Program-made: the position numbers and the translations under genes
Assembly: GCA_003963405.1 (NCBI GenBank)
Contig: RXIY01000032.1
Coordinates: 62,001-126,000, forward strand
DNA from: Hyphomicrobiales bacterium
Lineage (GTDB): Bacteria > Pseudomonadota > Alphaproteobacteria > Rhizobiales > Beijerinckiaceae
Length of the DNA stretch: 64,000 nt
Direction of reading: 5' to 3'
Shown here: one piece after another, positions 1 to 64,000 of the stretch
Layout of the letters: every line of letters begins with the position of its first letter
How positions within the stretch are numbered: the first letter of the stretch is position 1
Notes under the pieces: generated by a model
Told to the model about the DNA's origin: nothing
The model's input: only the letters and a program-made list of their open reading frames with translations
Databases searched by the model: none

Positions 1-1
1 G

Positions 2-658
2 CGCATACGCATCGAGCCGCCGCCGAGAGAAGCGGCGCCGTCCCTGTGGCGAATGCTGATCGAAACCGCCTCCCAACGAAAGAGCGAGAATATTTCGCCG
101 CTTCTTGCTGGCGAGTGGCTTCGCGCCATTCTCACCGGCGCGCCTTATCCGCTCACATTGCTGGCGACCATACTGATGCGTCTGCGCGCCGATCACGACG
201 TGAACGCCCTGCGTGTTGCAATGCTCAAATCCGTTCTTGTCCGCAATTTTCGATTGGAGGCTCCCGTGGCGCTTGATCCCGAAAACGACGATCCCGGCTA
301 TTTACTCGGGCGCTTGTTCGCCACATACGAATATGCTCAAACACAGGCGCTCGGCGGCAATGTCAATGCGACGATCCGGGATCAATATTACGGCACGGCT
401 TCCGCCACTCCGCGCTCTGTGTTTCCGATCCTACAGCGAAAAGCCACGCATCACCTTTCCAAGCTTCGGAAGGGAAAGCCTGGCCTTGCCGTTAGTTTAG
501 ATCGAAAAATTGGCGAGATTTGTGAACTAGCGCGCGCTGATTCGCTCTTCCCACCGACGCTCAATCCACGCCGTCAGGCGCTGTTCGCCGTCGGTTATTA
601 TCACCAGCGCAATGATTTCTACCGGGCGCGCGAGGGCACCCAAAAGATCGAGGAGTAA
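2..658 (+). CDS. cas8c: Cas8c (Csd1), large subunit of type I-C Cascade, 3' part only
   Basis: The frame is open from the first bases of the window, so the N-terminal two thirds of the protein lie outside it; about 218 codons are visible. In type I-C systems Cas8c is the large subunit of the crRNA-guided surveillance complex and helps recognise the PAM. The identification rests on the segment DPENDDPGYLLGRLFA, typical of the C-terminal helical region of Cas8c, and on the position directly upstream of cas7, cas4, cas1 and cas2 in the canonical type I-C order. The gap to cas7 is 6 bp. cas3 and cas5 are expected just left of the window but cannot be seen. The 3' part also carries a probable internal start for Cas11c. 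Confidence 0.93.
   Translation, partial: RIRIEPPPREAAPSLWRMLIETASQRKSENISPLLAGEWLRAILTGAPYPLTLLATILMRLRADHDVNALRVAMLKSVLVRNFRLEAPVALDPENDDPGYLLGRLFATYEYAQTQALGGNVNATIRDQYYGTASATPRSVFPILQRKATHHLSKLRKGKPGLAVSLDRKIGEICELARADSLFPPTLNPRRQALFAVGYYHQRNDFYRAREGTQKIEE
266..658 (+). CDS. cas11c: Cas11c small subunit, translated from an internal start inside cas8c
   Basis: Within cas8c and in the same frame there is a GTG codon at 266, preceded by GGAGG at 256-260 with a 5-base spacer, an excellent ribosome binding site inside a coding region. Translation from here gives a 130-residue protein beginning VALDPENDDPGYLLGRLFA. Known type I-C systems make their small Cascade subunit Cas11c from an internal start at the 3' end of cas8c, and both the length and the position fit. 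The site and the frame are seen directly; expression is inferred by analogy. The alternative is that the GGAGG is coincidental. Confidence 0.72.
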   Translation: MALDPENDDPGYLLGRLFATYEYAQTQALGGNVNATIRDQYYGTASATPRSVFPILQRKATHHLSKLRKGKPGLAVSLDRKIGEICELARADSLFPPTLNPRRQALFAVGYYHQRNDFYRAREGTQKIEE

Positions 659-664
659 GATTTT

Positions 665-1615
665 ATGACCGCGCTTGCCCACCGTTTCGATTTCATCTTT
701 CTCTTCGACGTCACTAATGGCAACCCCAACGGCGATCCCGACGCGGGCAATCTCCCGAGACTCGATCCAGAAACCAATCAAGGGCTCGTCACCGACGTTT
801 GCCTCAAGCGCAAAATCCGCAACTACGTCGAGATTGCGAAGGGGGGTGAGACCGGCTTTGCGATTTACGTGCAGGAAGGCGCCATTCTCAACGAAAAGCA
901 CCGCGAAGCTTACAAGGCCGTCCGGTCGAACGACGTCAAGGTAGAGGAAGATAAGAAGCTTAACCCGCAAAATGACGAAGAAGCCAAGGCGCTGCAGCGA
1001 TTCATGTGCGGCAACTTCTTTGACGTTCGCACTTTCGGTGCCGTCATGAGCACGGGCGTCAATTGTGGGCAAGTGCGCGGGCCCGTGCAGTTTTCCTTTG
1101 CGCGGTCGGTCGAAGCGATCCTGCCGCTCGAAATCTCCATTACCCGCATGGCGGCGACCAACGAAGCGGAAAAGAAAAAACGCGACGAAGGCGCCGACGA
1201 CGAGCGAGTCGAAAATCGCACTATGGGCCGCAAACACATCGTCCCCTACGGCCTTTATCGCGCCCATGGCTTCGTTTCCGCAGGCCTCGCCGCGCGCACG
1301 GGCTTCTCCGAGGACGACGTGGCCTTTTTGTGGGAAGCGCTGAAAAACATGTTCGAGCACGACCGCTCCGCCGCGCGCGGCGAAATGGCCGCTCGCAAAT
1401 TGATCGTCTTCGAACACGACAACGCCCTTGGCCGTGCCCCGGCGCACAATTTGTTCGAAAGGGTGACGATCGAGCGCATTAACGACGGCGTCGCCTACGC
1501 CATCGGCGACAAACGCCTAGACAATGCGCCGCCCGGGCGCCGCTTCTCCGATTACGCCGTTACGGTGAATCGCGACGCGCTGCCGGAAGGGGTCACGCTC
1601 CACGAGCTACTGTAG
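665..1615 (+). CDS. cas7: Cas7 (Csd2), type I-C Cascade backbone protein
   Basis: The 316-residue protein is the RAMP-fold backbone subunit that polymerises along the crRNA in type I-C Cascade. The N-terminal segment FDFIFLFDVTNGNPNGDPDA is the family hallmark, and RTFGAVMSTGVNCGQVRGPV matches the conserved glycine-rich region that follows. The length is normal for Csd2. The gene starts 6 bp after cas8c and ends 8 bp before cas4, so the operon is tightly packed. Nothing suggests damage. Confidence 0.97.
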   Translation: MTALAHRFDFIFLFDVTNGNPNGDPDAGNLPRLDPETNQGLVTDVCLKRKIRNYVEIAKGGETGFAIYVQEGAILNEKHREAYKAVRSNDVKVEEDKKLNPQNDEEAKALQRFMCGNFFDVRTFGAVMSTGVNCGQVRGPVQFSFARSVEAILPLEISITRMAATNEAEKKKRDEGADDERVENRTMGRKHIVPYGLYRAHGFVSAGLAARTGFSEDDVAFLWEALKNMFEHDRSAARGEMAARKLIVFEHDNALGRAPAHNLFERVTIERINDGVAYAIGDKRLDNAPPGRRFSDYAVTVNRDALPEGVTLHELL

Positions 1616-1623
1616 GCGAGGCG

Positions 1624-2259
1624 ATGGACGACCCCTTCCCGCTCTCCGCCCTACAGCACGCTGTCTATTGCATGCGCCAGGCCGCGCTCATCCATGTCGA
1701 GCGGCTGTGGGAGGAGAACCGTCTCACCGCCGAGGGGCGCGTTCTGCATGCCGGAGTCGATCGACAGAGCGAGCGCTATTCGCGCGGCGCGCGCCGCGTG
1801 GCGGCCATTCCGCTCGCCTGTCGGCGTCTGGGGATCGCCGGCATCGCCGACGTGGTCGAATTCCACAAAGGCGCGGAGGGCGAAACGCCCTATCCGATCG
1901 AATATAAGCGCGGCAAGCCAAAACCGCATCGCGCGGACGAGGCGCAGCTTTGTGCGCAGGCGCTCTGTCTCGAGGAGATGACCGGTCGGATCGTGCCGGA
2001 AGGCGCGTTGTTCTATGGTGAGACCCGCCGGCGCGTGGCCGTCGTCTTCGACGAGCCTTTGCGCATATTGACCGAAGAAACTGCGCTGGCCTTTCGCAAG
2101 GTCCTGGAAAGCGGGGTCACGCCGCCGGCTCATTACGACAAGCACAAATGCGGCGCCTGCTCGCTCCTCGAACTCTGCCGGCCGAAGATTTCCGGCCGTT
2201 CCGTCAGGGCTTGGCGCATGCGCGAGATCGCGTCGATCGCCGGCCCGGATGCGCCATGA
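1624..2259 (+). CDS. cas4: Cas4, RecB-like nuclease for CRISPR spacer acquisition
   Basis: The 211-residue protein is a PD-(D/E)XK nuclease with an Fe-S cluster that trims and orients prespacers with Cas1-Cas2. The cluster ligands are visible: Cys16 in YCMRQ near the N terminus and three cysteines in KCGACSLLELC near the C terminus. The nuclease core shows GIADVVEF with an acidic metal ligand and IEYKRGKPK with the E-x-K pair, followed by the conserved glutamine in DEAQLCAQALCLEEM. The stop codon overlaps the cas1 start (ATGA at 2256-2259), indicating translational coupling. Confidence 0.96.
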   Translation: MDDPFPLSALQHAVYCMRQAALIHVERLWEENRLTAEGRVLHAGVDRQSERYSRGARRVAAIPLACRRLGIAGIADVVEFHKGAEGETPYPIEYKRGKPKPHRADEAQLCAQALCLEEMTGRIVPEGALFYGETRRRVAVVFDEPLRILTEETALAFRKVLESGVTPPAHYDKHKCGACSLLELCRPKISGRSVRAWRMREIASIAGPDAP

Positions 2260-3287
2260 AGAAGCTGCTCAACACCCTTTATATCACGACCGAAGGCGCT
2301 GCTTTGCGCAAGGACGGCGAAAATATCGTCGTGGACATCGACGGTGCCGAGCGGGCGCGCGCGCCGATGCATATGCTGGCGTCGGTCGTGACCTTCGGCG
2401 CCGTTCTGATGTCTCCTCCACTTATGCAGGCCTGCGCGGTGCGTGGCGTCGTCATCGCGCTGCTCGATCGCAATGGGCGCTTTCAGGCACGGGTGGAGGG
2501 GCCGGTCAGCGGCAATGTGCTACTGCGGCGCCAGCAATATCGCGCGAGCGAAGCGCCGGCACAGATCGTCAAAAGCTTGCTCGCGGGAAAAATCGCCAAC
2601 CAGAGGGTCGTGTTGCAACGGGCAATGCGCGACTATGGCGATGAGACTACGGCCGACGACCGGGCGGCTATCGAGACCGCGACCGCGCGTCTAGCGGGAA
2701 TTTTGCGAGGAATCGAGGCTTGCGAGGAATTGGATCAATTGCGTGGAATGGAGGGCGAGGCGGCGCAGCTCTATTTCGGCGTCTTCAACCATCTCATCCG
2801 TTCGCCTGATGCCGAGATCGTCTTTCGCGGCCGATCGCGCCGGCCGCCGCTGGATCCCGTCAATGCGCTACTATCCTTTTTATATACCTTGTTGACGCAC
2901 GACTGCCGCAGCGCGGCCGAGAGCGTCGGTCTCGACCCGGCGGTGGGATTTCTGCATCGAGATCGGCCGGGCCGGCCGAGCCTCGCGTTGGATTTGATGG
3001 AAGAGCTCCGTCCTGTGCTGGCGGACCGCCTAGCGTTGTCGCTGTTCAATCGCCGGCAACTGCGCGCGCGGGATTTTCAAGTCCAGGATACGGGCGCGGT
3101 TCTGCTGATGGACGAAGCGCGCAAGACTGTTCTTACCGCCTGGCAGGAACGAAAGAAGGATGAACGCAAGCATCCATTCCTCGAAGAGAGCGCCCCGCTC
3201 GGCCTCGCGCCCTTTTTACAGGCGCAATTGCTAGCGCGTCATCTGCGCGGCGATCTCGATGCTTATCCGCCATATTTCTGGAAATAA
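2256..3287 (+). CDS. cas1: Cas1 integrase (type I-C)
   Basis: The start chosen is the ATG at 2256, which overlaps the cas4 stop and gives 343 residues, the usual type I-C length; an in-frame extension to 2148 would lie inside cas4. Cas1 is the metal-dependent integrase that inserts new spacers at the leader end of the array. The family metal ligands appear as Glu in GMEGEAAQLYFGVFN, His in VGFLHRDRPGRPSLALDL and Asp in the same stretch. All residues needed for activity seem present. cas2 follows after 3 bp. Confidence 0.96.
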   Translation: MKKLLNTLYITTEGAALRKDGENIVVDIDGAERARAPMHMLASVVTFGAVLMSPPLMQACAVRGVVIALLDRNGRFQARVEGPVSGNVLLRRQQYRASEAPAQIVKSLLAGKIANQRVVLQRAMRDYGDETTADDRAAIETATARLAGILRGIEACEELDQLRGMEGEAAQLYFGVFNHLIRSPDAEIVFRGRSRRPPLDPVNALLSFLYTLLTHDCRSAAESVGLDPAVGFLHRDRPGRPSLALDLMEELRPVLADRLALSLFNRRQLRARDFQVQDTGAVLLMDEARKTVLTAWQERKKDERKHPFLEESAPLGLAPFLQAQLLARHLRGDLDAYPPYFWK

Positions 3288-3290
3288 TTC

Positions 3291-3581
3291 ATGCTGGTGC
3301 TGGTCACTTACGACGTTCGGACATCGACCGGCGGGGGGGCGCGACGTTTGCGGCGCGTTGCGAAGGCTTGTCAAGACTTTGGCCAGCGCGTGCAATATTC
3401 TGTTTTCGAGATCGAGGTCGACCCGGCGCAGTGGACCGCCTTGCGCGCGCGGCTCGAGGCGATCGTCGACTTGAAGGCTGACAGTCTGCGCTATTACTAT
3501 CTCGGATCGAACTGGCGCAATCGCGTCGAGCATGTAGGCGCCAAGCCTGCGACGGACTTCAACGCTCCGTTGATTATCTAG
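3291..3581 (+). CDS. cas2: Cas2 (type I-C)
   Basis: The 96-residue protein is the ferredoxin-fold partner that bridges two Cas1 dimers in the adaptation complex. It begins [11 protein letters not shown], the conserved beta strand and Asp of Cas2, and contains the segment [14 protein letters not shown] with the family's VQ-SVFE motif. The length is typical. It is the last gene of the operon and lies about 200 bp before the first CRISPR repeat, with a probable leader between. Confidence 0.96.
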
Positions 3582-3782
3582 CGATTTCGGCCAATTCGAC
3601 GGCGAGCGCGAACCCTAAGCGCGCCCAGCATGGCCGGGAGGTTCGCGCTGGGAAAAACTCGATTATTATCAGACCCATGGAACCAAGGGAGCGCCACGGA
3701 AACGTATCATGGCCTTGACATTTAGTGATTTCGCGCATGGTGCAGGCTTTTGAATTCTGGGGCAACTGCTTATGAACAGGGG
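3582..3782 (+). promoter_or_regulatory. CRISPR leader
   Basis: The 201 bp between the cas2 stop and the first repeat have no gene and are the expected place for the leader, which carries the array promoter and the sequence recognised during spacer insertion. A TTGACA hexamer at 3715-3720 fits a -35 element, but no convincing -10 element is seen 16-18 bp downstream. An AT-rich stretch lies at 3659-3670. The role is inferred from position and repeat orientation. Confidence 0.6.
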
Positions 3783-5067
3783 GTCGCGCCCTTCACGGGC
3801 GCGTGGATCGAAACACCCAGAAGGAACTGGACGGCGCCATCGGTCTTGTCGCGCCCTTCACGGGCGCGTGGATCGAAACATACCCGCGCGGGTATGCAGA
3901 CGGTTTGGCCGAAGTCGCGCCCTTCACGGGCGCGTGGATCGAAACCATGCCAGCACCAATACGCCTACAGTGAATGCCTTGTCGCGCCCTTCACGGGCGC
4001 GTGGATCGAAACGACTTGCAGCCGGTCGATTTCGGCCTGCATCGCGGTCGCGCCCTTCACGGGCGCGTGGATCGAAACATGGACATCGCGAAGACGCCTA
4101 CCGTCGGCTTCCGTCGCGCCCTTCACGGGCGCGTGGATCGAAACGTTCCACCCGAGGTTACCTTGTTGGGCAGTTCGGTCGCGCCCTTCACGGGCGCGTG
4201 GATCGAAACCGCGCATTGGCGGCCTCCTTGGCGTATCACAGGTGTCGCGCCCTTCACGGGCGCGTGGATCGAAACCGTCTCAGAAAGACTGGCATCGCTG
4301 GTTCGCGTGTCGCGCCCTTCACGGGCGCGTGGATCGAAACAATTCTTGGGCCGGGACGATTTACGCCAACCGCTGTCGCGCCCTTCACGGGCGCGTGGAT
4401 CGAAACATCAAGTCGTGACCGTATCCGGCGTCTTCCATCGCGTCGCGCCCTTCACGGGCGCGTGGATCGAAACCAGGAACGCGGCCGCAAATTCGATAAG
4501 TGCGCCCGTCGCGCCCTTCACGGGCGCGTGGATCGAAACCCTGATGAAGATTTGCAAGATGTGGAGTCGCCGAGTCGCGCCCTTCACGGGCGCGTGGATC
4601 GAAACGGCAGTCTCGCGACGGTTCGGCGCTATGATACGCGTCGCGCCCTTCACGGGCGCGTGGATCGAAACGTGAACGGGAGCTGGCCATCGACGGGACG
4701 CGGATGTCGCGCCCTTCACGGGCGCGTGGATCGAAACGTCTTCGTCCAGCCGGTCAGCGTGGTGCTGATGCGTCGCGCCCTTCACGGGCGCGTGGATCGA
4801 AACAAACATGGCGACGGCGTTATCTGATCCCGCCGCGTCGCGCCCTTCACGGGCGCGTGGATCGAAACAACGTCTCCGGCATGGGGCGGGCGGATTATAA
4901 CGGGTCGCGCCCTTCACGGGCGCGTGGATCGAAACTTTGTCGGAAAGAACACTCTCGACCAACTTGCACGTCGCGCCCTTCACGGGCGCGTGGATCGAAA
5001 CAACCATACGCGCGAGATCGTCGATCTCATCACCAGTCGCGCCCTTCACGGGCGCGTGGATCGAAAC
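3783..5067 (+). CRISPR. Type I-C CRISPR array, 20 repeats and 19 spacers
   Basis: Twenty copies of a 32-bp repeat begin with GTCGCGCCC and end with GGATCGAAAC. They start at 3783, 3848, 3914, 3980, 4047, 4113, 4178, 4244, 4309, 4375, 4442, 4508, 4574, 4640, 4706, 4772, 4837, 4904, 4970 and 5036. Spacers are 33-35 bp. The repeat can form a 7-bp stem (CGCGCCC with GGGCGCG) around TTCAC, as in type I-C crRNAs processed by Cas5, and the GAAAC end gives the + orientation. All copies read as identical, including the last. No spacer repeats within the array by eye. Confidence 0.99.
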
Positions 5068-5232
5068 TCGATAATCGCCTCGGGGTCATGGGGATTACCC
5101 GCTGGGCCAATACTGCCTAGGATGGCCATGGACGCGCCCGCCTTCTCGTCATCCGACCAACGGCGCCGGCGTTCCCCCGCCGCCCGCGATCGATTCAATC
5201 GCAGAACGGCGTCGCCATTAAGCTGAAACGTA

Positions 5233-5758
5233 GTTGATGGCGTCCCAGAGGAACGCAAAGGCACGATTTCCGCATTCAGTGGGCCCGAACCGCAAATTAT
5301 CGTTGCGGCGACTGAACCGAGAAGCGCAATGCCGTATCCGCCTTCATCGCTCAGGCGTTGGCGGATGGCATAGCGCCGTCCGAGATCGGCATTTTCACGC
5401 GAACGGTCGATGAACTGGCGCGGGCTCGGGCGGCCGTGGTCGCGGTGGGGAGCGAGGCCATGGAGCTGTCCGAGCAGGGGAATGAGCCTAGCGCCCGCGT
5501 TTCCATTGGCAGGATGCACCTCGCGAAGGGGCTCGAATTCAAGGCCGTCGCCGTCATGGCGTGCGACGAGGAGACGCTTCCGCTCCAGTCCAGAATAGAG
5601 GCGGCCGCAGACGAAGGGAGCTCGAAGATGTTTACGAGACTGAGCGTCAGCTTCTCTATGTTGCAGCGACGCGGGCGCGAGATCGCCTTCTCGTCACCGG
5701 CGTGCATCCTGGTCTGAATTTTTGCGAGATTTCGGCGTCTAAGTTAATGTTCACTTAA
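5233..5758 (+). pseudogene. Remnant of a UvrD/Rep-type helicase C-terminus
   Basis: The region encodes pieces of a UvrD-like helicase C-terminal domain spread over three segments. The first frame reads VDGVPEERKGTISAFSGPEP from 5233. A second frame from about 5340 reads AFIAQALADGIAPSEIGIF and then IGRMHLAKGLEFKAVAVMAC, the UvrD_C motif V region. A third frame from about 5621 reads ELEDVYETERQLLYVAATRA, the motif VI region. No ATPase domain and no start codon are left. The frameshifts are seen directly; the ancestry is inferred. It lies between the CRISPR array and the large helicase and is not a piece of the latter. Confidence 0.8.
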
Positions 5759-5787
5759 TTTTTGTCGGAGCGATCTTTGGGTGGGTA

Positions 5788-8700
5788 ATGACTGATTGTG
5801 GGCTCAAGGTTAGCTATTCCGTTGCCGAGAACGTCAATCTCGCCTTCTATCAGAACGCTGTGCCGTTCCTGCGCGAGCTAACGCTGACGAATGAAACCGG
5901 CCGAGACCTCGCTGGCGTCACCATCAAGCTGACAGCCGAGCCGCCCGTCCTGACCCCGCGCGTATGGCGCGTGGACGGGATCGCTGACAAATCGTCGCAT
6001 CATATCCGCCCCCTCGATCCAAAGCTTGATCCCACTGTCCTCGGCAGGCTTACCGCCGCACGGCGCGCGGAGCTACGCATCCTCGTCGAAGCCGGTGGCG
6101 AGGTCGTCGCTCAACAGAAAGCGGAGATCAATCTGCTACCGCCTTCGCACTGGGGCGGGATGAGCGCGGCGCCTGAACTCCTCGTCGCCTTTGTGCGGCC
6201 GAATGACCCAAACATTGATGTGATCTTGCGAGAGGCTGCGGACAAACTGGCGCAGGCCGGCCGCGACCCGGCGATCGACGGCTACAAGCAGGGCAAAAAG
6301 GCGCGCGCCTGGGAAATCGCTGAAGCGATCTGGTCGGCGCTCGCCTCCCATTCCATAGCCTATGTATTACCGCCCAAAAGCTTCGAGCGGCATGGCCAGC
6401 AAGTGCGGGGGCCGGGCGAGATCCTCTCCCGGCAGGTCGGAACCTGCCTCGATCTCTGTCTCCTTTACACCGCCTGTCTCGAACAGGCGGGGCTTAATCC
6501 GCTCATCGTCCTCACGGAGGGGCACGCCTTCACCGGCGTCTGGCTCGTCGACGAAGATTTCACCGAAACGGTGATTGACGATGCGCAGGCGCTGCGCAAG
6601 CGCGTGCAACTCCAGGAAATGGCGCTGGTCGAGACAACGCTCCTCACTGGCGCCGCGCCATCGCGATTCAGGCATGCGGTCGATCAGGGCGCCAAGCAGA
6701 TCGCCGAAGACGCGACGCCCGTTCTGGAGCTTGCCCTCGACGTCCGGCGCGCCCGTTCGGCCGGCGTCAAGCCTATGGATCTCGCCGGCGGCATGGAACT
6801 CGCAAGGGAAGCCAGCGCGGCGGGCGCTGCAGAGGTAACGCTTGAAGATCCGCCGCATTTCGAAGAAGAGTTTGAGGCTCGGGATCAGCAAGACACGAAG
6901 CCACTCGATCGGCTCGAAAGCTGGAAGCGCGCGCTGCTCGATCTGTCGCTGCGCAACCGCCTCCTGAATTTCAAGGACGGAAAGACCGTCATTCCGCTGG
7001 AATGTCCGGACCCGGCAAAGCTCGAAGACATGCTGGCCGTCGGCAAGAGGTTCAAACTCTTGGGCCGAGCGAGCGTTCTCGACGGTCAGGACGGCCGCGA
7101 TCCGATCTTGTTCGCCAGCACTTACAAGCAAGACGGCAGAAAGCGTTTTGTGCTGGAGGCCTTGGACCGCGAGGAGCTTTACACCCATGTCGCCGAAGCT
7201 GATCTTGAAGGGCGGCTAACGGATCTCTTTCGCACGGCGAGACTGGCCTTCGAGGAAGGTGGCGCCAACGTCCTTTATCTGTGCCTGGGCTTTCTAAAGT
7301 GGTCGCCCAAGGAGGGCGTCGGCCCCTACCGCGCGCCGCTGATCCTGGTTCCCGTCAGTCTAGAACGTAAGAGCGTGCGCGCCGGGTTCCGCCTTAAATT
7401 GCACGAGGACGAAAGCCGCTTCAATCCGACGCTTCTCCAGATGCTCCGCCAGGATTTCGAGCTTTCGGCGCCTGAACTCGAAGGCGATCTGCTGCGCGAC
7501 GCCTCCGGCATAGACGTCGCCGGCGTCTGGCGCATCGTGCAAAAGCACGTCAGAAACATCAGCGGCTGGGAGGTTGTCGAGGACGTTGCAGTGGCGACGC
7601 TCTCCTTCACCAAATATCTCTTATGGAAGGATCTCGTAGACCGCACGGAAGAGCTCAAGCGCAACCCTGTCGTGCGCCATATTATCGAGACGCCAACCCA
7701 CTCTTTCGAAGGCTCCGGCGTCGAATTTATCGAGCCGGAGACGCTCGACGAAGCCGTCGACCCTTCCGAGCTTTTTACGCCGCTTTTTGCCGATTCTTCG
7801 CAGCTTGCCGCCGTTGTTTCAGCTCAGCGCGGCAAAGATTTCGTTCTTTTCGGGCCGCCGGGCACAGGCAAGAGCCAGACGATCGCAAACATGATCGCGA
7901 ATTGCTTGGCCCATGGCAAAACGGTGCTGTTCGTTTCGCAGAAGACGGCCGCGCTCGAAGTCGTGCGTCGCCGGCTCGACGCCATCGGTATCGGCGACTA
8001 TTGCGTCGAGGTGCATTCGACCAAGGCGCAAAAATCCAGCGTCGTCGCCCAGCTCGCCAACGCTTGGCGCGAACGAAGCCGCGCAGACGAAGCGGGCTGG
8101 TCAGCGGCAAATGCCGAACTCGCCGCCAAACGCGACGAACTCAACCGCCTAGTCTCGGCGCTCCACCGCCGGCGCTCGAACGGCATGACTGCCTATGAAG
8201 CCTTCGGCCGCGTTATCGCCAACCGAGGCTCACATCAGGACGTCGGTCTGTCTTGGCCGGCGGATATCGACCACAACCCACAGACGCTCGCCGCTCTTGG
8301 CGCCGCAAGCGACGGACTTGCTGTCGCCGTGCGCGGGATCGGCGATCCCGCGACGCATCCTCTGAAGGGCATGCGCCAGACGCAATGGACGCCAGCCTGG
8401 CGCGACGAGACGGCCGCGGCCATCGACCGTCTCCACGGCGCCGTGCAGGCCTTGAGGCGGAACGTAGAGGCCTTCGCCGAGTCTATCGGCCTTGGCCAGC
8501 ATGTCGTGGGGCTCGCGCGTCTTTCGGAGCTCTTGAACCTCGGAGCTGTTCTGACCACGTCAGATGCCTCCGATAGCGCAGCCGCGGCCGCACTCTTGAG
8601 CGACAACGTCAAGACAGAGATCGAGCAAGCGCTGCGCGAGCTCAGGAGGCTCGCGGATCGTGCCGAGGCGTTGCGGAAGGCGATGGACACCAATTACGCG

Positions 8701-11694
8701 CCTGCTGTCCTGCGCCTCGATTTTACTCATATCGAAAGAGATTGGAACGCCGCCTGCGGGGCGAATTTTTTCGTGCGAGAGAGTCGGAAAGGCAAGGTGC
8801 GGCAGCAATTGCAGCCCTATTGCGAAACGCCGCCGCAGGATATCGCCCGGGATATTGTCCGCCTGCGCGAGCTGGCGTCGATCACGGCCCGCGCCGATGG
8901 TCAGAAAACCGCCTTCGCTGGCCTGGAGCGCCTATACCATGGGCTCAACACGGATATCGGCGCGATCGAACGCCTCATCGCCTGGTCTCTCGAAATACGC
9001 GAGGCGGTGCGGGGCTTTGCCACGGAATCAGACGACGCGGCCGGGCTGCGCGACCATGTCGCCCTGCTGCTAACGGACTATGGGCATATGTTGGCGCCTA
9101 GCGGCGCTGTCTCTGAGGCTTTTCACGCCGCGCAAACCGGCTGGGCCGACGCCTGGAGCGCCATCGTCGAACTCGCGCGCTGTGCGGGCTTCGAGGATGC
9201 CGCGGCCTTCCTCGAGCCACGCACAGATTGGGACGAAGAGCTGCTCGAGCGCAGCGCGCGCTGGCGCAGAAGTCTCCTCCAGGCGCCCCAATGGACCCAC
9301 TGGCGCGCCGCAGCGACCGAAGCGGCACAACTGGGTCTCGCGCCGCTGGTGGATGCTATCGAAGCCGGCGTTGCTCCCATCGGGGCGATTGGAGCTACTT
9401 TCGAGTTTTCATACGCACGCTGGTTTGCTGAAAAGATCGTCAATCAGGACGAGATCCTCAGCTCCTTCCTTTCGGTCCGGCACGAAGCGGCCATCGAGGC
9501 CTTCATCGCCGCGGACCAGCGAGTTGCTCAGCTGTCAAAGGAAATCATCCGTGCGCGTATAGGCGTCGACATTCCCACTCGGACAAATTTCGGCGCGGAT
9601 CCGGAATGGGGGGCGCTGGCGCGCGAAACGCAGAAGAGGGTGCAGCACATGCCGCTGCGCCAGCTCTTCGCCCGCGTTCCAAACGCACTTACCAGGCTGA
9701 CGCCCTGCGTCATGATGAGCCCGTTATCCATCGCGCAATATCTGCCTCCAGGCTCAAAGCCCTTCGATCTGGTGATCTTTGACGAAGCCTCGCAGATACA
9801 GGTGTGCGATGCCATCGGCGCCATCGCCCGCGGCAATCAGGCGGTTATCGTCGGCGATCCCGAGCAGCTGCCGCCGACGAGCGTAGGCGAGCGCGTGATA
9901 GACGCTGAAGACGACGACGTGGTGCTACCCAGCCAGAAGAGCATTCTCGATGAATGTCTTGTCTGCAACATCCCCTCCATGCGGCTGCGCTGGCATTACC
10001 GCAGCAGGCATGAAAGTCTAATCGCCTTCTCCAACACCAAATACTACAAAGGTGAGCTCGTCACCTTCCCCTCCCCCGTCACGCGCGACGATGCGGTTCG
10101 TTTCATCCATGTGCCGGATGGCATCTATGAACGGGGCGCAGCCAAGACAAACCGCAAGGAGGCGCAGGCCGTCGTCGACGAGGTTCTGCGACGCCTGAAG
10201 AGCGCCCCGCAGTCCATCGGTATCGTTACCTTCAACGCCGAACAGCAGAAGCTTATCGAAAATCTTCTCGATCAGGAGCGGCGCAGCGACCCCGCCTTGG
10301 ACAAATACTTCGACCCCAAGCAAGTTGCAGAGCCTGTTCTTGTCAAGAACATCGAGAATATTCAGGGTGATGAACGCGACGTGATTATCTTCTCCGTGGC
10401 GGTCGGTCCTGACCAGACGGGCCGCGTCACGGCGCAGATTTCCTCGTTGAACAGCGAAGGTGGACACAGGCGCCTAAACGTCGCCATCACGCGCGCGCGA
10501 CGCGAGCTGCTCGTCTTCTCGACGCTGCGGCCGGAGCAGATCGATCTTGGCCGCACGGGTGCAAGGGGCGTCGTCGATTTCAAGCATTTCCTGGAGTTTG
10601 CTTGCAAGGGCGCACAGGCGATTGCGGAATCGTTCGCCCCGACCGGACTTGACACCGAGTCGCCCTTTGAGGCCGGAGTCAAACGTGCGCTCGAGAACAA
10701 AGGCTGGCAAGTCCATGCGCAGATCGGCGTCTCGCAGTTTCGTATCGACCTCGGCGTGGTTCACCCGGACGCGCCCGGACGCTATCTCGCTGGCGTTGAA
10801 TGCGACGGCGCGACCTACCATCGCTCCGCCACCGCGCGCGATCGTGACCGGCTGCGCGAGTGGGTTCTCACCGACCTCGGCTGGCGGATACGCCGCATCT
10901 GGAGCACGGATTGGTGGATGAATCCTGACGCCGCACTCGAAAAGCTTCACGCGCGGCTGGAACAGGATCTCGCAGCGGACCGCGCCGCGGCGCCTAAGAT
11001 TGATGACTCGCAGCATTACCCGCCCACGCCGACCGGCGAAACGGAGCATGCCCCCCAACCGCCGCCGTTACAGCCGACACTCGAGCCACTCGCGTCGGAG
11101 ACTGACGACGCCCTGGCTGGGAACCAAAGTCCCGCCAAGGTCTATGCCGATATGGTTCGAACGCCTGAGAAAGTGTCCGAGGCGGTCTACCGGCTTGCCG
11201 ACCCGACGACTGTCGCCGCGCCCGACGCATCGCGTTTCTATGACAGGGATTATCGGCCCCTGCTGCGCGAGATGATCGATCATGTCGCCGCGGTCGAAGG
11301 GCCTATCTTTTTCGACATTCTAGTCGAACGCGTCGCGCGCGCGCATGGTTTCAAACGCGCTGCCGACCGCATACAAGGGATTGTGAAGACAGCACTTGGC
11401 GCCAACCGCTTGGCCGTGACCCGCGAGGGTGACCGGGATATCGTCTGGCCGCCGGGCGCCGATCCTGCGGATCTACCGCCGTATCGGCACGGACAGCGCG
11501 ATCACGGCGATATTCCATTGCAGGAGCTTGCAAGTCTGGCCGCTCGATTCCGGCGCGATGGTCTCGAAGGCGAACTGCTCGTTCGAGAGATTCAGGATCA
11601 TTTCCGGCTCGGCCGACTTGCCACCACCACCAGAGAACGTTTCGAAAATGCTATCGAGCTTGCATTGCGGGCCCGGCAGGAAGGACGTGATTAA
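5788..11694 (+). CDS. Giant DUF4011-helicase-Vsr-DUF3320 protein with transglutaminase-like N-terminus (Hhe-type defence candidate)
   Basis: This 1968-residue protein combines several domains. Residues 1-120 are beta-rich. Residues 130-260 resemble a transglutaminase-like fold, with Cys220 in GTCLDLCLLY, His246 in GHAFTGVWL and an acidic residue at 255-257. The DUF4011 region starts near 373 (LESWKRALLDLSLRNRLLNF). The SF1 helicase core has Walker A GPPGTGKS at 689-696, DEAS at 1332-1335, GDPEQLPP from 1356, QGDERD at 1526-1531 and NVAITRAR at 1564-1571. A Vsr-like nuclease follows at 1622-1715 with Asp1654 and Glu1671-Cys-Asp. A DUF3320 segment lies near 1815-1870. This architecture matches the antiphage type reported as Hhe. 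It stands alone beside the CRISPR locus. Function here is inferred. Confidence 0.9.
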   Translation: MTDCGLKVSYSVAENVNLAFYQNAVPFLRELTLTNETGRDLAGVTIKLTAEPPVLTPRVWRVDGIADKSSHHIRPLDPKLDPTVLGRLTAARRAELRILVEAGGEVVAQQKAEINLLPPSHWGGMSAAPELLVAFVRPNDPNIDVILREAADKLAQAGRDPAIDGYKQGKKARAWEIAEAIWSALASHSIAYVLPPKSFERHGQQVRGPGEILSRQVGTCLDLCLLYTACLEQAGLNPLIVLTEGHAFTGVWLVDEDFTETVIDDAQALRKRVQLQEMALVETTLLTGAAPSRFRHAVDQGAKQIAEDATPVLELALDVRRARSAGVKPMDLAGGMELAREASAAGAAEVTLEDPPHFEEEFEARDQQDTKPLDRLESWKRALLDLSLRNRLLNFKDGKTVIPLECPDPAKLEDMLAVGKRFKLLGRASVLDGQDGRDPILFASTYKQDGRKRFVLEALDREELYTHVAEADLEGRLTDLFRTARLAFEEGGANVLYLCLGFLKWSPKEGVGPYRAPLILVPVSLERKSVRAGFRLKLHEDESRFNPTLLQMLRQDFELSAPELEGDLLRDASGIDVAGVWRIVQKHVRNISGWEVVEDVAVATLSFTKYLLWKDLVDRTEELKRNPVVRHIIETPTHSFEGSGVEFIEPETLDEAVDPSELFTPLFADSSQLAAVVSAQRGKDFVLFGPPGTGKSQTIANMIANCLAHGKTVLFVSQKTAALEVVRRRLDAIGIGDYCVEVHSTKAQKSSVVAQLANAWRERSRADEAGWSAANAELAAKRDELNRLVSALHRRRSNGMTAYEAFGRVIANRGSHQDVGLSWPADIDHNPQTLAALGAASDGLAVAVRGIGDPATHPLKGMRQTQWTPAWRDETAAAIDRLHGAVQALRRNVEAFAESIGLGQHVVGLARLSELLNLGAVLTTSDASDSAAAAALLSDNVKTEIEQALRELRRLADRAEALRKAMDTNYAPAVLRLDFTHIERDWNAACGANFFVRESRKGKVRQQLQPYCETPPQDIARDIVRLRELASITARADGQKTAFAGLERLYHGLNTDIGAIERLIAWSLEIREAVRGFATESDDAAGLRDHVALLLTDYGHMLAPSGAVSEAFHAAQTGWADAWSAIVELARCAGFEDAAAFLEPRTDWDEELLERSARWRRSLLQAPQWTHWRAAATEAAQLGLAPLVDAIEAGVAPIGAIGATFEFSYARWFAEKIVNQDEILSSFLSVRHEAAIEAFIAADQRVAQLSKEIIRARIGVDIPTRTNFGADPEWGALARETQKRVQHMPLRQLFARVPNALTRLTPCVMMSPLSIAQYLPPGSKPFDLVIFDEASQIQVCDAIGAIARGNQAVIVGDPEQLPPTSVGERVIDAEDDDVVLPSQKSILDECLVCNIPSMRLRWHYRSRHESLIAFSNTKYYKGELVTFPSPVTRDDAVRFIHVPDGIYERGAAKTNRKEAQAVVDEVLRRLKSAPQSIGIVTFNAEQQKLIENLLDQERRSDPALDKYFDPKQVAEPVLVKNIENIQGDERDVIIFSVAVGPDQTGRVTAQISSLNSEGGHRRLNVAITRARRELLVFSTLRPEQIDLGRTGARGVVDFKHFLEFACKGAQAIAESFAPTGLDTESPFEAGVKRALENKGWQVHAQIGVSQFRIDLGVVHPDAPGRYLAGVECDGATYHRSATARDRDRLREWVLTDLGWRIRRIWSTDWWMNPDAALEKLHARLEQDLAADRAAAPKIDDSQHYPPTPTGETEHAPQPPPLQPTLEPLASETDDALAGNQSPAKVYADMVRTPEKVSEAVYRLADPTTVAAPDASRFYDRDYRPLLREMIDHVAAVEGPIFFDILVERVARAHGFKRAADRIQGIVKTALGANRLAVTREGDRDIVWPPGADPADLPPYRHGQRDHGDIPLQELASLAARFRRDGLEGELLVREIQDHFRLGRLATTTRERFENAIELALRARQEGRD

Positions 11695-12128
11695 GGTTTG
11701 GGGAAACAGACCCCATATTTCTCTAGCCAGTTGGCGAGGGTCTGATAGCTCGGCAGGCCGAGCATGACGGCGGCGCGGGTCTTGTTGCCGTGCGCCGCCG
11801 TCATGGCGCAGGAGAGATAATGCCGCGCGACCTCGGCCAGCAGCTCCGGCAGATCGACGCCTGGCTCCAGCGCGCGGTCGAGCACCGCGTCGCCCCCCCC
11901 ACCACCGCGCGCGGCAGCAGCGCGTCGGCGATATCGGCGGCCTCGATCGTCTTGCCGTCTCACCAGACGGCCGCACGGCACAGCGTGTTCTCCAGCTCGC
12001 GGATGTTGCCCGGCTAGGTCTGCCGCATCAGCAAGTTCTTGGCCTCCGCCACGATGTTCCTCGGCGTGAAGCCGGGCTCCCTGACGCTCTGTTGGCCCAC
12101 CCAAACGCCTTCTACCCCGAGCATTCAC
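11691..12128 (-). pseudogene. Remnant of a sigma-54-dependent activator (C-terminal Fis-type HTH)
   Basis: Read on the minus strand, the end of the region encodes DLPELLAEVARHYLSCAMTA and then NKTRAAVMLGLPSYQTLANW, a Fis-like DNA-binding end of a sigma-54 activator. Upstream, in another frame, PGNIRELENTLCRAAVW can be read, the conserved end of the AAA domain. That frame is broken by a TAG just before PGNIRELEN, where the family has Trp, and by a TGA after AAVW. A frameshift then separates it from the HTH part. The N-terminal domains are missing. It lies between the giant helicase and modC and overlaps the modC end slightly. Confidence 0.8.
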
Positions 12129-13240
12129 AAGCCGAATTTCGCTGGGGTTACATTCTCAGCGCTGATCGCGCTTTGATCGAGCGCTGCTGATTTGAAGAGG
12201 GCATAGACGCTCGATCCGGCTTCCAATCCGAGGTCTTCTAGGGCGCCCCTGGTGATCGCTGCGAGCAGGTAGCCGTTATCCGCGAGCTTGATCTCAACGG
12301 TAGCCAAGGGTCCGTCGATCTTGATTTTCTCGACATTGCCCCTCAGCACGCTTCTCGTGCTGATCTCCTGGGGCCGCGTCCGCGACACGACGACGTCTGT
12401 CGCATTGACGATGACGCGCGCGGGCGCTCCCGGGGCGCCAACGTCACCAGCGACCCAAATCAAGCCAGCCGGATGATCCAGCGCTGTTAGGCCGTGGGAG
12501 ATAGGCCGATTGGCCACGCGCGCTTCCAGGACAGAGGAGACGTTGAATCGGTCTTCCGCAGAAGCTGTCGCAAGCCGACTGAACGCCGTGGCCGGGTCAC
12601 CGACAAATTTCACGCGACCTGACTCGAGAATGACGACGCAGCGCGCCAGTCGAACCACCTCTTCGACCGCATGGGTGACATAGACGATCGGCGCCTTGAA
12701 TTCGTCGCGCACCCTCTCGATCAGCGGCATGATCTCCATTTTGCGCTGCATGTCGAGCGCGGCGAGCGGCTCGTCAAAGAGGAGTAGCTTCGGGCAGGAG
12801 AGCAAGGCTCGCCCGATGGCGACGCGCTGCCGCTCTCCGCCGGACAGCCGCGCCGGCGGGCGGGAGAGGAGTTTGCCGATCCCGAGCGTTTCGACCACGG
12901 CGTCGAAGTCGATGCGACGGGCGTCACGAGGCGCGAACCAGCGGCCGTAAAGCAGGTTTTGTTTTACGCTCAGATGGGGAAACAGGTGCGAGTCTTGAAA
13001 GACGAGACCTATTCGGCGTCGAGAGACCGGCACGAACACCCCAGCTTCAATGTCGACCAGAGCCTCGCCGTCGAGCCGAACATAGCCCCAGTCGGGCCGC
13101 ATCAATCCAGCGATTATGTTGAGCGTGACGGATTTGCCGGAGCCGGACTGGCCAAAAAGCGCGGTCACGCCCGTGCTGTTGCGAAAGGCCACGTCGAGCG
13201 AAAAGGCCCCAACGGCGAGTTGGACGTCGACCTCGATCAC
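12125..13240 (-). CDS. modC: Molybdate ABC transporter ATPase ModC
   Basis: The 371-residue protein drives molybdate import. Its N-terminal ABC domain has Walker A GQSGSGKS, the signature LSGGERQRVAIGRALL and Walker B LLLFDEP followed by a switch His in YVTHAVEEV. The C-terminal third is a TOBE/Mop-like molybdate-binding regulatory domain, as in ModC proteins, and separates it from general sulfate ATPases. The start overlaps the modB stop by 4 bp (13237-13240), so the genes are coupled. It is the last gene of a minus-strand modABC operon. Confidence 0.95.
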   Translation of the reverse strand: MIEVDVQLAVGAFSLDVAFRNSTGVTALFGQSGSGKSVTLNIIAGLMRPDWGYVRLDGEALVDIEAGVFVPVSRRRIGLVFQDSHLFPHLSVKQNLLYGRWFAPRDARRIDFDAVVETLGIGKLLSRPPARLSGGERQRVAIGRALLSCPKLLLFDEPLAALDMQRKMEIMPLIERVRDEFKAPIVYVTHAVEEVVRLARCVVILESGRVKFVGDPATAFSRLATASAEDRFNVSSVLEARVANRPISHGLTALDHPAGLIWVAGDVGAPGAPARVIVNATDVVVSRTRPQEISTRSVLRGNVEKIKIDGPLATVEIKLADNGYLLAAITRGALEDLGLEAGSSVYALFKSAALDQSAISAENVTPAKFGL

Positions 13241-13956
13241 TCAACGGTCCCCAGACGCCTTTCCGCCCACCACTGCACGCCTTCGGAAGCAACGAGCGCA
13301 AAAAGCGCGATGAAGACGGCGACCAGGGTCAAGCGCATGGCGCTCTCGTCCCCTCCTGGAACTTGCGTGTAGCTGTAAATCGCCGCCGAGATCGTCTGAG
13401 TCTCTCCAGGAATATTAGAGACGAAAGTAATCGTCGCGCCAAACTCGCCGAGGGCTTTTGCGAATGCGAGGATGGCGCCCACAATAACCCCTGACGTGGA
13501 GAGAGGAAGCGTCACCATAAAAAAGGTCCAGACTCTGTTGGCTCCCAACGTTTCGGAAGCAAGCTCAAGTCGCCGATCAACAGACTCGAACGACAGACGC
13601 ATAGCCCGCACCATGAGCGGGAACCCCATGACGGCGCAGGCGACCGCAGCGCCTGTCCATCGGAAGGAGAAGACAATTCCAATTTCCGCGAGATAGGCGC
13701 CGAGGAGCCCCTTGCGTCCCAGTAGCAGCAGCAGAGTGAAGCCCGTCACAACCGGTGGCAGGACCAGAGGGAGGTGAACGAACCCGTTCAGAATGGTTTT
13801 GCCTGGGAATTGCCAGCGAGCGAGCACGTAAGCCGTGAAGATCCCAAGCGGCAGGCTCGCAAAAGTCGCGACGGTCGCAATCTTCAGCGAAAGCCGAATT
13901 GCCGTCCATTCCGCGGGCGACAGGTCGATCAGTGCGGGGAGATTAAAGTCGAGCAT
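13237..13956 (-). CDS. modB: Molybdate ABC transporter permease ModB
   Basis: The 239-residue integral membrane protein forms the molybdate channel as a homodimer. Hydrophobic segments are spaced like the five or six helices of ModB. The cytoplasmic EAA-type loop that contacts ModC is visible around ASETLGANRVWTFFMVTLPL, with the conserved glycine. The length is typical. It lies 37 bp after modA and overlaps modC by four bases. No anomaly is seen. Confidence 0.95.
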   Translation of the reverse strand: MLDFNLPALIDLSPAEWTAIRLSLKIATVATFASLPLGIFTAYVLARWQFPGKTILNGFVHLPLVLPPVVTGFTLLLLLGRKGLLGAYLAEIGIVFSFRWTGAAVACAVMGFPLMVRAMRLSFESVDRRLELASETLGANRVWTFFMVTLPLSTSGVIVGAILAFAKALGEFGATITFVSNIPGETQTISAAIYSYTQVPGGDESAMRLTLVAVFIALFALVASEGVQWWAERRLGTVE

Positions 13957-13993
13957 TCCGGCTCTCCTCTTTTGCGCGGCATATCGTGCCGCT

Positions 13994-14794
13994 TTATTTG
14001 GGGAGCACCGTGAAGCCCTGCTCGGTCAGGATTTTCCTCGCCATGGGCGACGAGAGAATCTCCAGAAAGGCCGACGCGTCCGGATTTTTGGCGGTGGAAG
14101 TCAGTGCGACTGGATAAATGATCGGACTATGGCTCGCCTCCGGGAAGACGCCCACAACCCTGACCTTGCTGTCGGCTTTCGCGTCTGTGGCGTAGACAAT
14201 GCCAAATCTGGCTTCGCCTCGAGAAACCAGCATCAGCGCATTTCGGATGTTGTCGGCCTGCGCCAGCTTGGGTTCGACTTGCTTGAAAACTCCAAAAAAT
14301 TCGAGCGCCTGTTTCGCGTAGATTCCCCCCGGGCAAGCGGCGATCGTGCAGACGGCCACCTTGCTGTTCCCCGCCGCCCCTGCCAGATCGAAACCCGGGG
14401 CAATCTTGAGATCGACTTTTTGATCAACCGGTTCGATCAAAACCAATTCGTTCTGGAGAAGATTGCGCCGCGTCGCGTCTTCGATAAGCTTACGTTTTTG
14501 TAGATAGTCCATCCATTCCTGATCGGCGGAAACGAACAGGTCTGCGGGGGCGCCATATTCGATCTGACGAGCGAGAGAGCCGGACGAACCGTAAGCGATG
14601 GAGACCTCTTTTCCGGTCTGCGCCTTCCAGGCGTCGGCCACCGCATCCAGCGCGTTTTTCATGCTCGCGGCCTCGAAAACCAGGACCGGCGCCGCTTTTT
14701 TCTCCGCGCCACGGGTGACGGCCGCTCCGCCCTCCATGCTAGCCATCAAGAGCACAACGGTGCAGACGGGACGAAGAGACGCCTGAAGGAACAC
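13994..14794 (-). CDS. modA: Molybdate-binding periplasmic protein ModA
   Basis: The 266-residue protein is the high-affinity periplasmic receptor. It starts with a signal peptide (hydrophobic core in the first 25 residues), followed by LVFEAASMKNALDAVADAWK, the ModA hallmark containing oxyanion-binding serine. The segment AYGSSGSLARQIEYGAPADL carries the second set of conserved serines and the ADLFVSAD motif. Upstream lies a candidate Mo-box at 14862-14887, which suggests repression by molybdate-loaded ModE. It is the first gene of modABC. Confidence 0.95.
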   Translation of the reverse strand: MFLQASLRPVCTVVLLMASMEGGAAVTRGAEKKAAPVLVFEAASMKNALDAVADAWKAQTGKEVSIAYGSSGSLARQIEYGAPADLFVSADQEWMDYLQKRKLIEDATRRNLLQNELVLIEPVDQKVDLKIAPGFDLAGAAGNSKVAVCTIAACPGGIYAKQALEFFGVFKQVEPKLAQADNIRNALMLVSRGEARFGIVYATDAKADSKVRVVGVFPEASHSPIIYPVALTSTAKNPDASAFLEILSSPMARKILTEQGFTVLPK

Positions 14795-14861
14795 GATAAG
14801 ACCCTTCCCATGGCGACTCGGTGGAACAGACTCCTGAGCGGCCCGTGAACGACAACGTGAC

Positions 14862-14887
14862 CGCTATATACTGGACTAATACAGACG
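14862..14887 (-). promoter_or_regulatory. Candidate Mo-box (ModE operator) upstream of modA
   Basis: The bases 14862-14870 read CGCTATATA, an exact half of the alphaproteobacterial Mo-box pattern CGCTATATA-spacer-TATATAACG known upstream of mod and mop genes. The other half at 14879-14887 is poor. The site lies about 70-90 bp upstream of the modA start, where an operator is expected. modE is encoded in the same window. Assignment as an operator is inferred. Confidence 0.5.
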
Positions 14888-14967
14888 ACTTGGCCAGCTC
14901 AGATTTAGATTGAGCCAGGGACAGGAGACCGCGAGTCTTGGCAGTTGGCGCGCAAGAGACCCAAAAT

Positions 14968-14991
14968 GAGCCGCCGGGAGGCCGGCGGCTC
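14968..14991 (-). terminator. Intrinsic terminator after mop
   Basis: A perfect 10-bp stem GAGCCGCCGG / CCGGCGGCTC with a GAGG loop begins right after the mop stop on the minus strand. In that direction it is followed by TCATTTTGGG, a short T-run. It separates mop from modA, so modA probably has its own promoter. Confidence 0.7.
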
Positions 14992-14999
14992 TTTGGAGG

Positions 15000-15203
15000 T
15001 CAGACCGCCACCATAACGTCCGAGGACTTGATGATCGCCTTTACCTTCTCGCCGACCTTGAGAGCGAGTTCGTCGACCGACTCGTTCGTGATGGCAGCCG
15101 TAACGACGGCACCGTTGACGTCGATGAGAACATGCGCCGTCGTAGCGCCCTTTTTGATTTCCTTAACCGTGCCGTCGAGCACATTACGAGCTGAAATCTT
15201 CAT
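15000..15203 (-). CDS. mop: Mop, molybdate-binding molbindin
   Basis: Starting at the ATG at 15203, with GGGAG six bases upstream, the 67-residue protein begins MKISARNVLDGTVKEIKKGA. This is a single Mop/TOBE domain, the same fold as the C-terminal domains of ModE and ModC. Molbindins assemble as hexamers in the cytoplasm that bind molybdate at subunit interfaces and act as a store or buffer. The residues ATTAHVLIDVNGAVVTAAIT and the Lys-rich KVGEKVKAIIKSSDVMV are characteristic. It is upstream of modABC in the same direction, with a terminator between. Confidence 0.95.
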   Translation of the reverse strand: MKISARNVLDGTVKEIKKGATTAHVLIDVNGAVVTAAITNESVDELALKVGEKVKAIIKSSDVMVAV

Positions 15204-15508
15204 GGTTGTCTCCCTTCTGCAAGGCAGGGGCCTAAACTTCCCGCAAGTCATAGCCGGCAGGCGGAACGGCTGCCTTTCACGCCATTTAGATAGTCACCCT
15301 TTAGGCCAACCTGCAATATGCTGAAGCCGTGCGTTTGTTCCGGCATGATCCAAAGACCTGAATTTCATCGCCGACAATCCTTTATGCTGCGCACCGCCAA
15401 GGTCGGCTACTTTTGAAAAGACCGTAGGATTTGCAGAATGTGCGTTTTTTTCTACGGCGTGGCTTTCGATGAAAACCCATTCCGACATAAAGAGCCAGAT
15501 GTTGCAAA

Positions 15509-16051
15509 ATGTCGGCAACGCCGTCACCTACCCTGTCATCGAAACTGAAAGCTATGCCCAAACAAATGCTCGGTAATGACGAAATCCGCACCGGAGAAGT
15601 CGCCGTTTCGTGGCTCAATCCAAGCGATGCGAGTGTCGCTTTTATCGGGCGGATAGAAACGCCCTGGAAAACGCGTGGGGAATGCCCAAGACAGGGCCAA
15701 ACCGATGGGCCGCTTTGTCGAATCATTCTGGCCGAAACATGGAGACAAGCGCTTTGTGGAATTACGAGATACGGCCGGCTTGAAGTTATTTACTGGCTGC
15801 ATCTTGCCCGCCGCGATTTGGTGATGCAGTGCGCGCGGTCCGATAATGAGGCGAGAGGAACTTTCGCATTGCGGTCGCCAATGCGGCCAAATCCGATCGG
15901 CACATCGATTGTCAAGCTGGAGGCGGTTGAAGATTGCACGCTCCTGGTGCGAGGTCTCGATTGCGTCGACGGCACGCCACTCCTCGACATTAAGCCGGAT
16001 CGCCGGGAATTCCAGTCGGTGCGGAGCGATGAAAACGCCAGTTCCGGGTGA
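15509..16051 (+). CDS. TsaA/TrmO-like protein (UPF0066), putative tRNA N6-methyltransferase
   Basis: The family includes TrmO, which methylates t6A37 in tRNA-Thr using SAM. Conserved stretches visible are FIGRIETPW near residue 45, YWLHLARRD and RSPMRPNPIGTSIVKLEA in the middle, and LDCVDGTPLLDIKP near the C terminus; these are the family's signatures. The length of 180 is close to that of short members. The start is uncertain: ATG at 15554 would give 165 residues, and neither start has a strong ribosome site. The neighbours concern molybdenum and formate, so the real role in this context is not known. Confidence 0.8.
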   Translation: MSATPSPTLSSKLKAMPKQMLGNDEIRTGEVAVSWLNPSDASVAFIGRIETPWKTRGECPRQGQTDGPLCRIILAETWRQALCGITRYGRLEVIYWLHLARRDLVMQCARSDNEARGTFALRSPMRPNPIGTSIVKLEAVEDCTLLVRGLDCVDGTPLLDIKPDRREFQSVRSDENASSG

Positions 16052-16052
16052 T

Positions 16053-16087
16053 GATAACTAGCAGTTATCAACCGATAACCAGTTATC
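16053..16087. promoter_or_regulatory. Tandem palindromes GATAAC-N5-GTTATC / GATAAC-N2-GTTATC
   Basis: Two inverted repeats with the same 6-bp arms stand side by side: GATAAC at 16053-16058 with GTTATC at 16064-16069, then GATAAC at 16074-16079 with GTTATC at 16082-16087. They lie immediately after the TsaA-like gene and about 470 bp upstream of fdh. The arrangement looks like a double operator. Which regulator binds is unknown; the LysR encoded at 18334 is one candidate. Confidence 0.55.
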
Positions 16088-16129
16088 AATAGACGAAATT
16101 CGAGACCTCCCCCTATACACTGCCCGTGT

Positions 16130-16287
16130 CATTCATCAATGACTGTCGGGCACTGGCCGCGATGCGGCTACTGCCGGTGAAGACTGGGCAACCGGTCGGA
16201 CACCGCTTCTCGGACTGGCCGAAATCGCCCTCGATCCGGTTGTATTGAACCGCAAACGAAACCTCCCTCGGGTTGTCGTTTGCGGTT
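16130..16287 (+). ncRNA. Structured leader ending in a terminator-like hairpin, upstream of fdh
   Basis: The 509 bp between the TsaA-like gene and fdh have no convincing gene. They contain nested hairpins: GCCGC-GAT-GCGGC at about 16156-16168, CCGGT paired with ACCGG around GAAGACTGGGCA at about 16178-16196, and a perfect 11-bp stem AACCGCAAACG (16248-16258) / CGTTTGCGGTT (16277-16287) with a few T's after. The order of compact fold then long stem resembles a riboswitch with an expression platform. No known class is claimed. Confidence 0.4.
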
Positions 16288-16560
16288 CTTGCGCTTTTCA
16301 CAAGGGGCTTGGCGGTCTCGCAGTTTTCGTCGCCACTCACCGCCATCGTTTAGTGTTGCTACATCGCCTGGCGTCAGGCGGGACATCATGCACATCGATA
16401 AACGGCGCTTATCACGGCATCAGCCAAAACGAATGGAGCTATTCGCGCGTTGGTTTAGGAACCACATGACGCTTCCAAGAAATCAGCGGTTGGCCCCGCG
16501 CAGCAGAGAAGCGTCGCCGACAACAGGGCTCGCTGGCGGGCCAAACAGGAGGATTCACTC

Positions 16561-17763
16561 ATGGCGAAAGTAGTTTGTGTCCTTTACGAGGATCCGATCG
16601 CCGGCTATCCGAAGACCTATGCGCGTGACGATGTCCCGCAGCCGAAGGTCTATCCTGATGGCCAGACGTTGCCGACGCCCAAGGCGATCGACTTCAAGCC
16701 CGGCACGCTGCTCGGAAGCGTTTCGGGCGAGCTTGGGTTGCGTAAATTTCTAGAGTCGAATGGACATCAGCTGGTCGTGACGTCCAGCAAGGACGGCGCC
16801 GACAGCGTGCTCGATCGTGAATTGCACGATGCGGAGATCGTGATCTCTCAGCCCTTCTGGCCAGCTTACATGACCGCCGAGCGGATCGCCAAAGCGAAAA
16901 AGCTCAAGATGATCGTGACCGCGGGAATCGGCTCCGACCACACCGACTTGCAGGCCGCGATCAAGAACAACGTCACGGTCGCCGAAGTCACTTATTGCAA
17001 CAGCAATGCCGTGGCCGAACATGTCGTCATGTCGATCCTGGCGCTAGTTCGGAACTTCGTCCCCTCGCATGATATCATTCTCAAGGGCGGCTGGAACATC
17101 GCTGACGCGGTCTCGCGCTCCTATGACCTCGAGGCGATGCAGGTCGGCACCGTGGCCGCCGGCCGGATCGGCTTGCGCGTCCTCCGCCTCCTGAAACCCT
17201 TCGGCGTCCGACTGCACTACATGGATCGACACCGCCTCCCGAAATCTGTCGAGGAGGAGTTGGATCTCACCTATCACTCTAGCCTCGAAAGCCTCGCCAA
17301 GGTTAGCGACGTCGTAACGCTGAACTGCCCGCTCCACCCCGAAACCGAGCACATGATCAATGCGGACACGCTGAGGTTCTTCAAGCGTGGCGCCTATATC
17401 GTGAATACCGCGCGCGGCAAGCTCGTCGATCGCGACGCCCTGGTGCGCGCGCTGGAGAACGGCCACATCGCCGGTTACGCTGGCGACGTCTGGTTCCCGC
17501 AGCCGCCGGCCAAGGATCATCCCTGGCGGACGATGCCTCACCACGCCATGACGCCGCACATCTCAGGCACGAGTCTATCGGCGCAGACGCGCTACGCAGC
17601 GGGCGTTCGTGAGATCCTCGAATGCTATTTCGAGGGCCGTCCCATACGCAATGAATATCTCGTCGTGCAGGGCGGCAAGCTCGCCGGCGTCGGCGCGCAT
17701 TCCTACAGCGAGGGCGATGCGACCGGGGGCTCGGACGAAGCGGCCAAATTCAAAGTCGCCTGA
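16561..17763 (+). CDS. fdh: NAD-dependent formate dehydrogenase, metal-free
   Basis: The 400-residue protein oxidises formate to CO2 with reduction of NAD+ in the cytoplasm. It matches the Pseudomonas sp. 101 enzyme along its whole length. The nucleotide-binding loop is AAGRIG at 199-204, with Asp222 and Arg223 at the end of the second strand giving NAD preference. Catalytic residues are Arg285 (NTARGKL), Gln314 and His333 (TPHISGT), with Ile123 and Asn147 around the substrate. AGGAGG ten bases before the ATG is a strong ribosome site. It needs no metal, unlike the molybdenum enzyme at 22385. Confidence 0.97.
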   Translation: MAKVVCVLYEDPIAGYPKTYARDDVPQPKVYPDGQTLPTPKAIDFKPGTLLGSVSGELGLRKFLESNGHQLVVTSSKDGADSVLDRELHDAEIVISQPFWPAYMTAERIAKAKKLKMIVTAGIGSDHTDLQAAIKNNVTVAEVTYCNSNAVAEHVVMSILALVRNFVPSHDIILKGGWNIADAVSRSYDLEAMQVGTVAAGRIGLRVLRLLKPFGVRLHYMDRHRLPKSVEEELDLTYHSSLESLAKVSDVVTLNCPLHPETEHMINADTLRFFKRGAYIVNTARGKLVDRDALVRALENGHIAGYAGDVWFPQPPAKDHPWRTMPHHAMTPHISGTSLSAQTRYAAGVREILECYFEGRPIRNEYLVVQGGKLAGVGAHSYSEGDATGGSDEAAKFKVA

Positions 17764-17853
17764 TCCCTCCCCCAGAGGCGACTTGGCCAACGGGCGTCGG
17801 CTGCAAACCGACGGCGTCCGTTGGCGTCGATATGAATAGGATGAAAGACATTC

Positions 17854-18309
17854 ATGACAGAGGCGCGCTCCATTCTCTGCGCCGGGGCCGGCGGCTTTAC
17901 GCTCATTCTCGGGCTCACGTTCCTCGGCGCGCGCCTCGATCAGCAAATGATCCTAGGGTCGTTCGGCGCTTCCTGTGTGCTCGTCTTCGGATTTCCAGAC
18001 CTGCCTTTTTCCCAGCCTCGAAATGTCTTCTTCGGACACGGCGTTTCATCGCTCATTGGTCTGGGTTGTCTCGAAGCATTAGGCCCGGCCCCATGGGCTA
18101 TGGCTGCCGCCGTCGCGCTGGCGATCATGATCATGATGGCGACCAGGACCGTTCATCCGCCCGCCGGTTCTAATCCGGTGATTATCTTCCTGACGCACCC
18201 TAAGTGGGCTTTTCTTTTCATGCCCACGATCGCCGGCGCCGCATTGATCATCGCCTTCGCGTTGCTCTACAACAATGCGACACGCGACCAGAAATATCCA
18301 AAATCCTGA
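17854..18309 (+). CDS. HPP family membrane protein
   Basis: The 151-residue protein has four predicted hydrophobic segments and the defining motif TVHPPAGSNP near residue 108. HPP proteins are inner-membrane proteins; some plant and cyanobacterial relatives move nitrite, but bacterial substrates are mostly unknown. It lies 90 bp after fdh in the same direction and just before a LysR regulator, so transport of a small anion related to formate use is conceivable but not shown. Length is typical. Confidence 0.85.
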   Translation: MTEARSILCAGAGGFTLILGLTFLGARLDQQMILGSFGASCVLVFGFPDLPFSQPRNVFFGHGVSSLIGLGCLEALGPAPWAMAAAVALAIMIMMATRTVHPPAGSNPVIIFLTHPKWAFLFMPTIAGAALIIAFALLYNNATRDQKYPKS

Positions 18310-18333
18310 TAGGAAAAGGCCGGAGCGTCCGAG

Positions 18334-19248
18334 ATGTTTTTTCGCCAGCTCGAATATCTTGTGTCGCTGGCGCGAGAGCAGCATTTTGCGCGCGCCGCCG
18401 AGGCCTGCAATGTCTCGCAACCCGCCCTGTCAGCGGCGATCCGACGACTGGAGGAAGAGCTGGGCGTCTCCATCGTTGAGCGTGGACAGAAGTTTGTCGG
18501 GCTTACAGAGGATGGCGCGCGCATACTCGGCTGGGCGCGTCAAACGCTCGCGGCGTGGGACGGACTGAAACAGGAAGCCTCGATCTCGCGCGCCCAATTG
18601 AGCGGCGCGCTGCGGGTCGGCGCCATCCCCACGACATTGCCGGTCATGTCATTGCTGAGCGGCCCCTATTTGCGCGCCTTCCCTGCTGTTCGGCAATTGG
18701 TCCAGTCGCTCAGCAATGAGGAGATCATACGGCGTCTCGACAAGTTCGAGCTCGATATCGGCGTGACCTATCTCGAAGACCAGGACTTGCACCGGTTCCG
18801 CGTCCTTCCCCTTTACCAGGAGCGCTATGTTCTGCTTGCGCGCGACGCCGCCGCGCTTGGCGACTGCGCTTCCATGAGTTGGCGCGACGCGGCGAAATTG
18901 CCGCTCTGCCTCTTGACGCGCAACATGCAGAACAGGCGGATCATCGACGCGGCTTTTCAACGCGCCGGCGTTCATCCGAATGTGGTCGTAGAGACCGACT
19001 CTGTCTTCGCCCTCTACTCGAACGTTCGCTGCGCGGAAATCTTCAGCATCATGCCGCACAGCCTGCTCGCGCTCTTCGAGATGCGCGAAGAGTTGACTGC
19101 GATCCCGCTCGCGCCCGACCTTTTTCGCAAGATTGGCATCGTCGTCCTCGATCAGGAGCCGGCTCCGCCAATCGTTTTGGCGATTTGGAAATTGACGAGC
19201 CAGCTGGATTTGAACCCCTATTTCAGTTTCCTCGACAACGGCAGCTGA
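18334..19248 (+). CDS. LysR-family regulator
   Basis: The 304-residue protein has the N-terminal winged HTH of LysR regulators: LEYLVSLAREQHFARAAEAC followed by NVSQPALSAAIRRLEEELGV. A substrate-binding domain fills the remainder. It starts 24 bp after the HPP gene, probably in the fdh operon, and is likely to control fdh or the neighbouring transport genes. LysR proteins close to formate dehydrogenases of methylotrophs often act this way, but the effector is not evident. Its 3' end overlaps the convergent amidotransferase gene by 31 bp. Confidence 0.92.
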   Translation: MFFRQLEYLVSLAREQHFARAAEACNVSQPALSAAIRRLEEELGVSIVERGQKFVGLTEDGARILGWARQTLAAWDGLKQEASISRAQLSGALRVGAIPTTLPVMSLLSGPYLRAFPAVRQLVQSLSNEEIIRRLDKFELDIGVTYLEDQDLHRFRVLPLYQERYVLLARDAAALGDCASMSWRDAAKLPLCLLTRNMQNRRIIDAAFQRAGVHPNVVVETDSVFALYSNVRCAEIFSIMPHSLLALFEMREELTAIPLAPDLFRKIGIVVLDQEPAPPIVLAIWKLTSQLDLNPYFSFLDNGS

Positions 19249-19943
19249 TCGATCCACGATCGCCAGAACCGCAGGGCAGCCTGTTCGAGCTTAGGGGCCA
19301 GCTCTCGGCCGGCCTTTCGTAAAGCCATGATATCGACCTTTTCGGCCGCCAGCTCGCACGCGTGTCCGACATACCATCGCTCGAGCGCGTCCGCGGTCAC
19401 CTCGGGGTGAAACTGAAGCCCCAAAGCGTAATCATCGATCGCATAAGCCTGGTTCGGATATCGACTGGAAGACGCAAGACGCCGTGCGCCCGCCGGCAGG
19501 TCGAATGTATCGCCGTGGAAGTGGAACATGGACGGCGCCTCTGCAAGAAGCCTGCAGAAAGCCGCGTCGGCAGACATGGTTGTTTCGGGCATGACCGCGC
19601 CCCATCCTATTTCCTTCCCTCTCGCGCCGGGGTAGACCTGCGCGCCGCGGGCCTGGGCCATCAGCTGGGCGCCGAGGCATATGCCAAGGGTTGGCCGCCT
19701 GGCTTCGAGACGACGGCGAATGAATTCGATTTCCTCGCGCAGGAACGGGTAAGCTTCGATCTCGTAAACGCCAATTGGCCCGCCCAGAATAACAACCAGT
19801 CCAGGTGACGTAGCATCCAAGACGCTGAAATCGGCTGTCGTGGCGTCGACCCACTCGACCGCGACAGCCCTCCGGGTCAATTCCACACCGAGCGTGCCCA
19901 GATCTTCAAAAGCGACATGGGAAATCGCAACCACTTCTTCCAT
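19218..19943 (-). CDS. Class I glutamine amidotransferase (GuaA-like)
   Basis: The 241-residue protein is a stand-alone GATase1 domain. The nucleophile Cys is in LGICLGAQLMA, the catalytic His and Glu in LQFHPEV, and the oxyanion-hole glycines in VILGGPIGVYE. Such proteins are annotated as GMP-synthase-like amidotransferases or gamma-glutamyl hydrolases of amine catabolism; the substrate cannot be decided from sequence. It converges on the LysR gene with a 31-bp overlap. Confidence 0.9.
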   Translation of the reverse strand: MEEVVAISHVAFEDLGTLGVELTRRAVAVEWVDATTADFSVLDATSPGLVVILGGPIGVYEIEAYPFLREEIEFIRRRLEARRPTLGICLGAQLMAQARGAQVYPGARGKEIGWGAVMPETTMSADAAFCRLLAEAPSMFHFHGDTFDLPAGARRLASSSRYPNQAYAIDDYALGLQFHPEVTADALERWYVGHACELAAEKVDIMALRKAGRELAPKLEQAALRFWRSWIDQLPLSRKLK

Positions 19944-20020
19944 GGAAGCGACCGCCTCGGGCTACGCGTGACAGGTTCACCTGCGGTAGCGTGGATGGGG
20001 GACCATGCATCGCAGCAGCG

Positions 20021-20287
20021 TCACTGGCGACGAGCGCCGCACAGATCGGCCTGCATCATCTCATATTCGTCGATGATCTTTCGAGCCCACGACAAAGCTT
20101 TTTCGCCATGCGCGGTCAGGGTGATCGGGCTGCTTTGGGTCGCAATCAGAGGCGCTTCCAAATATTTTTCCAGATCGCAGATAGATGTCACAACGGCTGC
20201 TCGCGTGACATTGCACGCCTGAGCTGCCAGAGCAAAATTGCGCTCGCGCGCCAATGCAACAAAATGATGGAGATCGTGGATCAACAT
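20021..20287 (-). CDS. Truncated LysR-type protein, DNA-binding domain only
   Basis: The start at 20287 has GGAGG eight bases upstream. The 88-residue protein is almost only a LysR winged HTH (LHHFVALARERNFALAAQAC, then NVTRAAVVTSICDLEKYL) with part of the linker helix and stops before the effector domain. It may be the remnant of a full LysR gene or a small DNA-binding protein that competes for LysR sites. It is not a fragment of the LysR at 18334, as the sequences differ. It lies between the amidotransferase and MFS genes on the minus strand. Confidence 0.65.
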   Translation of the reverse strand: MLIHDLHHFVALARERNFALAAQACNVTRAAVVTSICDLEKYLEAPLIATQSSPITLTAHGEKALSWARKIIDEYEMMQADLCGARRQ

Positions 20288-20329
20288 TCTGATTGCCTCC
20301 ATTGGTGGCCGGTCACTCTTCGATGTCTC

Positions 20330-22039
20330 TCACCGAAACAGCGCCAGCGCCTTGATCACCGTCATCGACACGCCCCAGACGAGGGGGATTCCGACCGCCG
20401 CCCAGGCGAGCAGCAGCACAGGTGAAACGGCCCCGTCGCCACGCGCGCGGATGGGCTTCGCCGGCTCGGTCACGGGCTCCAGCTCGTCCTCGACGTAATC
20501 CTCGAAGTCCGCGTGCGGCTCTTTCTCTTCCTCGCGGATGGCGGCGACGCTCGTCTTCTTGGCGGCGGCGACCTCCTCGTCGGTCATGTAATATTTCTCG
20601 TCCACCGGACGGACGAAAAGATTGCAGAGGAGGCCCGCGAGCAGCAGGCCGGCGAGCACATACATAGTCTGGTTATAAGCGGCTTCGCGGGGCACGCCGA
20701 TCGAGAGCTGATATTCGCGGATGTAGTTCACCAGCACCGGGCCCAGCACGCCCGCCGTCGACCAGGCGGTGAGCAGGCGTCCGTGAATGGCGCCGACGTA
20801 ATGGGTGCCGAAAATATCCGCGAGATAGGCGGGGATGGTCGAGAAGCCGCCGCCATACATGGTGATGATCACCGCGAAGAGCAGCACGAAGAGGAAGACG
20901 ATTCCGCCCTTGGCGGCGAAGGGCACGGCCCCGTAGAGCAGCAGGCCGAGCACGAAAAAGATGGCGTAGGCGCCCTTGCGCCCCAGAAAATCCGATGCCG
21001 AAGCCCAGCCGAGGCGGCCGCCGATGTTGCACAGGCTCAGAAGGCCGGTGAAGCCGGCCGCGATTGCGGCGACCTGCTTTCTCTGGTCGAGAGAGAGCGC
21101 GTCATAGCCGGTGTCGAGACCGATCAGCCTGCCGCCGAATACCTCCTGCAACATGGGCGAGGCCATGCCGAGCACGCCAATGCCGGCCGAGATATTGAGG
21201 CAGAGAACGCCCCACAGGAGCCAGAACTGCGGGGTCTTCCAGGCCACGTCGAGATGCACGTGGCGATGGGTGACAAGCGCATTGGCCGCCGGCGCGGGCG
21301 GGGTCCAGCCCTTGGGCGCCCAACCCTCCGGCGGCACGCGATAGCCGAGCGCGCCCGACACCATGAAGACGAAATAAATGGCGGCGAGCGCGACAAACGT
21401 CTGCCAGACGCCGGGCGATGCGGGCGTGGCGAAAAAGCCCATGAGCTTGTCGGCGAGCGGCGCGCCGATCATGGCGCCGCCGCCGAAGCCCATGATGGCG
21501 AGCCCGGTGGCGAGGCCGCGCCGGTCGGGAAACCATTTGATCAGCGTCGAGACCGGCGAGATGTAGCCAAGCCCCAGCCCGACGCCGCCAATGACGCCGG
21601 AGCCGAGCCAGAGCATCCAGATCTGATGCAGCCAGACGCCGAGCGCGGAAATCAAGAGGCCGCCGCACCAGCAGAAGGCGGCGGCGAGGCCCGCTTTGCG
21701 CGGGCCGGCGGTCTCGAGCCAATGGCCGAAGATCGCGGCCGAGGAGCCGAGAAGCACGAAGAACAGCGTGAAGGTCCAGCCCAGCATGCTGATCTTCCAG
21801 TCGCAGTCCGTCGCGACGATGGTCGAGAAGAAGCCCATGTCGGCCGGGCAGTCCTTCGGGCTAGCGCCGCCCACGACGCGCGACAGCGGCAGCCAGAACA
21901 CCGAGAAGCCATAAGCCATGCCGATGCAGAGATGAATGGCGAGAGCGGCAGGCGGAACGAGCCAGCGGTTGAAGGCGGGTGAGGCGACGGTGCGCTCGCG
22001 GCTGAAAAATGCGCTCTCACTGGCTGACAAAAGACTCAT
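20330..22039 (-). CDS. MFS transporter of the oxalate/formate antiporter (OFA) family
   Basis: The 569-residue protein has about twelve hydrophobic segments, with the first helix at residues 28-50 (AIHLCIGMAYGFSVFWLPLS). The MFS motif between helices 2 and 3 is seen around the GHWLETAGPRKAGLAAAFCW segment, and the glycine-rich region VIGGVGLGLGYISPVSTLIK fits OFA members. A long hydrophilic tail (about 490-540) rich in Glu precedes a last hydrophobic segment. Next to formate dehydrogenase alpha on the same strand it may carry formate or oxalate. Substrate is inferred. Confidence 0.88.
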   Translation of the reverse strand: MSLLSASESAFFSRERTVASPAFNRWLVPPAALAIHLCIGMAYGFSVFWLPLSRVVGGASPKDCPADMGFFSTIVATDCDWKISMLGWTFTLFFVLLGSSAAIFGHWLETAGPRKAGLAAAFCWCGGLLISALGVWLHQIWMLWLGSGVIGGVGLGLGYISPVSTLIKWFPDRRGLATGLAIMGFGGGAMIGAPLADKLMGFFATPASPGVWQTFVALAAIYFVFMVSGALGYRVPPEGWAPKGWTPPAPAANALVTHRHVHLDVAWKTPQFWLLWGVLCLNISAGIGVLGMASPMLQEVFGGRLIGLDTGYDALSLDQRKQVAAIAAGFTGLLSLCNIGGRLGWASASDFLGRKGAYAIFFVLGLLLYGAVPFAAKGGIVFLFVLLFAVIITMYGGGFSTIPAYLADIFGTHYVGAIHGRLLTAWSTAGVLGPVLVNYIREYQLSIGVPREAAYNQTMYVLAGLLLAGLLCNLFVRPVDEKYYMTDEEVAAAKKTSVAAIREEEKEPHADFEDYVEDELEPVTEPAKPIRARGDGAVSPVLLLAWAAVGIPLVWGVSMTVIKALALFR

Positions 22040-22076
22040 ATCCTTATTCCCGGATTTACTTGGCTTCCAAAAACGC

Positions 22077-22388
22077 TCACGCGCCCATCAATATCCAGCG
22101 TGCGCTGACCCGGTAACCACTCGCGTAACGCAGCGCATCGTCAGCGGTAATGTTGCGGGCGCCGGCCTCGTGTTCGAAATAATCAGGGCTTTTCCAGCGG
22201 AAATAGGACACCGCATTGCCGGGGGTCACATATCCAGCCATTTTTCTGGCGCGCACAAGCCTCTCCGCCGCCGCGGCGTCAACGTGCTCGCGAGATTCCA
22301 CAAAGAAAACGAATTGCTGGTGTCGTTGGGGCGCGTTCACTTCTTGCCTCCCTTTCCAATTGGCGTTCTCGCGAAGGTCGAGCCTCAT
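22077..22388 (-). CDS. Small XRE-type HTH regulator coupled to fdhA
   Basis: The ATG at 22388 overlaps the fdhA stop (ATGA), giving 103 residues; an in-frame extension upstream lies within fdhA. The C-terminal half, RARKMAGYVTPGNAVSYFRW with ARNITADDALRYASGYRVSA and then RWILMG, has the layout of XRE/Cro-type repressor domains. Being translated with fdhA, it is probably a regulator that reports on or limits fdhA expression. Its family is recognised only from pattern; its targets are unknown. Confidence 0.75.
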   Translation of the reverse strand: MRLDLRENANWKGRQEVNAPQRHQQFVFFVESREHVDAAAAERLVRARKMAGYVTPGNAVSYFRWKSPDYFEHEAGARNITADDALRYASGYRVSARWILMGA

Positions 22389-25264
22389 TCCGCGGGAGAC
22401 GAGGCGCTCTCGACTCTGCGGCTGTTCTCGGCCATCTCCCGATAGCGCTCCTGCCATTCGGTTGGACCGTTGGAGGGCGAAACCTGCACCGCGGTCACCT
22501 TGTATTCAGGACAATTCGTCGCCCAGTCCGAATTGTCGGTCGTGACGACGTTGGTCTGACACAAGGGGTGATGGAAGGTCGTGTAGACGACGCCGGGCGC
22601 GACGCGGTCGGTGATCCTGGCGTGCAACGTCGTCTCGCCGGCCCGGCTTTGCACCCGCACCCAGTCGCCGTCGCGCACGCCGCGCAGTTCGGCGTCATGC
22701 GGATGGATTTCCAACACGTCCTCGGGATGCCACTGGCTGTTTTCGGTGCGCCGCGTCTGCGCGCCGACATTGTATTGCGAGAGAATACGCCCGGTCGTCA
22801 GCAGCAGTGGGAAGCGCGGACCCGACTTCTCGTCGGTCGGCACATATTCGGTGATGACGAATTTGCCCTTGCCGCGCGCAAAGCCCTCAATGTGCATGAT
22901 CGGCATGCCGTCCGGTTCCGCGTCGGTGCAGGGCCATTGAACGGAACCGACCTCGTCCAGCTTCTCGTAGGAAATGCCTGCGAACGGCGGCGTCAGGCTC
23001 GCCATCTCAGCCCAGATTTCGCTTGGATGCTTATAGTTCCATCCGCAGCCCATAGCGTTGGCGAGGAGCTGCGTCGCCTCCCAATCGGCATATCTCGCCT
23101 TTGGGCTCATGACCTTGCGCACACGTTGCACGCGGCGCTCGGCGTTGATGAAGACGCCGTCTTTCTCCAGAAAGCTCGCGCCGGGAAGGAAGACGTGGGC
23201 ATAATTCGCCGTTTCATTCAGGAAGAGATCCTGCACGATGAGGCAGTCGAGCGCGCCGAGACCGGCCGCGACATGCTTGATGTCGGGGTCGGATTGCAGG
23301 ATGTCCTCGCCCTGCACATAGAGCCCCTTGAAGCGCCCCTCGACCGCGGCGTCGAACATGTTCGGGATGCGCAGGCCGGGCTCCGGATCGAGATCAACGC
23401 CCCAGGCCTTCTCGAAGAGTTCGCGCGTGTCGTCGCTGGAGACGTGCCGATAGCCGGGATATTCGTGGGGGAAGGAGCCCATGTCGCAGGAGCCCTGCAC
23501 ATTGTTTTGCCCGCGCAGCGGATTGACGCCCACGCCCTTCCGACCGAGATTGCCGGTCGCCATGGCGAGATTGGCGATGGCCATGACAGTGGTGGAGCCC
23601 TGGCTGTGCTCGGTGACGCCGAGGCCATAATAGATGGTTGCATTGCCGCCAGTCGCGTAGAGACGCGCGGCGCCGCGCACGAGATGCGCTGGAACACCCG
23701 TGTATTTTTCCACGGCCTCCGGGCTGTTGCGTTCCTCGGCGACGAAGGCGGCCCAGTCCTGATATTCGTCCCAGTCACAACGGGTGCGCACGAAGTCCTC
23801 GTTGGCGAGCCCTTCAGCAACGATTACATGCGCCAGCGCCGTGACGATTGCGACATTCGTCCCTGGCGTCAGCGGCAGATGATAGGCCGCCTCGATATGC
23901 GGTGTGCGCACCAACTCCGTGCGGCGCGGATCGACGACGATAAGTTTGGCACCCTCGCGCAGCCGCTTCTTGATTTGCGAGCCGACGACCGGATGCGCGT
24001 CGGTTGGATTGCAGCCGATGATGAGAATGACGTCCGCTTCCTCGACCGAGTCGAAGTCCTGCGTTCCGGCGGAGGTGCCGAAAGCCTGGCTGAGCCCGTA
24101 GCCGGTCGGCGAATGGCAGACGCGCGCGCAGGTGTCGACATTGTTGTTGCCAAACCCTGCGCGGATGATTTTCTGCATGAGATAGGTCTCCTCGCAGGTG
24201 CAGCGCGAGGAGGTGATGCCGCCGATCGACAGGCGGCCGTATTTTTCTTGAATGGCCTTGAAACGCGACGCGGCGTGGGAGATCGCCTCCTCCCAGCTGA
24301 CTTCGCGCCAGGGATCGGTGATTTTCTCGCGGATCATCGGCGAGAGCACGCGGTCGCGATGCAGGGCGTAGCCATAGGCGAAGCGGCCCTTGATGCAGCT
24401 ATGGCCGTGATTGGCCTTGCCGTCCTTCCAGGGGACCATGCGGACGACCTCTTCGCCCCGCATCTCCGCCTTGAAAGCGCAGCCGACCCCGCAATAAGCG
24501 CAGGTCGTAATCTCCGAATGCTCGGGCTGGCCGATGGCGATGACGGAGTTTTCGATAAGCGTCGCCGTCGGGCAGGCCTGCACGCAGGCGCCGCAGGAGA
24601 CGCATTCGGAGTCCATGAAGGCCTCGTGGACGCCGGGCGCCACGCGCGAGTCGAACCCCCTACCCTCGATCGTTAACGCGAACTGCCCCTGCACCTCGGA
24701 ACAGGCGCGGACGCAGCGGTTGCAGACGATGCATTTGGACGGGTCGTAGGTGAAGTAGGGATTACTGTGGTCCTTCGGCAACCACTCTTCGTTGGGCTTT
24801 CCATCATTGCGTGCGAAGACATGGTTCTTGCCGTCATAGCCGTAGCGCACCTCACGCAGGCCCACGGCGCCTGCCATCGCCTGCAGCTCGCAGTCGCCGT
24901 TGGCCGCGCAGGTCAGGCAATCGAGCGGATGATCGGAGATATAAAGCTCCATGATTCCGCGCCGCATGGCTTCGACGCGCGGCGTCAGCGTCTTGACGGA
25001 CATGCCGGGTGCGACCGGCGTCGTGCAGGAGGCCGGCGTGCCGAAGCGGCCTTCGATCTCGATGACGCAGAGGCGGCAAGAGCCGAAGGATTTAATCATG
25101 TCGGTGGCGCAGAGCTTGGGGATCTCGATCCCAATCCGCATCGCCGCTCGCATGATCGACGTGCCCTCCGGGACGGCGACCGTCTTCCCGTCGATTGTCA
25201 GCGTGACGAGCGTTTCCGACGTCGACGGGGGCGTGCCGTAATCGATTTCCTTGAGAAGGGTCAT
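22385..25264 (-). CDS. fdhA: Molybdenum formate dehydrogenase alpha subunit
   Basis: The ATG at 25264 (MTLLKEIDYGTPPS) is chosen; it gives 959 residues, the normal length, whereas an upstream start adds a non-conserved 57 residues. The N-terminal part holds a [2Fe-2S] site (CATDMIKSFGSCRLC), a His-Cys cluster (HPLDCLTCAANGDC) and two [4Fe-4S] sites (CIVCNRCVRAC, CVSCGACVQAC). The molybdopterin domain begins with CAYCGVGC, another [4Fe-4S] site, and the metal ligand is Cys in CARVCHSP, not selenocysteine. The partner subunits FdsB, FdsG and FdsD are not in the window. Confidence 0.96.
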   Translation of the reverse strand: MTLLKEIDYGTPPSTSETLVTLTIDGKTVAVPEGTSIMRAAMRIGIEIPKLCATDMIKSFGSCRLCVIEIEGRFGTPASCTTPVAPGMSVKTLTPRVEAMRRGIMELYISDHPLDCLTCAANGDCELQAMAGAVGLREVRYGYDGKNHVFARNDGKPNEEWLPKDHSNPYFTYDPSKCIVCNRCVRACSEVQGQFALTIEGRGFDSRVAPGVHEAFMDSECVSCGACVQACPTATLIENSVIAIGQPEHSEITTCAYCGVGCAFKAEMRGEEVVRMVPWKDGKANHGHSCIKGRFAYGYALHRDRVLSPMIREKITDPWREVSWEEAISHAASRFKAIQEKYGRLSIGGITSSRCTCEETYLMQKIIRAGFGNNNVDTCARVCHSPTGYGLSQAFGTSAGTQDFDSVEEADVILIIGCNPTDAHPVVGSQIKKRLREGAKLIVVDPRRTELVRTPHIEAAYHLPLTPGTNVAIVTALAHVIVAEGLANEDFVRTRCDWDEYQDWAAFVAEERNSPEAVEKYTGVPAHLVRGAARLYATGGNATIYYGLGVTEHSQGSTTVMAIANLAMATGNLGRKGVGVNPLRGQNNVQGSCDMGSFPHEYPGYRHVSSDDTRELFEKAWGVDLDPEPGLRIPNMFDAAVEGRFKGLYVQGEDILQSDPDIKHVAAGLGALDCLIVQDLFLNETANYAHVFLPGASFLEKDGVFINAERRVQRVRKVMSPKARYADWEATQLLANAMGCGWNYKHPSEIWAEMASLTPPFAGISYEKLDEVGSVQWPCTDAEPDGMPIMHIEGFARGKGKFVITEYVPTDEKSGPRFPLLLTTGRILSQYNVGAQTRRTENSQWHPEDVLEIHPHDAELRGVRDGDWVRVQSRAGETTLHARITDRVAPGVVYTTFHHPLCQTNVVTTDNSDWATNCPEYKVTAVQVSPSNGPTEWQERYREMAENSRRVESASSPAE

Positions 25265-25883
25265 CGTCCAAAATCCTTGCCTGCCTGGCTTTCCGAGCGC
25301 GATGCGACCGGCTCGCGCCCGCCCTGCTCGGCGCAAACGCGCCGGCGTGGACGTTCGACAGATGACTCTAAAGTATCTATCGATCAATCCGTCAATATCC
25401 ATCGGGTCATTTGCATTTGAAATCATGTTGAACACTCTACGGTGACATTATGAATTCGATAATACTGAACTCAAAATGCACTGCACAATCATAGTAATGC
25501 TTGGATACAGCCATGTTTATATTTTTTGATTATATAGCGCTTGAGCGAGCAACCCGCACCGCCCGCCGCTCTAAATTCTGAGGCGCCTTGCGCAAGGCAA
25601 TCGCCGGTCCAGCTGACAGGCGGCGATTACTGCCGATGCGACGCCAGGTCGCCTTTTTCATTTCCCACCGTCTATACGCCTGATGCGCCGCCTCACGGGG
25701 TCTCGGAAGCCAGGACCCGGGTTGGCAGGTTTCACACAATTTCACGCGGGCTGATCCGACATTGTGCGCATTGCGACCATCCCAGACCGAGACAGTGGTG
25801 CTATTGTTATATATAATGCCAATATAGCGGTATTCCGTCCTGGCCCGCACTTTGCTCTGACCTTGTTGGAAAGGGGCACCAGC
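25265..25883. promoter_or_regulatory. Divergent fdhA-yqeB control region with Mo-box-like sites
   Basis: No gene is supported in these 619 bp. Two Mo-box-like sites are present. The first, at 25514-25539, has an exact half TATATAGCG at 25531-25539 (CGCTATATA on the fdhA strand) and a partial other half. The second, at 25805-25829, reads TGTTATATA at its left end and AATATAGCG at its right end, each one base from the half-site pattern, with a 7-bp spacer. The second lies 55 bp upstream of the YqeB-like gene. Control by ModE is inferred. Confidence 0.5.
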
Positions 25884-26747
25884 ATGGACGATTTCGCCGC
25901 ACACGGCTTTTTTTCTGATGGCGCGGGTCCTTACGCCGTTATCCTCGGCGCCAATGAAATCGCCTCCGCAATCGCGGTTCGCCTCTCCTGGGAGGGCTTC
26001 CGGGTTGTCATGAGCCATGACCCGTTTCCGCCGGTCATCCGGCGCGGCATGGCGTTTCATGACGCACTTTTCGAAGACTTGGCCGAGGTCGACGGGATCG
26101 TCGGCAAGCGGGCGGACTCCGCCATCGAGATCGTTCATGCACTCGCGGCTTATCGCGGGGTCGCCGTCACCCGCCTCCAGTTAACGGATCTCATCACGCT
26201 GCGGGCCCCGACCCTTATCGTCGACGCGCGCATGCAAAAGCACAGGGTCACCCCGGACCTTCGCGGCGTTGCGCGCCTCGTCGTCGGGGTCGGCCCGAAA
26301 TTCAGGGTCGGTGAAAACTGCGACATCGCGATCGAAACCCATCCAGCCCGAACGGGCGATCTTGTGGCGGCGGGGGAGACGCTCGCCGCCGATGGAGTCG
26401 CCCGCGCGTTGGCGGGCGCCGGCAAGGAGCGCTTTGTCTATTCGACCTCACAAGGGACCTGGCGCACGCCGCTCGACATCGGGGCGCGGGTCTTCCGGGG
26501 CTACATCATCGGCTACCTCGACGGCTCGCCGGTCCGCGCGCCGATGGACGGCCATCTTCGCGGGATTGCTCGTGATGGGACGCTCGCGCCCAGCGGCGTA
26601 AAGCTCGTGGAGATTGACCCGCGCGGACGCCAAGCGAGCTGGACCGGCACGGATGAGCGCGGCCGGACGATTGCCGCGGCCGTCGTCGACGCGATTGAAA
26701 AGGCGCGCGAGCACCTGGCGGCCACCCCGCAGCCAACGCTGCATTAA
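25884..26747 (+). CDS. YqeB/EF2563-like molybdenum hydroxylase accessory protein
   Basis: The start at 25884 follows GAAAGGGG by 8 bases. The 287-residue protein begins with an NAD-like fold (YAVILGANEIASAIAVRLSW) and contains TLIVDARMQKHRV and the FRVGENCDIAIETHPARTGD region typical of the EF2563/YqeB family. These proteins, related to XdhC, accompany selenium-dependent molybdenum hydroxylases and seem to help load the cofactor. Here it is beside fdhA, DUF2478 and modE, so a role in finishing a molybdenum enzyme is likely but not proven. A Mo-box-like site is just upstream. Confidence 0.82.
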   Translation: MDDFAAHGFFSDGAGPYAVILGANEIASAIAVRLSWEGFRVVMSHDPFPPVIRRGMAFHDALFEDLAEVDGIVGKRADSAIEIVHALAAYRGVAVTRLQLTDLITLRAPTLIVDARMQKHRVTPDLRGVARLVVGVGPKFRVGENCDIAIETHPARTGDLVAAGETLAADGVARALAGAGKERFVYSTSQGTWRTPLDIGARVFRGYIIGYLDGSPVRAPMDGHLRGIARDGTLAPSGVKLVEIDPRGRQASWTGTDERGRTIAAAVVDAIEKAREHLAATPQPTLH

Positions 26748-26765
26748 AGGAGCTGAGAGGCTGGA

Positions 26766-27311
26766 ATGTTGCTCGCCGCAAAACGCATCGCAGCCGTGCA
26801 AGGCCCATCGAGCCCCCTGATTCAGGACACGCTGTTCGTTTTCGCCTAACACTTGCGGCTTCAGGGCCTGCGTGTCGCCGGGGTCGTCGAGATTTCTCCC
26901 TGCGAGGCGGACGGGCGTTGCAAAAGCCTCAGCGTCCGGAACCTGGCCTCGGGGGAAATCTATCCGATCTCTCAAGAGCTCGGCAGGGGTTCGGAAGCCT
27001 GCAATCTCGATCCAAGCGGCCTGGCTCTTGCCTGCGGGGTGATCGAAGACGCCATCGAGCGCGGCGTCGACCTGGTGGTTTTGAGCAAATTTGGCAAGCT
27101 CGAAGCCGCCCGCAGCGGTCTATGCGACGCGTTCCGCGCGGCAATGTTGGCGGATATTCCCGTCATTACCGCCGTTTCTTCCTCGGCCGCGGAGGATTGG
27201 GGACGGTTTGCCGGAGAACTCGCGCAATCCGTGGACGCGCGGATCGACGCCTTGGAGGAGTGGTGGGAAACCCACAGCGAGCAAAATGAGGGGCACCAAC
27301 GCCCTCTTTAG
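26766..27311 (+). pseudogene. DUF2478 (putative molybdenum-linked NTPase) interrupted by an in-frame stop
   Basis: From ATG 26766 the frame reads MLLAAKRIAAVQGPSSPLIQ and DTLFVFA, then TAA at 26847-26849, and continues in the same frame with HLRLQGLRVAGVVEIS to 27311. The later part has DUF2478 features: ISQELGRGSEACNLDP and LVVLSKFGKLEAA. DUF2478 proteins are P-loop-like and occur in mod gene clusters; the nonsense codon removes the N-terminal strand and nucleotide loop. A TTG at 26853 could restart translation, giving a shortened 152-residue protein. Either a recent mutation or a sequencing error could explain it. Confidence 0.75.
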
Positions 27312-27401
27312 GGACAGGGTCTTCCTGCGTGGGGCGGCGTTTTTGACTTTTGCCGGAATCTAGCAAGATTGGCGCTCGTTATACGTTTGGACGCCCCGGC
27401 A

Positions 27402-28196
27402 ATGTCTGCATCGAGAAAGATCGACGCCCTCCTGGCGCTGCGAAGCGAGGGCAAGCTCCTGGTCGGGCGCGACCGCATCAAGGTTCTCGAGGCCGTCGCC
27501 GAGCACAAGAGCATTTCAAAAGCCGCCAAGGCGGTTGGCTTCAGCTACAAGGCCGCCTGGGACGCCGTGGCTGCGATCAACAATCTGCTCCCGAGCCCGG
27601 CCTTTGTCACCAAGGCCGGCGGCAGAAGCGGCGGCGGCGCCGAAGTGACAACCGAGGGGCTCAAGCTGATCGAGACGTTCCATAAGCTGGAGGAGCGCCT
27701 GTCCCGTATTTCCTCCATGATTGCAGCGGAAGGGCTCGACGGATCGGACGATTTCCCGCTCTTGGGTCTCGGGCTTCGCATCTCGGCGCGCAATGTGTTT
27801 CGCGCCGAGGTGGTTTCGGTCAAGAAATGGCCGGTGGATGTTGAACTAACGCTCAAGATCTCCGGCGAGCACAAGCTTTACTCCGTCATCACCAACGAAG
27901 CGACTGCGGATCTCGACCTTCAGCCCGGGCGGAAAGTGATTGCTCTGGTCAAGTCGTCCTCCGTAGAACTCGTTCCATCGGCTCGATCCTCAGATGACGC
28001 CCACAATCGCTTCACGGGTGTCGTCTCCCGCCGCACCGATGCGGAGCGCAACTGCGAATTACTGATCGACATCGGCGCCGGAAAGACCATGACGGCCGTC
28101 GTGCCGCGTCGCTTCGTCGAGGAGATGGGCTTGGAGCAAGGAAGCCCGGTGACGGTCCGTTTCGCGGCGGAAGACGTGATTATCGCCGCCGACTGA
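27402..28196 (+). CDS. modE: ModE, molybdate-responsive transcription regulator
   Basis: Taking ATG 27402, the 264-residue protein starts with a LysR-like winged HTH (HKSISKAAKAVGFSYKAAWD) and dimerisation helix, and then has two Mop-type domains: GLRISARNVFRAEVVSVKKW near the middle and RFTGVVSRRTDAERN near the end. Bound molybdate makes ModE repress mod genes and activate or repress molybdoenzyme genes. Targets with Mo-box-like half sites in this window are modA, fdhA and the YqeB-like gene. A CGTTATACG at 27376-27384 just before its own start could be a weak autoregulatory half site. Confidence 0.93.
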   Translation: MSASRKIDALLALRSEGKLLVGRDRIKVLEAVAEHKSISKAAKAVGFSYKAAWDAVAAINNLLPSPAFVTKAGGRSGGGAEVTTEGLKLIETFHKLEERLSRISSMIAAEGLDGSDDFPLLGLGLRISARNVFRAEVVSVKKWPVDVELTLKISGEHKLYSVITNEATADLDLQPGRKVIALVKSSSVELVPSARSSDDAHNRFTGVVSRRTDAERNCELLIDIGAGKTMTAVVPRRFVEEMGLEQGSPVTVRFAAEDVIIAAD

Positions 28197-28411
28197 CCCC
28201 AACGGGGCCCGCCGGTTCATACGCATCGCCAGCGAGAAGCCAATCTGTTCGCATAACAGAAGAGTTCGACGCGGCCCGGTAGAGAGCCTGATTGGCGGGC
28301 ACACCGCTGCGGCCAAAGAGTGTAGACAATTAGGCGCGTAACAAATTGATCCTTTGCGGGTCTGTAGACGATTTTCTTGCGGCTAATGCATTGTTTTTTA
28401 ATTCTCTTGCA

Positions 28412-28461
28412 CGCGACTGTTAATCGCTAGGTCGTAGGTTCGAGTCCTACTCGGGGAGCCA
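28412..28461 (+). other. 3' half of a tRNA-Asn gene, probable attachment-site scar
   Basis: The 50 bp form the 3' part of a tRNA: anticodon arm CGCGA-CTGTTAA-TCGCT with anticodon GTT (Asn), variable loop AGGTC, T-arm GTAGG-TTCGAGT-CCTAC, acceptor strand TCGGGGA, discriminator G and encoded CCA. The 5' acceptor strand and D-arm are missing from the preceding bases. Such partial copies arise when an element integrates into a tRNA 3' end. With this orientation the element would extend leftward, and the intact tRNA would lie beyond the left end of the window. Confidence 0.8.
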
Positions 28462-29037
28462 TAAAAACCAAAATTATTGACGCGCGATGGCCGTCGACCG
28501 CTGGCCGATTATGTCGGCGATCGTCCGCGACGCCTCTCGTAGGCTCGTCCTTGGAGTGTGACGGAGCCCATGGCAGGTCAGACCCTGCCCTGAGAAGCCC
28601 TCGGTCTACAGCGACGTCTAATTGTCGCAGAGCGCGGCTGGCGCTCCGTCGTCAGACTGCGCAAGCGTGCCGCCCTCGGCGATCCCGCCAGCGTGAATCA
28701 TGCGGTAGCGCTTCAGCGAAACGCGCCGGCGCGCCGCCGCTGATTTTCCGATTTATGCCCTCGGCCCGGGAATCATGCCAGACGCTTAGTGTGTGGATTC
28801 TAGGCCAGCAAGAGACAGTCTGCGCGCTGTAGGGCGAGCGATGCGGTAGGCATTCCGCGACCGAGCCGAACAGCCTCCGTGAGGACGGGCCATCTGAGAC
28901 GTTTCTTGCGTCACATCTGGTCAATTCCGTCGAGCAAAAACCCTTGCTCCTGGCGCTCTTCTCCTGGGACGCAGGCGCCGGCCGCGGCCACCGTCACCTG
29001 CCACACACAGCCGCACGCTCCCTGCCCGCGCATGTTT
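28462..29037. other. Gene-free interval right of the tRNA-Asn scar
   Basis: These 576 bp show no reading frame with recognisable coding character on either strand. Just left of the tRNA-Asn scar there is a direct repeat TGTAGAC at 28321-28327 and 28363-28369, which may be part of an element end. The segment itself looks like decayed sequence; no transposase, hairpin or tRNA is identified in it. Confidence 0.5.
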
Positions 29038-30189
29038 TCAGCGCGCCCCACAAGAGCGCGCGCCCGGCGCGGCCAGCGCCGCGAGGTCCTTTCGCAGATG
29101 TTTGGTCGCGGGCGTCACGATGGCGATGAAGTAAGACTCCCTCAGTCTCCGGCTGTAGAGCGAGTTGCGCAGATAAGACCGCGCGCCCGCATGGAGCATG
29201 AGCGCCTGTGTCGCGTCGAGTGCAAGAGTCGATCCCCGGAGCCGCACCTCGAGAACGCGGCGCAAATAATCCTGATCGTCTTCGAAGGGCGTCGCCGCCA
29301 GCGACATGATCTCCCCTTCGAGCGCGTCGAGCGATGCATCGAGCGCATCGGGTCCCGTGGGGAGATGAGCGTTGATCTCTCGGATGCGCGCCGGGAGGTC
29401 GCGCATGAGTTCAGCGCAATCGCGCACGAGGCCCGCCACCATGCCCGTCTGAAGCAGCAGGAAGCCGGGCTTGATGCGCCTCGCAAAACGCGGGAGCGCG
29501 TCGGACAGCAGGTTCTCATCTGCAACGAAGGCTTTACGGAAGCCCACGGCGCAGGTCGCCGTCCCCTCGAGCGCGATGAACTGCGCGCCCTTGCGGCTTT
29601 CGACGCCATCCGCGCCAAGGCGCGCGACAGCCGCGACCCGCTCTCCCTTTGGCCCGTCGAAGCAGAAGGCGAAGAAATGGCCCTCCTGCAGATTGGACAC
29701 CCAGGGCAGCGCCCCCTCGACGAGATAGCCGCCAGCGACCCTTTCGCCGCGCAGCCGCATCGGTTCGATGCCCGAAAGCGCCTTCATCGGATTGGACAGA
29801 CCCGTGCCGCCGAGAACGGCGCCCGCGGCGGCGGCGGCCTGCAGGCGCGCGCGAAGCCCGGGGTTCTCCGAGTTTTGAAGATACCAGCCGAAGGCGTCCT
29901 GGCACCAGGCGCAGAAGGCCGTGGACAGGCACGCCTCCGCAACCGCGCTGATCGCAGAAATGGCGAGGCCGAGGTCGACGCCCGCCGCTTCCCCGAAGCC
30001 CTCGTGATGCTGCGCGAAGGCGCCGGCCGCGCCGAGTTGCGTCAATGCGGAGGACGGGTAAAGGCCGTCGGCGTCGATGCGCGCGGCGAGAGGCCTCACC
30101 TCGCGCTCGACGACGGCGCGCACCCGCGCGAGCATGTCCGGCTTTTGGCGCGCGCGCGCGATGGGCGCTGTCGTTCCCGCGAGAGTCAT
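29038..30189 (-). CDS. Acyl-CoA-dehydrogenase-like flavoprotein
   Basis: From ATG 30189 (overlapping the OsmC stop by 4 bp) the protein has 383 residues and the acyl-CoA dehydrogenase fold: a helical N-terminal domain, a middle beta domain with GGTGLSNPMKALSGI, and a C-terminal helical domain with HAGARSYLRNSLYSRRLRES. Members in ABC importer operons include flavin-dependent desulfurising monooxygenases of the SfnC and DszC type; genuine beta-oxidation enzymes usually keep a catalytic Glu that I cannot assign here. It is the last gene of the ABC-OsmC operon. Organosulfur use is an inference from context. Confidence 0.8.
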   Translation of the reverse strand: MTLAGTTAPIARARQKPDMLARVRAVVEREVRPLAARIDADGLYPSSALTQLGAAGAFAQHHEGFGEAAGVDLGLAISAISAVAEACLSTAFCAWCQDAFGWYLQNSENPGLRARLQAAAAAGAVLGGTGLSNPMKALSGIEPMRLRGERVAGGYLVEGALPWVSNLQEGHFFAFCFDGPKGERVAAVARLGADGVESRKGAQFIALEGTATCAVGFRKAFVADENLLSDALPRFARRIKPGFLLLQTGMVAGLVRDCAELMRDLPARIREINAHLPTGPDALDASLDALEGEIMSLAATPFEDDQDYLRRVLEVRLRGSTLALDATQALMLHAGARSYLRNSLYSRRLRESYFIAIVTPATKHLRKDLAALAAPGARSCGAR

Positions 30190-30737
30190 GCGCCGCCCTT
30201 TTCCGCGCCTGTCACCGTGAGCGCCACAGGTTTTGCGATCGTGTTGGCGACGGGCGACCATTTCTGCGCATGGGCGATCAGCGCGTCGAGCGTCTCCTTC
30301 GGGGCGTCGGCGTCAAGCGTCACGCGCACGCGGATCCCCTCGAAGCCGACGGGTTTGGGCGAGGTGTCGCCCGTTCCCCAGACCGAGGTGATGTTGATGT
30401 CGGCTTCGAGATCGAGCGCGAGCGAACGAACGGCGATTCCCTGCGCGACGGCGTTGGCGTGAATGCCGACCGCCAGACAGGAGCCGAGCGCGGCGAGCAG
30501 CGCCTCGGAGGGATTGGGGGCCGTGTCGTCACCGAGCAAACCCGGCGGCTCGTCGACGATATGCGGCGGCAGATTGCGGATGAAATTGAGGTGGCGGAAC
30601 CGGCCTTCGGCGACCGTGCGGCATCGGACCGTCTTGATGGCCGCGGGATTGGCCTTGCCGGCGGCGATGAGGGCGTCGAGCCCGTCCTTGCTGATCGGCG
30701 CGAGGCAGGAGGTGAGAACCGGGGCGTCATTGCTCAT
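30186..30737 (-). CDS. OsmC family protein
   Basis: The OsmC/Ohr fold is recognised from ALLAALGSCLAVGIHANAVA, which holds one of the two redox cysteines, and from the C-terminal ALIAHAQKWSPVANTI. OsmC proteins reduce organic hydroperoxides with paired cysteines. The second Cys, normally in the segment around AHAQKWSPV, is absent, so a peroxidase role is doubtful and binding or another chemistry is possible. The start could also be nine bases upstream. It overlaps the acyl-CoA-dehydrogenase-like gene by 4 bp. Confidence 0.88.
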   Translation of the reverse strand: MSNDAPVLTSCLAPISKDGLDALIAAGKANPAAIKTVRCRTVAEGRFRHLNFIRNLPPHIVDEPPGLLGDDTAPNPSEALLAALGSCLAVGIHANAVAQGIAVRSLALDLEADINITSVWGTGDTSPKPVGFEGIRVRVTLDADAPKETLDALIAHAQKWSPVANTIAKPVALTVTGAEKGGA

Positions 30738-30758
30738 GTCAACCATGTCCTTTTGGCG

Positions 30759-31610
30759 TCAGTCGTGATGCGTCCACGAGACGCGCGCGATCGCCGTCAC
30801 GATAAGCGCGTCGAGGAAAAAGCCGATGAGGCCAATGAGAACCACGATCGCGGCGAGACGGTCGTAATCGAGCGTGTCGCGCGCGTCGTTGATAGCGTAG
30901 CCGAGCCCGCTGGTGACGCCGAGATATTCGGCCGGGACCAGAACGATCCAGGCGACGCCGAGCGCGAGGCGGAGCCCCGTCAAAACATCCTGCGCAACCG
31001 CCGGAACGACGACGGCGGCGAGAATCTGAAAACGCCCCGCGCCGAGATTGTGCGCGAGCCGAAACCAGTCGGGATCGAGTTTTCGCACGCCATGCGCGGT
31101 CGAGAAGACGATCGGCCAGATCGAGGCCGCGAAGATGAGAAAGACGATGGCCGCGTTCCATGTGGGAAAGGCGAGGATCGCGATCGGCATCCAGGCGAGC
31201 GGGCTCACCATGCGCAGGAGCTGGAAAGGCAGCCGCGTCGCCTTGCGGAACAGCGCGCTTCGTCCGACGAGAACGCCAATCGGCGCGCCCGCCGCAAGGG
31301 CGATGGCGAGACCGCCGGCGATGCGCCCGAGACTGGGGCTTGCGGCGGCCAGCGCCGAGCCGTCGAGGAGCATCTCGAAGAGCCGGCGCAAGGCGGGCGC
31401 CGGCGCGAAGCCCGCGAAGGCGGCAGTCCCTGGATTGCGGGCGATCAGCCAGCCGCCGAACGCCCAGAGGCCCAGGAGAATGGCGAGGCCGCTCACATCG
31501 ACGAGGCCGCCCGCCAGGCGCCGGCCGGCCGCCCGCAGGCTCTCTCGAAGCGCCCTCAGGCGGCGCGCGGCGCGTCGGCCGACGGGAGAGGTCATGGCCA
31601 CGCTGGTCAT
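30759..31610 (-). CDS. ABC transporter permease, SsuC/TauC type
   Basis: The ATG at 31610 overlaps the preceding binding-protein stop (ATGA), giving 283 residues; a longer frame upstream lies inside that gene. Six or so hydrophobic segments follow a basic N-terminus rich in Arg. The EAA-type loop and the BPD_transp motif are visible around LAHNLGAGRFQILAAVVVPA. It belongs to the family of nitrate, taurine and alkanesulfonate importers and works with the ATPase at 32853 and the binding protein at 31607. Substrate unknown. Confidence 0.92.
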   Translation of the reverse strand: MTSVAMTSPVGRRAARRLRALRESLRAAGRRLAGGLVDVSGLAILLGLWAFGGWLIARNPGTAAFAGFAPAPALRRLFEMLLDGSALAAASPSLGRIAGGLAIALAAGAPIGVLVGRSALFRKATRLPFQLLRMVSPLAWMPIAILAFPTWNAAIVFLIFAASIWPIVFSTAHGVRKLDPDWFRLAHNLGAGRFQILAAVVVPAVAQDVLTGLRLALGVAWIVLVPAEYLGVTSGLGYAINDARDTLDYDRLAAIVVLIGLIGFFLDALIVTAIARVSWTHHD

Positions 31611-32836
31611 AGCGCCAGGAGCTCCTGCCGGCTGAAAGGATCGCCCTTCGCGGCGCTCCGATCCCGCCGCCAATCGGGGTAGCGCGCAAGCGCCTTTTTG
31701 ACGAGCGCGTAATCGACGAGATCCTTCGCCACGAAATCGGGATCGAGCGCGTCGAGAAAGACGCGGTCGCCTTCGATCTTCGTGTCCTTGAGCTGCTGCA
31801 CGATCAGGCGCGTCGCCGAGGGATAGGGCCACGGGTCGAAATCAATGCGGCCATTGCCCCAATCGGTATGGCGAATGACGTCCTTGTAGGCAGGATCCTG
31901 CGCGTAGGCCGTCACCGCGCGCGTCACGACTTTGGCGGGCGCGGGCAGATAGCCGGCGCCGTCGCGCGAGAGAAGCTTTGCGACTTCTTCCTTGTTCTGC
32001 GAGGCGTAGATTTCCGCGCGCACGATCGCGTTGACGACTTTCTGCGCCCATTCCGGCCGCTTCTCGATCAACGGCTGCAACATGGAGACGACGCAGCAAG
32101 GATGATTTTTCCAAATGTCTCCGGTAAAGCGCAGCACCCGCGCACCGGCGTTCAATTCGCCAAGCGCGTCGAAAGGCTCGGCGACGATGTAGCCGTCGAC
32201 CTTCTTTGCTGCGAGCGCCGGCGGCATATCCGGCGGCTGAAGAATCTGCAGATTGACTTCCCTGGGCCCGAGCGTCGCCCCCTGCGGCTTGACGACCGGC
32301 GTGAGCCCGCTTTTGCGCAGTGCGTATTGCAGCACGATATTGTGCATCGAATACCAGAACGGCACGGCGAGCTGCTTGCCGGCGAGATCGGAAAAGTCTT
32401 TCACGCCGCCGTCGCCCTGCACGACGAGCGCCGAGCCGTTGGTGTGCGCCCAGGCGACAACCTTCACCGGCACATGGCTGCCGTAGCGCAGCCAGAGCGC
32501 CGTCGGCTTCAGCAGATGGACGACATTGAAGCGCCCGGCCGTGAAGCCCTCGATCAGCGGCGCCCAGCCGCGAATGAGTTCGGGCTTGGCGACCTTGAGC
32601 CCCTCCTCCTCGAAATACCCATTGGCGTGGGCAAGGAGCAGCGGCGTCGCGTCGGTGATCGGGAGATAGCCGATGCGCAGAGTCTCGTCGTCGCTCTCGA
32701 TGGCGCGCGCCGCGCCAGACACGCCCGCAAGCAGCGCCGCGAGGCCGCCCATGGCGAGCCGGTCGAGAACGTGACGGCGCGACACGCCCGCGCCCGGCGC
32801 ATAATGGAGGTCGTAATGGTCGCAATCCTTGCACAT
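31607..32836 (-). CDS. Periplasmic substrate-binding protein of the SsuA/NMT1 type, with Cys-rich N-terminus
   Basis: The 409-residue protein is a type II binding protein (TLRIGYLPITDATPLLLAHA near residue 52, GKQLAVPFWYSMHNIVLQYA, and ALAAKKVDGYIVAEPFDALG). It is expected to deliver an anion such as a sulfonate or nitrate-type compound. Ahead of the signal peptide (SRRHVLDRLAMGGLAALLAG, resembling a Tat signal) it has MCKDCDHYDLHYAPGAGV, with a CxxC and two His. This extra N-terminal segment is unusual for the family. It is coupled to the permease by a 4-bp overlap. Confidence 0.9.
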   Translation of the reverse strand: MCKDCDHYDLHYAPGAGVSRRHVLDRLAMGGLAALLAGVSGAARAIESDDETLRIGYLPITDATPLLLAHANGYFEEEGLKVAKPELIRGWAPLIEGFTAGRFNVVHLLKPTALWLRYGSHVPVKVVAWAHTNGSALVVQGDGGVKDFSDLAGKQLAVPFWYSMHNIVLQYALRKSGLTPVVKPQGATLGPREVNLQILQPPDMPPALAAKKVDGYIVAEPFDALGELNAGARVLRFTGDIWKNHPCCVVSMLQPLIEKRPEWAQKVVNAIVRAEIYASQNKEEVAKLLSRDGAGYLPAPAKVVTRAVTAYAQDPAYKDVIRHTDWGNGRIDFDPWPYPSATRLIVQQLKDTKIEGDRVFLDALDPDFVAKDLVDYALVKKALARYPDWRRDRSAAKGDPFSRQELLAL

Positions 32837-32852
32837 GGTTCTTTTGCTTTCG

Positions 32853-33614
32853 TCAGGCGCCCAAAGCGAAGGGATAGGGTTCGGGTTCGAGAGCGTCGAG
32901 AAGACGCGCGCGCAACCGTGCGCGGCCCTCGCCGTCGATCTCGCGCGGGATGTCGAACTCGGCGACGACGCGGCCCCGATCGGCGGCCATCACTACGACG
33001 CGCGTGGCGAGATCGAGCGCGTCGTCGACATCGTGAGTGACGACCATCAGGGCGAATTCAAATTTCCGCCGCATGTTGCGCAGCTCGCGACGAAGATCGC
33101 CGCGGGTCACGGGATCGAGCGCGGAAAAGGGCTCGTCGAGAAGGAGAACATCGGGATCCACGGCGAGGGAGCGCGCGAGCGCCACGCGCTGTTGCTGCCC
33201 GCCAGAGAGTTCGCGCACATGGGCGCGCCCGCGTCCGGCAAGGCCGACCTGCGCGAGCAGCGCCTCGGCGCGGTCCCGCGCCTCCTGCTTGCGGCCATCG
33301 AAATGCAGCGCCAAAGCGACGTTGCCGGCGGCGTCGAGCCAGGGGAAGAGCAAGGGGCGCTGGAACATCAGCGTGCGACGGATCGGTTTGCAGTCGTCGA
33401 ACCGGTCGGCGAAGCGAATGTCGCCTCGTGTCGGCTGGAGAAGCCCAGCCATGATCTGCAAAAGCGTCGACTTTCCGCAGCCGCTGCGACCGATGACGGC
33501 AACGCATTCTCCGGGTTGGACGCACAGGTTCACGTCGGCGAGAACCGGCGTGGCGTGGCGGGCATAGCGATGCGCGACGCGGCGCAATTCAATCAGCGGA
33601 AGAGAGATCGGCAC
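32853..33614 (-). CDS. ABC transporter ATPase, SsuB/TauB type
   Basis: The GTG at 33614 has AAAGGAGC a few bases upstream and is chosen; it gives 253 residues, the usual length, whereas an ATG further upstream adds a non-conserved piece. The P-loop is GRSGCGKST, the signature LSGGQQQRVALARSLAVDPD, the Walker B LLLDEPFSALD and the switch His is in VVTHDVDDALDLA. It energises the importer with the permease at 30759 and binding protein at 31607. It is the first gene of the minus-strand operon, divergent from a TetR gene. Confidence 0.93.
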   Translation of the reverse strand: MPISLPLIELRRVAHRYARHATPVLADVNLCVQPGECVAVIGRSGCGKSTLLQIMAGLLQPTRGDIRFADRFDDCKPIRRTLMFQRPLLFPWLDAAGNVALALHFDGRKQEARDRAEALLAQVGLAGRGRAHVRELSGGQQQRVALARSLAVDPDVLLLDEPFSALDPVTRGDLRRELRNMRRKFEFALMVVTHDVDDALDLATRVVVMAADRGRVVAEFDIPREIDGEGRARLRARLLDALEPEPYPFALGA

Positions 33615-33647
33615 GGAGCGGCTCCTTTCGGCAAACAGACTACAAAA

Positions 33648-33661
33648 ATAATAGATATTAT
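33648..33661. promoter_or_regulatory. AT-rich palindrome between the ABC operon and tetR
   Basis: ATAATA-GA-TATTAT is a perfect 6-bp inverted repeat with a 2-bp centre in the divergent interval, overlapping the region where the ABC operon promoter should lie (34 bp upstream of the GTG start). It is a candidate operator for the neighbouring TetR regulator. A second AT-rich palindrome, TATAC-N6-GTATA, is at 34545-34560. Confidence 0.45.
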
Positions 33662-33764
33662 CAAGTGGCTGGATTTCTCCCGTCATTCGTGTTGCAATGC
33701 CTTGAATTTGATCGCCAACGATCGCGCCAGGCGCATGCTGTCAGAACGAATGGTCTAGAAAAAA

Positions 33765-34436
33765 ATGGAAAAGCGTCCATCGGCTATGAAAACGCGGAAC
33801 AACCGGCTGTCGCCAACGGCGGCGAACCGCCTGGGACGCGCCCGCAAGAAGGAAGCGACGCAAACCGGCCCGAAGGCCAATGCGCGTCTGCTGGAGGCGG
33901 CGATTGGCCTATGTTGCCGTAAAGGCGTCGCCGCGACGAGCGTCGACGAAATCGTCGAAGAGTCGGGCGTGGCGCGCATGACGCTCTACAATCGCTATGG
34001 CTCCAAGGATGGGTTGATTCATGCGGCGCTCGCGCATGAGGCGGGCGTCTGGCGCGCCTGGTTCTTTTCGCGTCTCGCCGAGACCCCCGGAACGCCCTGT
34101 GAAAAATTGCTCGCCTGGTTCGACATCATGGACGAATGGTTCCGCCGCGAGGATTATCTGGGCTGCGCGCTGATGAATGCGGCGATGGAGAGCCGCAACA
34201 CGGACCAGAAGCTTGCTGAAATCATCCGCAGCCACAAGAGCCACGTGCTCGAGCAATTGCGCGCGCTCATCCACGCCGCGGGCCTAGACGACGTCGAACT
34301 GCTCACGCAGCAATTCGATTTGCTGATCGACGGCGCCATCGTGAAGGCCGCCATCAAGAAGGCCCCGACCCCCGCGCTCGAAGCGCGCAAAATCGCCGAA
34401 CTGCTACTAGCTCACACACCGCGTGCGGGCATGTGA
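33765..34436 (+). CDS. TetR-family regulator
   Basis: The 223-residue protein has a TetR HTH near residues 40-90 (ANARLLEAAIGLCCRKGVAA, then TSVDEIVEESGVARMTLYNR with the YGSKDGLI end). The rest is the effector and dimerisation domain. The N-terminal 35 residues are Lys/Arg-rich and not typical. It is divergent from the ABC-OsmC operon and upstream of the outer-membrane gene, so it probably represses one or both. The ligand is not predictable. Confidence 0.92.
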   Translation: MEKRPSAMKTRNNRLSPTAANRLGRARKKEATQTGPKANARLLEAAIGLCCRKGVAATSVDEIVEESGVARMTLYNRYGSKDGLIHAALAHEAGVWRAWFFSRLAETPGTPCEKLLAWFDIMDEWFRREDYLGCALMNAAMESRNTDQKLAEIIRSHKSHVLEQLRALIHAAGLDDVELLTQQFDLLIDGAIVKAAIKKAPTPALEARKIAELLLAHTPRAGM

Positions 34437-34544
34437 CGACGAGACGGCTCGTCTCTTCTTGGCGGTCGGCCGATCGGCTCGGCGCGCCTGTGTTGCATCC
34501 TCGCCACTGCATGAGCCTCTCGCGCGGCGAAGTGTGATTATTAT

Positions 34545-34560
34545 TATACTAATCGGTATA
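34545..34560. promoter_or_regulatory. Palindrome TATAC-N6-GTATA upstream of the outer-membrane protein gene
   Basis: A 5-bp inverted repeat with 6-bp spacer, TATAC at 34545-34549 and GTATA at 34556-34560, sits about 190 bp before the next gene start in a 316-bp gap without other features. It could be an operator for the adjacent TetR. Weak evidence, based on symmetry and position only. Confidence 0.35.
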
Positions 34561-34752
34561 GTCAGGAGCGTCGCATGCACGCAAACGTTTGTTGAGCTGG
34601 CTTTTCCAGTGATTTTCGCGACCGCGATCGTCTAGTTGATAAAACTTATCGAGTATAACAAGAATGCAGCGTCGGTTTCCGGCGCTTCGTCCTCAAACGA
34701 ACGCGGCGGAATTCCTGGCGCCTTCCCATCGGACGATCCGAGGTCCTTGAAG

Positions 34753-35919
34753 ATGAATCTGCATGCAGGAGAGACGGCCAGGCGTGGCCGGCTGATGAGA
34801 ATGCTGTTGCTCGCGAGCTGCGCCATCCCGTTCGGGATCGCGTCATCGTCGGTCTGGGCGGCGGGCAAGCGCGCGACCGCCATCGCGGCGACGCCGAAAG
34901 TCGCGCCGTCGGAGGCTCCGCAGCAGCCTGCCCCGCCTCCGCAGCGCCCGCCGGCGCCCATGGGCGTCTTTGGCGCCGACATGCCGGCCAAAGGCAAATT
35001 CGTGCTCGCGATCGCGCCCGTCTGGGCGAATCTCTCCGGGCAGCGGATCGGCACGCAGGGCGTCAGTTCGGAATTCATCGTCTCGACCATTCCCTGGTGG
35101 GTCGATCCGACGAAAAAGCTGAGGCTCGTGCCGCAAAACATCGCGGTCTCGGCGCAGACGGGCCTGATCTCCTATGGCCTTTCGGAGGACCTTTCCGTCG
35201 TCGTCACCGCCTCGATCGTCGAAAAGCGGCTCGAGGCGCTCACCTTCAAGGGACAATCCGGCGCCACGCCGCTGGGCCGAAGCTACCCGGGAACATTCGG
35301 GCTTTCGGATTTCACAACCTCGGCGATCTACAGAATTTACCAAGACCCGGTGCACCGGATTCAGGTCAATCTCGGCTTCGCCTATCCGTTCAGCTTCAAT
35401 ACGGCGCGCTTCGATCTGCTGCAGGCGGACGGGACGGTTCCGAACATTCGGGCGTTCTACGGCATGCAGCCTGGAAGCGGCACATTCGACATCATGCCCG
35501 GCGTCGTCTATGCGGGAAACATCGGCCAATGGTCGTGGGGTCTCTCCTACCGCGCACGTTTGCCGCTTGCGAGGAATCCGGAAAACTGGCGCTTCGGCGA
35601 CCTGCACGAGTTCAACGGCTGGGGAGGTTATACGCTGATCCCCGGCGTGACAGCCACCTTCCGCGCCAGCGGCGTGACGCAGGGACAGATTTCCGGCTTC
35701 GATCCGCAAATCCTCGGGCGCGCCGTGCCAACCAACCCGGCCTTCTATGGCGGACAGCGCGTCGAACTTTTCGGCGGCGGCGTCGTCAGCGGCAAGTTGA
35801 TCGGCGTCGACGCCGCGTCGGTCGCCTTCGAGGCGGGCCTTCCCGTCTATCAAAATCTCAATGGCCCGCAGATCGCCAAGAACTGGCAGGCCGGTTTCTC
35901 GTTTCGGCTGAAGATATGA
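34753..35919 (+). CDS. Outer-membrane beta-barrel protein of the phenol-degradation transporter (MetA) family
   Basis: Starting at ATG 34753, the 388-residue protein has a long N-terminal signal region (MRMLLLASCAIPFGIASSSV), then a Pro/Ala-rich linker and alternating hydrophobic strands, for example FVLAIAPVWANLSGQRIGTQ and SWGLSYRARLPLARNPENW, as in outer-membrane channels of the 'meta-pathway of phenol degradation' family. It ends in RLKI rather than a classic Phe. It may bring a substrate across the outer membrane for the ABC importer nearby. The substrate is not known. Confidence 0.75.
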   Translation: MNLHAGETARRGRLMRMLLLASCAIPFGIASSSVWAAGKRATAIAATPKVAPSEAPQQPAPPPQRPPAPMGVFGADMPAKGKFVLAIAPVWANLSGQRIGTQGVSSEFIVSTIPWWVDPTKKLRLVPQNIAVSAQTGLISYGLSEDLSVVVTASIVEKRLEALTFKGQSGATPLGRSYPGTFGLSDFTTSAIYRIYQDPVHRIQVNLGFAYPFSFNTARFDLLQADGTVPNIRAFYGMQPGSGTFDIMPGVVYAGNIGQWSWGLSYRARLPLARNPENWRFGDLHEFNGWGGYTLIPGVTATFRASGVTQGQISGFDPQILGRAVPTNPAFYGGQRVELFGGGVVSGKLIGVDAASVAFEAGLPVYQNLNGPQIAKNWQAGFSFRLKI

Positions 35920-35994
35920 CGTTGATGGGGCCGACATCGTCGCCCCTGTCTCCTTCTGTGCTTGTCGCGACAGGGTCGCGGCAAGCGCGGCGCG

Positions 35995-36441
35995 TCAATG
36001 CGCCAGATGTTGCAGAGCGGCGTCCGTCTCGGCGATGTCTCGCATTCTCTCCAGCGAGCAATGATCGAGCACGCCGGAGAGCGCCTGCTGCGCCTTCTGC
36101 ATCAGGCGGCGCACGGCGCAGGTATCTTCATCGAGACAATCGTCGCAGCGTCGGTAGCGCGTCTTGCTCGCGCAGGGCATGGGCGCGAGCGGGCCGTCGA
36201 TGGCGCGCACGATGTCGCCGATCATGATCTCGCCCGCCGGCCGCGCCAGACAATAGCCGCCCTTTCCCATCTTCGAATGCACGAAACCGGCGTTGCGCAA
36301 TTCGCAGAGGATGCCGTCGAGAAACTTCTTCGGAATCTTCTCAGTTTCAGCGATCTCTACGACGCGGACGGGTTGGCCCCCGGCCGCGCCGGCGAGATGC
36401 GCCATCGCCTTGAGGGCGTATTTCCCTTTCCTGGTCAGCAT
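35995..36441 (-). CDS. Rrf2-family regulator
   Basis: From ATG 36441, this is a 148-residue Rrf2 protein with the winged HTH MLTRKGKYALKAMAHLAGAA and AETEKIPKKFLDGILCELRN and the cluster region CDDCLDEDTC, where IscR- and NsrR-type members bind Fe-S. Three Cys are present in that stretch (RRCDDCLDEDTCAVRRL). It follows the cysteine desulfurase by 8 bp, so it is in the encapsulin operon and probably senses sulfur or iron-sulfur status. Its target may be the palindrome at 39753. Effector is inferred. Confidence 0.9.
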   Translation of the reverse strand: MLTRKGKYALKAMAHLAGAAGGQPVRVVEIAETEKIPKKFLDGILCELRNAGFVHSKMGKGGYCLARPAGEIMIGDIVRAIDGPLAPMPCASKTRYRRCDDCLDEDTCAVRRLMQKAQQALSGVLDHCSLERMRDIAETDAALQHLAH

Positions 36442-36449
36442 GGCGTCCC

Positions 36450-38684
36450 TTAGAGCCGTCCACTGCCCGCCTGCAATTTGAGAAGCGCCGCGACCAGCGT
36501 ATCGACGTCGGCGCAGGTGTTGTAGAAGGCGAGTGCGGGCCGCACCGTCGCCTCCAGCCCGAAGCGGCGCAGGATCGGCTGCGCGCAATGGTGCCCGGCG
36601 CGCACGGCGATGCCCTCGCGATCCAGCGCCTTGCCGACATCGAGCGGGCTGTGGCCGTCGAGCACGAAGGAAAGAACGGACGCCTTTTCCGCCGCCGTGC
36701 CGATGAAGGTCAGCCCCGGCACGAGCCGCATCTTCTCGGTCGCGTAAACGAGGAGGTCGTGCTCGTAGCGGGCGATGACCTCCATGCCGATGCTCTCGAC
36801 ATAATCGATGGCGGCGCCGAGCCCTACGGCGTCGGCAATATTGCCGGTGCCGGCTTCGAAACGCTCAGGGGCGTCCTGATAGATCGTCTTCTCGAAGGTG
36901 ACGTCGGCAATCATATTGCCGCCGCCCTGCCATGGCGGGGTGTGTTCGAGCACGGCGCCCTTGCCATAGACCGCGCCGATCCCGGTCGGGCCGAACACCT
37001 TGTGGCCGGAGAAGACGAAGAAGTCGCAGTCGATCGACTGCACGTCGACGGGCATGTGCGAGACGGATTGCGCGCCGTCGATCAGCACGCAGGCGCCGTG
37101 GCGATGCGCGATGGACGTGATCTCCCGAACGGGCGTCACCGTGCCGAGCGCATTCGAGACCTGCGTGACGGCGACGATGCGCGTGCGCGGATTGAGAAGC
37201 TTCTCGTAGTCTTCGAGAATGATCTGGCCGCGATCATCCACCGGCGCGACGCGCAGCCGCGCGCCCTTCTCGGCGCAGAGCATCTGCCAGGGGACGATAT
37301 TGGCGTGATGCTCGAGATGCGACACGACGATCTCGTCCCCCTCGCGCACATGGCGCCGGCCCCAGGCCTGGGCGACGAGATTGATCCCTTCCGTCGCGCC
37401 GCGCACGAAGACGATATCCCTGACGCTCGGCGCCTTCAGAAAGCGGCGGACCTTCTCGCGGGCGGCTTCATAGGCGTCCGTCGAACGCGCCGCGAGCGCA
37501 TGAGCGGCGCGGTGAATGTTGGAGTTTTCATATTCGTAGAAATGCGACAGGCGGTCGATCACCGACTGGGGCTTCTGCGTCGTCGCGGCGTTGTCGAGCC
37601 AGATGAGCGGTTTGCCGTGCACCTGCTGTTGCAGGATCGGGAAATCCCGCTTGACGCGATAGGGGTCGAAAACCGTCCGCGTCTCGGCCGAGCCGGCGGA
37701 CAATTGCGGCGCATAGCCCTCGGGCTCGGCCGGCGCCGGGACCGGGGCCGCATGGCCGCCGCCGTGGTCGATAAAATAGAAGGCGTCGTGCGCGGCGGGT
37801 CCACTCTGGCCGGGCGAGGGGTAACGGTCGAAACCGCCCGGCGCCTGCTCGCCGTCGATGGGCGGCGTCGCGAACGAGGCGACGTCCGAGAGGCGATGCG
37901 GATCGGCCTGCGAGGGCTGCGGGATGACGAAGCTCTCCGGCGCGGGCGTCGCATTTGCCTCGGCAAGCGCGGGCGCGCTCGGCGCCGCGACCGGAATATT
38001 GGGGCGGCCGAGTTCGGGCTGCGGCGGAACGGCCGGAGCGAGCGGCGCAACGGCATAGGGCGCCGGCGCGGCTTCGGGCGCGCTGCGCGCGTGCAGAAAA
38101 TAGAGATGATCCGCAGGCGCAGGCGCGCCGCCGCCGGGGAGGCCCATATCGCCCAGACCGACCGTTGGCGGCGCGGAGCGGCTCGCCGGCGCGAGCGCCA
38201 GTTTGCTTCGCGGGTCGGCGGCAAGCAGACGCGGGATCAGGCTGTAATCCACCTCCGCCGGGACCCCGCCCGCAGGGGAGCCGCCGGGCTGAGGGATCTG
38301 ATCGAGGCCGAGCGGGCGGGTCGGCGACTGGAGGCCCGTCGGCGCGCCGGGAGCCGGGATATTCGGCGTCGGGACCACGGAAGGGATCGTCGTTTGCGGA
38401 ATGTCCGGGGGCCCGAAAGGCGCGCGCGCCGGCGTATGAGGCGCGGCGGTGGTGACGACCGAGGGCGCCGGCGCATCCGGCAGGCTCGGCGTATGCGCCG
38501 GCGGACCAAAGGGAAGGGGCGAGGATGAGAATGCGACAGGCGGCTGTTGAAAGAAGGCGTTGGCGAGCCGCGCGATCAAGGCCGGATCGAAAGCCGGGCG
38601 CGCATGTTCGTTGAAGTCCTTCGCCGGAAGCGCCTCGAAAGGCGGATCGGCGGAGACGGGCGCGGCGGATTTGACTGACGACAT
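36450..38684 (-). CDS. Family 2A encapsulin cargo cysteine desulfurase
   Basis: The ATG at 38684 with GAGGAA nine bases upstream gives 744 residues. Residues about 340-744 are a SufS-type PLP desulfurase: LIWLDNAATTQKPQSVIDRL at the start, PLP lysine near 562 in SGHKVFGPTG, and the nucleophile Cys700 in AGHHCAQPILRRFG. The first 340 residues are Pro/Ala-rich and probably disordered, apart from short motifs, as in desulfurases that are loaded into family 2A encapsulins through their N-termini. It would convert cysteine to alanine and persulfide sulfur inside the shell. It follows the shell gene by 73 bp. Confidence 0.93.
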   Translation of the reverse strand: MSSVKSAAPVSADPPFEALPAKDFNEHARPAFDPALIARLANAFFQQPPVAFSSSPLPFGPPAHTPSLPDAPAPSVVTTAAPHTPARAPFGPPDIPQTTIPSVVPTPNIPAPGAPTGLQSPTRPLGLDQIPQPGGSPAGGVPAEVDYSLIPRLLAADPRSKLALAPASRSAPPTVGLGDMGLPGGGAPAPADHLYFLHARSAPEAAPAPYAVAPLAPAVPPQPELGRPNIPVAAPSAPALAEANATPAPESFVIPQPSQADPHRLSDVASFATPPIDGEQAPGGFDRYPSPGQSGPAAHDAFYFIDHGGGHAAPVPAPAEPEGYAPQLSAGSAETRTVFDPYRVKRDFPILQQQVHGKPLIWLDNAATTQKPQSVIDRLSHFYEYENSNIHRAAHALAARSTDAYEAAREKVRRFLKAPSVRDIVFVRGATEGINLVAQAWGRRHVREGDEIVVSHLEHHANIVPWQMLCAEKGARLRVAPVDDRGQIILEDYEKLLNPRTRIVAVTQVSNALGTVTPVREITSIAHRHGACVLIDGAQSVSHMPVDVQSIDCDFFVFSGHKVFGPTGIGAVYGKGAVLEHTPPWQGGGNMIADVTFEKTIYQDAPERFEAGTGNIADAVGLGAAIDYVESIGMEVIARYEHDLLVYATEKMRLVPGLTFIGTAAEKASVLSFVLDGHSPLDVGKALDREGIAVRAGHHCAQPILRRFGLEATVRPALAFYNTCADVDTLVAALLKLQAGSGRL

Positions 38685-38757
38685 GGGCTCGGCTTCCTCG
38701 AAAATTGACAAGGGCCGGCGGCGGAGACGCCGCCGGCGTTGTTCATGGCTCGGCGCG

Positions 38758-39705
38758 TCAGACGCGCTTGTCGTCATAGTCGTGGAACTTGCTCACATCG
38801 ACATCCTCGAGCACGCCGAGCGCGTCATGCGTCAACACGGCGGCCGAGCAGTAGAGCGAGATCAGATAGGACGCGATCGCCTTGCGGTTGATGCCCATGA
38901 AGCGAACCGACAGGCTCGGCGCCACCTCGCCCGGCACGCCGGGCTGAAACAGGCCGATCACGCCCTGCTTCTTCTCGCCGGTGCGCAACAGCAGGATGTT
39001 GGTCTTGCCGTTCTCGTCGATGTAGAGCTTGTCGCTCGGCACGAGCGGCAAGCCGCGCCAGGTGAGGAAGGGCGAACCAAATAGCGTCACGGTCGGCGGC
39101 GGCACCCCGCGGCGCGTGCATTCGCGCCCGAAGGCCGCGATGGCGCGCGGATGCGCGAGGAAGAAGGCCGGCTCCTTCCAAACGCGCGAAATCAGCTCGT
39201 CGAGATCGTCGGGCGTCGGCGGGCCCTTGCGCGTCGCGATCTTCATCGAGGAATGCGCATTGGCGAGAAAGCCATACTCCGCATTGTTGATGAGCTCGGC
39301 CTCCTGCTTCTCCTTCACCTTCTCGGTGAGAAGACGCACCTGCTCCTGTATCTGATCGTAAGGATGATTGTAGAGATCGGAGACGCGGGTCTGCACGTCG
39401 AGCACCGTCGTCACCGCGTTCATCGAATATTCGCGCGGCGCGTCCTCATAGTCGACGAAGGTCTCGGGCAGATCGGCGTCGCGATCGCGCGCCGGACTGC
39501 ATTGCACGTCGGCGTCCGTGAGCGCGGATGATTCCTTGACGCGGTTCAAGCGATAGATGCCGGCTTCGACCGGGACCCACGGCAGGAAGGAAACGAGCCA
39601 CCTCGGCGTGATGCCCGACCATTGCGGGCGCGTTTTCGTGGCGTTGGCGAGCTGGCGCGCGGCCGCCTCGCTCAACGTTTTGCGAACTTCAGGTTCTGTC
39701 GTCAT
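38758..39705 (-). CDS. Family 2A encapsulin shell protein (SrpI-type)
   Basis: The ATG at 39705 has AAGGAGAG upstream and gives 315 residues. The sequence PETFVDYEDAPREYSMNAVT with TVLDVQTRVSDLYNHPYDQI fits family 2A encapsulin shell proteins, which have an HK97 fold and self-assemble into about 60-subunit shells of roughly 24 nm. The long helix (EQVRLLTEKVKEKQEAELIN) and the segment GLFQPGVPGEVAPSLSVRFM are typical. The gene directly precedes its desulfurase cargo gene, as in known family 2A loci. No second cargo is seen on this strand. Confidence 0.94.
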   Translation of the reverse strand: MTTEPEVRKTLSEAAARQLANATKTRPQWSGITPRWLVSFLPWVPVEAGIYRLNRVKESSALTDADVQCSPARDRDADLPETFVDYEDAPREYSMNAVTTVLDVQTRVSDLYNHPYDQIQEQVRLLTEKVKEKQEAELINNAEYGFLANAHSSMKIATRKGPPTPDDLDELISRVWKEPAFFLAHPRAIAAFGRECTRRGVPPPTVTLFGSPFLTWRGLPLVPSDKLYIDENGKTNILLLRTGEKKQGVIGLFQPGVPGEVAPSLSVRFMGINRKAIASYLISLYCSAAVLTHDALGVLEDVDVSKFHDYDDKRV

Positions 39706-39752
39706 GCGCTCTCCTTGAAATCGCCCGCGCCGGGAAAATTCCGCGGAACGAA

Positions 39753-39766
39753 AAATCAATTGATTT
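39753..39766. promoter_or_regulatory. 14-bp perfect palindrome in the encapsulin-cysE divergent promoter
   Basis: AAATCAATTGATTT is an uninterrupted inverted repeat in the 132-bp gap between the shell gene (minus strand) and the serine acetyltransferase gene (plus strand). It lies 48 bp from the shell start and 72 bp from the cysE start. The location suggests an operator acting on both, perhaps for the operon's Rrf2 regulator. The regulator is an inference. Confidence 0.55.
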
Positions 39767-39837
39767 ATTCCCTATAGTCTACCAAGCTTATGCAGTAAAG
39801 ACGCCTGTCGGCCTTGTTCAGGGAGAATTTCGAAGAG

Positions 39838-40782
39838 ATGGCCAATATGCTCGAAACGGTGGTCACAGGGCCCGAACGTCTGCGATTTCAAAGCGTCGTG
39901 TCAGATCTCGGTTCTCTGCGCAAAGCCTCCCAGGCGCGGCGCTACGGGAATGGCGTCTTCCCGCCCGAGCTGCCCTCCCGCGCCGTCGTCGCGAAACTCC
40001 TCGGCGATCTCGCCGCAATTCTTTATCCGCGGCATTTCGGCCCGCCGGACGAGCAGTTTCATGCGTCGGACCATCAGCTGGCGCGCCAGCTCGAGCGACT
40101 TTTTCTCGCGCTGCGTGAGCAGATCCGCCGGGAAGTGAGGCTGTTTCTCGCCGACGCGTCGGAAGAGGCGGCGGCGCTGCGCGCGACCGAAATCGCCGAA
40201 GAATTCATTGAAGCTTTGCCGCGCATCCGCGCGCAGCTCGATACCGATGTGAACGCCGCCTATCTGGGCGATCCGGCCGCGAAGAGCGTCGACGAGGTGA
40301 TTTTCTGCTATCCCGGCGTCCTTGCCCTGATCCGGCATCGGCTCGCGCACCGGCTCTACCGTCTGGGGGCGCCGATGATCGCCCGCATCGTGGCCGAGAT
40401 CGCTCATGCGGAGACCGGCATCGACATCCATCCGGGCGCGACGATCGACGACGGCTTCTTCATCGATCACGGCACCGGCGTCGTGATCGGCGAGACCGCG
40501 ATCATCGGCAAAGGCGTGCGGCTCTATCAAGCGGTGACGCTCGGCGCGAAGCGATTCAACGTCGATGAAAACGGCGCGCTCGAAAAGGGCAAGCCGCGCC
40601 ATCCGATCATCGAGGACGACGTGGTGATCTACGCCGGCGCCACGGTGCTCGGGCGCATCACCATCGGGCGCGGCTCCACCATCGGCGGCAATGTGTGGCT
40701 CACCCACAGCGTGCCGCCCGGCAGCAACATCACCCAGGCGAAAGCGCATGTGGAAGCGTTCGACCACGGCGCGGGGATTTGA
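39838..40782 (+). CDS. cysE: Serine O-acetyltransferase (CysE/EpsC type)
   Basis: The ATG at 39838 is preferred; a TTG 24 bases upstream is possible. The 314-residue protein makes O-acetylserine from serine and acetyl-CoA, the first step of cysteine synthesis. The N-terminal helical domain ends in HRLAHRLYRLGA, and the left-handed beta-helix with hexapeptides follows: GIDIHPGATIDDGFFIDHGT and GVVIGETAIIGKGVRLYQAV, with the catalytic His in FIDHGTG. The C-terminal end lacks the classical Ile that closes the cysteine synthase complex exactly, but does end in Ile. It is divergent from the encapsulin gene. Confidence 0.95.
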   Translation: MANMLETVVTGPERLRFQSVVSDLGSLRKASQARRYGNGVFPPELPSRAVVAKLLGDLAAILYPRHFGPPDEQFHASDHQLARQLERLFLALREQIRREVRLFLADASEEAAALRATEIAEEFIEALPRIRAQLDTDVNAAYLGDPAAKSVDEVIFCYPGVLALIRHRLAHRLYRLGAPMIARIVAEIAHAETGIDIHPGATIDDGFFIDHGTGVVIGETAIIGKGVRLYQAVTLGAKRFNVDENGALEKGKPRHPIIEDDVVIYAGATVLGRITIGRGSTIGGNVWLTHSVPPGSNITQAKAHVEAFDHGAGI

Positions 40783-40832
40783 GGCGATCCGAAAGACGGC
40801 GGACCTGAGCAACTCCACGAAAGGACGGTCCC

Positions 40833-41816
40833 ATGACGATCCATGACGCGCGTTTCATGCCGGCGGCCCGGCCAGGAAGGGGACGCATCTACGGTTCCAT
40901 CACAGAGACAACCGGCGACACGCCTCTCGTGCGGCTCGACCGCATCGCGCAAGCCAAAGGCGTGAAGGCGCATATTCTGGCGAAACTCGAATTCTTCAAT
41001 CCGCTTTCCAGCGTCAAGGACCGCATCGGCGTCGCCATGATCAACAGGCTCGAAGCGGATGGCCGCATTGCGCCCGGCCGCAGCGTGCTGATCGAGCCGA
41101 CCTCGGGCAACACCGGCATTGCGCTCGCCTTCGTCGCCGCCGCGCGCGGCTACAAGCTCATCCTCGTCATGCCGGAGTCCATGTCGCTCGAACGGCGCAA
41201 GATGCTCGCGCTGCTCGGCGCCGAACTCGTGTTGACGCCCGCCTCGCAGGGCATGAAGGGCGCGCTCGCCAAAGCGGACGAGCTGGTCTCGAAAAACCCC
41301 GACGCCGTCATTCCGCGACAATTCGAGAACGCCGCCAATCCCGAGTGTCACCGCCTCACCACGGCGGAGGAAATCTGGAACGATACAAAGGGAGCCATCG
41401 ATTATTTCGTCGCGGGCGTCGGCACCGGCGGCACGATCACGGGCGTGGGTCACGCGCTGAAGCCGCGCCGCCCCGGCCTGCGCGTCGTCGCCGTGGAGCC
41501 TGAGGACTCCGCCGTTCTCTCCGGCCGCCCGCCAGGGCCGCACAAGATTCAGGGCGTCGGCGCCGGATTCGTGCCGGCCGTTCTCGATCGCAGCGTGATC
41601 GACGAAATCGTCGCCATCGGCAATCACACGGCTTTTGAAACGGCCCGCCTCGCCGCGCGGCTCGAAGGCGCGCCGATCGGCGTCTCGTCGGGCGCCGCCC
41701 TCGCCGCCGCTCTGGAAATCGGCGCGAGGCCAGAGGCCGAGGGCAAGAACATCGTCGTGGTCATCCCCTCTTTCGCCGAGCGTTATCTCTCGACCGCGCT
41801 GTTCGAAGGCTTTTAG
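40833..41816 (+). CDS. cysK: Cysteine synthase A (O-acetylserine sulfhydrylase)
   Basis: The 327-residue PLP enzyme makes cysteine from O-acetylserine and sulfide. Its PLP lysine is Lys62 in [11 protein letters not shown], the asparagine loop is [12 protein letters not shown], and the phosphate-binding loop is [12 protein letters not shown]. It lies 50 bp after cysE in the same direction, so both steps of cysteine synthesis are made together. Cysteine is the substrate of the encapsulated desulfurase encoded divergently. Confidence 0.96.
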
Positions 41817-41830
41817 GCGAGGATACGCTG

Positions 41831-42127
41831 ATGCCAAATCGCGCCGGTTTTCCGAATCGGGCTGGCGAAGGTCGAAGCCCCGGCTCATCGCTCCTCGTCC
41901 GTGCGGTCGTTATTGCAATCGCTCTGGCGCAGGCGCTGTTCTGGATCGTGACGCTGTCGATCTTCCGCAACGGCCTCCTGCCCTTCGACCTCGTTTTCTT
42001 CTGGCTGACCGTCCCGGCGCTCGCTCTCGGCCTGATGGGCGAATCCCTGCCCTTTGCGGCCGGGCTGGCGATGGCGGGTTTCATCATCGACATCGGCCTT
42101 CTCGCCGAGTGGATGACGATCGGCTAG
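41831..42127 (+). CDS. Small two- or three-helix membrane protein of unknown function
   Basis: The 98-residue protein has a basic N-terminus and three hydrophobic segments (VRAVVIAIALAQALFWIVTL, FDLVFFWLTVPALALGLMGE and FAAGLAMAGFIIDIGLLAEW). It begins 14 bp after cysK, so it is probably transcribed with cysE-cysK. I do not recognise a family. The context could suit a sulfate, sulfide or cysteine related membrane role, but nothing in the sequence shows one. Confidence 0.65.
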   Translation: MPNRAGFPNRAGEGRSPGSSLLVRAVVIAIALAQALFWIVTLSIFRNGLLPFDLVFFWLTVPALALGLMGESLPFAAGLAMAGFIIDIGLLAEWMTIG

Positions 42128-42260
42128 GGTTTCTGATCAAGCTCTTGCGGCTAGGGCCTGAGCGGGCTGCCCTCGCGCGCCCTGCGTGGATCGCAGTCCC
42201 GGCGTGAATTGACGGCCCGCGACCATGTTCGAGCGCGGGCCGGGAAGTTTTTTTGCCCGC

Positions 42261-42746
42261 TTACATCGGGGTGACGACGACGTAATAGACCCCATTGTTC
42301 CCATAGCGGGGAGCGAGCCAGGCCCCGTCGCAGACATAGAAGGCGTCGCCATTCACGATGCGATTGACGCAGCCGCCGGGGAGCGTCGCCAATGTGGCGC
42401 CGATCGCATAGTTGCGCGCGGCGGCGGTGACTGCGGCCGCCCCGACAACGGCTCCGGCGGCCGCTGCGCCACAAGCATAACAACCCGCGCCGTAGTAGCT
42501 ATTGACGACGACGGGTCCATGGTAGCCGTAGCCGCCCCAGGCGCCGGCGGCGTGATAGCCGTCCCCGTGCCAGGTGCCACCCCAGCCAGCCGCGCCGCCA
42601 CCATGCCAGCCGCCAGCCGCGAAGCCGCCGTTGGGCCCCCGCGCGACAAAACCGCCGCCGCCGAAGCCGCCTCTCCATGCATGCGCGGGCGAAATCGAAA
42701 GTCCGATCGCTACGGCGACGAACGCCCGAAAAATGATCCTGTTCAT
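42261..42746 (-). CDS. Glycine-rich secreted protein
   Basis: A clear signal peptide (MNRIIFRAFVAVAIGLSISP, cut after AHA) precedes a region rich in Gly, His, Trp and Tyr (for example GGWHGGGAAGWGGTWHGDGY), then a short C-terminal part with four cysteines (GCYACGAAAA and GGCVNRIVNGDAFYVC). The composition is like that of structural or cell-surface proteins. I do not recognise a specific function. It shares direction with the DUF2092 gene, 22 bp downstream of it. Confidence 0.7.
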   Translation of the reverse strand: MNRIIFRAFVAVAIGLSISPAHAWRGGFGGGGFVARGPNGGFAAGGWHGGGAAGWGGTWHGDGYHAAGAWGGYGYHGPVVVNSYYGAGCYACGAAAAGAVVGAAAVTAAARNYAIGATLATLPGGCVNRIVNGDAFYVCDGAWLAPRYGNNGVYYVVVTPM

Positions 42747-42768
42747 CGTGATCTCCCTCGCGTGACGT

Positions 42769-43557
42769 TTAGTGTTTGGCGGGCGCGGTTTCGCCGGGCT
42801 TTTCGAATTTGATGCGACCTGCCTTGGCCGCGCCGGGCGCGCGCGCGAGTTTCAGACGGGCCGGGTTGATTTCCCAGTTCGAGAATTCAATCATGCTGCG
42901 CGATTTTTCCTTGCCGTTCACCGGCGTGATCCACACGAGCCGCGGCAGCTTGTCTTTCGCGCCGATCCAGAGCTGCGCGTGGAAGTCCGGATTTGAGATC
43001 GCCACGACGTCCGTCGCCGTCCCGCCCACGGCGTTGGATCGGCCGACGACGAAGGCCGATGTCAGCTTTTCCGTTATGGCCGCATAGGGGTCGGCGACAA
43101 TGAAGTCGACGAAGGGGAAATAGATGCCCGCCTTGTCATACGCCGCTTCGAGCATTTGTTCGAGATGTGGCGGCGCCGTCTCCACCGCGATCATGTTGGC
43201 GGCCGGAAGAAAAACGGCAAACTCCTTGCCGTCGTAATAAAATTCGGAAGGAGGCCCGTCGCCGAGCACCACAACCTTCAATTTGTCTGGCCGCTGGAGG
43301 CTCACATTGGAGTCGATCATGTAAAAAAGCGGTTGTCCGTTCGAAGCAGGCTCGTCGAAGGAGCGTCGGATTTTGACGGACAGCGAATTCGCCTTGGCGA
43401 GCGTCTCGCTCATTCCCTTCAATATATCGAGAGCCGCAGGCGCAATGGCGGCAGGCGAAACCGTCGACGGCGGCGTGGATGGCGTTTCGGCATGAGCTGC
43501 GGACAAAAGACCCGCAGCGCAGACCGCGCCCATCAGAGCTTTCCAGATTGCCTTCAT
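42769..43557 (-). CDS. DUF2092 periplasmic protein
   Basis: The 262-residue protein has a signal peptide (MKAIWKALMGAVCAAGLLSA, AHA) and, in the mature part, features of DUF2092: LKGMSETLAKANSLSVKIRR and LQRPDKLKVVVLGDGPPSEF, followed by the YYDGKEFAVFLPAANMIAVE strand region. The family resembles lipoprotein carrier LolA-like half barrels and is mostly uncharacterised. It precedes the glycine-rich protein in the same operon. No function is proposed. Confidence 0.85.
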   Translation of the reverse strand: MKAIWKALMGAVCAAGLLSAAHAETPSTPPSTVSPAAIAPAALDILKGMSETLAKANSLSVKIRRSFDEPASNGQPLFYMIDSNVSLQRPDKLKVVVLGDGPPSEFYYDGKEFAVFLPAANMIAVETAPPHLEQMLEAAYDKAGIYFPFVDFIVADPYAAITEKLTSAFVVGRSNAVGGTATDVVAISNPDFHAQLWIGAKDKLPRLVWITPVNGKEKSRSMIEFSNWEINPARLKLARAPGAAKAGRIKFEKPGETAPAKH

Positions 43558-44099
43558 TTTTCCCTCTCCCGAAGCATTTGCCGCGGCTACGGTTCGCGTG
43601 AATTATCCGGCGGCGCCGCAGTCACAAACAGCGGACATAAAGACAAATCACGCGAACCCACAAAGCTTTAGCCTAACAGACGCACTTAGCGGAAGATAGC
43701 CCTCCGCCCCGTTCTCACGGCGCGGCGGCGCACTCGACGGAGGCGCTGGCGCCGGACGAGTCCAGAAGCCTTGACGAGCGGTCAAGAAATGGCTGACGCA
43801 GAAATCCCCCGGTGGTGAAATCTTCGGGAAATTTCTGGTCAAGAACAGTCTGGTAGAGACTGAACGCGCAGCTACTCCCTGCGCAGCGCGACGGTCCGGG
43901 AGCTTCGACCGGTTGGCGTGGGAGCGGCCACCCGTTTTTCAACGAGTTGGCCGTTCCTCCCGCTATCCTTTTGGGTAACGGACCCACCATGTCCTTTTGG
44001 CCAACGCGCTTCCCCTTAATAGCCGAAAGGGCGCCTATGATAATCCACGCGCCGGGATAGGTTGGCCCCGAAGCTGCTGACCACCCGGAGAATAGCTAG
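43558..44099. other. Gene-free interval before the repeat protein
   Basis: These 542 bp contain no reading frame that looks coding on either strand. The plus-strand gene at 44100 starts at its right end with a weak ribosome site (GGAGAATAGCTAG before the ATG), so its promoter is likely to lie here. Nothing else is identified. Confidence 0.6.
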
Positions 44100-44423
44100 A
44101 TGAAGAAAATTGCGCTCGTTCCGGCCGCTCTGGCCCTTTCGACAGTTTTCGCCCTTGCCGACGGCTCCAGCACGCCGACCCCCTCGCTCGGCCAGCAGTT
44201 CGGCCTGACCCAGTCGATCGGCGACACCTCGAAGGGCGGCTTTGCCCTCAACAAGGGCCTGTTTGTTCAGGCGCAGGTTCCGGTCAACCAGGGTTCGTCC
44301 CTGTCCCTGTCTCAGAAGCTGGACGTCAGCCAGACCATCGGCAATACCTCCGAGGGCGGCAAAGCGATCAACAAGGCGACCGTCATTCAGGCTCAAATTC
44401 CGCTGAGCTTCAGCGCGCCCTGA
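44100..44423 (+). CDS. Secreted two-repeat protein of unknown function
   Basis: The 107-residue protein has a signal peptide (MKKIALVPAALALSTVFALA) and a mature part of two tandem copies of about 34 residues: LGQQFGLTQSIGDTSKGGFA with LNKGLFVQAQVPV, and LSQKLDVSQTIGNTSEGGKA with INKATVIQAQIPL. The shared pattern is (L/V)(S/T)Q(S/T)IG(D/N)TS(K/E)GG-A-NK-(hydrophobic)-QAQ(I/V)P. Amphipathic, Gln- and Ser-rich repeats of this kind occur in secreted beta proteins. No family is recognised. It is closed by a strong terminator. Confidence 0.75.
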   Translation: MKKIALVPAALALSTVFALADGSSTPTPSLGQQFGLTQSIGDTSKGGFALNKGLFVQAQVPVNQGSSLSLSQKLDVSQTIGNTSEGGKAINKATVIQAQIPLSFSAP

Positions 44424-44448
44424 GAACTTCGCTGGTTGGAGCTGAAAG

Positions 44449-44479
44449 AATCGCGGTCTCTCCGGCCGCGATTTTTTTT
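44449..44479 (+). terminator. Strong intrinsic terminator
   Basis: An 8-bp stem AATCGCGG (44449-44456) / CCGCGATT (44466-44473) with a 9-base loop runs into a row of T's through 44479. It lies 26 bp after the repeat-protein stop. Confidence 0.9.
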
Positions 44480-45091
44480 GCCTTGCGCCTCTGAGCGCGA
44501 GGCTTGGCCACGCGGCTGGTAACGACCCAGAAACTCATAGAAACAGCAGTGGATTACGCTTCCTGCCACACGGCGGACTCAGGCAGCTTCATCGCCGCCG
44601 TGTGTGGCAGCCCATCCCGCTCCTGCAAGCGGGATGGGTTGTTCTACGCGCGACGGGCGCGCGCCGGATTTGCGCTCAGCGGCGACCTCCCGCGCTCCGC
44701 CCTCCGCCAAGAACAGCGAAACGATCGGCGCCCTGGAGAGTGTCACGGGGGCGTAATGCGCGGACGATAGCCTTCCGGCGTTTCAACAAGGCTTTCATGC
44801 GGCGGCCGGTGTAGGTCCCCTTCAACCGGCCGCCTTTTCTCTCCCCATACGAGCGCACTGCGAGCCGCCGCGGCGGCGCGGGTAAGACGAGGCGGTCAAC
44901 CGCGGGCGCGCGCAAAAAAGCCCGCCACGACGGGCGGGCAGTCTCCTGATAGTCGCGAATCTTCTTCGCGCGCCTCTTTATGGGCTCGGGAACATGAACC
45001 GCCGCTGACTGGAAGCGCATGCTTCACTGCAAAGGTCGCGCGAATGGCGGCGGGCTTGATCGAAGTCGAATTCTCTGGCCCATTCCTGGCC
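44480..45091. other. Hairpin-rich interval without a supported gene
   Basis: This region holds four inverted repeats. The first has CTGCCACACGGCGG at 44563-44576 and a near-complement at 44595-44610. The second is a perfect 10-bp stem CCCATCCCGC / GCGGGATGGG at 44611-44638 followed by TTGTT. The third is GGCGGCCGG / CCGGCCGCC at 44801-44834 followed by TTTT, like a terminator. The fourth is GCCCGCC / GGCGGGC at 44920-44939, preceded on the plus strand by six A's, so it would end minus-strand transcription. Small RNAs are possible. Confidence 0.5.
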
Positions 45092-45907
45092 ATGGATACT
45101 CATGAATTGAAAAAGGCGGCAGAGGCCGCGCGTCACATCTGGGCGCATTGGCAGGCTGGAGAGACGCTGCGCGAGTTGCCGGCCGGGTGTCGGCCGTCCA
45201 CTCCGCTGGAAGGCTACGCTGCGCAGGCGCAGTTGCCGGAAATATCGGGCCGCAGCGTGCTCGGCTGGAAACTTGCCGCGACCAGCGCGGTGGGGCAAGC
45301 CCACATCCAGGTTTCGGGACCGCTCGCAGGTCGGCTGCTCTCGGGAAAGGTCTTTGCCGACGGCGCGGCGCTTTCGCTTTTCGGCAACCGCATGCGCGTG
45401 GCCGAGCCGGAATTCGCATTTCTCATGGGGCGCGACCTGCCGCCACGGGAGACGGCTTACAGCCAGGACGAAGTGATGGCCGCCGTCGCTGATCTGCACC
45501 TCGGACTGGAGGCGCCGGACTCCCGATTCGCGGTTTTCGAGAAAGCCGGCGAAGCCCAGCTCATCGCGGACAACGCCTGCGCCGGACAATATGTGCTCGG
45601 TCCCGCAGCGCCCCCTGTCTGGCGCGCCATCGATCTGAGCCGGCATGCGGTGACGGGAAAGGTGCGTACCGCGCGCGGCGACTGCTGGACGCGCGACGGC
45701 GTTGGGGCGGCGGTGCTCGGAGACCCGCGAGTCGCGCTGACCTGGCTCGCAAACCGCCTGTCGTCGCTGGGCCTGACCCTCAAGGAGGGGGAAATCATCA
45801 CCACCGGGACGTGCATGACCCCGCTGGAGATCGGACCCGGCGATGCCGTCGAAGCGGATTACGGCGTTCTTGGCCAGGTGCGCCTGAGCTTTCTCACGGA
45901 AGAATAG
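45092..45907 (+). CDS. 2-keto-4-pentenoate hydratase/fumarylacetoacetase-like protein
   Basis: The ATG at 45092 gives 271 residues, typical of the MhpD/DmpE hydratase family, which add water to 2-hydroxypenta-2,4-dienoate in aromatic meta-cleavage, and of related decarboxylases. Conserved pieces are VLGWKLAATSAVGQAHIQVS and AEPEFAFLMGRDL with the acidic metal ligands, then VADLHLGLEAPDSRFAVFEK, and GEIITTGTCMTPLEIGPGD. No other meta-pathway gene is adjacent, so the physiological substrate is uncertain. Confidence 0.85.
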   Translation: MDTHELKKAAEAARHIWAHWQAGETLRELPAGCRPSTPLEGYAAQAQLPEISGRSVLGWKLAATSAVGQAHIQVSGPLAGRLLSGKVFADGAALSLFGNRMRVAEPEFAFLMGRDLPPRETAYSQDEVMAAVADLHLGLEAPDSRFAVFEKAGEAQLIADNACAGQYVLGPAAPPVWRAIDLSRHAVTGKVRTARGDCWTRDGVGAAVLGDPRVALTWLANRLSSLGLTLKEGEIITTGTCMTPLEIGPGDAVEADYGVLGQVRLSFLTEE

Positions 45908-46052
45908 GCGTCTGCAATCGAATCACGCCGGGGCGCAGCATGCTCGCCCCTGCCCTTCAGCTCGCCTGAAAAGCGAAAGACCGCCAGCGCGTAAGCACTG
46001 ACGGTCTTGAAAACCGGACCGCTCAGGGCCGGTCATTCGCTTACCTGCGCGA

Positions 46053-46124
46053 TTAGAGGCGCGTCAGGGTAACAGCGGAGATGATGACCATAGCCAACAT
46101 GCAAGCGGGAATCAGCCAACCCAT
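46053..46124 (-). CDS. 23-residue single-helix membrane miniprotein
   Basis: The frame reads MGWLIPACMLAMVIISAVTL then TRL and a stop. An excellent ribosome site AGGGAGG lies five bases before the ATG. The peptide is essentially one hydrophobic helix with a polar C-terminus, like the small membrane subunits and regulators known from enterobacteria. I do not recognise a family. A stem GACCG / CGGTC at 46017-46034 followed by CGGTTTTC on the minus strand may be its terminator. The match of a strong ribosome site to a helix-sized frame is the evidence. Confidence 0.55.
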   Translation of the reverse strand: MGWLIPACMLAMVIISAVTLTRL

Positions 46125-46463
46125 TTGAACCTCCCTCTGGGGAACGCCATTTGACGGCGTCGTTATTTGCAGCTTTACGCGGGAAGCATCACACCGGAGG
46201 GGGCGGTTTTTGTCAAGCCCTATCGCGCCGCTGTCCACCTGAACCCTGCGGACCGGTCCCTCGCCCCGGCCTGCCCCACGCCCCTGGCCGGCTCCTTGCA
46301 TATCACTGAAAAAGATAGGCTTTCAGCTGATTGATGGACGCCGATCACCTTCCAAAGCGCATGAACATTCAGCCCCGCGACGCGTTCCACGGCATGACCG
46401 ACCCCAGCAAGCGCAATGGCGGCCCATGGCGGGCGCGTCGGCGCTTCCGCCAAGGAGACCGTG

Positions 46464-47981
46464 ATGCGAACGAGGCTTTTTCTCTCGGCGGCCGTAGCGA
46501 CTCTGTCGCTCTGCCTCTCTCAGGGCTATGCGCAGCAGGCCGGGCGGCAGCCGGCAGGAGGCGAGGCGACGAAGCAGGGCGAATCAGCAAGAATGCAGAA
46601 GCCCGACGAGAAGGGCGCCACGTCACAGCGCCGCGATGAGCGGGCGCAGGAACAGAGGCGCGAACATGGGGCGCAGCAAACGGCGGAGAAATCCGAGCGC
46701 CACGGGGCATCCGCAAAGGACGAGCAGAAGCACGAGGCGACCAAGGCCGAGGAGAAGAGCGAGGCCGCAAAGGGCGGAGAGAAGCACGGGAGCGCCAAGA
46801 AAGGTGAAAAGCACGGCGCCGGAAAGAACGATGAGCGGCGGGGCGCAATCAGCGACCAAGATAGCCGCGCGGCAGCCGCTCAGCGCGGGCAGAACAGCGA
46901 CCGGCAAGAGCGGACGGGCGAAAGAGCAAGCGAACGAACCGGGGCTGGCCCCAATGAACGCACTGGCGCCGCGGCGGCTGAAAATGAGCGCCGGGGCGCC
47001 CAGCCCGAGGGCGAAAGGACCGGCCGATTCGGGCAAGCGGAACGTGGGCAGGCGGAACGCGGACAGGCTGAGCGCGCGCAAGCCGAGCGTGAGCAGGCGC
47101 AGCGCGCGCAGGCCGAGCGCGGCCAGATCCAGCGGCGCGGCGAGAACGCGCCTGGCGTCGCCGAGCAGCAACAGCGGGGCGCGGAGCGGTCACTGAGGGG
47201 CTCGGAGACGGCGCGGGGCGCCGAAGCCACTCAGCGCGGCGGCCGGGGCGAGGCCTATGGATACGCCGGGCGCGAGGGCCAGGGCGGGCGCGTTCAGCTG
47301 GGCGAACGCCAGCAGAATCAGGTGCGCCAGATCCTCGAGCAGCGCGGCGCGCGCAGCTTCACCCGCAACGACTTCAACCTTCAGATCGGCGCCGTCGTGC
47401 CGCCCAATGTGCAGTTCTACCCACTGCCCCCGGATGTTCTGGCCATGGCTCCGCAGTTCCGCGGCTATGATTATGTGATGGTCGACAACGATGTCGCCAT
47501 TATCGACCCCGGCACGAGGGAGGTGGTGACCGTGCTCGGAGAGGGCGGACCGCCCGCCGCGACCTACGGTTACGAGGAGCGTGAAGGCGGCGGCTATTAC
47601 GGCGGCCCCGGCGGCTACGAGCGGCGTCAGGGGCGCGCTTACGGGACTGCGCGGCGTGACGAAGAGGGCTACCGCGGCGGCGGCGCCCGCGAGCGTCGCG
47701 GCGAGGCCTATGGCTACGCCCCGCGCGTGCGCCTGGATACCCGGCAGGAGCGCGCCCTTTATCGGGGAATCATCAGTGAAGCCCGCTCGAATCTGCGGCA
47801 GGTCTGCGTGCGCGTCGGCGACCGGGTTCCCGAGTCCGTCGATATCGAGCCCGTGCCGCGCAACATCGCCGCCGAGGCGCCGGACGCCGAGCGTTTCGAT
47901 TACTTCGTCCTCAACGATCAGGTGGTGCTGGTCGATCCCGACACGCGGACCGTCGTCGACATGATCGAGCAGCCCAGGTGA
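46464..47981 (+). CDS. DUF1236 periplasmic protein with a long charged repeat region
   Basis: Starting at ATG 46464 after AAGGAG, the 505-residue protein has a signal peptide (MRTRLFLSAAVATLSLCLSQ). Residues about 30-240 are Lys/Glu/Arg/Gln-rich low complexity with repeats such as GQAERGQAERAQAER. Two DUF1236 copies follow: FNLQIGAVVPPNVQFYPLPP with YDYVMVDNDVAIIDPGTREV, and VRVGDRVPESVDIEPVPRNI with FDYFVLNDQVVLVDPDTRTV. DUF1236 is common in rhizobial-type bacteria and has no known function. A strong terminator follows. Confidence 0.88.
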   Translation: MRTRLFLSAAVATLSLCLSQGYAQQAGRQPAGGEATKQGESARMQKPDEKGATSQRRDERAQEQRREHGAQQTAEKSERHGASAKDEQKHEATKAEEKSEAAKGGEKHGSAKKGEKHGAGKNDERRGAISDQDSRAAAAQRGQNSDRQERTGERASERTGAGPNERTGAAAAENERRGAQPEGERTGRFGQAERGQAERGQAERAQAEREQAQRAQAERGQIQRRGENAPGVAEQQQRGAERSLRGSETARGAEATQRGGRGEAYGYAGREGQGGRVQLGERQQNQVRQILEQRGARSFTRNDFNLQIGAVVPPNVQFYPLPPDVLAMAPQFRGYDYVMVDNDVAIIDPGTREVVTVLGEGGPPAATYGYEEREGGGYYGGPGGYERRQGRAYGTARRDEEGYRGGGARERRGEAYGYAPRVRLDTRQERALYRGIISEARSNLRQVCVRVGDRVPESVDIEPVPRNIAAEAPDAERFDYFVLNDQVVLVDPDTRTVVDMIEQPR

Positions 47982-48023
47982 CGTCGAAGTCCCCGCGGCG
48001 TTGAGCCGCCCAACAACGCCGCG

Positions 48024-48057
48024 AAGGCGCCGGAACCACCCCGGCGCCTTCCATTTT
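48024..48057 (+). terminator. Strong intrinsic terminator after the DUF1236 gene
   Basis: A 10-bp perfect stem AAGGCGCCGG (48024-48033) / CCGGCGCCTT (48041-48050) with loop AACCACC is followed by CCATTTTTT. It may also serve the minus-strand small gene that ends at 48076. Confidence 0.88.
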
Positions 48058-48075
48058 TTGAAGAGTCGCGGATGC

Positions 48076-48279
48076 TCAAGCCGGCCGGTGCGCCTTGTGC
48101 GCCTTAGTCAGCGCGGAATGGCGCTCGTGCTTGTGATGCTTATGCTTGGCGGGCTTGGTCTTCATCGGTTCGCTGGCGGCGGCGGCCGGCTCTTCGCCGG
48201 TCGCGGCGAAGCTCGGTTGCGCCATGCCGGCGGCGGCGATCAGAAGGGCGAAAGCAAAAAGAGCGGCGTTCTTCATCAT
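48076..48279 (-). CDS. Small secreted His/Lys-rich protein
   Basis: The 67-residue protein has a signal peptide (MMKNAALFAFALLIAAAGMA) followed by an Ala/Glu stretch and a strongly basic C-terminus (KTKPAKHKHHKHERHSALTK with six His). The His cluster might bind metal, or the protein may be a small basic periplasmic factor. No family is recognised. It is a stand-alone minus-strand gene between the DUF1236 and chloride-channel genes. Confidence 0.65.
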   Translation of the reverse strand: MMKNAALFAFALLIAAAGMAQPSFAATGEEPAAAASEPMKTKPAKHKHHKHERHSALTKAHKAHRPA

Positions 48280-48399
48280 CGGCTCCTACAGGTCTGGTCC
48301 CTGCTCCCCAGCAACGATGAAAAAGATGGCGCTCGCCGCCTGAACCAGCCCTGAAATCGCTATTCATGCGATATTCAGCCGATTGGAGGCCCGCGCGAC

Positions 48400-49761
48400 T
48401 CACCGGCGCAGCAGCCGTTCGCGCAGCGACTCATAAATCGGCGCTTCGCTAAGGAGCGTCGGCGCAAGCATCGCGGTGAAGCAGGCGGCCAGCATCGGCA
48501 ACAGCAGCACGGCGTTGCCCGTCATTTCAGTAACCAGAACCATGCCGGTGAGCGGCGCACGCACGGCGGCGGTGAACAGCGCCGTCATGCCGACCACGGC
48601 GAAAGCCTGCGGCTGGATATCGAGACCCGGGAGCAGCAGGCCGCAGATCACCCCGAAAAAGAGCCCCGCCAACGCCCCGAGCGCAAGCATCGGCGCGAAG
48701 AGCCCGCCGGGCGTTCCTGTCGCATAGGAAGTCGATCCCAGCCCAAACCGCAGCATCAGCACGAATGGGAGGATGAAAATGTCCTGCGAGCCCGACAGCG
48801 CCGCCTGGGTGATGCCGTCGCCGCCGCCGACGAGCCTCGGCGCGAACCAGGCAAGCGCCCCGACCGCCGCGCCAGTCAACGCCGCGCGCACTTCGACCGA
48901 CGTTCCCGAAAAGCTGTCATAGACGGCGAGCGTCGCAAAGAGCAGGCGGTTGTAGAAGACGCCCAGGAAGCCCATCAGCCCGCCGAAGACGAAGAAAAGC
49001 GGGCCGATCGCTGGCGCGGGGTAGTTGAGCGAGGTTGCGAATTCGGGCGAGTCCCCGAGCAGGAAATGGGCCGTGGCGATCGCGGTCGACGAGGCGCCGA
49101 GCGCGGCCATGGCCGTGCGATGCTCGAATTTCTGAACGAGCTCCTCGAGCACAAAGACCGCTCCCGCCATCGGCGCATTGAAGGCCGTCGCCAGCCCCGC
49201 CCCGGCGCCCGCCGCGAGCAGCGCGCGGCAATCGGGCCAGTTTCTCCGAGAGATTTTTCCGACGAACTGGCCGATCACGGCGCCGATCTGGACGCTTGGT
49301 CCTTCCCGGCCGAGGGCGAGCCCCGACCCGATGGCGAGCACGCCGCCAAAGAATTTCACCGGCAACAGAACAAAGGGAGCGGGCGGCGCTTCGCCGTGAA
49401 GAACCGCTTCGACGTGGGGAATGCCGCTCCCCGAGGCATGGGGCGAGAATCGCTTCACCATCCAGGCGGCGACGCAGGCGGCAAGGGCGCAGACCGCTAT
49501 GCTGCACGACAGGCCAAACAGCCCCCTGCCCTGCGCCCACGCAACAAGAACGTCCCGCAGCCTGTCGGCTGCGTCGAGCGACAGCCGATAGAACGCTCCG
49601 ACGACGCCTGCGGCGGCGCCGACGACCAGCGCCAGCGCCGAAAGCACGAGAAGATCGAAATGATAGCGCGCCGCCTCAGCACGCTCCTTTGCCCCGACGG
49701 CCGTAATCGGCTCCCCCTCCCGCGCATGCGGGGAGAGTTGGAAAGGAGGCCCGCCGTTCAC
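48400..49761 (-). CDS. ClC-type chloride channel/transporter
   Basis: The GTG at 49761 gives 453 residues, close to ClcA. Motifs of the ClC family are visible: GSGIPHVEAVL (filter serine), GREGPSVQIG with the gating glutamate, and TPGGLFAPMLALGA near the C-terminal pore. About ten to twelve hydrophobic segments are spaced as expected. ClC proteins either exchange H+ for Cl- or act as channels. The upstream frame runs further but adds a non-hydrophobic stretch unlikely to belong. Confidence 0.93.
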   Translation of the reverse strand: MNGGPPFQLSPHAREGEPITAVGAKERAEAARYHFDLLVLSALALVVGAAAGVVGAFYRLSLDAADRLRDVLVAWAQGRGLFGLSCSIAVCALAACVAAWMVKRFSPHASGSGIPHVEAVLHGEAPPAPFVLLPVKFFGGVLAIGSGLALGREGPSVQIGAVIGQFVGKISRRNWPDCRALLAAGAGAGLATAFNAPMAGAVFVLEELVQKFEHRTAMAALGASSTAIATAHFLLGDSPEFATSLNYPAPAIGPLFFVFGGLMGFLGVFYNRLLFATLAVYDSFSGTSVEVRAALTGAAVGALAWFAPRLVGGGDGITQAALSGSQDIFILPFVLMLRFGLGSTSYATGTPGGLFAPMLALGALAGLFFGVICGLLLPGLDIQPQAFAVVGMTALFTAAVRAPLTGMVLVTEMTGNAVLLLPMLAACFTAMLAPTLLSEAPIYESLRERLLRR

Positions 49762-49930
49762 GAGGCGCCGCCCACAGCGCCAACCATGGGCGAAACTTCG
49801 ACGCAGTCCCGCCAGAGGGCGAGCGGGATATGTTTGTTGGCGAGCATGAGTTTGGTCGGATCCGGTTGAACAGGCGGCCGAAGCTTTCTGAATGTAGCCG
49901 CTGACATAAGCTGCCGGCAATGCTACGGTT

Positions 49931-51268
49931 TCAGCTGATCGAATCCAACGGCAAGCGCAGTTCGTAGCGCAAGCCGCCCGGCTCATAGGCCACAGTCGCT
50001 TCGCCGCCGAACTGCCTCGGCGACTCGAGCAGGATGAAACTGCCAAACCCCTTGCGCGCCGGGGCGGTCGCCGGCGGGCCGCCCACCTCCTGCCAGTTGA
50101 AGACAAGGATCTGCCGGCCGTCGATCGTCTCGATCTCCTTTTGAACGGAGACCCGTCCGCTCGGGACCGACAACGCCCCATGCTTGACGGCGTTTGTCAG
50201 AAGCTCGTGCACGATGAAGGAAAAAGCCTGCCCGACCTTGGCGTTGACGCGGACATTGACGCCTGTCGACATCACCTGGTCTTTGAACCCGCCGATCGCA
50301 ATGTCGAACAGCCGGTCGAGCGAGATGTTCTTGAACATCGACTCGGAGAGAACGGCATAGGCGTCCGCCAGCAGCTGAACGCGTTGCGTCAATATATCCG
50401 CCGCCTCGGCGACGTTTCGGCCCCGCGTCAAGGTGCGGCGGATCATCGCCAGAATGACCGCGAACATATTGCCAACGCGGTGCTCCAGCTCGCGGGCGAG
50501 CACCGCCTGGCTTTCCTCGTGCTGCTTCCTTTCCGTTATGTCGGTGATCATGGCGAGAACGGCCTTCTGCCCGTTCCACTCCATGGGGTTCAATCCGATT
50601 TCGAGGGGAACCTCGCTGCCGTCCTTGCGTCGGCCCGCCAGATCGCGGCCCGCCCCCATCGGCCTCGTCTCGGGTGCGGCTTGGAACCGGCTTCGAAGAC
50701 CGACATGAACGGGCGCGACGCTTCTCGGCACGAGCATTTCGACGCTGCTGCCGATCAACTCTTTGCGGTCATAGCCAAATAGCTTCTCGGCGCTGGAATT
50801 GGCGTCCACTATCTCGCCGCGCGGCCCAACCACGATAATGCCGTTGGGCGCCGCTTCGATGAGCGCACGCTGCCCCTGCTCCTGCAGGGCGATTCTGTCG
50901 ATTGCGCTCTGCAGCAGCGAGACGACGCCTGCGATCAATCCGGAAACGAAACTGAAGGACAGGAGAGAAACCACTGCCTTTGCGCTGAGCTTCCAGGCGA
51001 GCGATGGCTCCAGAAAAAAATACCAGGCGACGCCGACCGAGCAGGCGGCTGCGAAAAGTCCCGCCCCCAGCCCGCCCACGACGGTCGCCACGAGCACCGC
51101 CGGAAAGAAGGTGAGAAAAGGAACCCCCTCGATGAACCAGTCGCTCGCCGTCAGACGGATCCATGCGGCGAGCGCCACCGCCCCGATGGCCACGGCGTAA
51201 GCGACGGCCGGCCGCTGCCGCGCCACCATGAACGCCATAAGAGCGTTTGTCGCCCTCTCTGACCGCAT
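49931..51268 (-). CDS. Sensor histidine kinase of the HWE type with a DUF4118-like membrane domain and PAS
   Basis: Beginning at ATG 51268, the 445-residue protein starts with four hydrophobic segments (for example FLTFFPAVLVATVVGGLGAG) like the DUF4118 region of KdpD. A PAS domain follows (IEAAPNGIIVVGPRGEIVDA and AMITDITERKQHEE), then an HWE-type kinase core: ELEHRVGNMFAVILAM (phospho-His), HELLTNAVKHGAL (N box) and the Trp-containing FNWQEVGGP. HWE kinases are frequent in alphaproteobacteria and respond to light, stress or chemicals. No response regulator is adjacent, the nearest being at 59868. Confidence 0.9.
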   Translation of the reverse strand: MRSERATNALMAFMVARQRPAVAYAVAIGAVALAAWIRLTASDWFIEGVPFLTFFPAVLVATVVGGLGAGLFAAACSVGVAWYFFLEPSLAWKLSAKAVVSLLSFSFVSGLIAGVVSLLQSAIDRIALQEQGQRALIEAAPNGIIVVGPRGEIVDANSSAEKLFGYDRKELIGSSVEMLVPRSVAPVHVGLRSRFQAAPETRPMGAGRDLAGRRKDGSEVPLEIGLNPMEWNGQKAVLAMITDITERKQHEESQAVLARELEHRVGNMFAVILAMIRRTLTRGRNVAEAADILTQRVQLLADAYAVLSESMFKNISLDRLFDIAIGGFKDQVMSTGVNVRVNAKVGQAFSFIVHELLTNAVKHGALSVPSGRVSVQKEIETIDGRQILVFNWQEVGGPPATAPARKGFGSFILLESPRQFGGEATVAYEPGGLRYELRLPLDSIS

Positions 51269-51353
51269 CTCCCGGCGCGCCTCCGATGAGGCGCAGATAG
51301 TGTCTCGCATCCGGGCGACGATAGGCGCTCGGCGTCAATCGTCAAGGATCAGA

Positions 51354-52595
51354 TCAAGCTTCGACGGCCCCTCGCAGTTGGGCCACGCGCATGGGGACCG
51401 GCGGATGCGAAAAATAGAACTTCGCATAGAGTGGATCGGGCGTGAGCGTGGCCAAATTGTCGCGCGTGAGACGCGTCAGGGCCGAAATCATCGGCTCCTT
51501 GCCGACGATGCGGCGAGCGAAATCATCGGCCTCGAACTCGTTCTTGCGCGAACGCGCGGCGAGCAGCGGGTGCAGAAGGTGCGAAACCGGCTCCTTGGCG
51601 AAAAGCAGAGCGATCAGCACCACGCCGGGGTCATGCGGCAGGCCGAACCAGCCCGCGAAGGTCTCACTTCCAAACGCCCAGTAGAGCGCCGCGAAGCCGA
51701 TGAAGGCGATGATCGCGGCCTGCAGGATCATCTGTCGAACATGGCCGAATTTGAAATGGCCGAGTTCGTGGGCGAGGATGGATTCGATCTCGTCAAGCGT
51801 GTGCTTTTCGAGAAGCGTGTCGAAGAAGACGATCCGCTTCGCCTTTCCGAAGCCCGTAAAATAGGCGTTGCCGTGAGCCGAACGCTTGGAGGCGTCCATC
51901 ACGTAAAGCCCCCTGGACTCGAAACCGCATTTTTGCAGCAACGCCTCCATGCGCGACTTGGTGGACCCCTCCTCCATCGGCGTGAATGTGTTGAAGAGAG
52001 GCGCGATCAGCGTCGGATAGATCACCGTCATGGCGATGGTGATGGCCATGAACGCAGCATAGGCGACAAGCCACCAGCTGTTCGGCAAGGCGCCGAGCAG
52101 CCAGAACATGCCGTATAGCAGCGGCGTCGCGATCAAGAAGCCGAGCAGCGCGCTTTTTGCCTCGTCCAGCAGGTAGGTCTTGAGCGTCAGCCGGTTGAAG
52201 CCGAAACGCTCCTCCAGCCAGAAGGCGTTAGCGAGGGAGAACGGGGTTTCGAGCAGATGGGAGAGCGCCGTCACCATCAGCACGAAGGCGACGCTGCGCG
52301 TAAGGCCCGGTTCGAAGTATTGCGAGACGAAGAGATAGACGGGCGCCATCCAGGCCGCGAGCCAGAGGATCGAGACGCCCGCGTCATAGACGGTCTCGGC
52401 CATGCCGAACCGGGTGCGCGCGATTGTGTAGTCAGCGGCGCGACGATGGTCGTCAAGCGAAACCTGGTCAGTGAAATCGGCGGGCACCGTAGCGCGATTG
52501 GCCGCCACGGTGTCGATCTGTCGCTTGCGCAGATAAATGCCCAGCGCCGCCGACAATGCGATGGCCACGCAGATGAGAACGCCCATAAAGCTCAT
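51354..52595 (-). CDS. M48-family metallopeptidase, Ste24/CAAX protease-like
   Basis: The 413-residue protein is a membrane-embedded zinc protease. The HExxH motif is in SILAHELGHFKFGHVRQ, with a further Glu in FEADDFA as third zinc ligand. Several hydrophobic segments surround it, and the N-terminal region matches peptidase M48 proteins of the CAAX prenyl-protease type found in many bacteria. The length is typical. The bacterial substrates are unknown; they may be misfolded membrane proteins. Confidence 0.92.
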   Translation of the reverse strand: MSFMGVLICVAIALSAALGIYLRKRQIDTVAANRATVPADFTDQVSLDDHRRAADYTIARTRFGMAETVYDAGVSILWLAAWMAPVYLFVSQYFEPGLTRSVAFVLMVTALSHLLETPFSLANAFWLEERFGFNRLTLKTYLLDEAKSALLGFLIATPLLYGMFWLLGALPNSWWLVAYAAFMAITIAMTVIYPTLIAPLFNTFTPMEEGSTKSRMEALLQKCGFESRGLYVMDASKRSAHGNAYFTGFGKAKRIVFFDTLLEKHTLDEIESILAHELGHFKFGHVRQMILQAAIIAFIGFAALYWAFGSETFAGWFGLPHDPGVVLIALLFAKEPVSHLLHPLLAARSRKNEFEADDFARRIVGKEPMISALTRLTRDNLATLTPDPLYAKFYFSHPPVPMRVAQLRGAVEA

Positions 52596-52676
52596 GGAGA
52601 AGACTCCCGCTTCTGATCTTGATCAAATATACGCGCTCTGGCCGAGCTTTGCGAGGGGCCTCGCGCCTGCCCCGCC

Positions 52677-53753
52677 TCAGGCGGACACGCGCCGGCCTCG
52701 GTTGAGCAAGGCGAAGGGCGCGCCGCTCAGCAGAACGTCGAGGGCCGCGAGGCTCTGGAACTTGCCATTGACAGAGAGGCGCGGCAGGGCGTGCGCATGA
52801 TGGCGATGGTCGGGAAAGATCAAACCTGGCCGGGTCGTCACTGCGCTCTCGAACCCCAGCTCGGCGGCAAGATCGAATTCCCGCCGCCCCGCGGACGTCC
52901 GATCGCCCACCGGATAGCAGAAATGGCGCGGGGCCACGCCCGTCTCCTCCATGATGCGCGCACGGCTCTCGGCCATCTCCCGGCGCGCGGCGGTCGCGTC
53001 GAGTTTCGCGAGCCGCGGATGGGTGAGCGAATGCGCGCCGATGGTCGCCAGTTCATAACGCGCAAGCGAACGGATGGCGCCCCAATCCAGGCAGGACTGC
53101 GCGGCCATCGCGCCCGCATCGACGCCCGCCCGCGCTGAAAGAGCCGCGACGACCGTGAGCAGCGCGGTCTCGCCGCCCCCGCGGATCGCCCGGTACACCT
53201 CTGCAAATGCGGCCTGCTTCTCTCGAGCGCTTTCGCAGCGCCGCACAATGCGGCGCCCCGCGACGGCAATGTCTATCTGCGCGAGCCTGCGGATCGACTC
53301 CTCCAGTTCGAGCCACCACAGGCGCGCCGCGCCATCGGCAAAGCCGGCGGTCAGATAGGCGACGAAGGGCGCGCGATGGCGCTCCAGGATTGGAAGCGCG
53401 TGGTCGACAAGATCGCAATAACCGTCGTCAAAGGTGAGAACGGCGAAAGGCCGGGCGCGCGGCCTCTCCGAGCCAAGCAGCGCCAAAGCGGCGTCGAGAG
53501 ACAAAATCTCATAGCCTCGAGCGCGCAGATGATGAAGCAGGAGATCGAGAAATTGCGGCGTAATCTCCAGGCCCGCGTTAGGTGCGAAATCATCGTCGTT
53601 CGCCGGCCGCACGCGGTGAAACATGAGAATGACGCCGGCGCCGCGCGTCAGCGGAGCCGCGAGCCTATGCGCCCTGCTGGCGTGAAGCAGCCGCAGACCC
53701 AAGCCGATCGCACGATCCCGCCAAACCAACATCCGACCCCGTCGAGCCGCCAC
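52677..53753 (-). CDS. Polysaccharide deacetylase (CE4-type)
   Basis: The 358-residue protein has the NodB-like fold. The segment VLTFDDGYCDLVDHALPILE holds the catalytic Asp pair, FVAYLTAGFAD follows, and TIGAHSLTHPRLAKLDATAA provides the metal-binding His pair. It removes acetyl groups from extracellular or cell-wall polysaccharides. The gene is divergent from the CelD-type gene with 42 bp between the starts, and begins the exopolysaccharide cluster. The exact polymer is not known. Confidence 0.92.
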   Translation of the reverse strand: MAARRGRMLVWRDRAIGLGLRLLHASRAHRLAAPLTRGAGVILMFHRVRPANDDDFAPNAGLEITPQFLDLLLHHLRARGYEILSLDAALALLGSERPRARPFAVLTFDDGYCDLVDHALPILERHRAPFVAYLTAGFADGAARLWWLELEESIRRLAQIDIAVAGRRIVRRCESAREKQAAFAEVYRAIRGGGETALLTVVAALSARAGVDAGAMAAQSCLDWGAIRSLARYELATIGAHSLTHPRLAKLDATAARREMAESRARIMEETGVAPRHFCYPVGDRTSAGRREFDLAAELGFESAVTTRPGLIFPDHRHHAHALPRLSVNGKFQSLAALDVLLSGAPFALLNRGRRVSA

Positions 53754-53795
53754 GAAAGCAAGAGCTTTTTAGGATGGATCTCATAATGATGCGTT

Positions 53796-54992
53796 ATGCA
53801 AATCTCACAGCCGCAGTCCACGATTTCGCAACTCGGAAACGCCCGTTATCAATTTGATCAATGTGGGTCGAGCCTTGCTGCTTATTCTCACTTGCGCGTC
53901 TTCACGCGTTTCGAGGATGCGCGAACAGATTGGCTGGCGCTGTCGCGAGAGGCGGCAATCAGTCCGTACCAGTCCTTCGAATTTCTTTCCATGTGGTCGG
54001 ACGCCATTGAGGCGTCCGAGGACGTGACGCCATTCCTCATTGCTGCGCAGGATGCCAAAGGAGCGCCGAGCGCGTTGCTGCCATTGTGCATCATCGGCAA
54101 GGGTCCCCTCCGGATCGCCGCTTTTCTGGGCGGACGAGAAGCCAATTTCAATCTGCCGTTGCTGAGTCCCGATGCGCAGCACGATCAGGAAAGCTTGTGG
54201 CGTCTTTTGCATGACGCGGCGAAACATGCGCCCTCGCCGCCTGATCTCTATTTTCTCCGCAATCAGCCCCGCCGGTTCGAGAACGCCGAAAACCCGCTCG
54301 TCTTTGCAAATGCGCGGCCGAGCGCCAGTTGCGCCTACGGGACCACACTGCCGGCGACGGTCGATGAACTGGCGGCGCGGCTTTCGAAAGAGAACCGCAA
54401 GAAACTCAGAAAAAAGGAAGCGCGTCTCGCGGAATTCGGTCGCGTCGAATATGAGCACCGGGTCAGCGGGGAACGCCGACAGGCGATAGCGGCCGCTTTG
54501 CTCGAACAGAAATCGGCGCGTTTCTCCGCGGTCGGCAGCAAGGAGCGCCGCTTCCTCACACGCCTGTTGCGCCATGCCTCCGGTTCGGAAGAAGGCGCGC
54601 TGGAACTGCACGGACTTTCGGTGGGCGGGCGCATCGTCGCCGCTTATGCCGGCGTGCGGCGTTCCGGACGTTTTTCCGCCATGCTGAATTCTTTCGACAC
54701 GGACGAGGACATCGCCCGATGCTCGCCGGGAGAGCTGCTCCTCCATGCTCTGATGCGCGATCTCGTGCTGCGCGGGATGACGCATTTCGACCTCGGCGCC
54801 GGCGAAGCCCGATACAAGAGGGCGGTCTGCGAGGAAGAAATCGCTCTTTACGATCAGATCGTTCCGGTCTCCGCGCGCGGCCGTCTCGCGGCGCCGCTCC
54901 TCGCGGCCTTCCTGCGTCTCAAGCGGCGCGCGAAACGCGCTCCCGCGCTTATCCATCCGTATTACAGGCTGAGATCCCTTCTCCGGCCCTGA
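53796..54992 (+). CDS. CelD/FemAB-type GNAT acyltransferase for polysaccharide synthesis
   Basis: The 398-residue protein has two GNAT-like halves typical of the CelD/BcsL family: TDWLALSREAAISPYQSFEF with LSMWSDAIEASEDVTPFLIA, and then ELHGLSVGGRIVAAYAGVRR with FDLGAGEARYKRAVCEEEIA. Members help to modify cellulose or other exopolysaccharides with acyl groups. Its position between a deacetylase and Wzc/Wza-like genes supports a role in exopolysaccharide modification. It converges on the Wzc-like gene with a gap of four bases. Confidence 0.82.
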   Translation: MQISQPQSTISQLGNARYQFDQCGSSLAAYSHLRVFTRFEDARTDWLALSREAAISPYQSFEFLSMWSDAIEASEDVTPFLIAAQDAKGAPSALLPLCIIGKGPLRIAAFLGGREANFNLPLLSPDAQHDQESLWRLLHDAAKHAPSPPDLYFLRNQPRRFENAENPLVFANARPSASCAYGTTLPATVDELAARLSKENRKKLRKKEARLAEFGRVEYEHRVSGERRQAIAAALLEQKSARFSAVGSKERRFLTRLLRHASGSEEGALELHGLSVGGRIVAAYAGVRRSGRFSAMLNSFDTDEDIARCSPGELLLHALMRDLVLRGMTHFDLGAGEARYKRAVCEEEIALYDQIVPVSARGRLAAPLLAAFLRLKRRAKRAPALIHPYYRLRSLLRP

Positions 54993-54996
54993 TCCT

Positions 54997-57060
54997 TCAG
55001 GCCGCGATATCGCCACGCGCGGCTTCATCGAGAAAATGCGCCTCAACCCCGAGGCGCCGGATTTCCTCGAGAAGGGCCGCGGATGCGTCGTCCTTTCCAA
55101 GGACGAAAGCGAGATCCATGTGAGACGCAAGGCGCCGCGCTTCTTCGGCCGACGCCGCAAAAATCAGGAAATCATACGCTTGCGCCAGCGCCGCGACGAT
55201 TAACGCCGGATCGCCAGCATCGGCGCCCGCCGCGCCGCCGCCCGGCAGCACATGCAGCCTCGACGAGGCGTCACGGTGTATGACGGCATCGAAGCCAGCG
55301 ACGCCTCCCAGAAGTTCCGCCATGCCGGCCGGCCGCGATTGTGACGGGCCGACGAGCGCGTCGAAAGCCGTGGCGCCGGGATCAGCCGACACCAGCAGGG
55401 CCCGTCCCTGTGGCGCAAGCGTCCGGGCAAGAGCGACGGCGGTTTGGGCGGGTGGCCCTGCCTCGGAGCATGGCGCGATCAGCACCGTGACGCACTGTCC
55501 GGCAGCGCGCGCCGCGTCAGCGAAGCGCGAGGCGACGCGCGGCGATGGCTCCTCGCCGAAGTCGGGCTGGTCTTGGACGTCCTTGCCATCCGGGAACGGC
55601 TCTTGCACTGCACCGACCGCCGCCTCCGGCGACGGCGGCCCAGGAAACGGCTCCGATGGGGGCGAGACGCTCACCCGCCCCGTGAGCATCTCGCCGGCGA
55701 CAACGGCGCCGAGCGAAAGGATCGAGCCTGCGAGCGTCGCAAAGACCAAGACGGGGATTTTCTTCGGGAAGGAGGGAATTTGCGGCGCCAGCGCGCGTTG
55801 GATGACGCGCGCGTCGGCGGGCGTAGCCTTCAGGCGTTCGCGCGCGAGCGCCTCCTGATATTTCGCCGTTTCGCTCTCGAGTTGCTCCTTGAGCAGCCTT
55901 GCGGAGCGTTCGAGATCACGCAGCTTCACTTCTTCCGCGCCCGCCGCGCCAGCGACTCGCTTCTGATCGTCGAGGACGCGCGTGAGATTATCGACCCGCG
56001 CGGCCGCGATGTGCACTTCGTTTTCCAGCGTATGCGCCGTGCGCTCCGCCACCGCGCGCCATTGCCGGTCGAGATCGGCGAGTTGCGCGTTGAGCTCCTT
56101 GACGCGCGGATGCATCGGCAAAAGCGTGCGCGACTCGAGCGCGATACGCGCCTGGAGCGCGACACGCTGCTCGAAGATGCGCCGGATGGTCTCATTGTTT
56201 GCAACGTCAGGAATTTCGCCGATCCGTTTCTGGCGCAGCATGTCGCGTAGAAGATTGGCCCTGGCCTGAGCGTCTGCCTGAGCGGCGCGCGCCGTGGAAA
56301 GCTGATTGTTGAGCTCGCCGAGCTGCTGCGTCGGGATGGTCGCATTGTTGGAGCCGACAAGAAGACCCGTCTGGGCGCGATAGGCTTCGACCTTCGCCTC
56401 GGCGTCCGCCACGCGCACTTGCAGATCCTCGACCAACGCAGCCAGCGATTTCGCCGCATTGCGCGCAATCTCGCGCTTCGCCTCCTGTTGGATCTCGATA
56501 TAGGCATCGGCGACGGCGTTGGCGCCGCGCGCTGAGAGATCGGGATCGTGAGAAGAAAATTCGATCGACAGCACGCGCGTTTTCGTCGGAGAGAGAACGG
56601 CGAGCTTTTCGGAGAACTTTTCGAGAATCCGATCTTCGGGCGACATGAGCGTCGGATCGCGCGCGATTCCGAGCAGGGCCATGACGCGCGCGAGGGCGCC
56701 GACGCCCCTGGCGAGAGGATCGAATTCGGGGTTGCCCTGCAGGCCAAGCGTCCGGATTACGCGCCGCGCGAGATCGCGGGATGTGAGAAGCTGAATCTGG
56801 CTCTGCACCCCTTCGGCGTCCGGCCCATTGGCGTCAGCGCGCTCGCCCTTGTCCACGCGCGTGAAAAAATCGTCCTGATTTTCGAGAAGCAGCCGTGCGT
56901 CCGACGTGTAGCGCGGCTTGGCGATACTGACGAACAGAAAGGCGCCGAAAAAGGCTGCCAGCGTCGGCCCGAGCACCCACCATTTTCTCGCGACGAGCGC
57001 GCGGCCCAATCGCGGCAGATCAATCTCATTTTGGGTCGCTTCTTGCATCGGCGCCTGCAT
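54997..57060 (-). CDS. Wzc/GumC-like polysaccharide copolymerase with degenerate kinase domain
   Basis: Beginning at ATG 57060, the 687-residue inner-membrane protein has a Wzz domain near the start (ALVARKWWVLGPTLAAFFGA, first membrane helix), a long periplasmic coiled-coil region (about 150-430), a second membrane helix (IPVLVFATLAGSILSLGAVV) and a C-terminal cytoplasmic part. In BY-kinases the last part binds ATP; here no Walker A loop is visible in the segment CVTVLIAPCSEAGPPAQTAV, so kinase activity is doubtful. It sets chain length in exopolysaccharide export with the Wza-like protein at 57202. It is divergent from that gene. Confidence 0.9.
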   Translation of the reverse strand: MQAPMQEATQNEIDLPRLGRALVARKWWVLGPTLAAFFGAFLFVSIAKPRYTSDARLLLENQDDFFTRVDKGERADANGPDAEGVQSQIQLLTSRDLARRVIRTLGLQGNPEFDPLARGVGALARVMALLGIARDPTLMSPEDRILEKFSEKLAVLSPTKTRVLSIEFSSHDPDLSARGANAVADAYIEIQQEAKREIARNAAKSLAALVEDLQVRVADAEAKVEAYRAQTGLLVGSNNATIPTQQLGELNNQLSTARAAQADAQARANLLRDMLRQKRIGEIPDVANNETIRRIFEQRVALQARIALESRTLLPMHPRVKELNAQLADLDRQWRAVAERTAHTLENEVHIAAARVDNLTRVLDDQKRVAGAAGAEEVKLRDLERSARLLKEQLESETAKYQEALARERLKATPADARVIQRALAPQIPSFPKKIPVLVFATLAGSILSLGAVVAGEMLTGRVSVSPPSEPFPGPPSPEAAVGAVQEPFPDGKDVQDQPDFGEEPSPRVASRFADAARAAGQCVTVLIAPCSEAGPPAQTAVALARTLAPQGRALLVSADPGATAFDALVGPSQSRPAGMAELLGGVAGFDAVIHRDASSRLHVLPGGGAAGADAGDPALIVAALAQAYDFLIFAASAEEARRLASHMDLAFVLGKDDASAALLEEIRRLGVEAHFLDEAARGDIAA

Positions 57061-57201
57061 GGCTGCTCCCGGCTCATGCTGATTTCTTAGAAGAAACATG
57101 GTTGAGACGCGGTTAAACGGCCAAGTCAAAGTTTGTTAACCATGTCGCAATAAAACGGCGCGTGGAAGCGCTGTCGCTTTGCCGAAAAGACGGATTGGAG
57201 A

Positions 57202-57798
57202 ATGCCGGGACCTGACGCCCTGAAAAGGATCGCATGCAGGCGTCTGTCCCTCGCGGCGGCGGCGCTCTGCGGCGCCTTTCTTACCGCCTGCGCCGCGCCC
57301 GGAGATAACCGGCCGGAACTCTACGCTGCATCGACCGCCGAACCCTATACGCTTTCCGCGGGCGACCGGCTGCGGGTAGTCGTCTTCGGGCAGGATTCGC
57401 TTTCCAACGCCTATTCCGTGGACGGCGCCGGACGCATCGCCATGCCGCTGATCGGTTCCGTCCCCGTACAGGGACGAACGCTTCCGGAAGCCGAGCGCAT
57501 CATCGCGGCGCGCCTCCGCGAGGGATTTGTGCGCGAGCCCCGCGTCTCAGTCGAGGTCGAAGCGTTTCGTCCTTTCTTTGTCCTCGGCGAGGTCACGAAC
57601 GCCGGCCAGTTTCCCTTTGTCGAAGGGATGACGGCGCGCACAGCTATCGCCATCGCCGGCGGTTTCGGACCGCGCGGTTATCAAGGCGGCGTCGATCTGA
57701 CGCGCGTCATCGACGGCGCTCCCGTCACGGGCCGCGTCCCGCTCGATGCGCCGGTTCGGCCCGGCGACACCATCACCGTCCGGGAACGCATTTTCTGA
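57202..57798 (+). CDS. Wza-like polysaccharide export lipoprotein
   Basis: The 198-residue protein has a lipoprotein signal (LSLAAAALCGAFLTACAAPG, Cys as the acylation site), then the Poly_export domain AEPYTLSAGDRLRVVVFGQD and a SLBB domain FFVLGEVTNAGQFPFVEGMT. It forms part of the outer-membrane exit channel and contacts the inner-membrane copolymerase encoded divergently. It is shorter than Wza, and like the GumB/ExoF type. It begins the plus-strand part of the cluster. Confidence 0.93.
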   Translation: MPGPDALKRIACRRLSLAAAALCGAFLTACAAPGDNRPELYAASTAEPYTLSAGDRLRVVVFGQDSLSNAYSVDGAGRIAMPLIGSVPVQGRTLPEAERIIAARLREGFVREPRVSVEVEAFRPFFVLGEVTNAGQFPFVEGMTARTAIAIAGGFGPRGYQGGVDLTRVIDGAPVTGRVPLDAPVRPGDTITVRERIF

Positions 57799-57839
57799 AA
57801 GCGACCCGCGCCGCTCCTCTGAACATCGGGAACCGATTC

Positions 57840-59378
57840 ATGTGCGCTTTTCGCCTGGAGGACATGAAGGGCGTTACGCCCGAGCCGGACACGAATCGCG
57901 GCGGCGACGGTGGGATGCATTCGCTCGATCCGCGTCTCGCCGAGGTCGCGAGTCAAAGCAGGCCAGGCAGAACCCTCTCTCCTGTCGTGCTCGCGGGCGT
58001 CGTCCGCCTCTTCGAATTCGTCATGCTGCTCGTGGCTGGCCTGCTGATTTACGAATTTTATGTCGGCGATCGCCAGGTGCAGCCGCTCGACTATTACATC
58101 GCCGCGACAGCCATGGCCGTGGCCGCCATCATCGCGTTGCAATCCTTCGGCCTCTATACCATCCCATCTTTCCGCGGGCCGATCCGGCATGGGCTGAAGC
58201 TCGCCGCAGTCTGGTCGCTCATCTTCGCCGCGGCGCTGGCGGCGATGTTTTTCCTCAAACTCGACGGCGTTTTTTCCCGTGTCTGGTTGATCGCCTGGTA
58301 CCTGTCCGGGCTTGCGCTGCTTGCAGTCGAACGCATGGCGCTCGCCGTGGCGACGCGCCGCCTCACCCGCGCGGGGAAGCTCGACCGGCGCACCGTCATC
58401 GTCGGCGGCGGCGCGTTGGCGGACCCCGTGCTGCGCGCGCTCGCTGCGCAGGAGGAAAGCGATCTGCGCATTCTGGGACTGTTCGACGACCGCGCGGATG
58501 CGCGTTCGCCGGATGTCGTCGCCGGCTATCCCAAGCTCGGCACGGTCGATGATCTGGTCGAACTCGCTCGTCACGCGCGCATCGATCTGATTGTCTTCAC
58601 CCTGCCGATTTCGGCCGAGACACGCCTGTTGCAGATGCTTCGCAAGCTGTGGGTGCTGCCGATCGACATTCGCCTCGCGGCGCATACGAACAAACTGCGC
58701 TTTCGGCCGCGCTCTTATTCCTATATCGGCGACGTTCCGGTCATCGACGTCTTCGACAAGCCGATCGCCGACTGGGACGTGGTGGCCAAATATATTTTCG
58801 ACAAGGCGGTCGGCGCGCTCTGCCTGATCCTGGCGTCTCCGGTCATGGCGCTCGTCGCCCTCGCGGTGAAACTCGACTCGCCGGGGCCGATCCTGTTCAA
58901 ACAGCGCCGTCATGGCTTCAACAACGAAGTCATCGAAGTGTACAAGTTCCGATCGATGTATGCGGACAGGCAGGACCCGCAGGCGCACAAACAGGTTTCG
59001 CGCAACGATCCGCGCGTGACGCGCGTGGGGCGCTTCATCCGCAAGACCTCTCTCGACGAGTTGCCGCAGCTCTTCAATGTCGTCTTCAAAGGCGATCTGT
59101 CGCTCGTCGGGCCGCGTCCCCACGCCATCGTGGCGCGCGCGGGGGACATTCTCTACAATGAGGTCGTCGACGGCTATTTTGCCCGGCATCGCGTCAAGCC
59201 CGGCATCACCGGCTGGGCGCAGATCAACGGCTGGCGGGGCGAAACCGACACGGAAGAGAAAATCCAGAAACGCGTGGAGTTCGATCTCTATTACATCGAG
59301 AACTGGTCGATCCTTCTGGATTTGTATATTCTCACATTGACCCCTTTCGCCCTCATCAAGGCCAAGAACGCCTATTGA
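57840..59378 (+). CDS. Undecaprenyl-phosphate sugar-phosphotransferase (WcaJ/ExoY type)
   Basis: The 512-residue protein starts exopolysaccharide repeat synthesis by moving a hexose-1-phosphate to undecaprenyl phosphate. It has four N-terminal membrane helices, a CoA-binding-like domain (TVIVGGGALADPVLRALAAQ) and a C-terminal catalytic domain (ILFKQRRHGFNNEVIEVYKF, TRVGRFIRKTSLDELPQLFN and LSLVGPRPHAIV). The length and layout match the full-length WcaJ/WbaP family. It lies 41 bp after the Wza-like gene. Which sugar is used is uncertain. Confidence 0.94.
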   Translation: MCAFRLEDMKGVTPEPDTNRGGDGGMHSLDPRLAEVASQSRPGRTLSPVVLAGVVRLFEFVMLLVAGLLIYEFYVGDRQVQPLDYYIAATAMAVAAIIALQSFGLYTIPSFRGPIRHGLKLAAVWSLIFAAALAAMFFLKLDGVFSRVWLIAWYLSGLALLAVERMALAVATRRLTRAGKLDRRTVIVGGGALADPVLRALAAQEESDLRILGLFDDRADARSPDVVAGYPKLGTVDDLVELARHARIDLIVFTLPISAETRLLQMLRKLWVLPIDIRLAAHTNKLRFRPRSYSYIGDVPVIDVFDKPIADWDVVAKYIFDKAVGALCLILASPVMALVALAVKLDSPGPILFKQRRHGFNNEVIEVYKFRSMYADRQDPQAHKQVSRNDPRVTRVGRFIRKTSLDELPQLFNVVFKGDLSLVGPRPHAIVARAGDILYNEVVDGYFARHRVKPGITGWAQINGWRGETDTEEKIQKRVEFDLYYIENWSILLDLYILTLTPFALIKAKNAY

Positions 59379-59397
59379 GCATCCATCCGGAGCGCGC

Positions 59398-59775
59398 GTG
59401 TTGAACCTGCCGTCGTTAATTGCGACCATTGCGGCGCTCCAGGGCGCCGCCGGCGTGTCCCTCGCCGCCGCAGCGGCCCATGTCGACGCCAATCCCCTGC
59501 TCGCCACGGCGAGCCATTTCCTGACGCTCCACGCCGCCGCTGGCCTCGCCCTCGCGGCGCTCGCGAACGGCGCGCCGCCTTTCCGGCGCTTCCTCATCGG
59601 CGGGGCGCTGGTCTTGCAGGCGGGGGCGACACTCTTTTCGGCCGATCTGGCGGCGCGCGTCTATCTCGGCGGCAAGCTCTTTCCCTTCGCCGCGCCAATT
59701 GGCGGCTCGCTGACGATCCTCGCCTGGCTTGCGCTCGCCGCCTGGGGCGCGGCGGGCATCTTCCGCAGAAGCTGA
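59398..59775 (+). CDS. DUF423 small membrane protein
   Basis: The GTG start at 59398 gives 125 residues with four hydrophobic segments. Features of DUF423, such as ALQGAAGVSLAAAAAHVDAN near the start and RFLIGGALVLQAGATLFSAD in the middle, are present. The function of the family is unknown. It follows the sugar transferase by 19 bp and may share its transcript. Confidence 0.8.
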   Translation: MLNLPSLIATIAALQGAAGVSLAAAAAHVDANPLLATASHFLTLHAAAGLALAALANGAPPFRRFLIGGALVLQAGATLFSADLAARVYLGGKLFPFAAPIGGSLTILAWLALAAWGAAGIFRRS

Positions 59776-59867
59776 ACTGCGGCGAAAAAGCAACAGTCGA
59801 GGACTCGCTTTCTACTTTTCCGCGCATTTACTGGACAGCTGCGACAAAGAGCCCCACCATCGTAGGC

Positions 59868-60296
59868 ATGTCTGTCTCGGACGCGCCCGACCCCCACTCT
59901 GGCGGCGCATCCAGTGCGCCGCAACGGCCGGGCGACCCTCTGCTCGGGCGAAGGGTGCTTATTGTCGAAGACGATCCCTACATCACGCTGGCGCTCGAGG
60001 AGACCCTCACCGACTTCGGACTCGTCATCGCTGGCGCGGCGCGAAACATAACGCAGGCGCTGGGGCTGGCGCAGACAGCGTCCTTTGATCTCGCCTTGCT
60101 CGACGTCAACATCGGGCACGAGCGGATCGACCCAGTCGCTGACGCCGTCCATGCGCGTGGCATCCCTTTCGTTTTTACGACGGGGTGCGGACGCGCCGGC
60201 CTGCCGGAGGCCTATCCGCGGCAGGCTATCGTTGAAAAGCCCTTTTATGTCGAGGAGATCCTTCGCACCCTGCGAGAGGAGCTGAAAAACTGTTAG
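59868..60296 (+). CDS. Single-domain response regulator
   Basis: The 142-residue protein is only a CheY-like receiver domain: acidic pocket in VLIVEDDPYITLALEETL, phospho-acceptor Asp in LALLDVNIG, and Lys in IVEKPFYVEEI. A 28-residue N-terminal extension is unconserved. Such stand-alone receivers with this 'alpha' sequence pattern often work with HWE kinases, and one lies at 49931. Output is by protein interaction. Pairing is inferred. Confidence 0.9.
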   Translation: MSVSDAPDPHSGGASSAPQRPGDPLLGRRVLIVEDDPYITLALEETLTDFGLVIAGAARNITQALGLAQTASFDLALLDVNIGHERIDPVADAVHARGIPFVFTTGCGRAGLPEAYPRQAIVEKPFYVEEILRTLREELKNC

Positions 60297-60479
60297 AAAG
60301 ATGATTTCCTGGGAGAAGCCTTGCCGGAGCCGTGACAGGTCGACAGGTTGTGGGCAACCCACATCTTTGCGTTTTCTACTTGTCCAAAGTCAAAGTCTGA
60401 TCGCCGGACGCGCCCGCCGCCACTTTGTCGCCGCGCTTGCCCGCTTAGAACGCAAGAATTGGCGTAGGAGAGCGCGCGC

Positions 60480-62390
60480 TTGGAGGCCTCGGCCGAAAAC
60501 AGACCTTTAACGCCCGGCCGCGACGGCGCGACGGAGCCCCCGCGCGGACGCCTCGGGCGGCGGCTGCTCCTTGGCGGCGCCGTGACGCTCTGCGTGCTGA
60601 TCGCCGCCGTAGCCGCTCTCGCGAGCTGGCTTTATTCCCCCGCCGCGACGCTCGCCGCGATCACCCGGCAGATCAACGACGCGACGGGCCTTTACATCGC
60701 GGCGCGCGGCGGTCCCCGGCTGTCGCTCACCCCGCGGCCGCATCTCATCCTGACGGGCGTCGCCCTGGCCGACCGCAACAAGGCGCTCGACATCAGGGCC
60801 GACGAGCTGCGCGGCAATCTCAAATTGCTGCCGCTTCTCATGGGCCGGCTCGAGCTCGACTCGCTGACGCTGACGCGCCCCCGCGCCGAGGTCGATCTCG
60901 ACAAGGCCCCCATCGACGCGCCTGGCGCCGCGACGCGCGCCGCCGCCGCGCAACCGGGCAGCATGGCGGCGCAGAAGGCCGACGCTTATACGCTGGGCGT
61001 GGTCCATGTCGTCGACGGCTCCTTGCGGCTGCGGCGGGAGGGGATCGACTATGCGGCGGACCGGGTTTCCGCGACGCTGGATTGGCGCCGGGTCGGCGAG
61101 CACGCCTTGCTGACGAGCGCGCTGGATTGGCGCGGCGAGCGGCTCCAGCTCGTGCTGTGGGCGGCGCGGCCCGGCATGTTTCTGCGTGGGGACGCCTCCG
61201 TCGTCACAGCGCGGGTCGATGGCGAAAGCATGCGGCTCGAGGCGCAGGGGATCGCGCAGCTCGGGGCCAATGCGCGCTATTCCGGCCGGGTCGCCGGTTC
61301 GGCCGCGTCGGCGCGGGGCGCTCTGGCGCTCTTCGACGTGGCGGCGCCGCTTCCCGGCCCCTTCAGCGACGCGGAGTTTATGGCGCAGGCGACCATCGGC
61401 CCGCATGAGGCCGCCTTCCGGGATCTGCGCGTGCAGGTGGATGGCAACGCCTTCGACGGCGAGCTGACGCTGCGCGAGGAAGAGGGCCGGCCCTATGTGT
61501 GTGCGACGCTGAAAAGCGATTTCGTCGCGCTGAAGCCCATGTTCGCCGACGCCCCGCCGCTTGCCGGACCCGACGGCGCGTGGAGCCAGAAACCTCTCGA
61601 TCTGCCCGATCTGACGGGCGCAGACGTCGACGTCAAGATTGCCGCTCGCCATGCGCGCCTTGGCCGTCTGACTCTCGACGGCGCCAGCATGATCGCGGCG
61701 GTTCGCGACGGCGCGCTCGATCTGTCGCTTGTCGAGGCCGAGGCCTATCACGGGCGCCTGAAGGCGCGCGCCTCCTTCAAGCCCGCCGGGCGGGACCTCG
61801 TCATGCACGCCGCCGCCCAGACGGTTGGGGTCGACGCCCGCGCCCTGCTTTGGGACGCTTTCGGCAAGGACGCTCTTGGCGGCGCGCTCGATTCCAGCAC
61901 GACCCTCGACGCCCATGGCGAAAGCGTCGCCGAAATGGTCCGCAGCCTGGGCGGGCGGGCCACGCTGACGCTGACGGACGGTGAAATCGCGGGGGTGGAT
62001 TTCGACCGGGCGCTCCGCCGATTCGAGAAGCGCCCCCTCGCCAGCGCGCAGGACATCCGATCGGGCAGCTCGCCGCTCACCCGGGCGGGCGCGACGCTCC
62101 TCGTGGAGGGCGGCGTTGCGACGCTCGAGAACGGCTTTGCCAGCGGCCCAGGTTTTACCCTGAACTTCACCGGAACCGCCAACCTTGCGGAGCGCAGCCT
62201 GGCGATCAAGGCCGCCGCCCATGAGGCGGACGGGGCCGGCAAGCCGCGGGACAAGGGGTTACAGATCGCCTTCGATCTCGCCGGCGCCTGGGACGAACTG
62301 AAGATTGCGCCGGACCCAAAGGCCTTCATCCGGCGCTCGGGCGCCGCCGCGCCGCTGCTGCCGGAGCCGCCAGCCGAGGAGACGCGCTAA
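60480..62390 (+). CDS. AsmA-family protein
   Basis: The TTG start at 60480 has AGGAG upstream. The 636-residue protein has one N-terminal membrane helix (LLLGGAVTLCVLIAAVAALA) and a long repeating beta-groove region with AsmA features: PRLSLTPRPHLILTGVALAD at the start and LGGRATLTLTDGEIAGVDFD with LTRAGATLLVEGGVATLENG near the end. AsmA and TamB proteins span the periplasm and carry phospholipids between membranes or affect envelope assembly. Its end overlaps the convergent gene by 4 bp. Confidence 0.88.
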   Translation: MEASAENRPLTPGRDGATEPPRGRLGRRLLLGGAVTLCVLIAAVAALASWLYSPAATLAAITRQINDATGLYIAARGGPRLSLTPRPHLILTGVALADRNKALDIRADELRGNLKLLPLLMGRLELDSLTLTRPRAEVDLDKAPIDAPGAATRAAAAQPGSMAAQKADAYTLGVVHVVDGSLRLRREGIDYAADRVSATLDWRRVGEHALLTSALDWRGERLQLVLWAARPGMFLRGDASVVTARVDGESMRLEAQGIAQLGANARYSGRVAGSAASARGALALFDVAAPLPGPFSDAEFMAQATIGPHEAAFRDLRVQVDGNAFDGELTLREEEGRPYVCATLKSDFVALKPMFADAPPLAGPDGAWSQKPLDLPDLTGADVDVKIAARHARLGRLTLDGASMIAAVRDGALDLSLVEAEAYHGRLKARASFKPAGRDLVMHAAAQTVGVDARALLWDAFGKDALGGALDSSTTLDAHGESVAEMVRSLGGRATLTLTDGEIAGVDFDRALRRFEKRPLASAQDIRSGSSPLTRAGATLLVEGGVATLENGFASGPGFTLNFTGTANLAERSLAIKAAAHEADGAGKPRDKGLQIAFDLAGAWDELKIAPDPKAFIRRSGAAAPLLPEPPAEETR

Positions 62391-62689
62391 GCGTCCTCGA
62401 TTTCCACCTCGCGAGGCGCTTCTTCCAGAAGTTTTGTCAATGAGGCGGGGAGATCGAGGTAACGGAAGCGCCTCAGTTCGAAGCCGATGCCGACAAGGCC
62501 CCACGGCGGCGTATAGGTCTGCCAGGGCGGGATTTCGCTCAGGACGACGACGTGACCGCCATTGATCGCCGGCGCGATTCGCTCGACCGTGTAAATCGCC
62601 CCTCGCCGCAGGCCCCCGTCGCCGAAGCGCCCGGGCCCCGCCTCGACGCAGACGACCTCCGTACCGGGAGGGGTGTTCGGGCTGATCAT
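62387..62689 (-). CDS. Conserved-looking small protein of unknown function
   Basis: The 100-residue protein begins MISPNTPPGTEVVCVEAGPG and contains LRRGAIYTVERIAPAINGGH, a short beta-barrel-like pattern often found in phage- and genome-encoded hypothetical proteins. It lacks a signal peptide or membrane segment and ends in an acidic tail. It converges on AsmA with a 4-bp overlap. I do not assign a function. Confidence 0.65.
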   Translation of the reverse strand: MISPNTPPGTEVVCVEAGPGRFGDGGLRRGAIYTVERIAPAINGGHVVVLSEIPPWQTYTPPWGLVGIGFELRRFRYLDLPASLTKLLEEAPREVEIEDA

Positions 62690-62792
62690 CTTTCTTCCTC
62701 GTCGCGAGCGGCGACAGGCGCCGCGCCCTCTCCCATCCTTATGGAGGGCGCGGCCGCACAGGAAGCAAGTCGGAATCAGGCCTTACGGCCGA

Positions 62793-62996
62793 TCACCCGA
62801 TCTTCAGGAAGCCGAACAGGCCCTTTTTGAGCTTCTTGCGGTCGAGAGCGGCGAGTTCGTTGTAAACGTTGCGGGCCTTGGCGCGCAGCTCGAGCAGTTC
62901 TTCGTCGGGAACGTCGAAATTCATCGCTGCGAGACGCAGCTGGCGGCGCGCCTCGTCGAGCCGGGCCTGTGCGTCTGCAATCAAAGCATGGAGCAT
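62793..62996 (-). CDS. Small helical cytoplasmic protein, unknown function
   Basis: The 67-residue protein (MLHALIADAQARLDEARRQL) is strongly helical, rich in Ala, Arg, Leu and Glu, and ends in a basic tail (RKKLKKGLFGFLKIG). It has coiled-coil character over most of its length. No family is recognised. An upstream sequence AAGAGG precedes the ATG. It may be a small structural or DNA-associated protein. Confidence 0.55.
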   Translation of the reverse strand: MLHALIADAQARLDEARRQLRLAAMNFDVPDEELLELRAKARNVYNELAALDRKKLKKGLFGFLKIG

Positions 62997-63185
62997 CTTG
63001 ACCTCTTCTTGTGTAGACTGCAGCCTTGCAGCAGAGTTCCATTAAAAAATGGGCTGCCGCGCGCTGAGAAGCGCAGGCCGAACGGTGCAAATTTTTCCTG
63101 TGCTGACCGCCAACAGCTCCGCCTATATCATATTGCCCGACGCCCTCGCCAGCCCCGGGAAAACGACGCTCTGATGCCGCCAAGG

Positions 63186-64000
63186 TCAGAGCCTGAGCAT
63201 CCCCGGGAGCCGGATTTTTAGCTGAGACAACCAGAGCCGCATCGGCCGGTCATAAAGCGCGTCGATGTATGGGGGCAGGACAAGGAGCGCGCCGATCGTG
63301 AAAATGGTAATGCCCACAACGCTGAACCCGAGGCTTCTGGCGAAGCCTCCAACCAACATTAGCACTGGAGCATGGATGGCGTAGACGCAGTAAGACGCCA
63401 TCGCGCAATATTCCGCAACACGCCGATCGAACTCACATTGCGACCCGATGACGAGGAACGCCGGAGACAGCAAAAGCACGAATGTTTTCTGGTAGGCTAG
63501 GCTCGGCTCGACAAAAAAGCTCAGCGCCACCGCTGGCAGCAGCACTGGTTTCAGAACGCCGAGACGGGGAAGCTGCTCACGGCGCCGGTAGATCAGAACG
63601 CCGAGAGGGAAGGAGAAACAGATACGGAAAAAATAGTGAACAATGTCGTGTCCTCCCCCGACGCCGAACAGGATAATTCCCAGCGCGGAAAAGCCAGCAA
63701 CCGCGCAGATGACGCGTTCCGACCAGCGACGATGAAGAAACCCAAAGGCGCAGTTGATCCATATTTCCAGGATCAGCGACCAGCCGGGGGTGTTGAGCGG
63801 GGACAAAGCGCCCTGCGATAAAGCACTCATCGGAGCTGGAATAAACAACGCGGCGCAAAAAATGGCCACCGCTACATCTGAAAGCCCGAAATTCTGTCCG
63901 CCTCTGACCAGCAGGATTAGAGCGAGTAGAGCGCCCAGAGCAACGCCCAACATGAAAAGAGGCCAGAGCCTGATGAAACGGACACGAAAGAAACCCATTC
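63186..64000 (-). CDS. Acyltransferase family 3 protein, partial (5' end beyond the window)
   Basis: The minus-strand frame is open to the right edge of the window, so the N-terminal part of the protein is not visible. The 270 residues have eight or so hydrophobic segments. The motif FIRLWPLF near the visible start matches the conserved RxxRLxPL region that follows the first helices of acyltransferase-3 proteins. Members add acyl groups to exopolysaccharides or lipopolysaccharide, which fits the preceding exopolysaccharide genes. The catalytic His pair is expected upstream and is not seen. Confidence 0.85.
   Translation of the reverse strand, partial: MGFFRVRFIRLWPLFMLGVALGALLALILLVRGGQNFGLSDVAVAIFCAALFIPAPMSALSQGALSPLNTPGWSLILEIWINCAFGFLHRRWSERVICAVAGFSALGIILFGVGGGHDIVHYFFRICFSFPLGVLIYRRREQLPRLGVLKPVLLPAVALSFFVEPSLAYQKTFVLLLSPAFLVIGSQCEFDRRVAEYCAMASYCVYAIHAPVLMLVGGFARSLGFSVVGITIFTIGALLVLPPYIDALYDRPMRLWLSQLKIRLPGMLRL

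Follow-up and report, generated by a model that had tools for sequence, protein, structure and literature searches.

A probable ProA-type anti-phage protein with a conserved Cys-His-Glu site in a predicted transglutaminase-like front domain

The window, i.e. the whole stretch of 64,000 nucleotides analysed here, carries at 5788..11694 on the plus strand an intact single ORF of 1968 codons plus stop, which very probably encodes a ProA-type defence protein. Taken together, the data are probably best explained by a stand-alone ProA-type anti-phage protein with a working cysteine hydrolase at its front, a helicase and a nuclease. The family, the domain order, the predicted folds, the conserved sites and the absence of a recurrent partner gene were obtained by sequence analysis and prediction.

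Results

The window protein scores 2079.3 bits against the NCBIfam equivalog NF058533, "anti-phage protein ProA", and so passes its curated cut-off of 1500. The match is nearly full length and includes the N-terminal module, residues 17-1939 aligning with positions 1-1899 of the 1903 positions of the profile, and we found no difference between NF058533 and the window protein. The protein is an additional member of an already named family, the family itself being known, and the "Prometheus" system of DefenseFinder is presumably the same as ProA. In PADLOC, the best match is PDC-S37 (1182 bits, residues 374-1959), and Hhe obtains 604 bits. Since the PDC-S37 profile (1550 positions) matches the window protein solely downstream of the module, it describes the shared core. 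Two module-less proteins also pass the NF058533 cut-off (L017, 1533 bits; L018, 1512 bits), so the name ProA covers two architectures. A literature search with most subscription journals outside its scope found neither a mechanism for ProA nor the origin of its name.

A sequence-only reading of this gene had proposed that its layout is that of the Hhe antiphage gene. Hhe has DUF4011, a helicase and a Vsr-like nuclease in common with the window protein, and it is the second best family in both PADLOC and NCBIfam. However, the window protein obtains only 841.7 bits against the Hhe profile NF042953 (cut-off 2000), and in the tree described below it lies on a branch separate from six rows that we labelled Hhe-like, none of which shows a front module within its first 420 residues. 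The two Hhe-like rows that were scanned reach 1325 and 1135 bits, which is also below the Hhe cut-off, so that the comparison is with relatives and not with a certified Hhe. We rejected this assignment and consider it highly improbable that the window protein is an Hhe system.

All domains lie on the plus strand. The chain begins with a predicted N-terminal beta-sandwich (about residues 5-118, 5800..6141; AlphaFold2 model), followed by a probable transglutaminase-like domain (residues 123-333, 6154..6786) that is proposed from an AlphaFold2 core model, Foldseek and weak PF04473 and PF01841 matches. DUF4011 comes next (residues 383-553, 6934..7446; Pfam, 2.3e-45), and then, over about residues 654-1578 (7747..10521), a UPF1-like SF1 helicase that contains a long insert, identified by Pfam (AAA_11, 1.3e-15; AAA_12, 2e-20) and by PDB sequence matches to SMUBP-2, SEN1 and UPF1 over residues 1309-1581. 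Its Walker A motif GPPGTGKS is found at residues 689-696 (7852..7875) and the Walker B Asp-Glu at residues 1332-1333 (9781..9786). The C-terminal part contains the Vsr-like PD-(D/E)xK nuclease MTES_1575 (residues 1627-1724, 10666..10959; Pfam, 7.7e-35) and DUF3320 (residues 1816-1863, 11233..11376; Pfam, 3.9e-15). The ORF and the Pfam matches bear out the order that had been read from the letters, a Cys220/His246 segment ahead of a DUF4011-helicase-Vsr-DUF3320 chain, and both motifs quoted for that segment, GTCLDLCLLY and GHAFTGVWL, are present in the translation.

We then looked at the front module. No Pfam family matches the first 331 residues over its gathering score, and no transglutaminase profile of Pfam attains its gathering score in the window protein: PF04473 gives an E of 0.27 with the whole protein and of 0.0075 with the isolated front piece (16.2 bits, gathering score 20.5), and the best Pfam match for residues 1-331 is DUF553, "transglutaminase-like", with an E of 0.029 that falls to 0.0075 with a shorter piece. 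The profile comparison proposed for this segment thus returned a PF04473 match, which is weak and stays below the gathering score. When 58 module sequences were scanned singly (E up to 0.1), PF04473 was found in 18 of them (best 5.8e-4) and PF01841, Transglut_core, in 8 (best 0.005). A search of PDB sequences with the module profile gave nothing credible.

An AlphaFold2 model of residues 1-375, fed with 58 aligned homologous sequences, has a mean pLDDT of 88.6 and a pTM of 0.83 and shows a beta-sandwich followed by an alpha/beta domain. The strands of the sandwich lie between residues 6 and 116, with ten-residue pLDDT means of 91-97 past residue 10, and the transglutaminase-like domain modelled alone reaches a pLDDT of 92.4 and a pTM of 0.91. 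In the model, the candidate nucleophile Cys220 (codon TGC, 6445..6447) opens helix 220-233, the candidate general base His246 (codon CAC, 6523..6525) opens strand 246-252, and Glu282 (6631..6633), the candidate third residue of a triad, stands just past strand 278-281. Cys220 and His246 are predicted with confidence at the helix start and strand start expected of a transglutaminase-like fold, and this helix/strand order argues against the two residues lying far apart. In the transglutaminase-like superfamily the third catalytic residue is usually an Asp. Here the candidate is Glu282 and not the Asp looked for, a position that the earlier reading had left unnamed; among rows with Cys and His, an Asp occurs as third residue only in L050.

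Foldseek against the PDB gave no match at E <= 0.001 for the transglutaminase-like domain. The best E, 1.6e-3, is to a doublet-microtubule assembly, and query-normalised TM-scores range from 0.24 to 0.39 across the first 23 ranks. Seven of the top ten ranks are PNGase, putative protease or transglutaminase chains: PNGase at ranks 2, 7 and 9, and, among the others, the putative cysteine protease 3isr (two chains), the putative protease 3kd4 and the transglutaminase 4xz7. The remaining three (ranks 1, 3 and 10) are doublet-microtubule assemblies. Lower ranks include TgpA, TglA, PeiP and Transglutaminase 2 (TG2); a LapD-type domain occupies rank 11, and menin appears from rank 24 on. We take PNGase, TgpA, 3isr, 3kd4, 4xz7 and the other enzymes named to share the transglutaminase-like superfamily fold. 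For the two-domain model, the best match is a beta-galactosidase (3.6e-4), followed by TG2 at 4.0e-4, where the aligned part may be the sandwich. With a confident model, distant but fitting structural neighbours and strong conservation, the proposal of a transglutaminase-like front domain is supported, as a distant version of that predicted fold.

The Foldseek lists also bear on the chemistry of the domain. If it were a true transferase, the second possibility raised by the earlier reading, it would cross-link or deamidate proteins, and TG2 chains are indeed present in both lists, although for the domain itself they are weak (E 0.13 and worse) and in the two-domain list the match may be to the beta-sandwich. 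The closest matches of the domain are instead PNGase and putative protease chains, and bacterial transglutaminase-like domains are for the most part regarded as peptidases. We therefore regard a transferase as improbable and lean towards a peptidase rather than a transferase or deamidase.

The conservation of the site was followed in several locus sets. An alignment of 58 module sequences has 29 columns without variation, which include Cys220, His246 and Glu282, and Gln204 (6397..6399) is invariant as well. The order, class, phylum and genome_contigs sets overlap, and Cys-His-Glu is found in 16 of 18 ProA-type loci from the order search, in 9 of 10 loci from the class search, where the lone exception is again the G042 locus described below, in 12 of 12 from the phylum search (the best 12 of 33 match rows, 29 genomes) and in 79 of 80 loci from genome_contigs, plus one Cys-His-Asp. 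In this last set the count of Cys is biased, one of the two search patterns containing the Cys; His and Glu are in neither. Substitution rates in seven close pairs, for which several dS values are saturated, gave a dN/dS computable for the core in six pairs (0.030-0.268) and for the remainder in six (0.056-0.234); the core was below the remainder in just three of five comparable pairs and less constrained in the other two.

These counts have to be weighed against the idea that the transglutaminase-like domain has no catalytic activity and only recognises or docks a phage protein or DNA. Rad4/XPC uses a transglutaminase-like fold for DNA binding, its chains are found further down in the Foldseek results (E of 0.23 at best), and module-less relatives exist. 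However, a pure binding domain needs no three catalytic positions, and of 109 profile rows, in which a few loci are entered under two ids, 106 have Cys, His and Glu/Asp, so that we see an idle domain as rather unlikely. We are fairly confident that the triad Cys220-His246-Glu282 is catalytic, and the strong conservation of this front-end site suggests that the protein acts on protein as well as on DNA.

The two exceptions in the order search, G042 and G147, which represent a single chromosomal lineage, have Ala, Met and Asp in place of Cys, His and Glu. Their copies (L024, 1360-7170, plus strand, and L034, 4656-10460, minus strand, respectively) also lack the nuclease Glu and His, whereas every one of the 85 rows that have Cys-His-Glu and could be read at the nuclease motif retains both; the motif was unread in 10 further rows with Cys-His-Glu, in the genome_contigs row with Cys-His-Asp, and in all class and phylum loci, whose sequences are too short. 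Both copies are full-length ProA homologues in a chromosomal setting with flanks in common, an amidase-like gene on one side and, some kb off on the other, ribosomal L21/L27-like genes (by eye), and their helicase motifs look intact. They are identical at 1699 of 1935 residues, with a dN of 0.071, a dS of 0.643 and a dN/dS of about 0.11, values which show copies apparently under purifying selection. A homologue is present in four of four genomes examined from the genus of G042, and one of these, G1002, has the same type of copy in two frames.

A third such copy, a distant full-length ProA homologue in a chromosomal setting of G1001 (L193, 6498-12419, plus strand; 38% identity), is located near apparent dnaN and recF genes (named by eye). 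Its Cys is replaced by Ser, the Walker A Lys by Val, and its nuclease residues are altered. Because it keeps the His and Glu, residue loss need not hit all three positions, and because its ATPase site is lost too, a specific link between protease and nuclease is weakened. The joint loss of triad and nuclease, in at most two lineages of one genus, may reflect general decay, and it is possible that the lost-residue copies are domesticated regulators or decoys.

To place the module among relatives, a tree of the shared core was built by a quick method from 39 rows (26 module-bearing, 7 module-less and 6 labelled Hhe-like), some of them on long branches. All 26 module-bearing rows are on one side of a branch with a support of 100, and each of the three classes forms one side of a branch (supports 100, 100 and 96). 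In the order search (297 genomes), a count from the match rows puts 21 genomes above the ProA cut-off, of which 16 have the module and 5 lack it; the module-less relatives match the helicase-nuclease part of the profile. No separate module gene was detected at E <= 0.001 in any of six genomes with a module-less relative (best 0.2); G233, to which the seventh module-less row of the tree belongs, was outside this search. Module-less relatives thus exist without a module encoded elsewhere in these six, and some related machines do without it.

The genome of the window itself yielded one gene of this type. Among 39 genomes of its genus, G1030 has a full-length relative with 40% identity, seven more have only partial or weak matches, and the same-species genome G1019 has no match. 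Matches were obtained in 482 plasmid records, 62 of them with one place covering at least 80% of the query, and at 7 loci of viral contigs. This spread across plasmids, viral contigs and scattered genomes is the pattern of a mobile gene. A DNA similarity search with the first 3.9 kb gave no match in E. coli genomes; at the protein level, a homologue (L113) is found in a genome_contigs record titled Escherichia coli. In G330, the homologue appears as two adjacent frames of 917 and 841 codons (L148, 6072-11360, plus strand) with about 15 bases between them, which may be either a split gene or a frameshift.

The front cassette is also seen outside ProA. In G029, a protein of 763 residues (L031, 5432-7720, minus strand), whose gene adjoins that of a DUF7379 alpha/beta hydrolase, ends in a C-terminal part made up of the sandwich and the transglutaminase-like domain. 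Its N-terminal part is CHAT-like by eye and matches no Pfam family, and a search of 385 genomes with this complete protein gave a match extending past the cassette in G029 only. The combination of beta-sandwich and candidate protease is reused in at least one other architecture, known from this one genome. Cys, His and a Glu-Thr-Thr motif also occur in more distant relatives, which are proteins of G1000, G793 and G1018. The neighbours of two of these transglutaminase-like motif genes (G793, L147, 7250-8422, minus strand; G1000, L146, 7464-9065, minus strand) resemble glycosyltransferases, and the G793 protein has a signal-peptide-like start (by eye).

Finally, we examined the surroundings of the gene. 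As had been pointed out, a CRISPR locus lies beside it: type I-C cas genes and an array at 3783-5067 on the plus strand, with 20 exact copies of a 32-base repeat, are located upstream, and the array ends only 720 bases from the gene. This proximity would fit an accessory of the type I-C system. However, an exact-repeat array accompanies only one of 80 homologous loci (median 17 kb; degenerate or more distant arrays would escape), and no cas gene is found among the 14 annotated features round one plasmid copy. Since, in addition, no neighbour recurs in more than five loci, the neighbourhood is real but incidental, and we rejected the accessory role as extremely unlikely. Likewise, a hidden partner gene was rejected, as the most frequent neighbour is found in just 5 of the 80 loci (ORFs of at least 80 aa, blastp 1e-8, half of the longer length). 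These five loci, from Methylobacterium/Methylorubrum, have an ORF of 1388-1540 aa upstream, of which the one copy scanned (L044) gave only a weak PG_binding_1 match.

Between the array and the gene, at 5358-5717 on the plus strand, lies a fragment from the C-terminal end of a UvrD-like helicase; it matches UvrD_C at 1.4e-5, its 25.2 bits falling slightly short of the gathering score of 25.6. On the other side, an ORF at 11691-12128 on the minus strand contains a Fis-type HTH_8 (1.7e-5) and may be left over from a sigma-54 type regulator; beyond it, modC, modB and modA follow on the minus strand.

Discussion

The gene had been put forward as a little-explored system, which turns out to be half true: the family already has a curated NCBI anti-phage name, and the idea that such giants cleave proteins dates from 2013, when Anantharaman et al. 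(PMC3710099) put it forward for HEPN-bearing relatives. According to the same paper, the MTES_1575-type giants share with the window protein a transglutaminase-like domain, an SF-I helicase and a Vsr nuclease, together with winged helices overlapping DUF3320 and the lack of a modification gene. Unlike the window protein, modelled with a beta-sandwich at its N-terminus, they have an N-terminal HEPN there, and Pfam, searched with residues 1-331 as far as an E of 10, gave no match to HEPN. Another article, PMC7522526, was set aside, the passages considered being unrelated.

How could the parts work together in a stand-alone ProA-type protein? The SF1 helicase would recognise foreign nucleic acid or move along it, and the Vsr-like nuclease would cut it. 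The beta-sandwich and transglutaminase-like domain would form a working cysteine hydrolase, most likely a Cys220-His246-Glu282 peptidase. Its activity would be tied to that of the nuclease in one of two ways, the peptidase either cleaving its own chain or a partner and thereby freeing the nuclease, or acting as an additional effector that cuts a host or phage protein. The G042 and G147 copies, which lost the triad together with the nuclease Glu and His, and the 85 readable rows that keep both speak for such a coupling, which we put forward tentatively. A fuller version, in which foreign DNA leads the helicase to switch on the Cys-His-Glu peptidase of transglutaminase fold, and this peptidase then releases or licenses the Vsr-like nuclease, would make ProA a single-chain sensor-protease-nuclease; we regard this scheme as rather doubtful.

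In 2025, proteases were described to activate pro-nucleases in Hachiman and AVAST (PMC12799240). The nuclease-protease pairs of Hachiman, AVAST and Canu resemble ProA in that a protease and a DNase belong to the same defence pathway, which in Hachiman also includes a helicase. In contrast, the trypsin-like or caspase protease and the pro-nuclease of these systems are separate proteins in the same source, and the link to ProA is an analogy only. If the single-chain scheme were true, ProA would be the one-gene counterpart of such pairs.

The points that seem to merit further attention are the close conservation of the Cys-His-Glu site and whether this site is coupled to the nuclease. The 2013 suggestion of protein cleavage is turned into a sharp question about three residues: they are nearly invariant save in copies whose nuclease residues are lost as well, and protection would be expected to depend on them if proteins are among the targets. 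In that case, a single polypeptide would combine a DNase with its control by a protease, and the natural copies that have lost these residues would offer a ready control.
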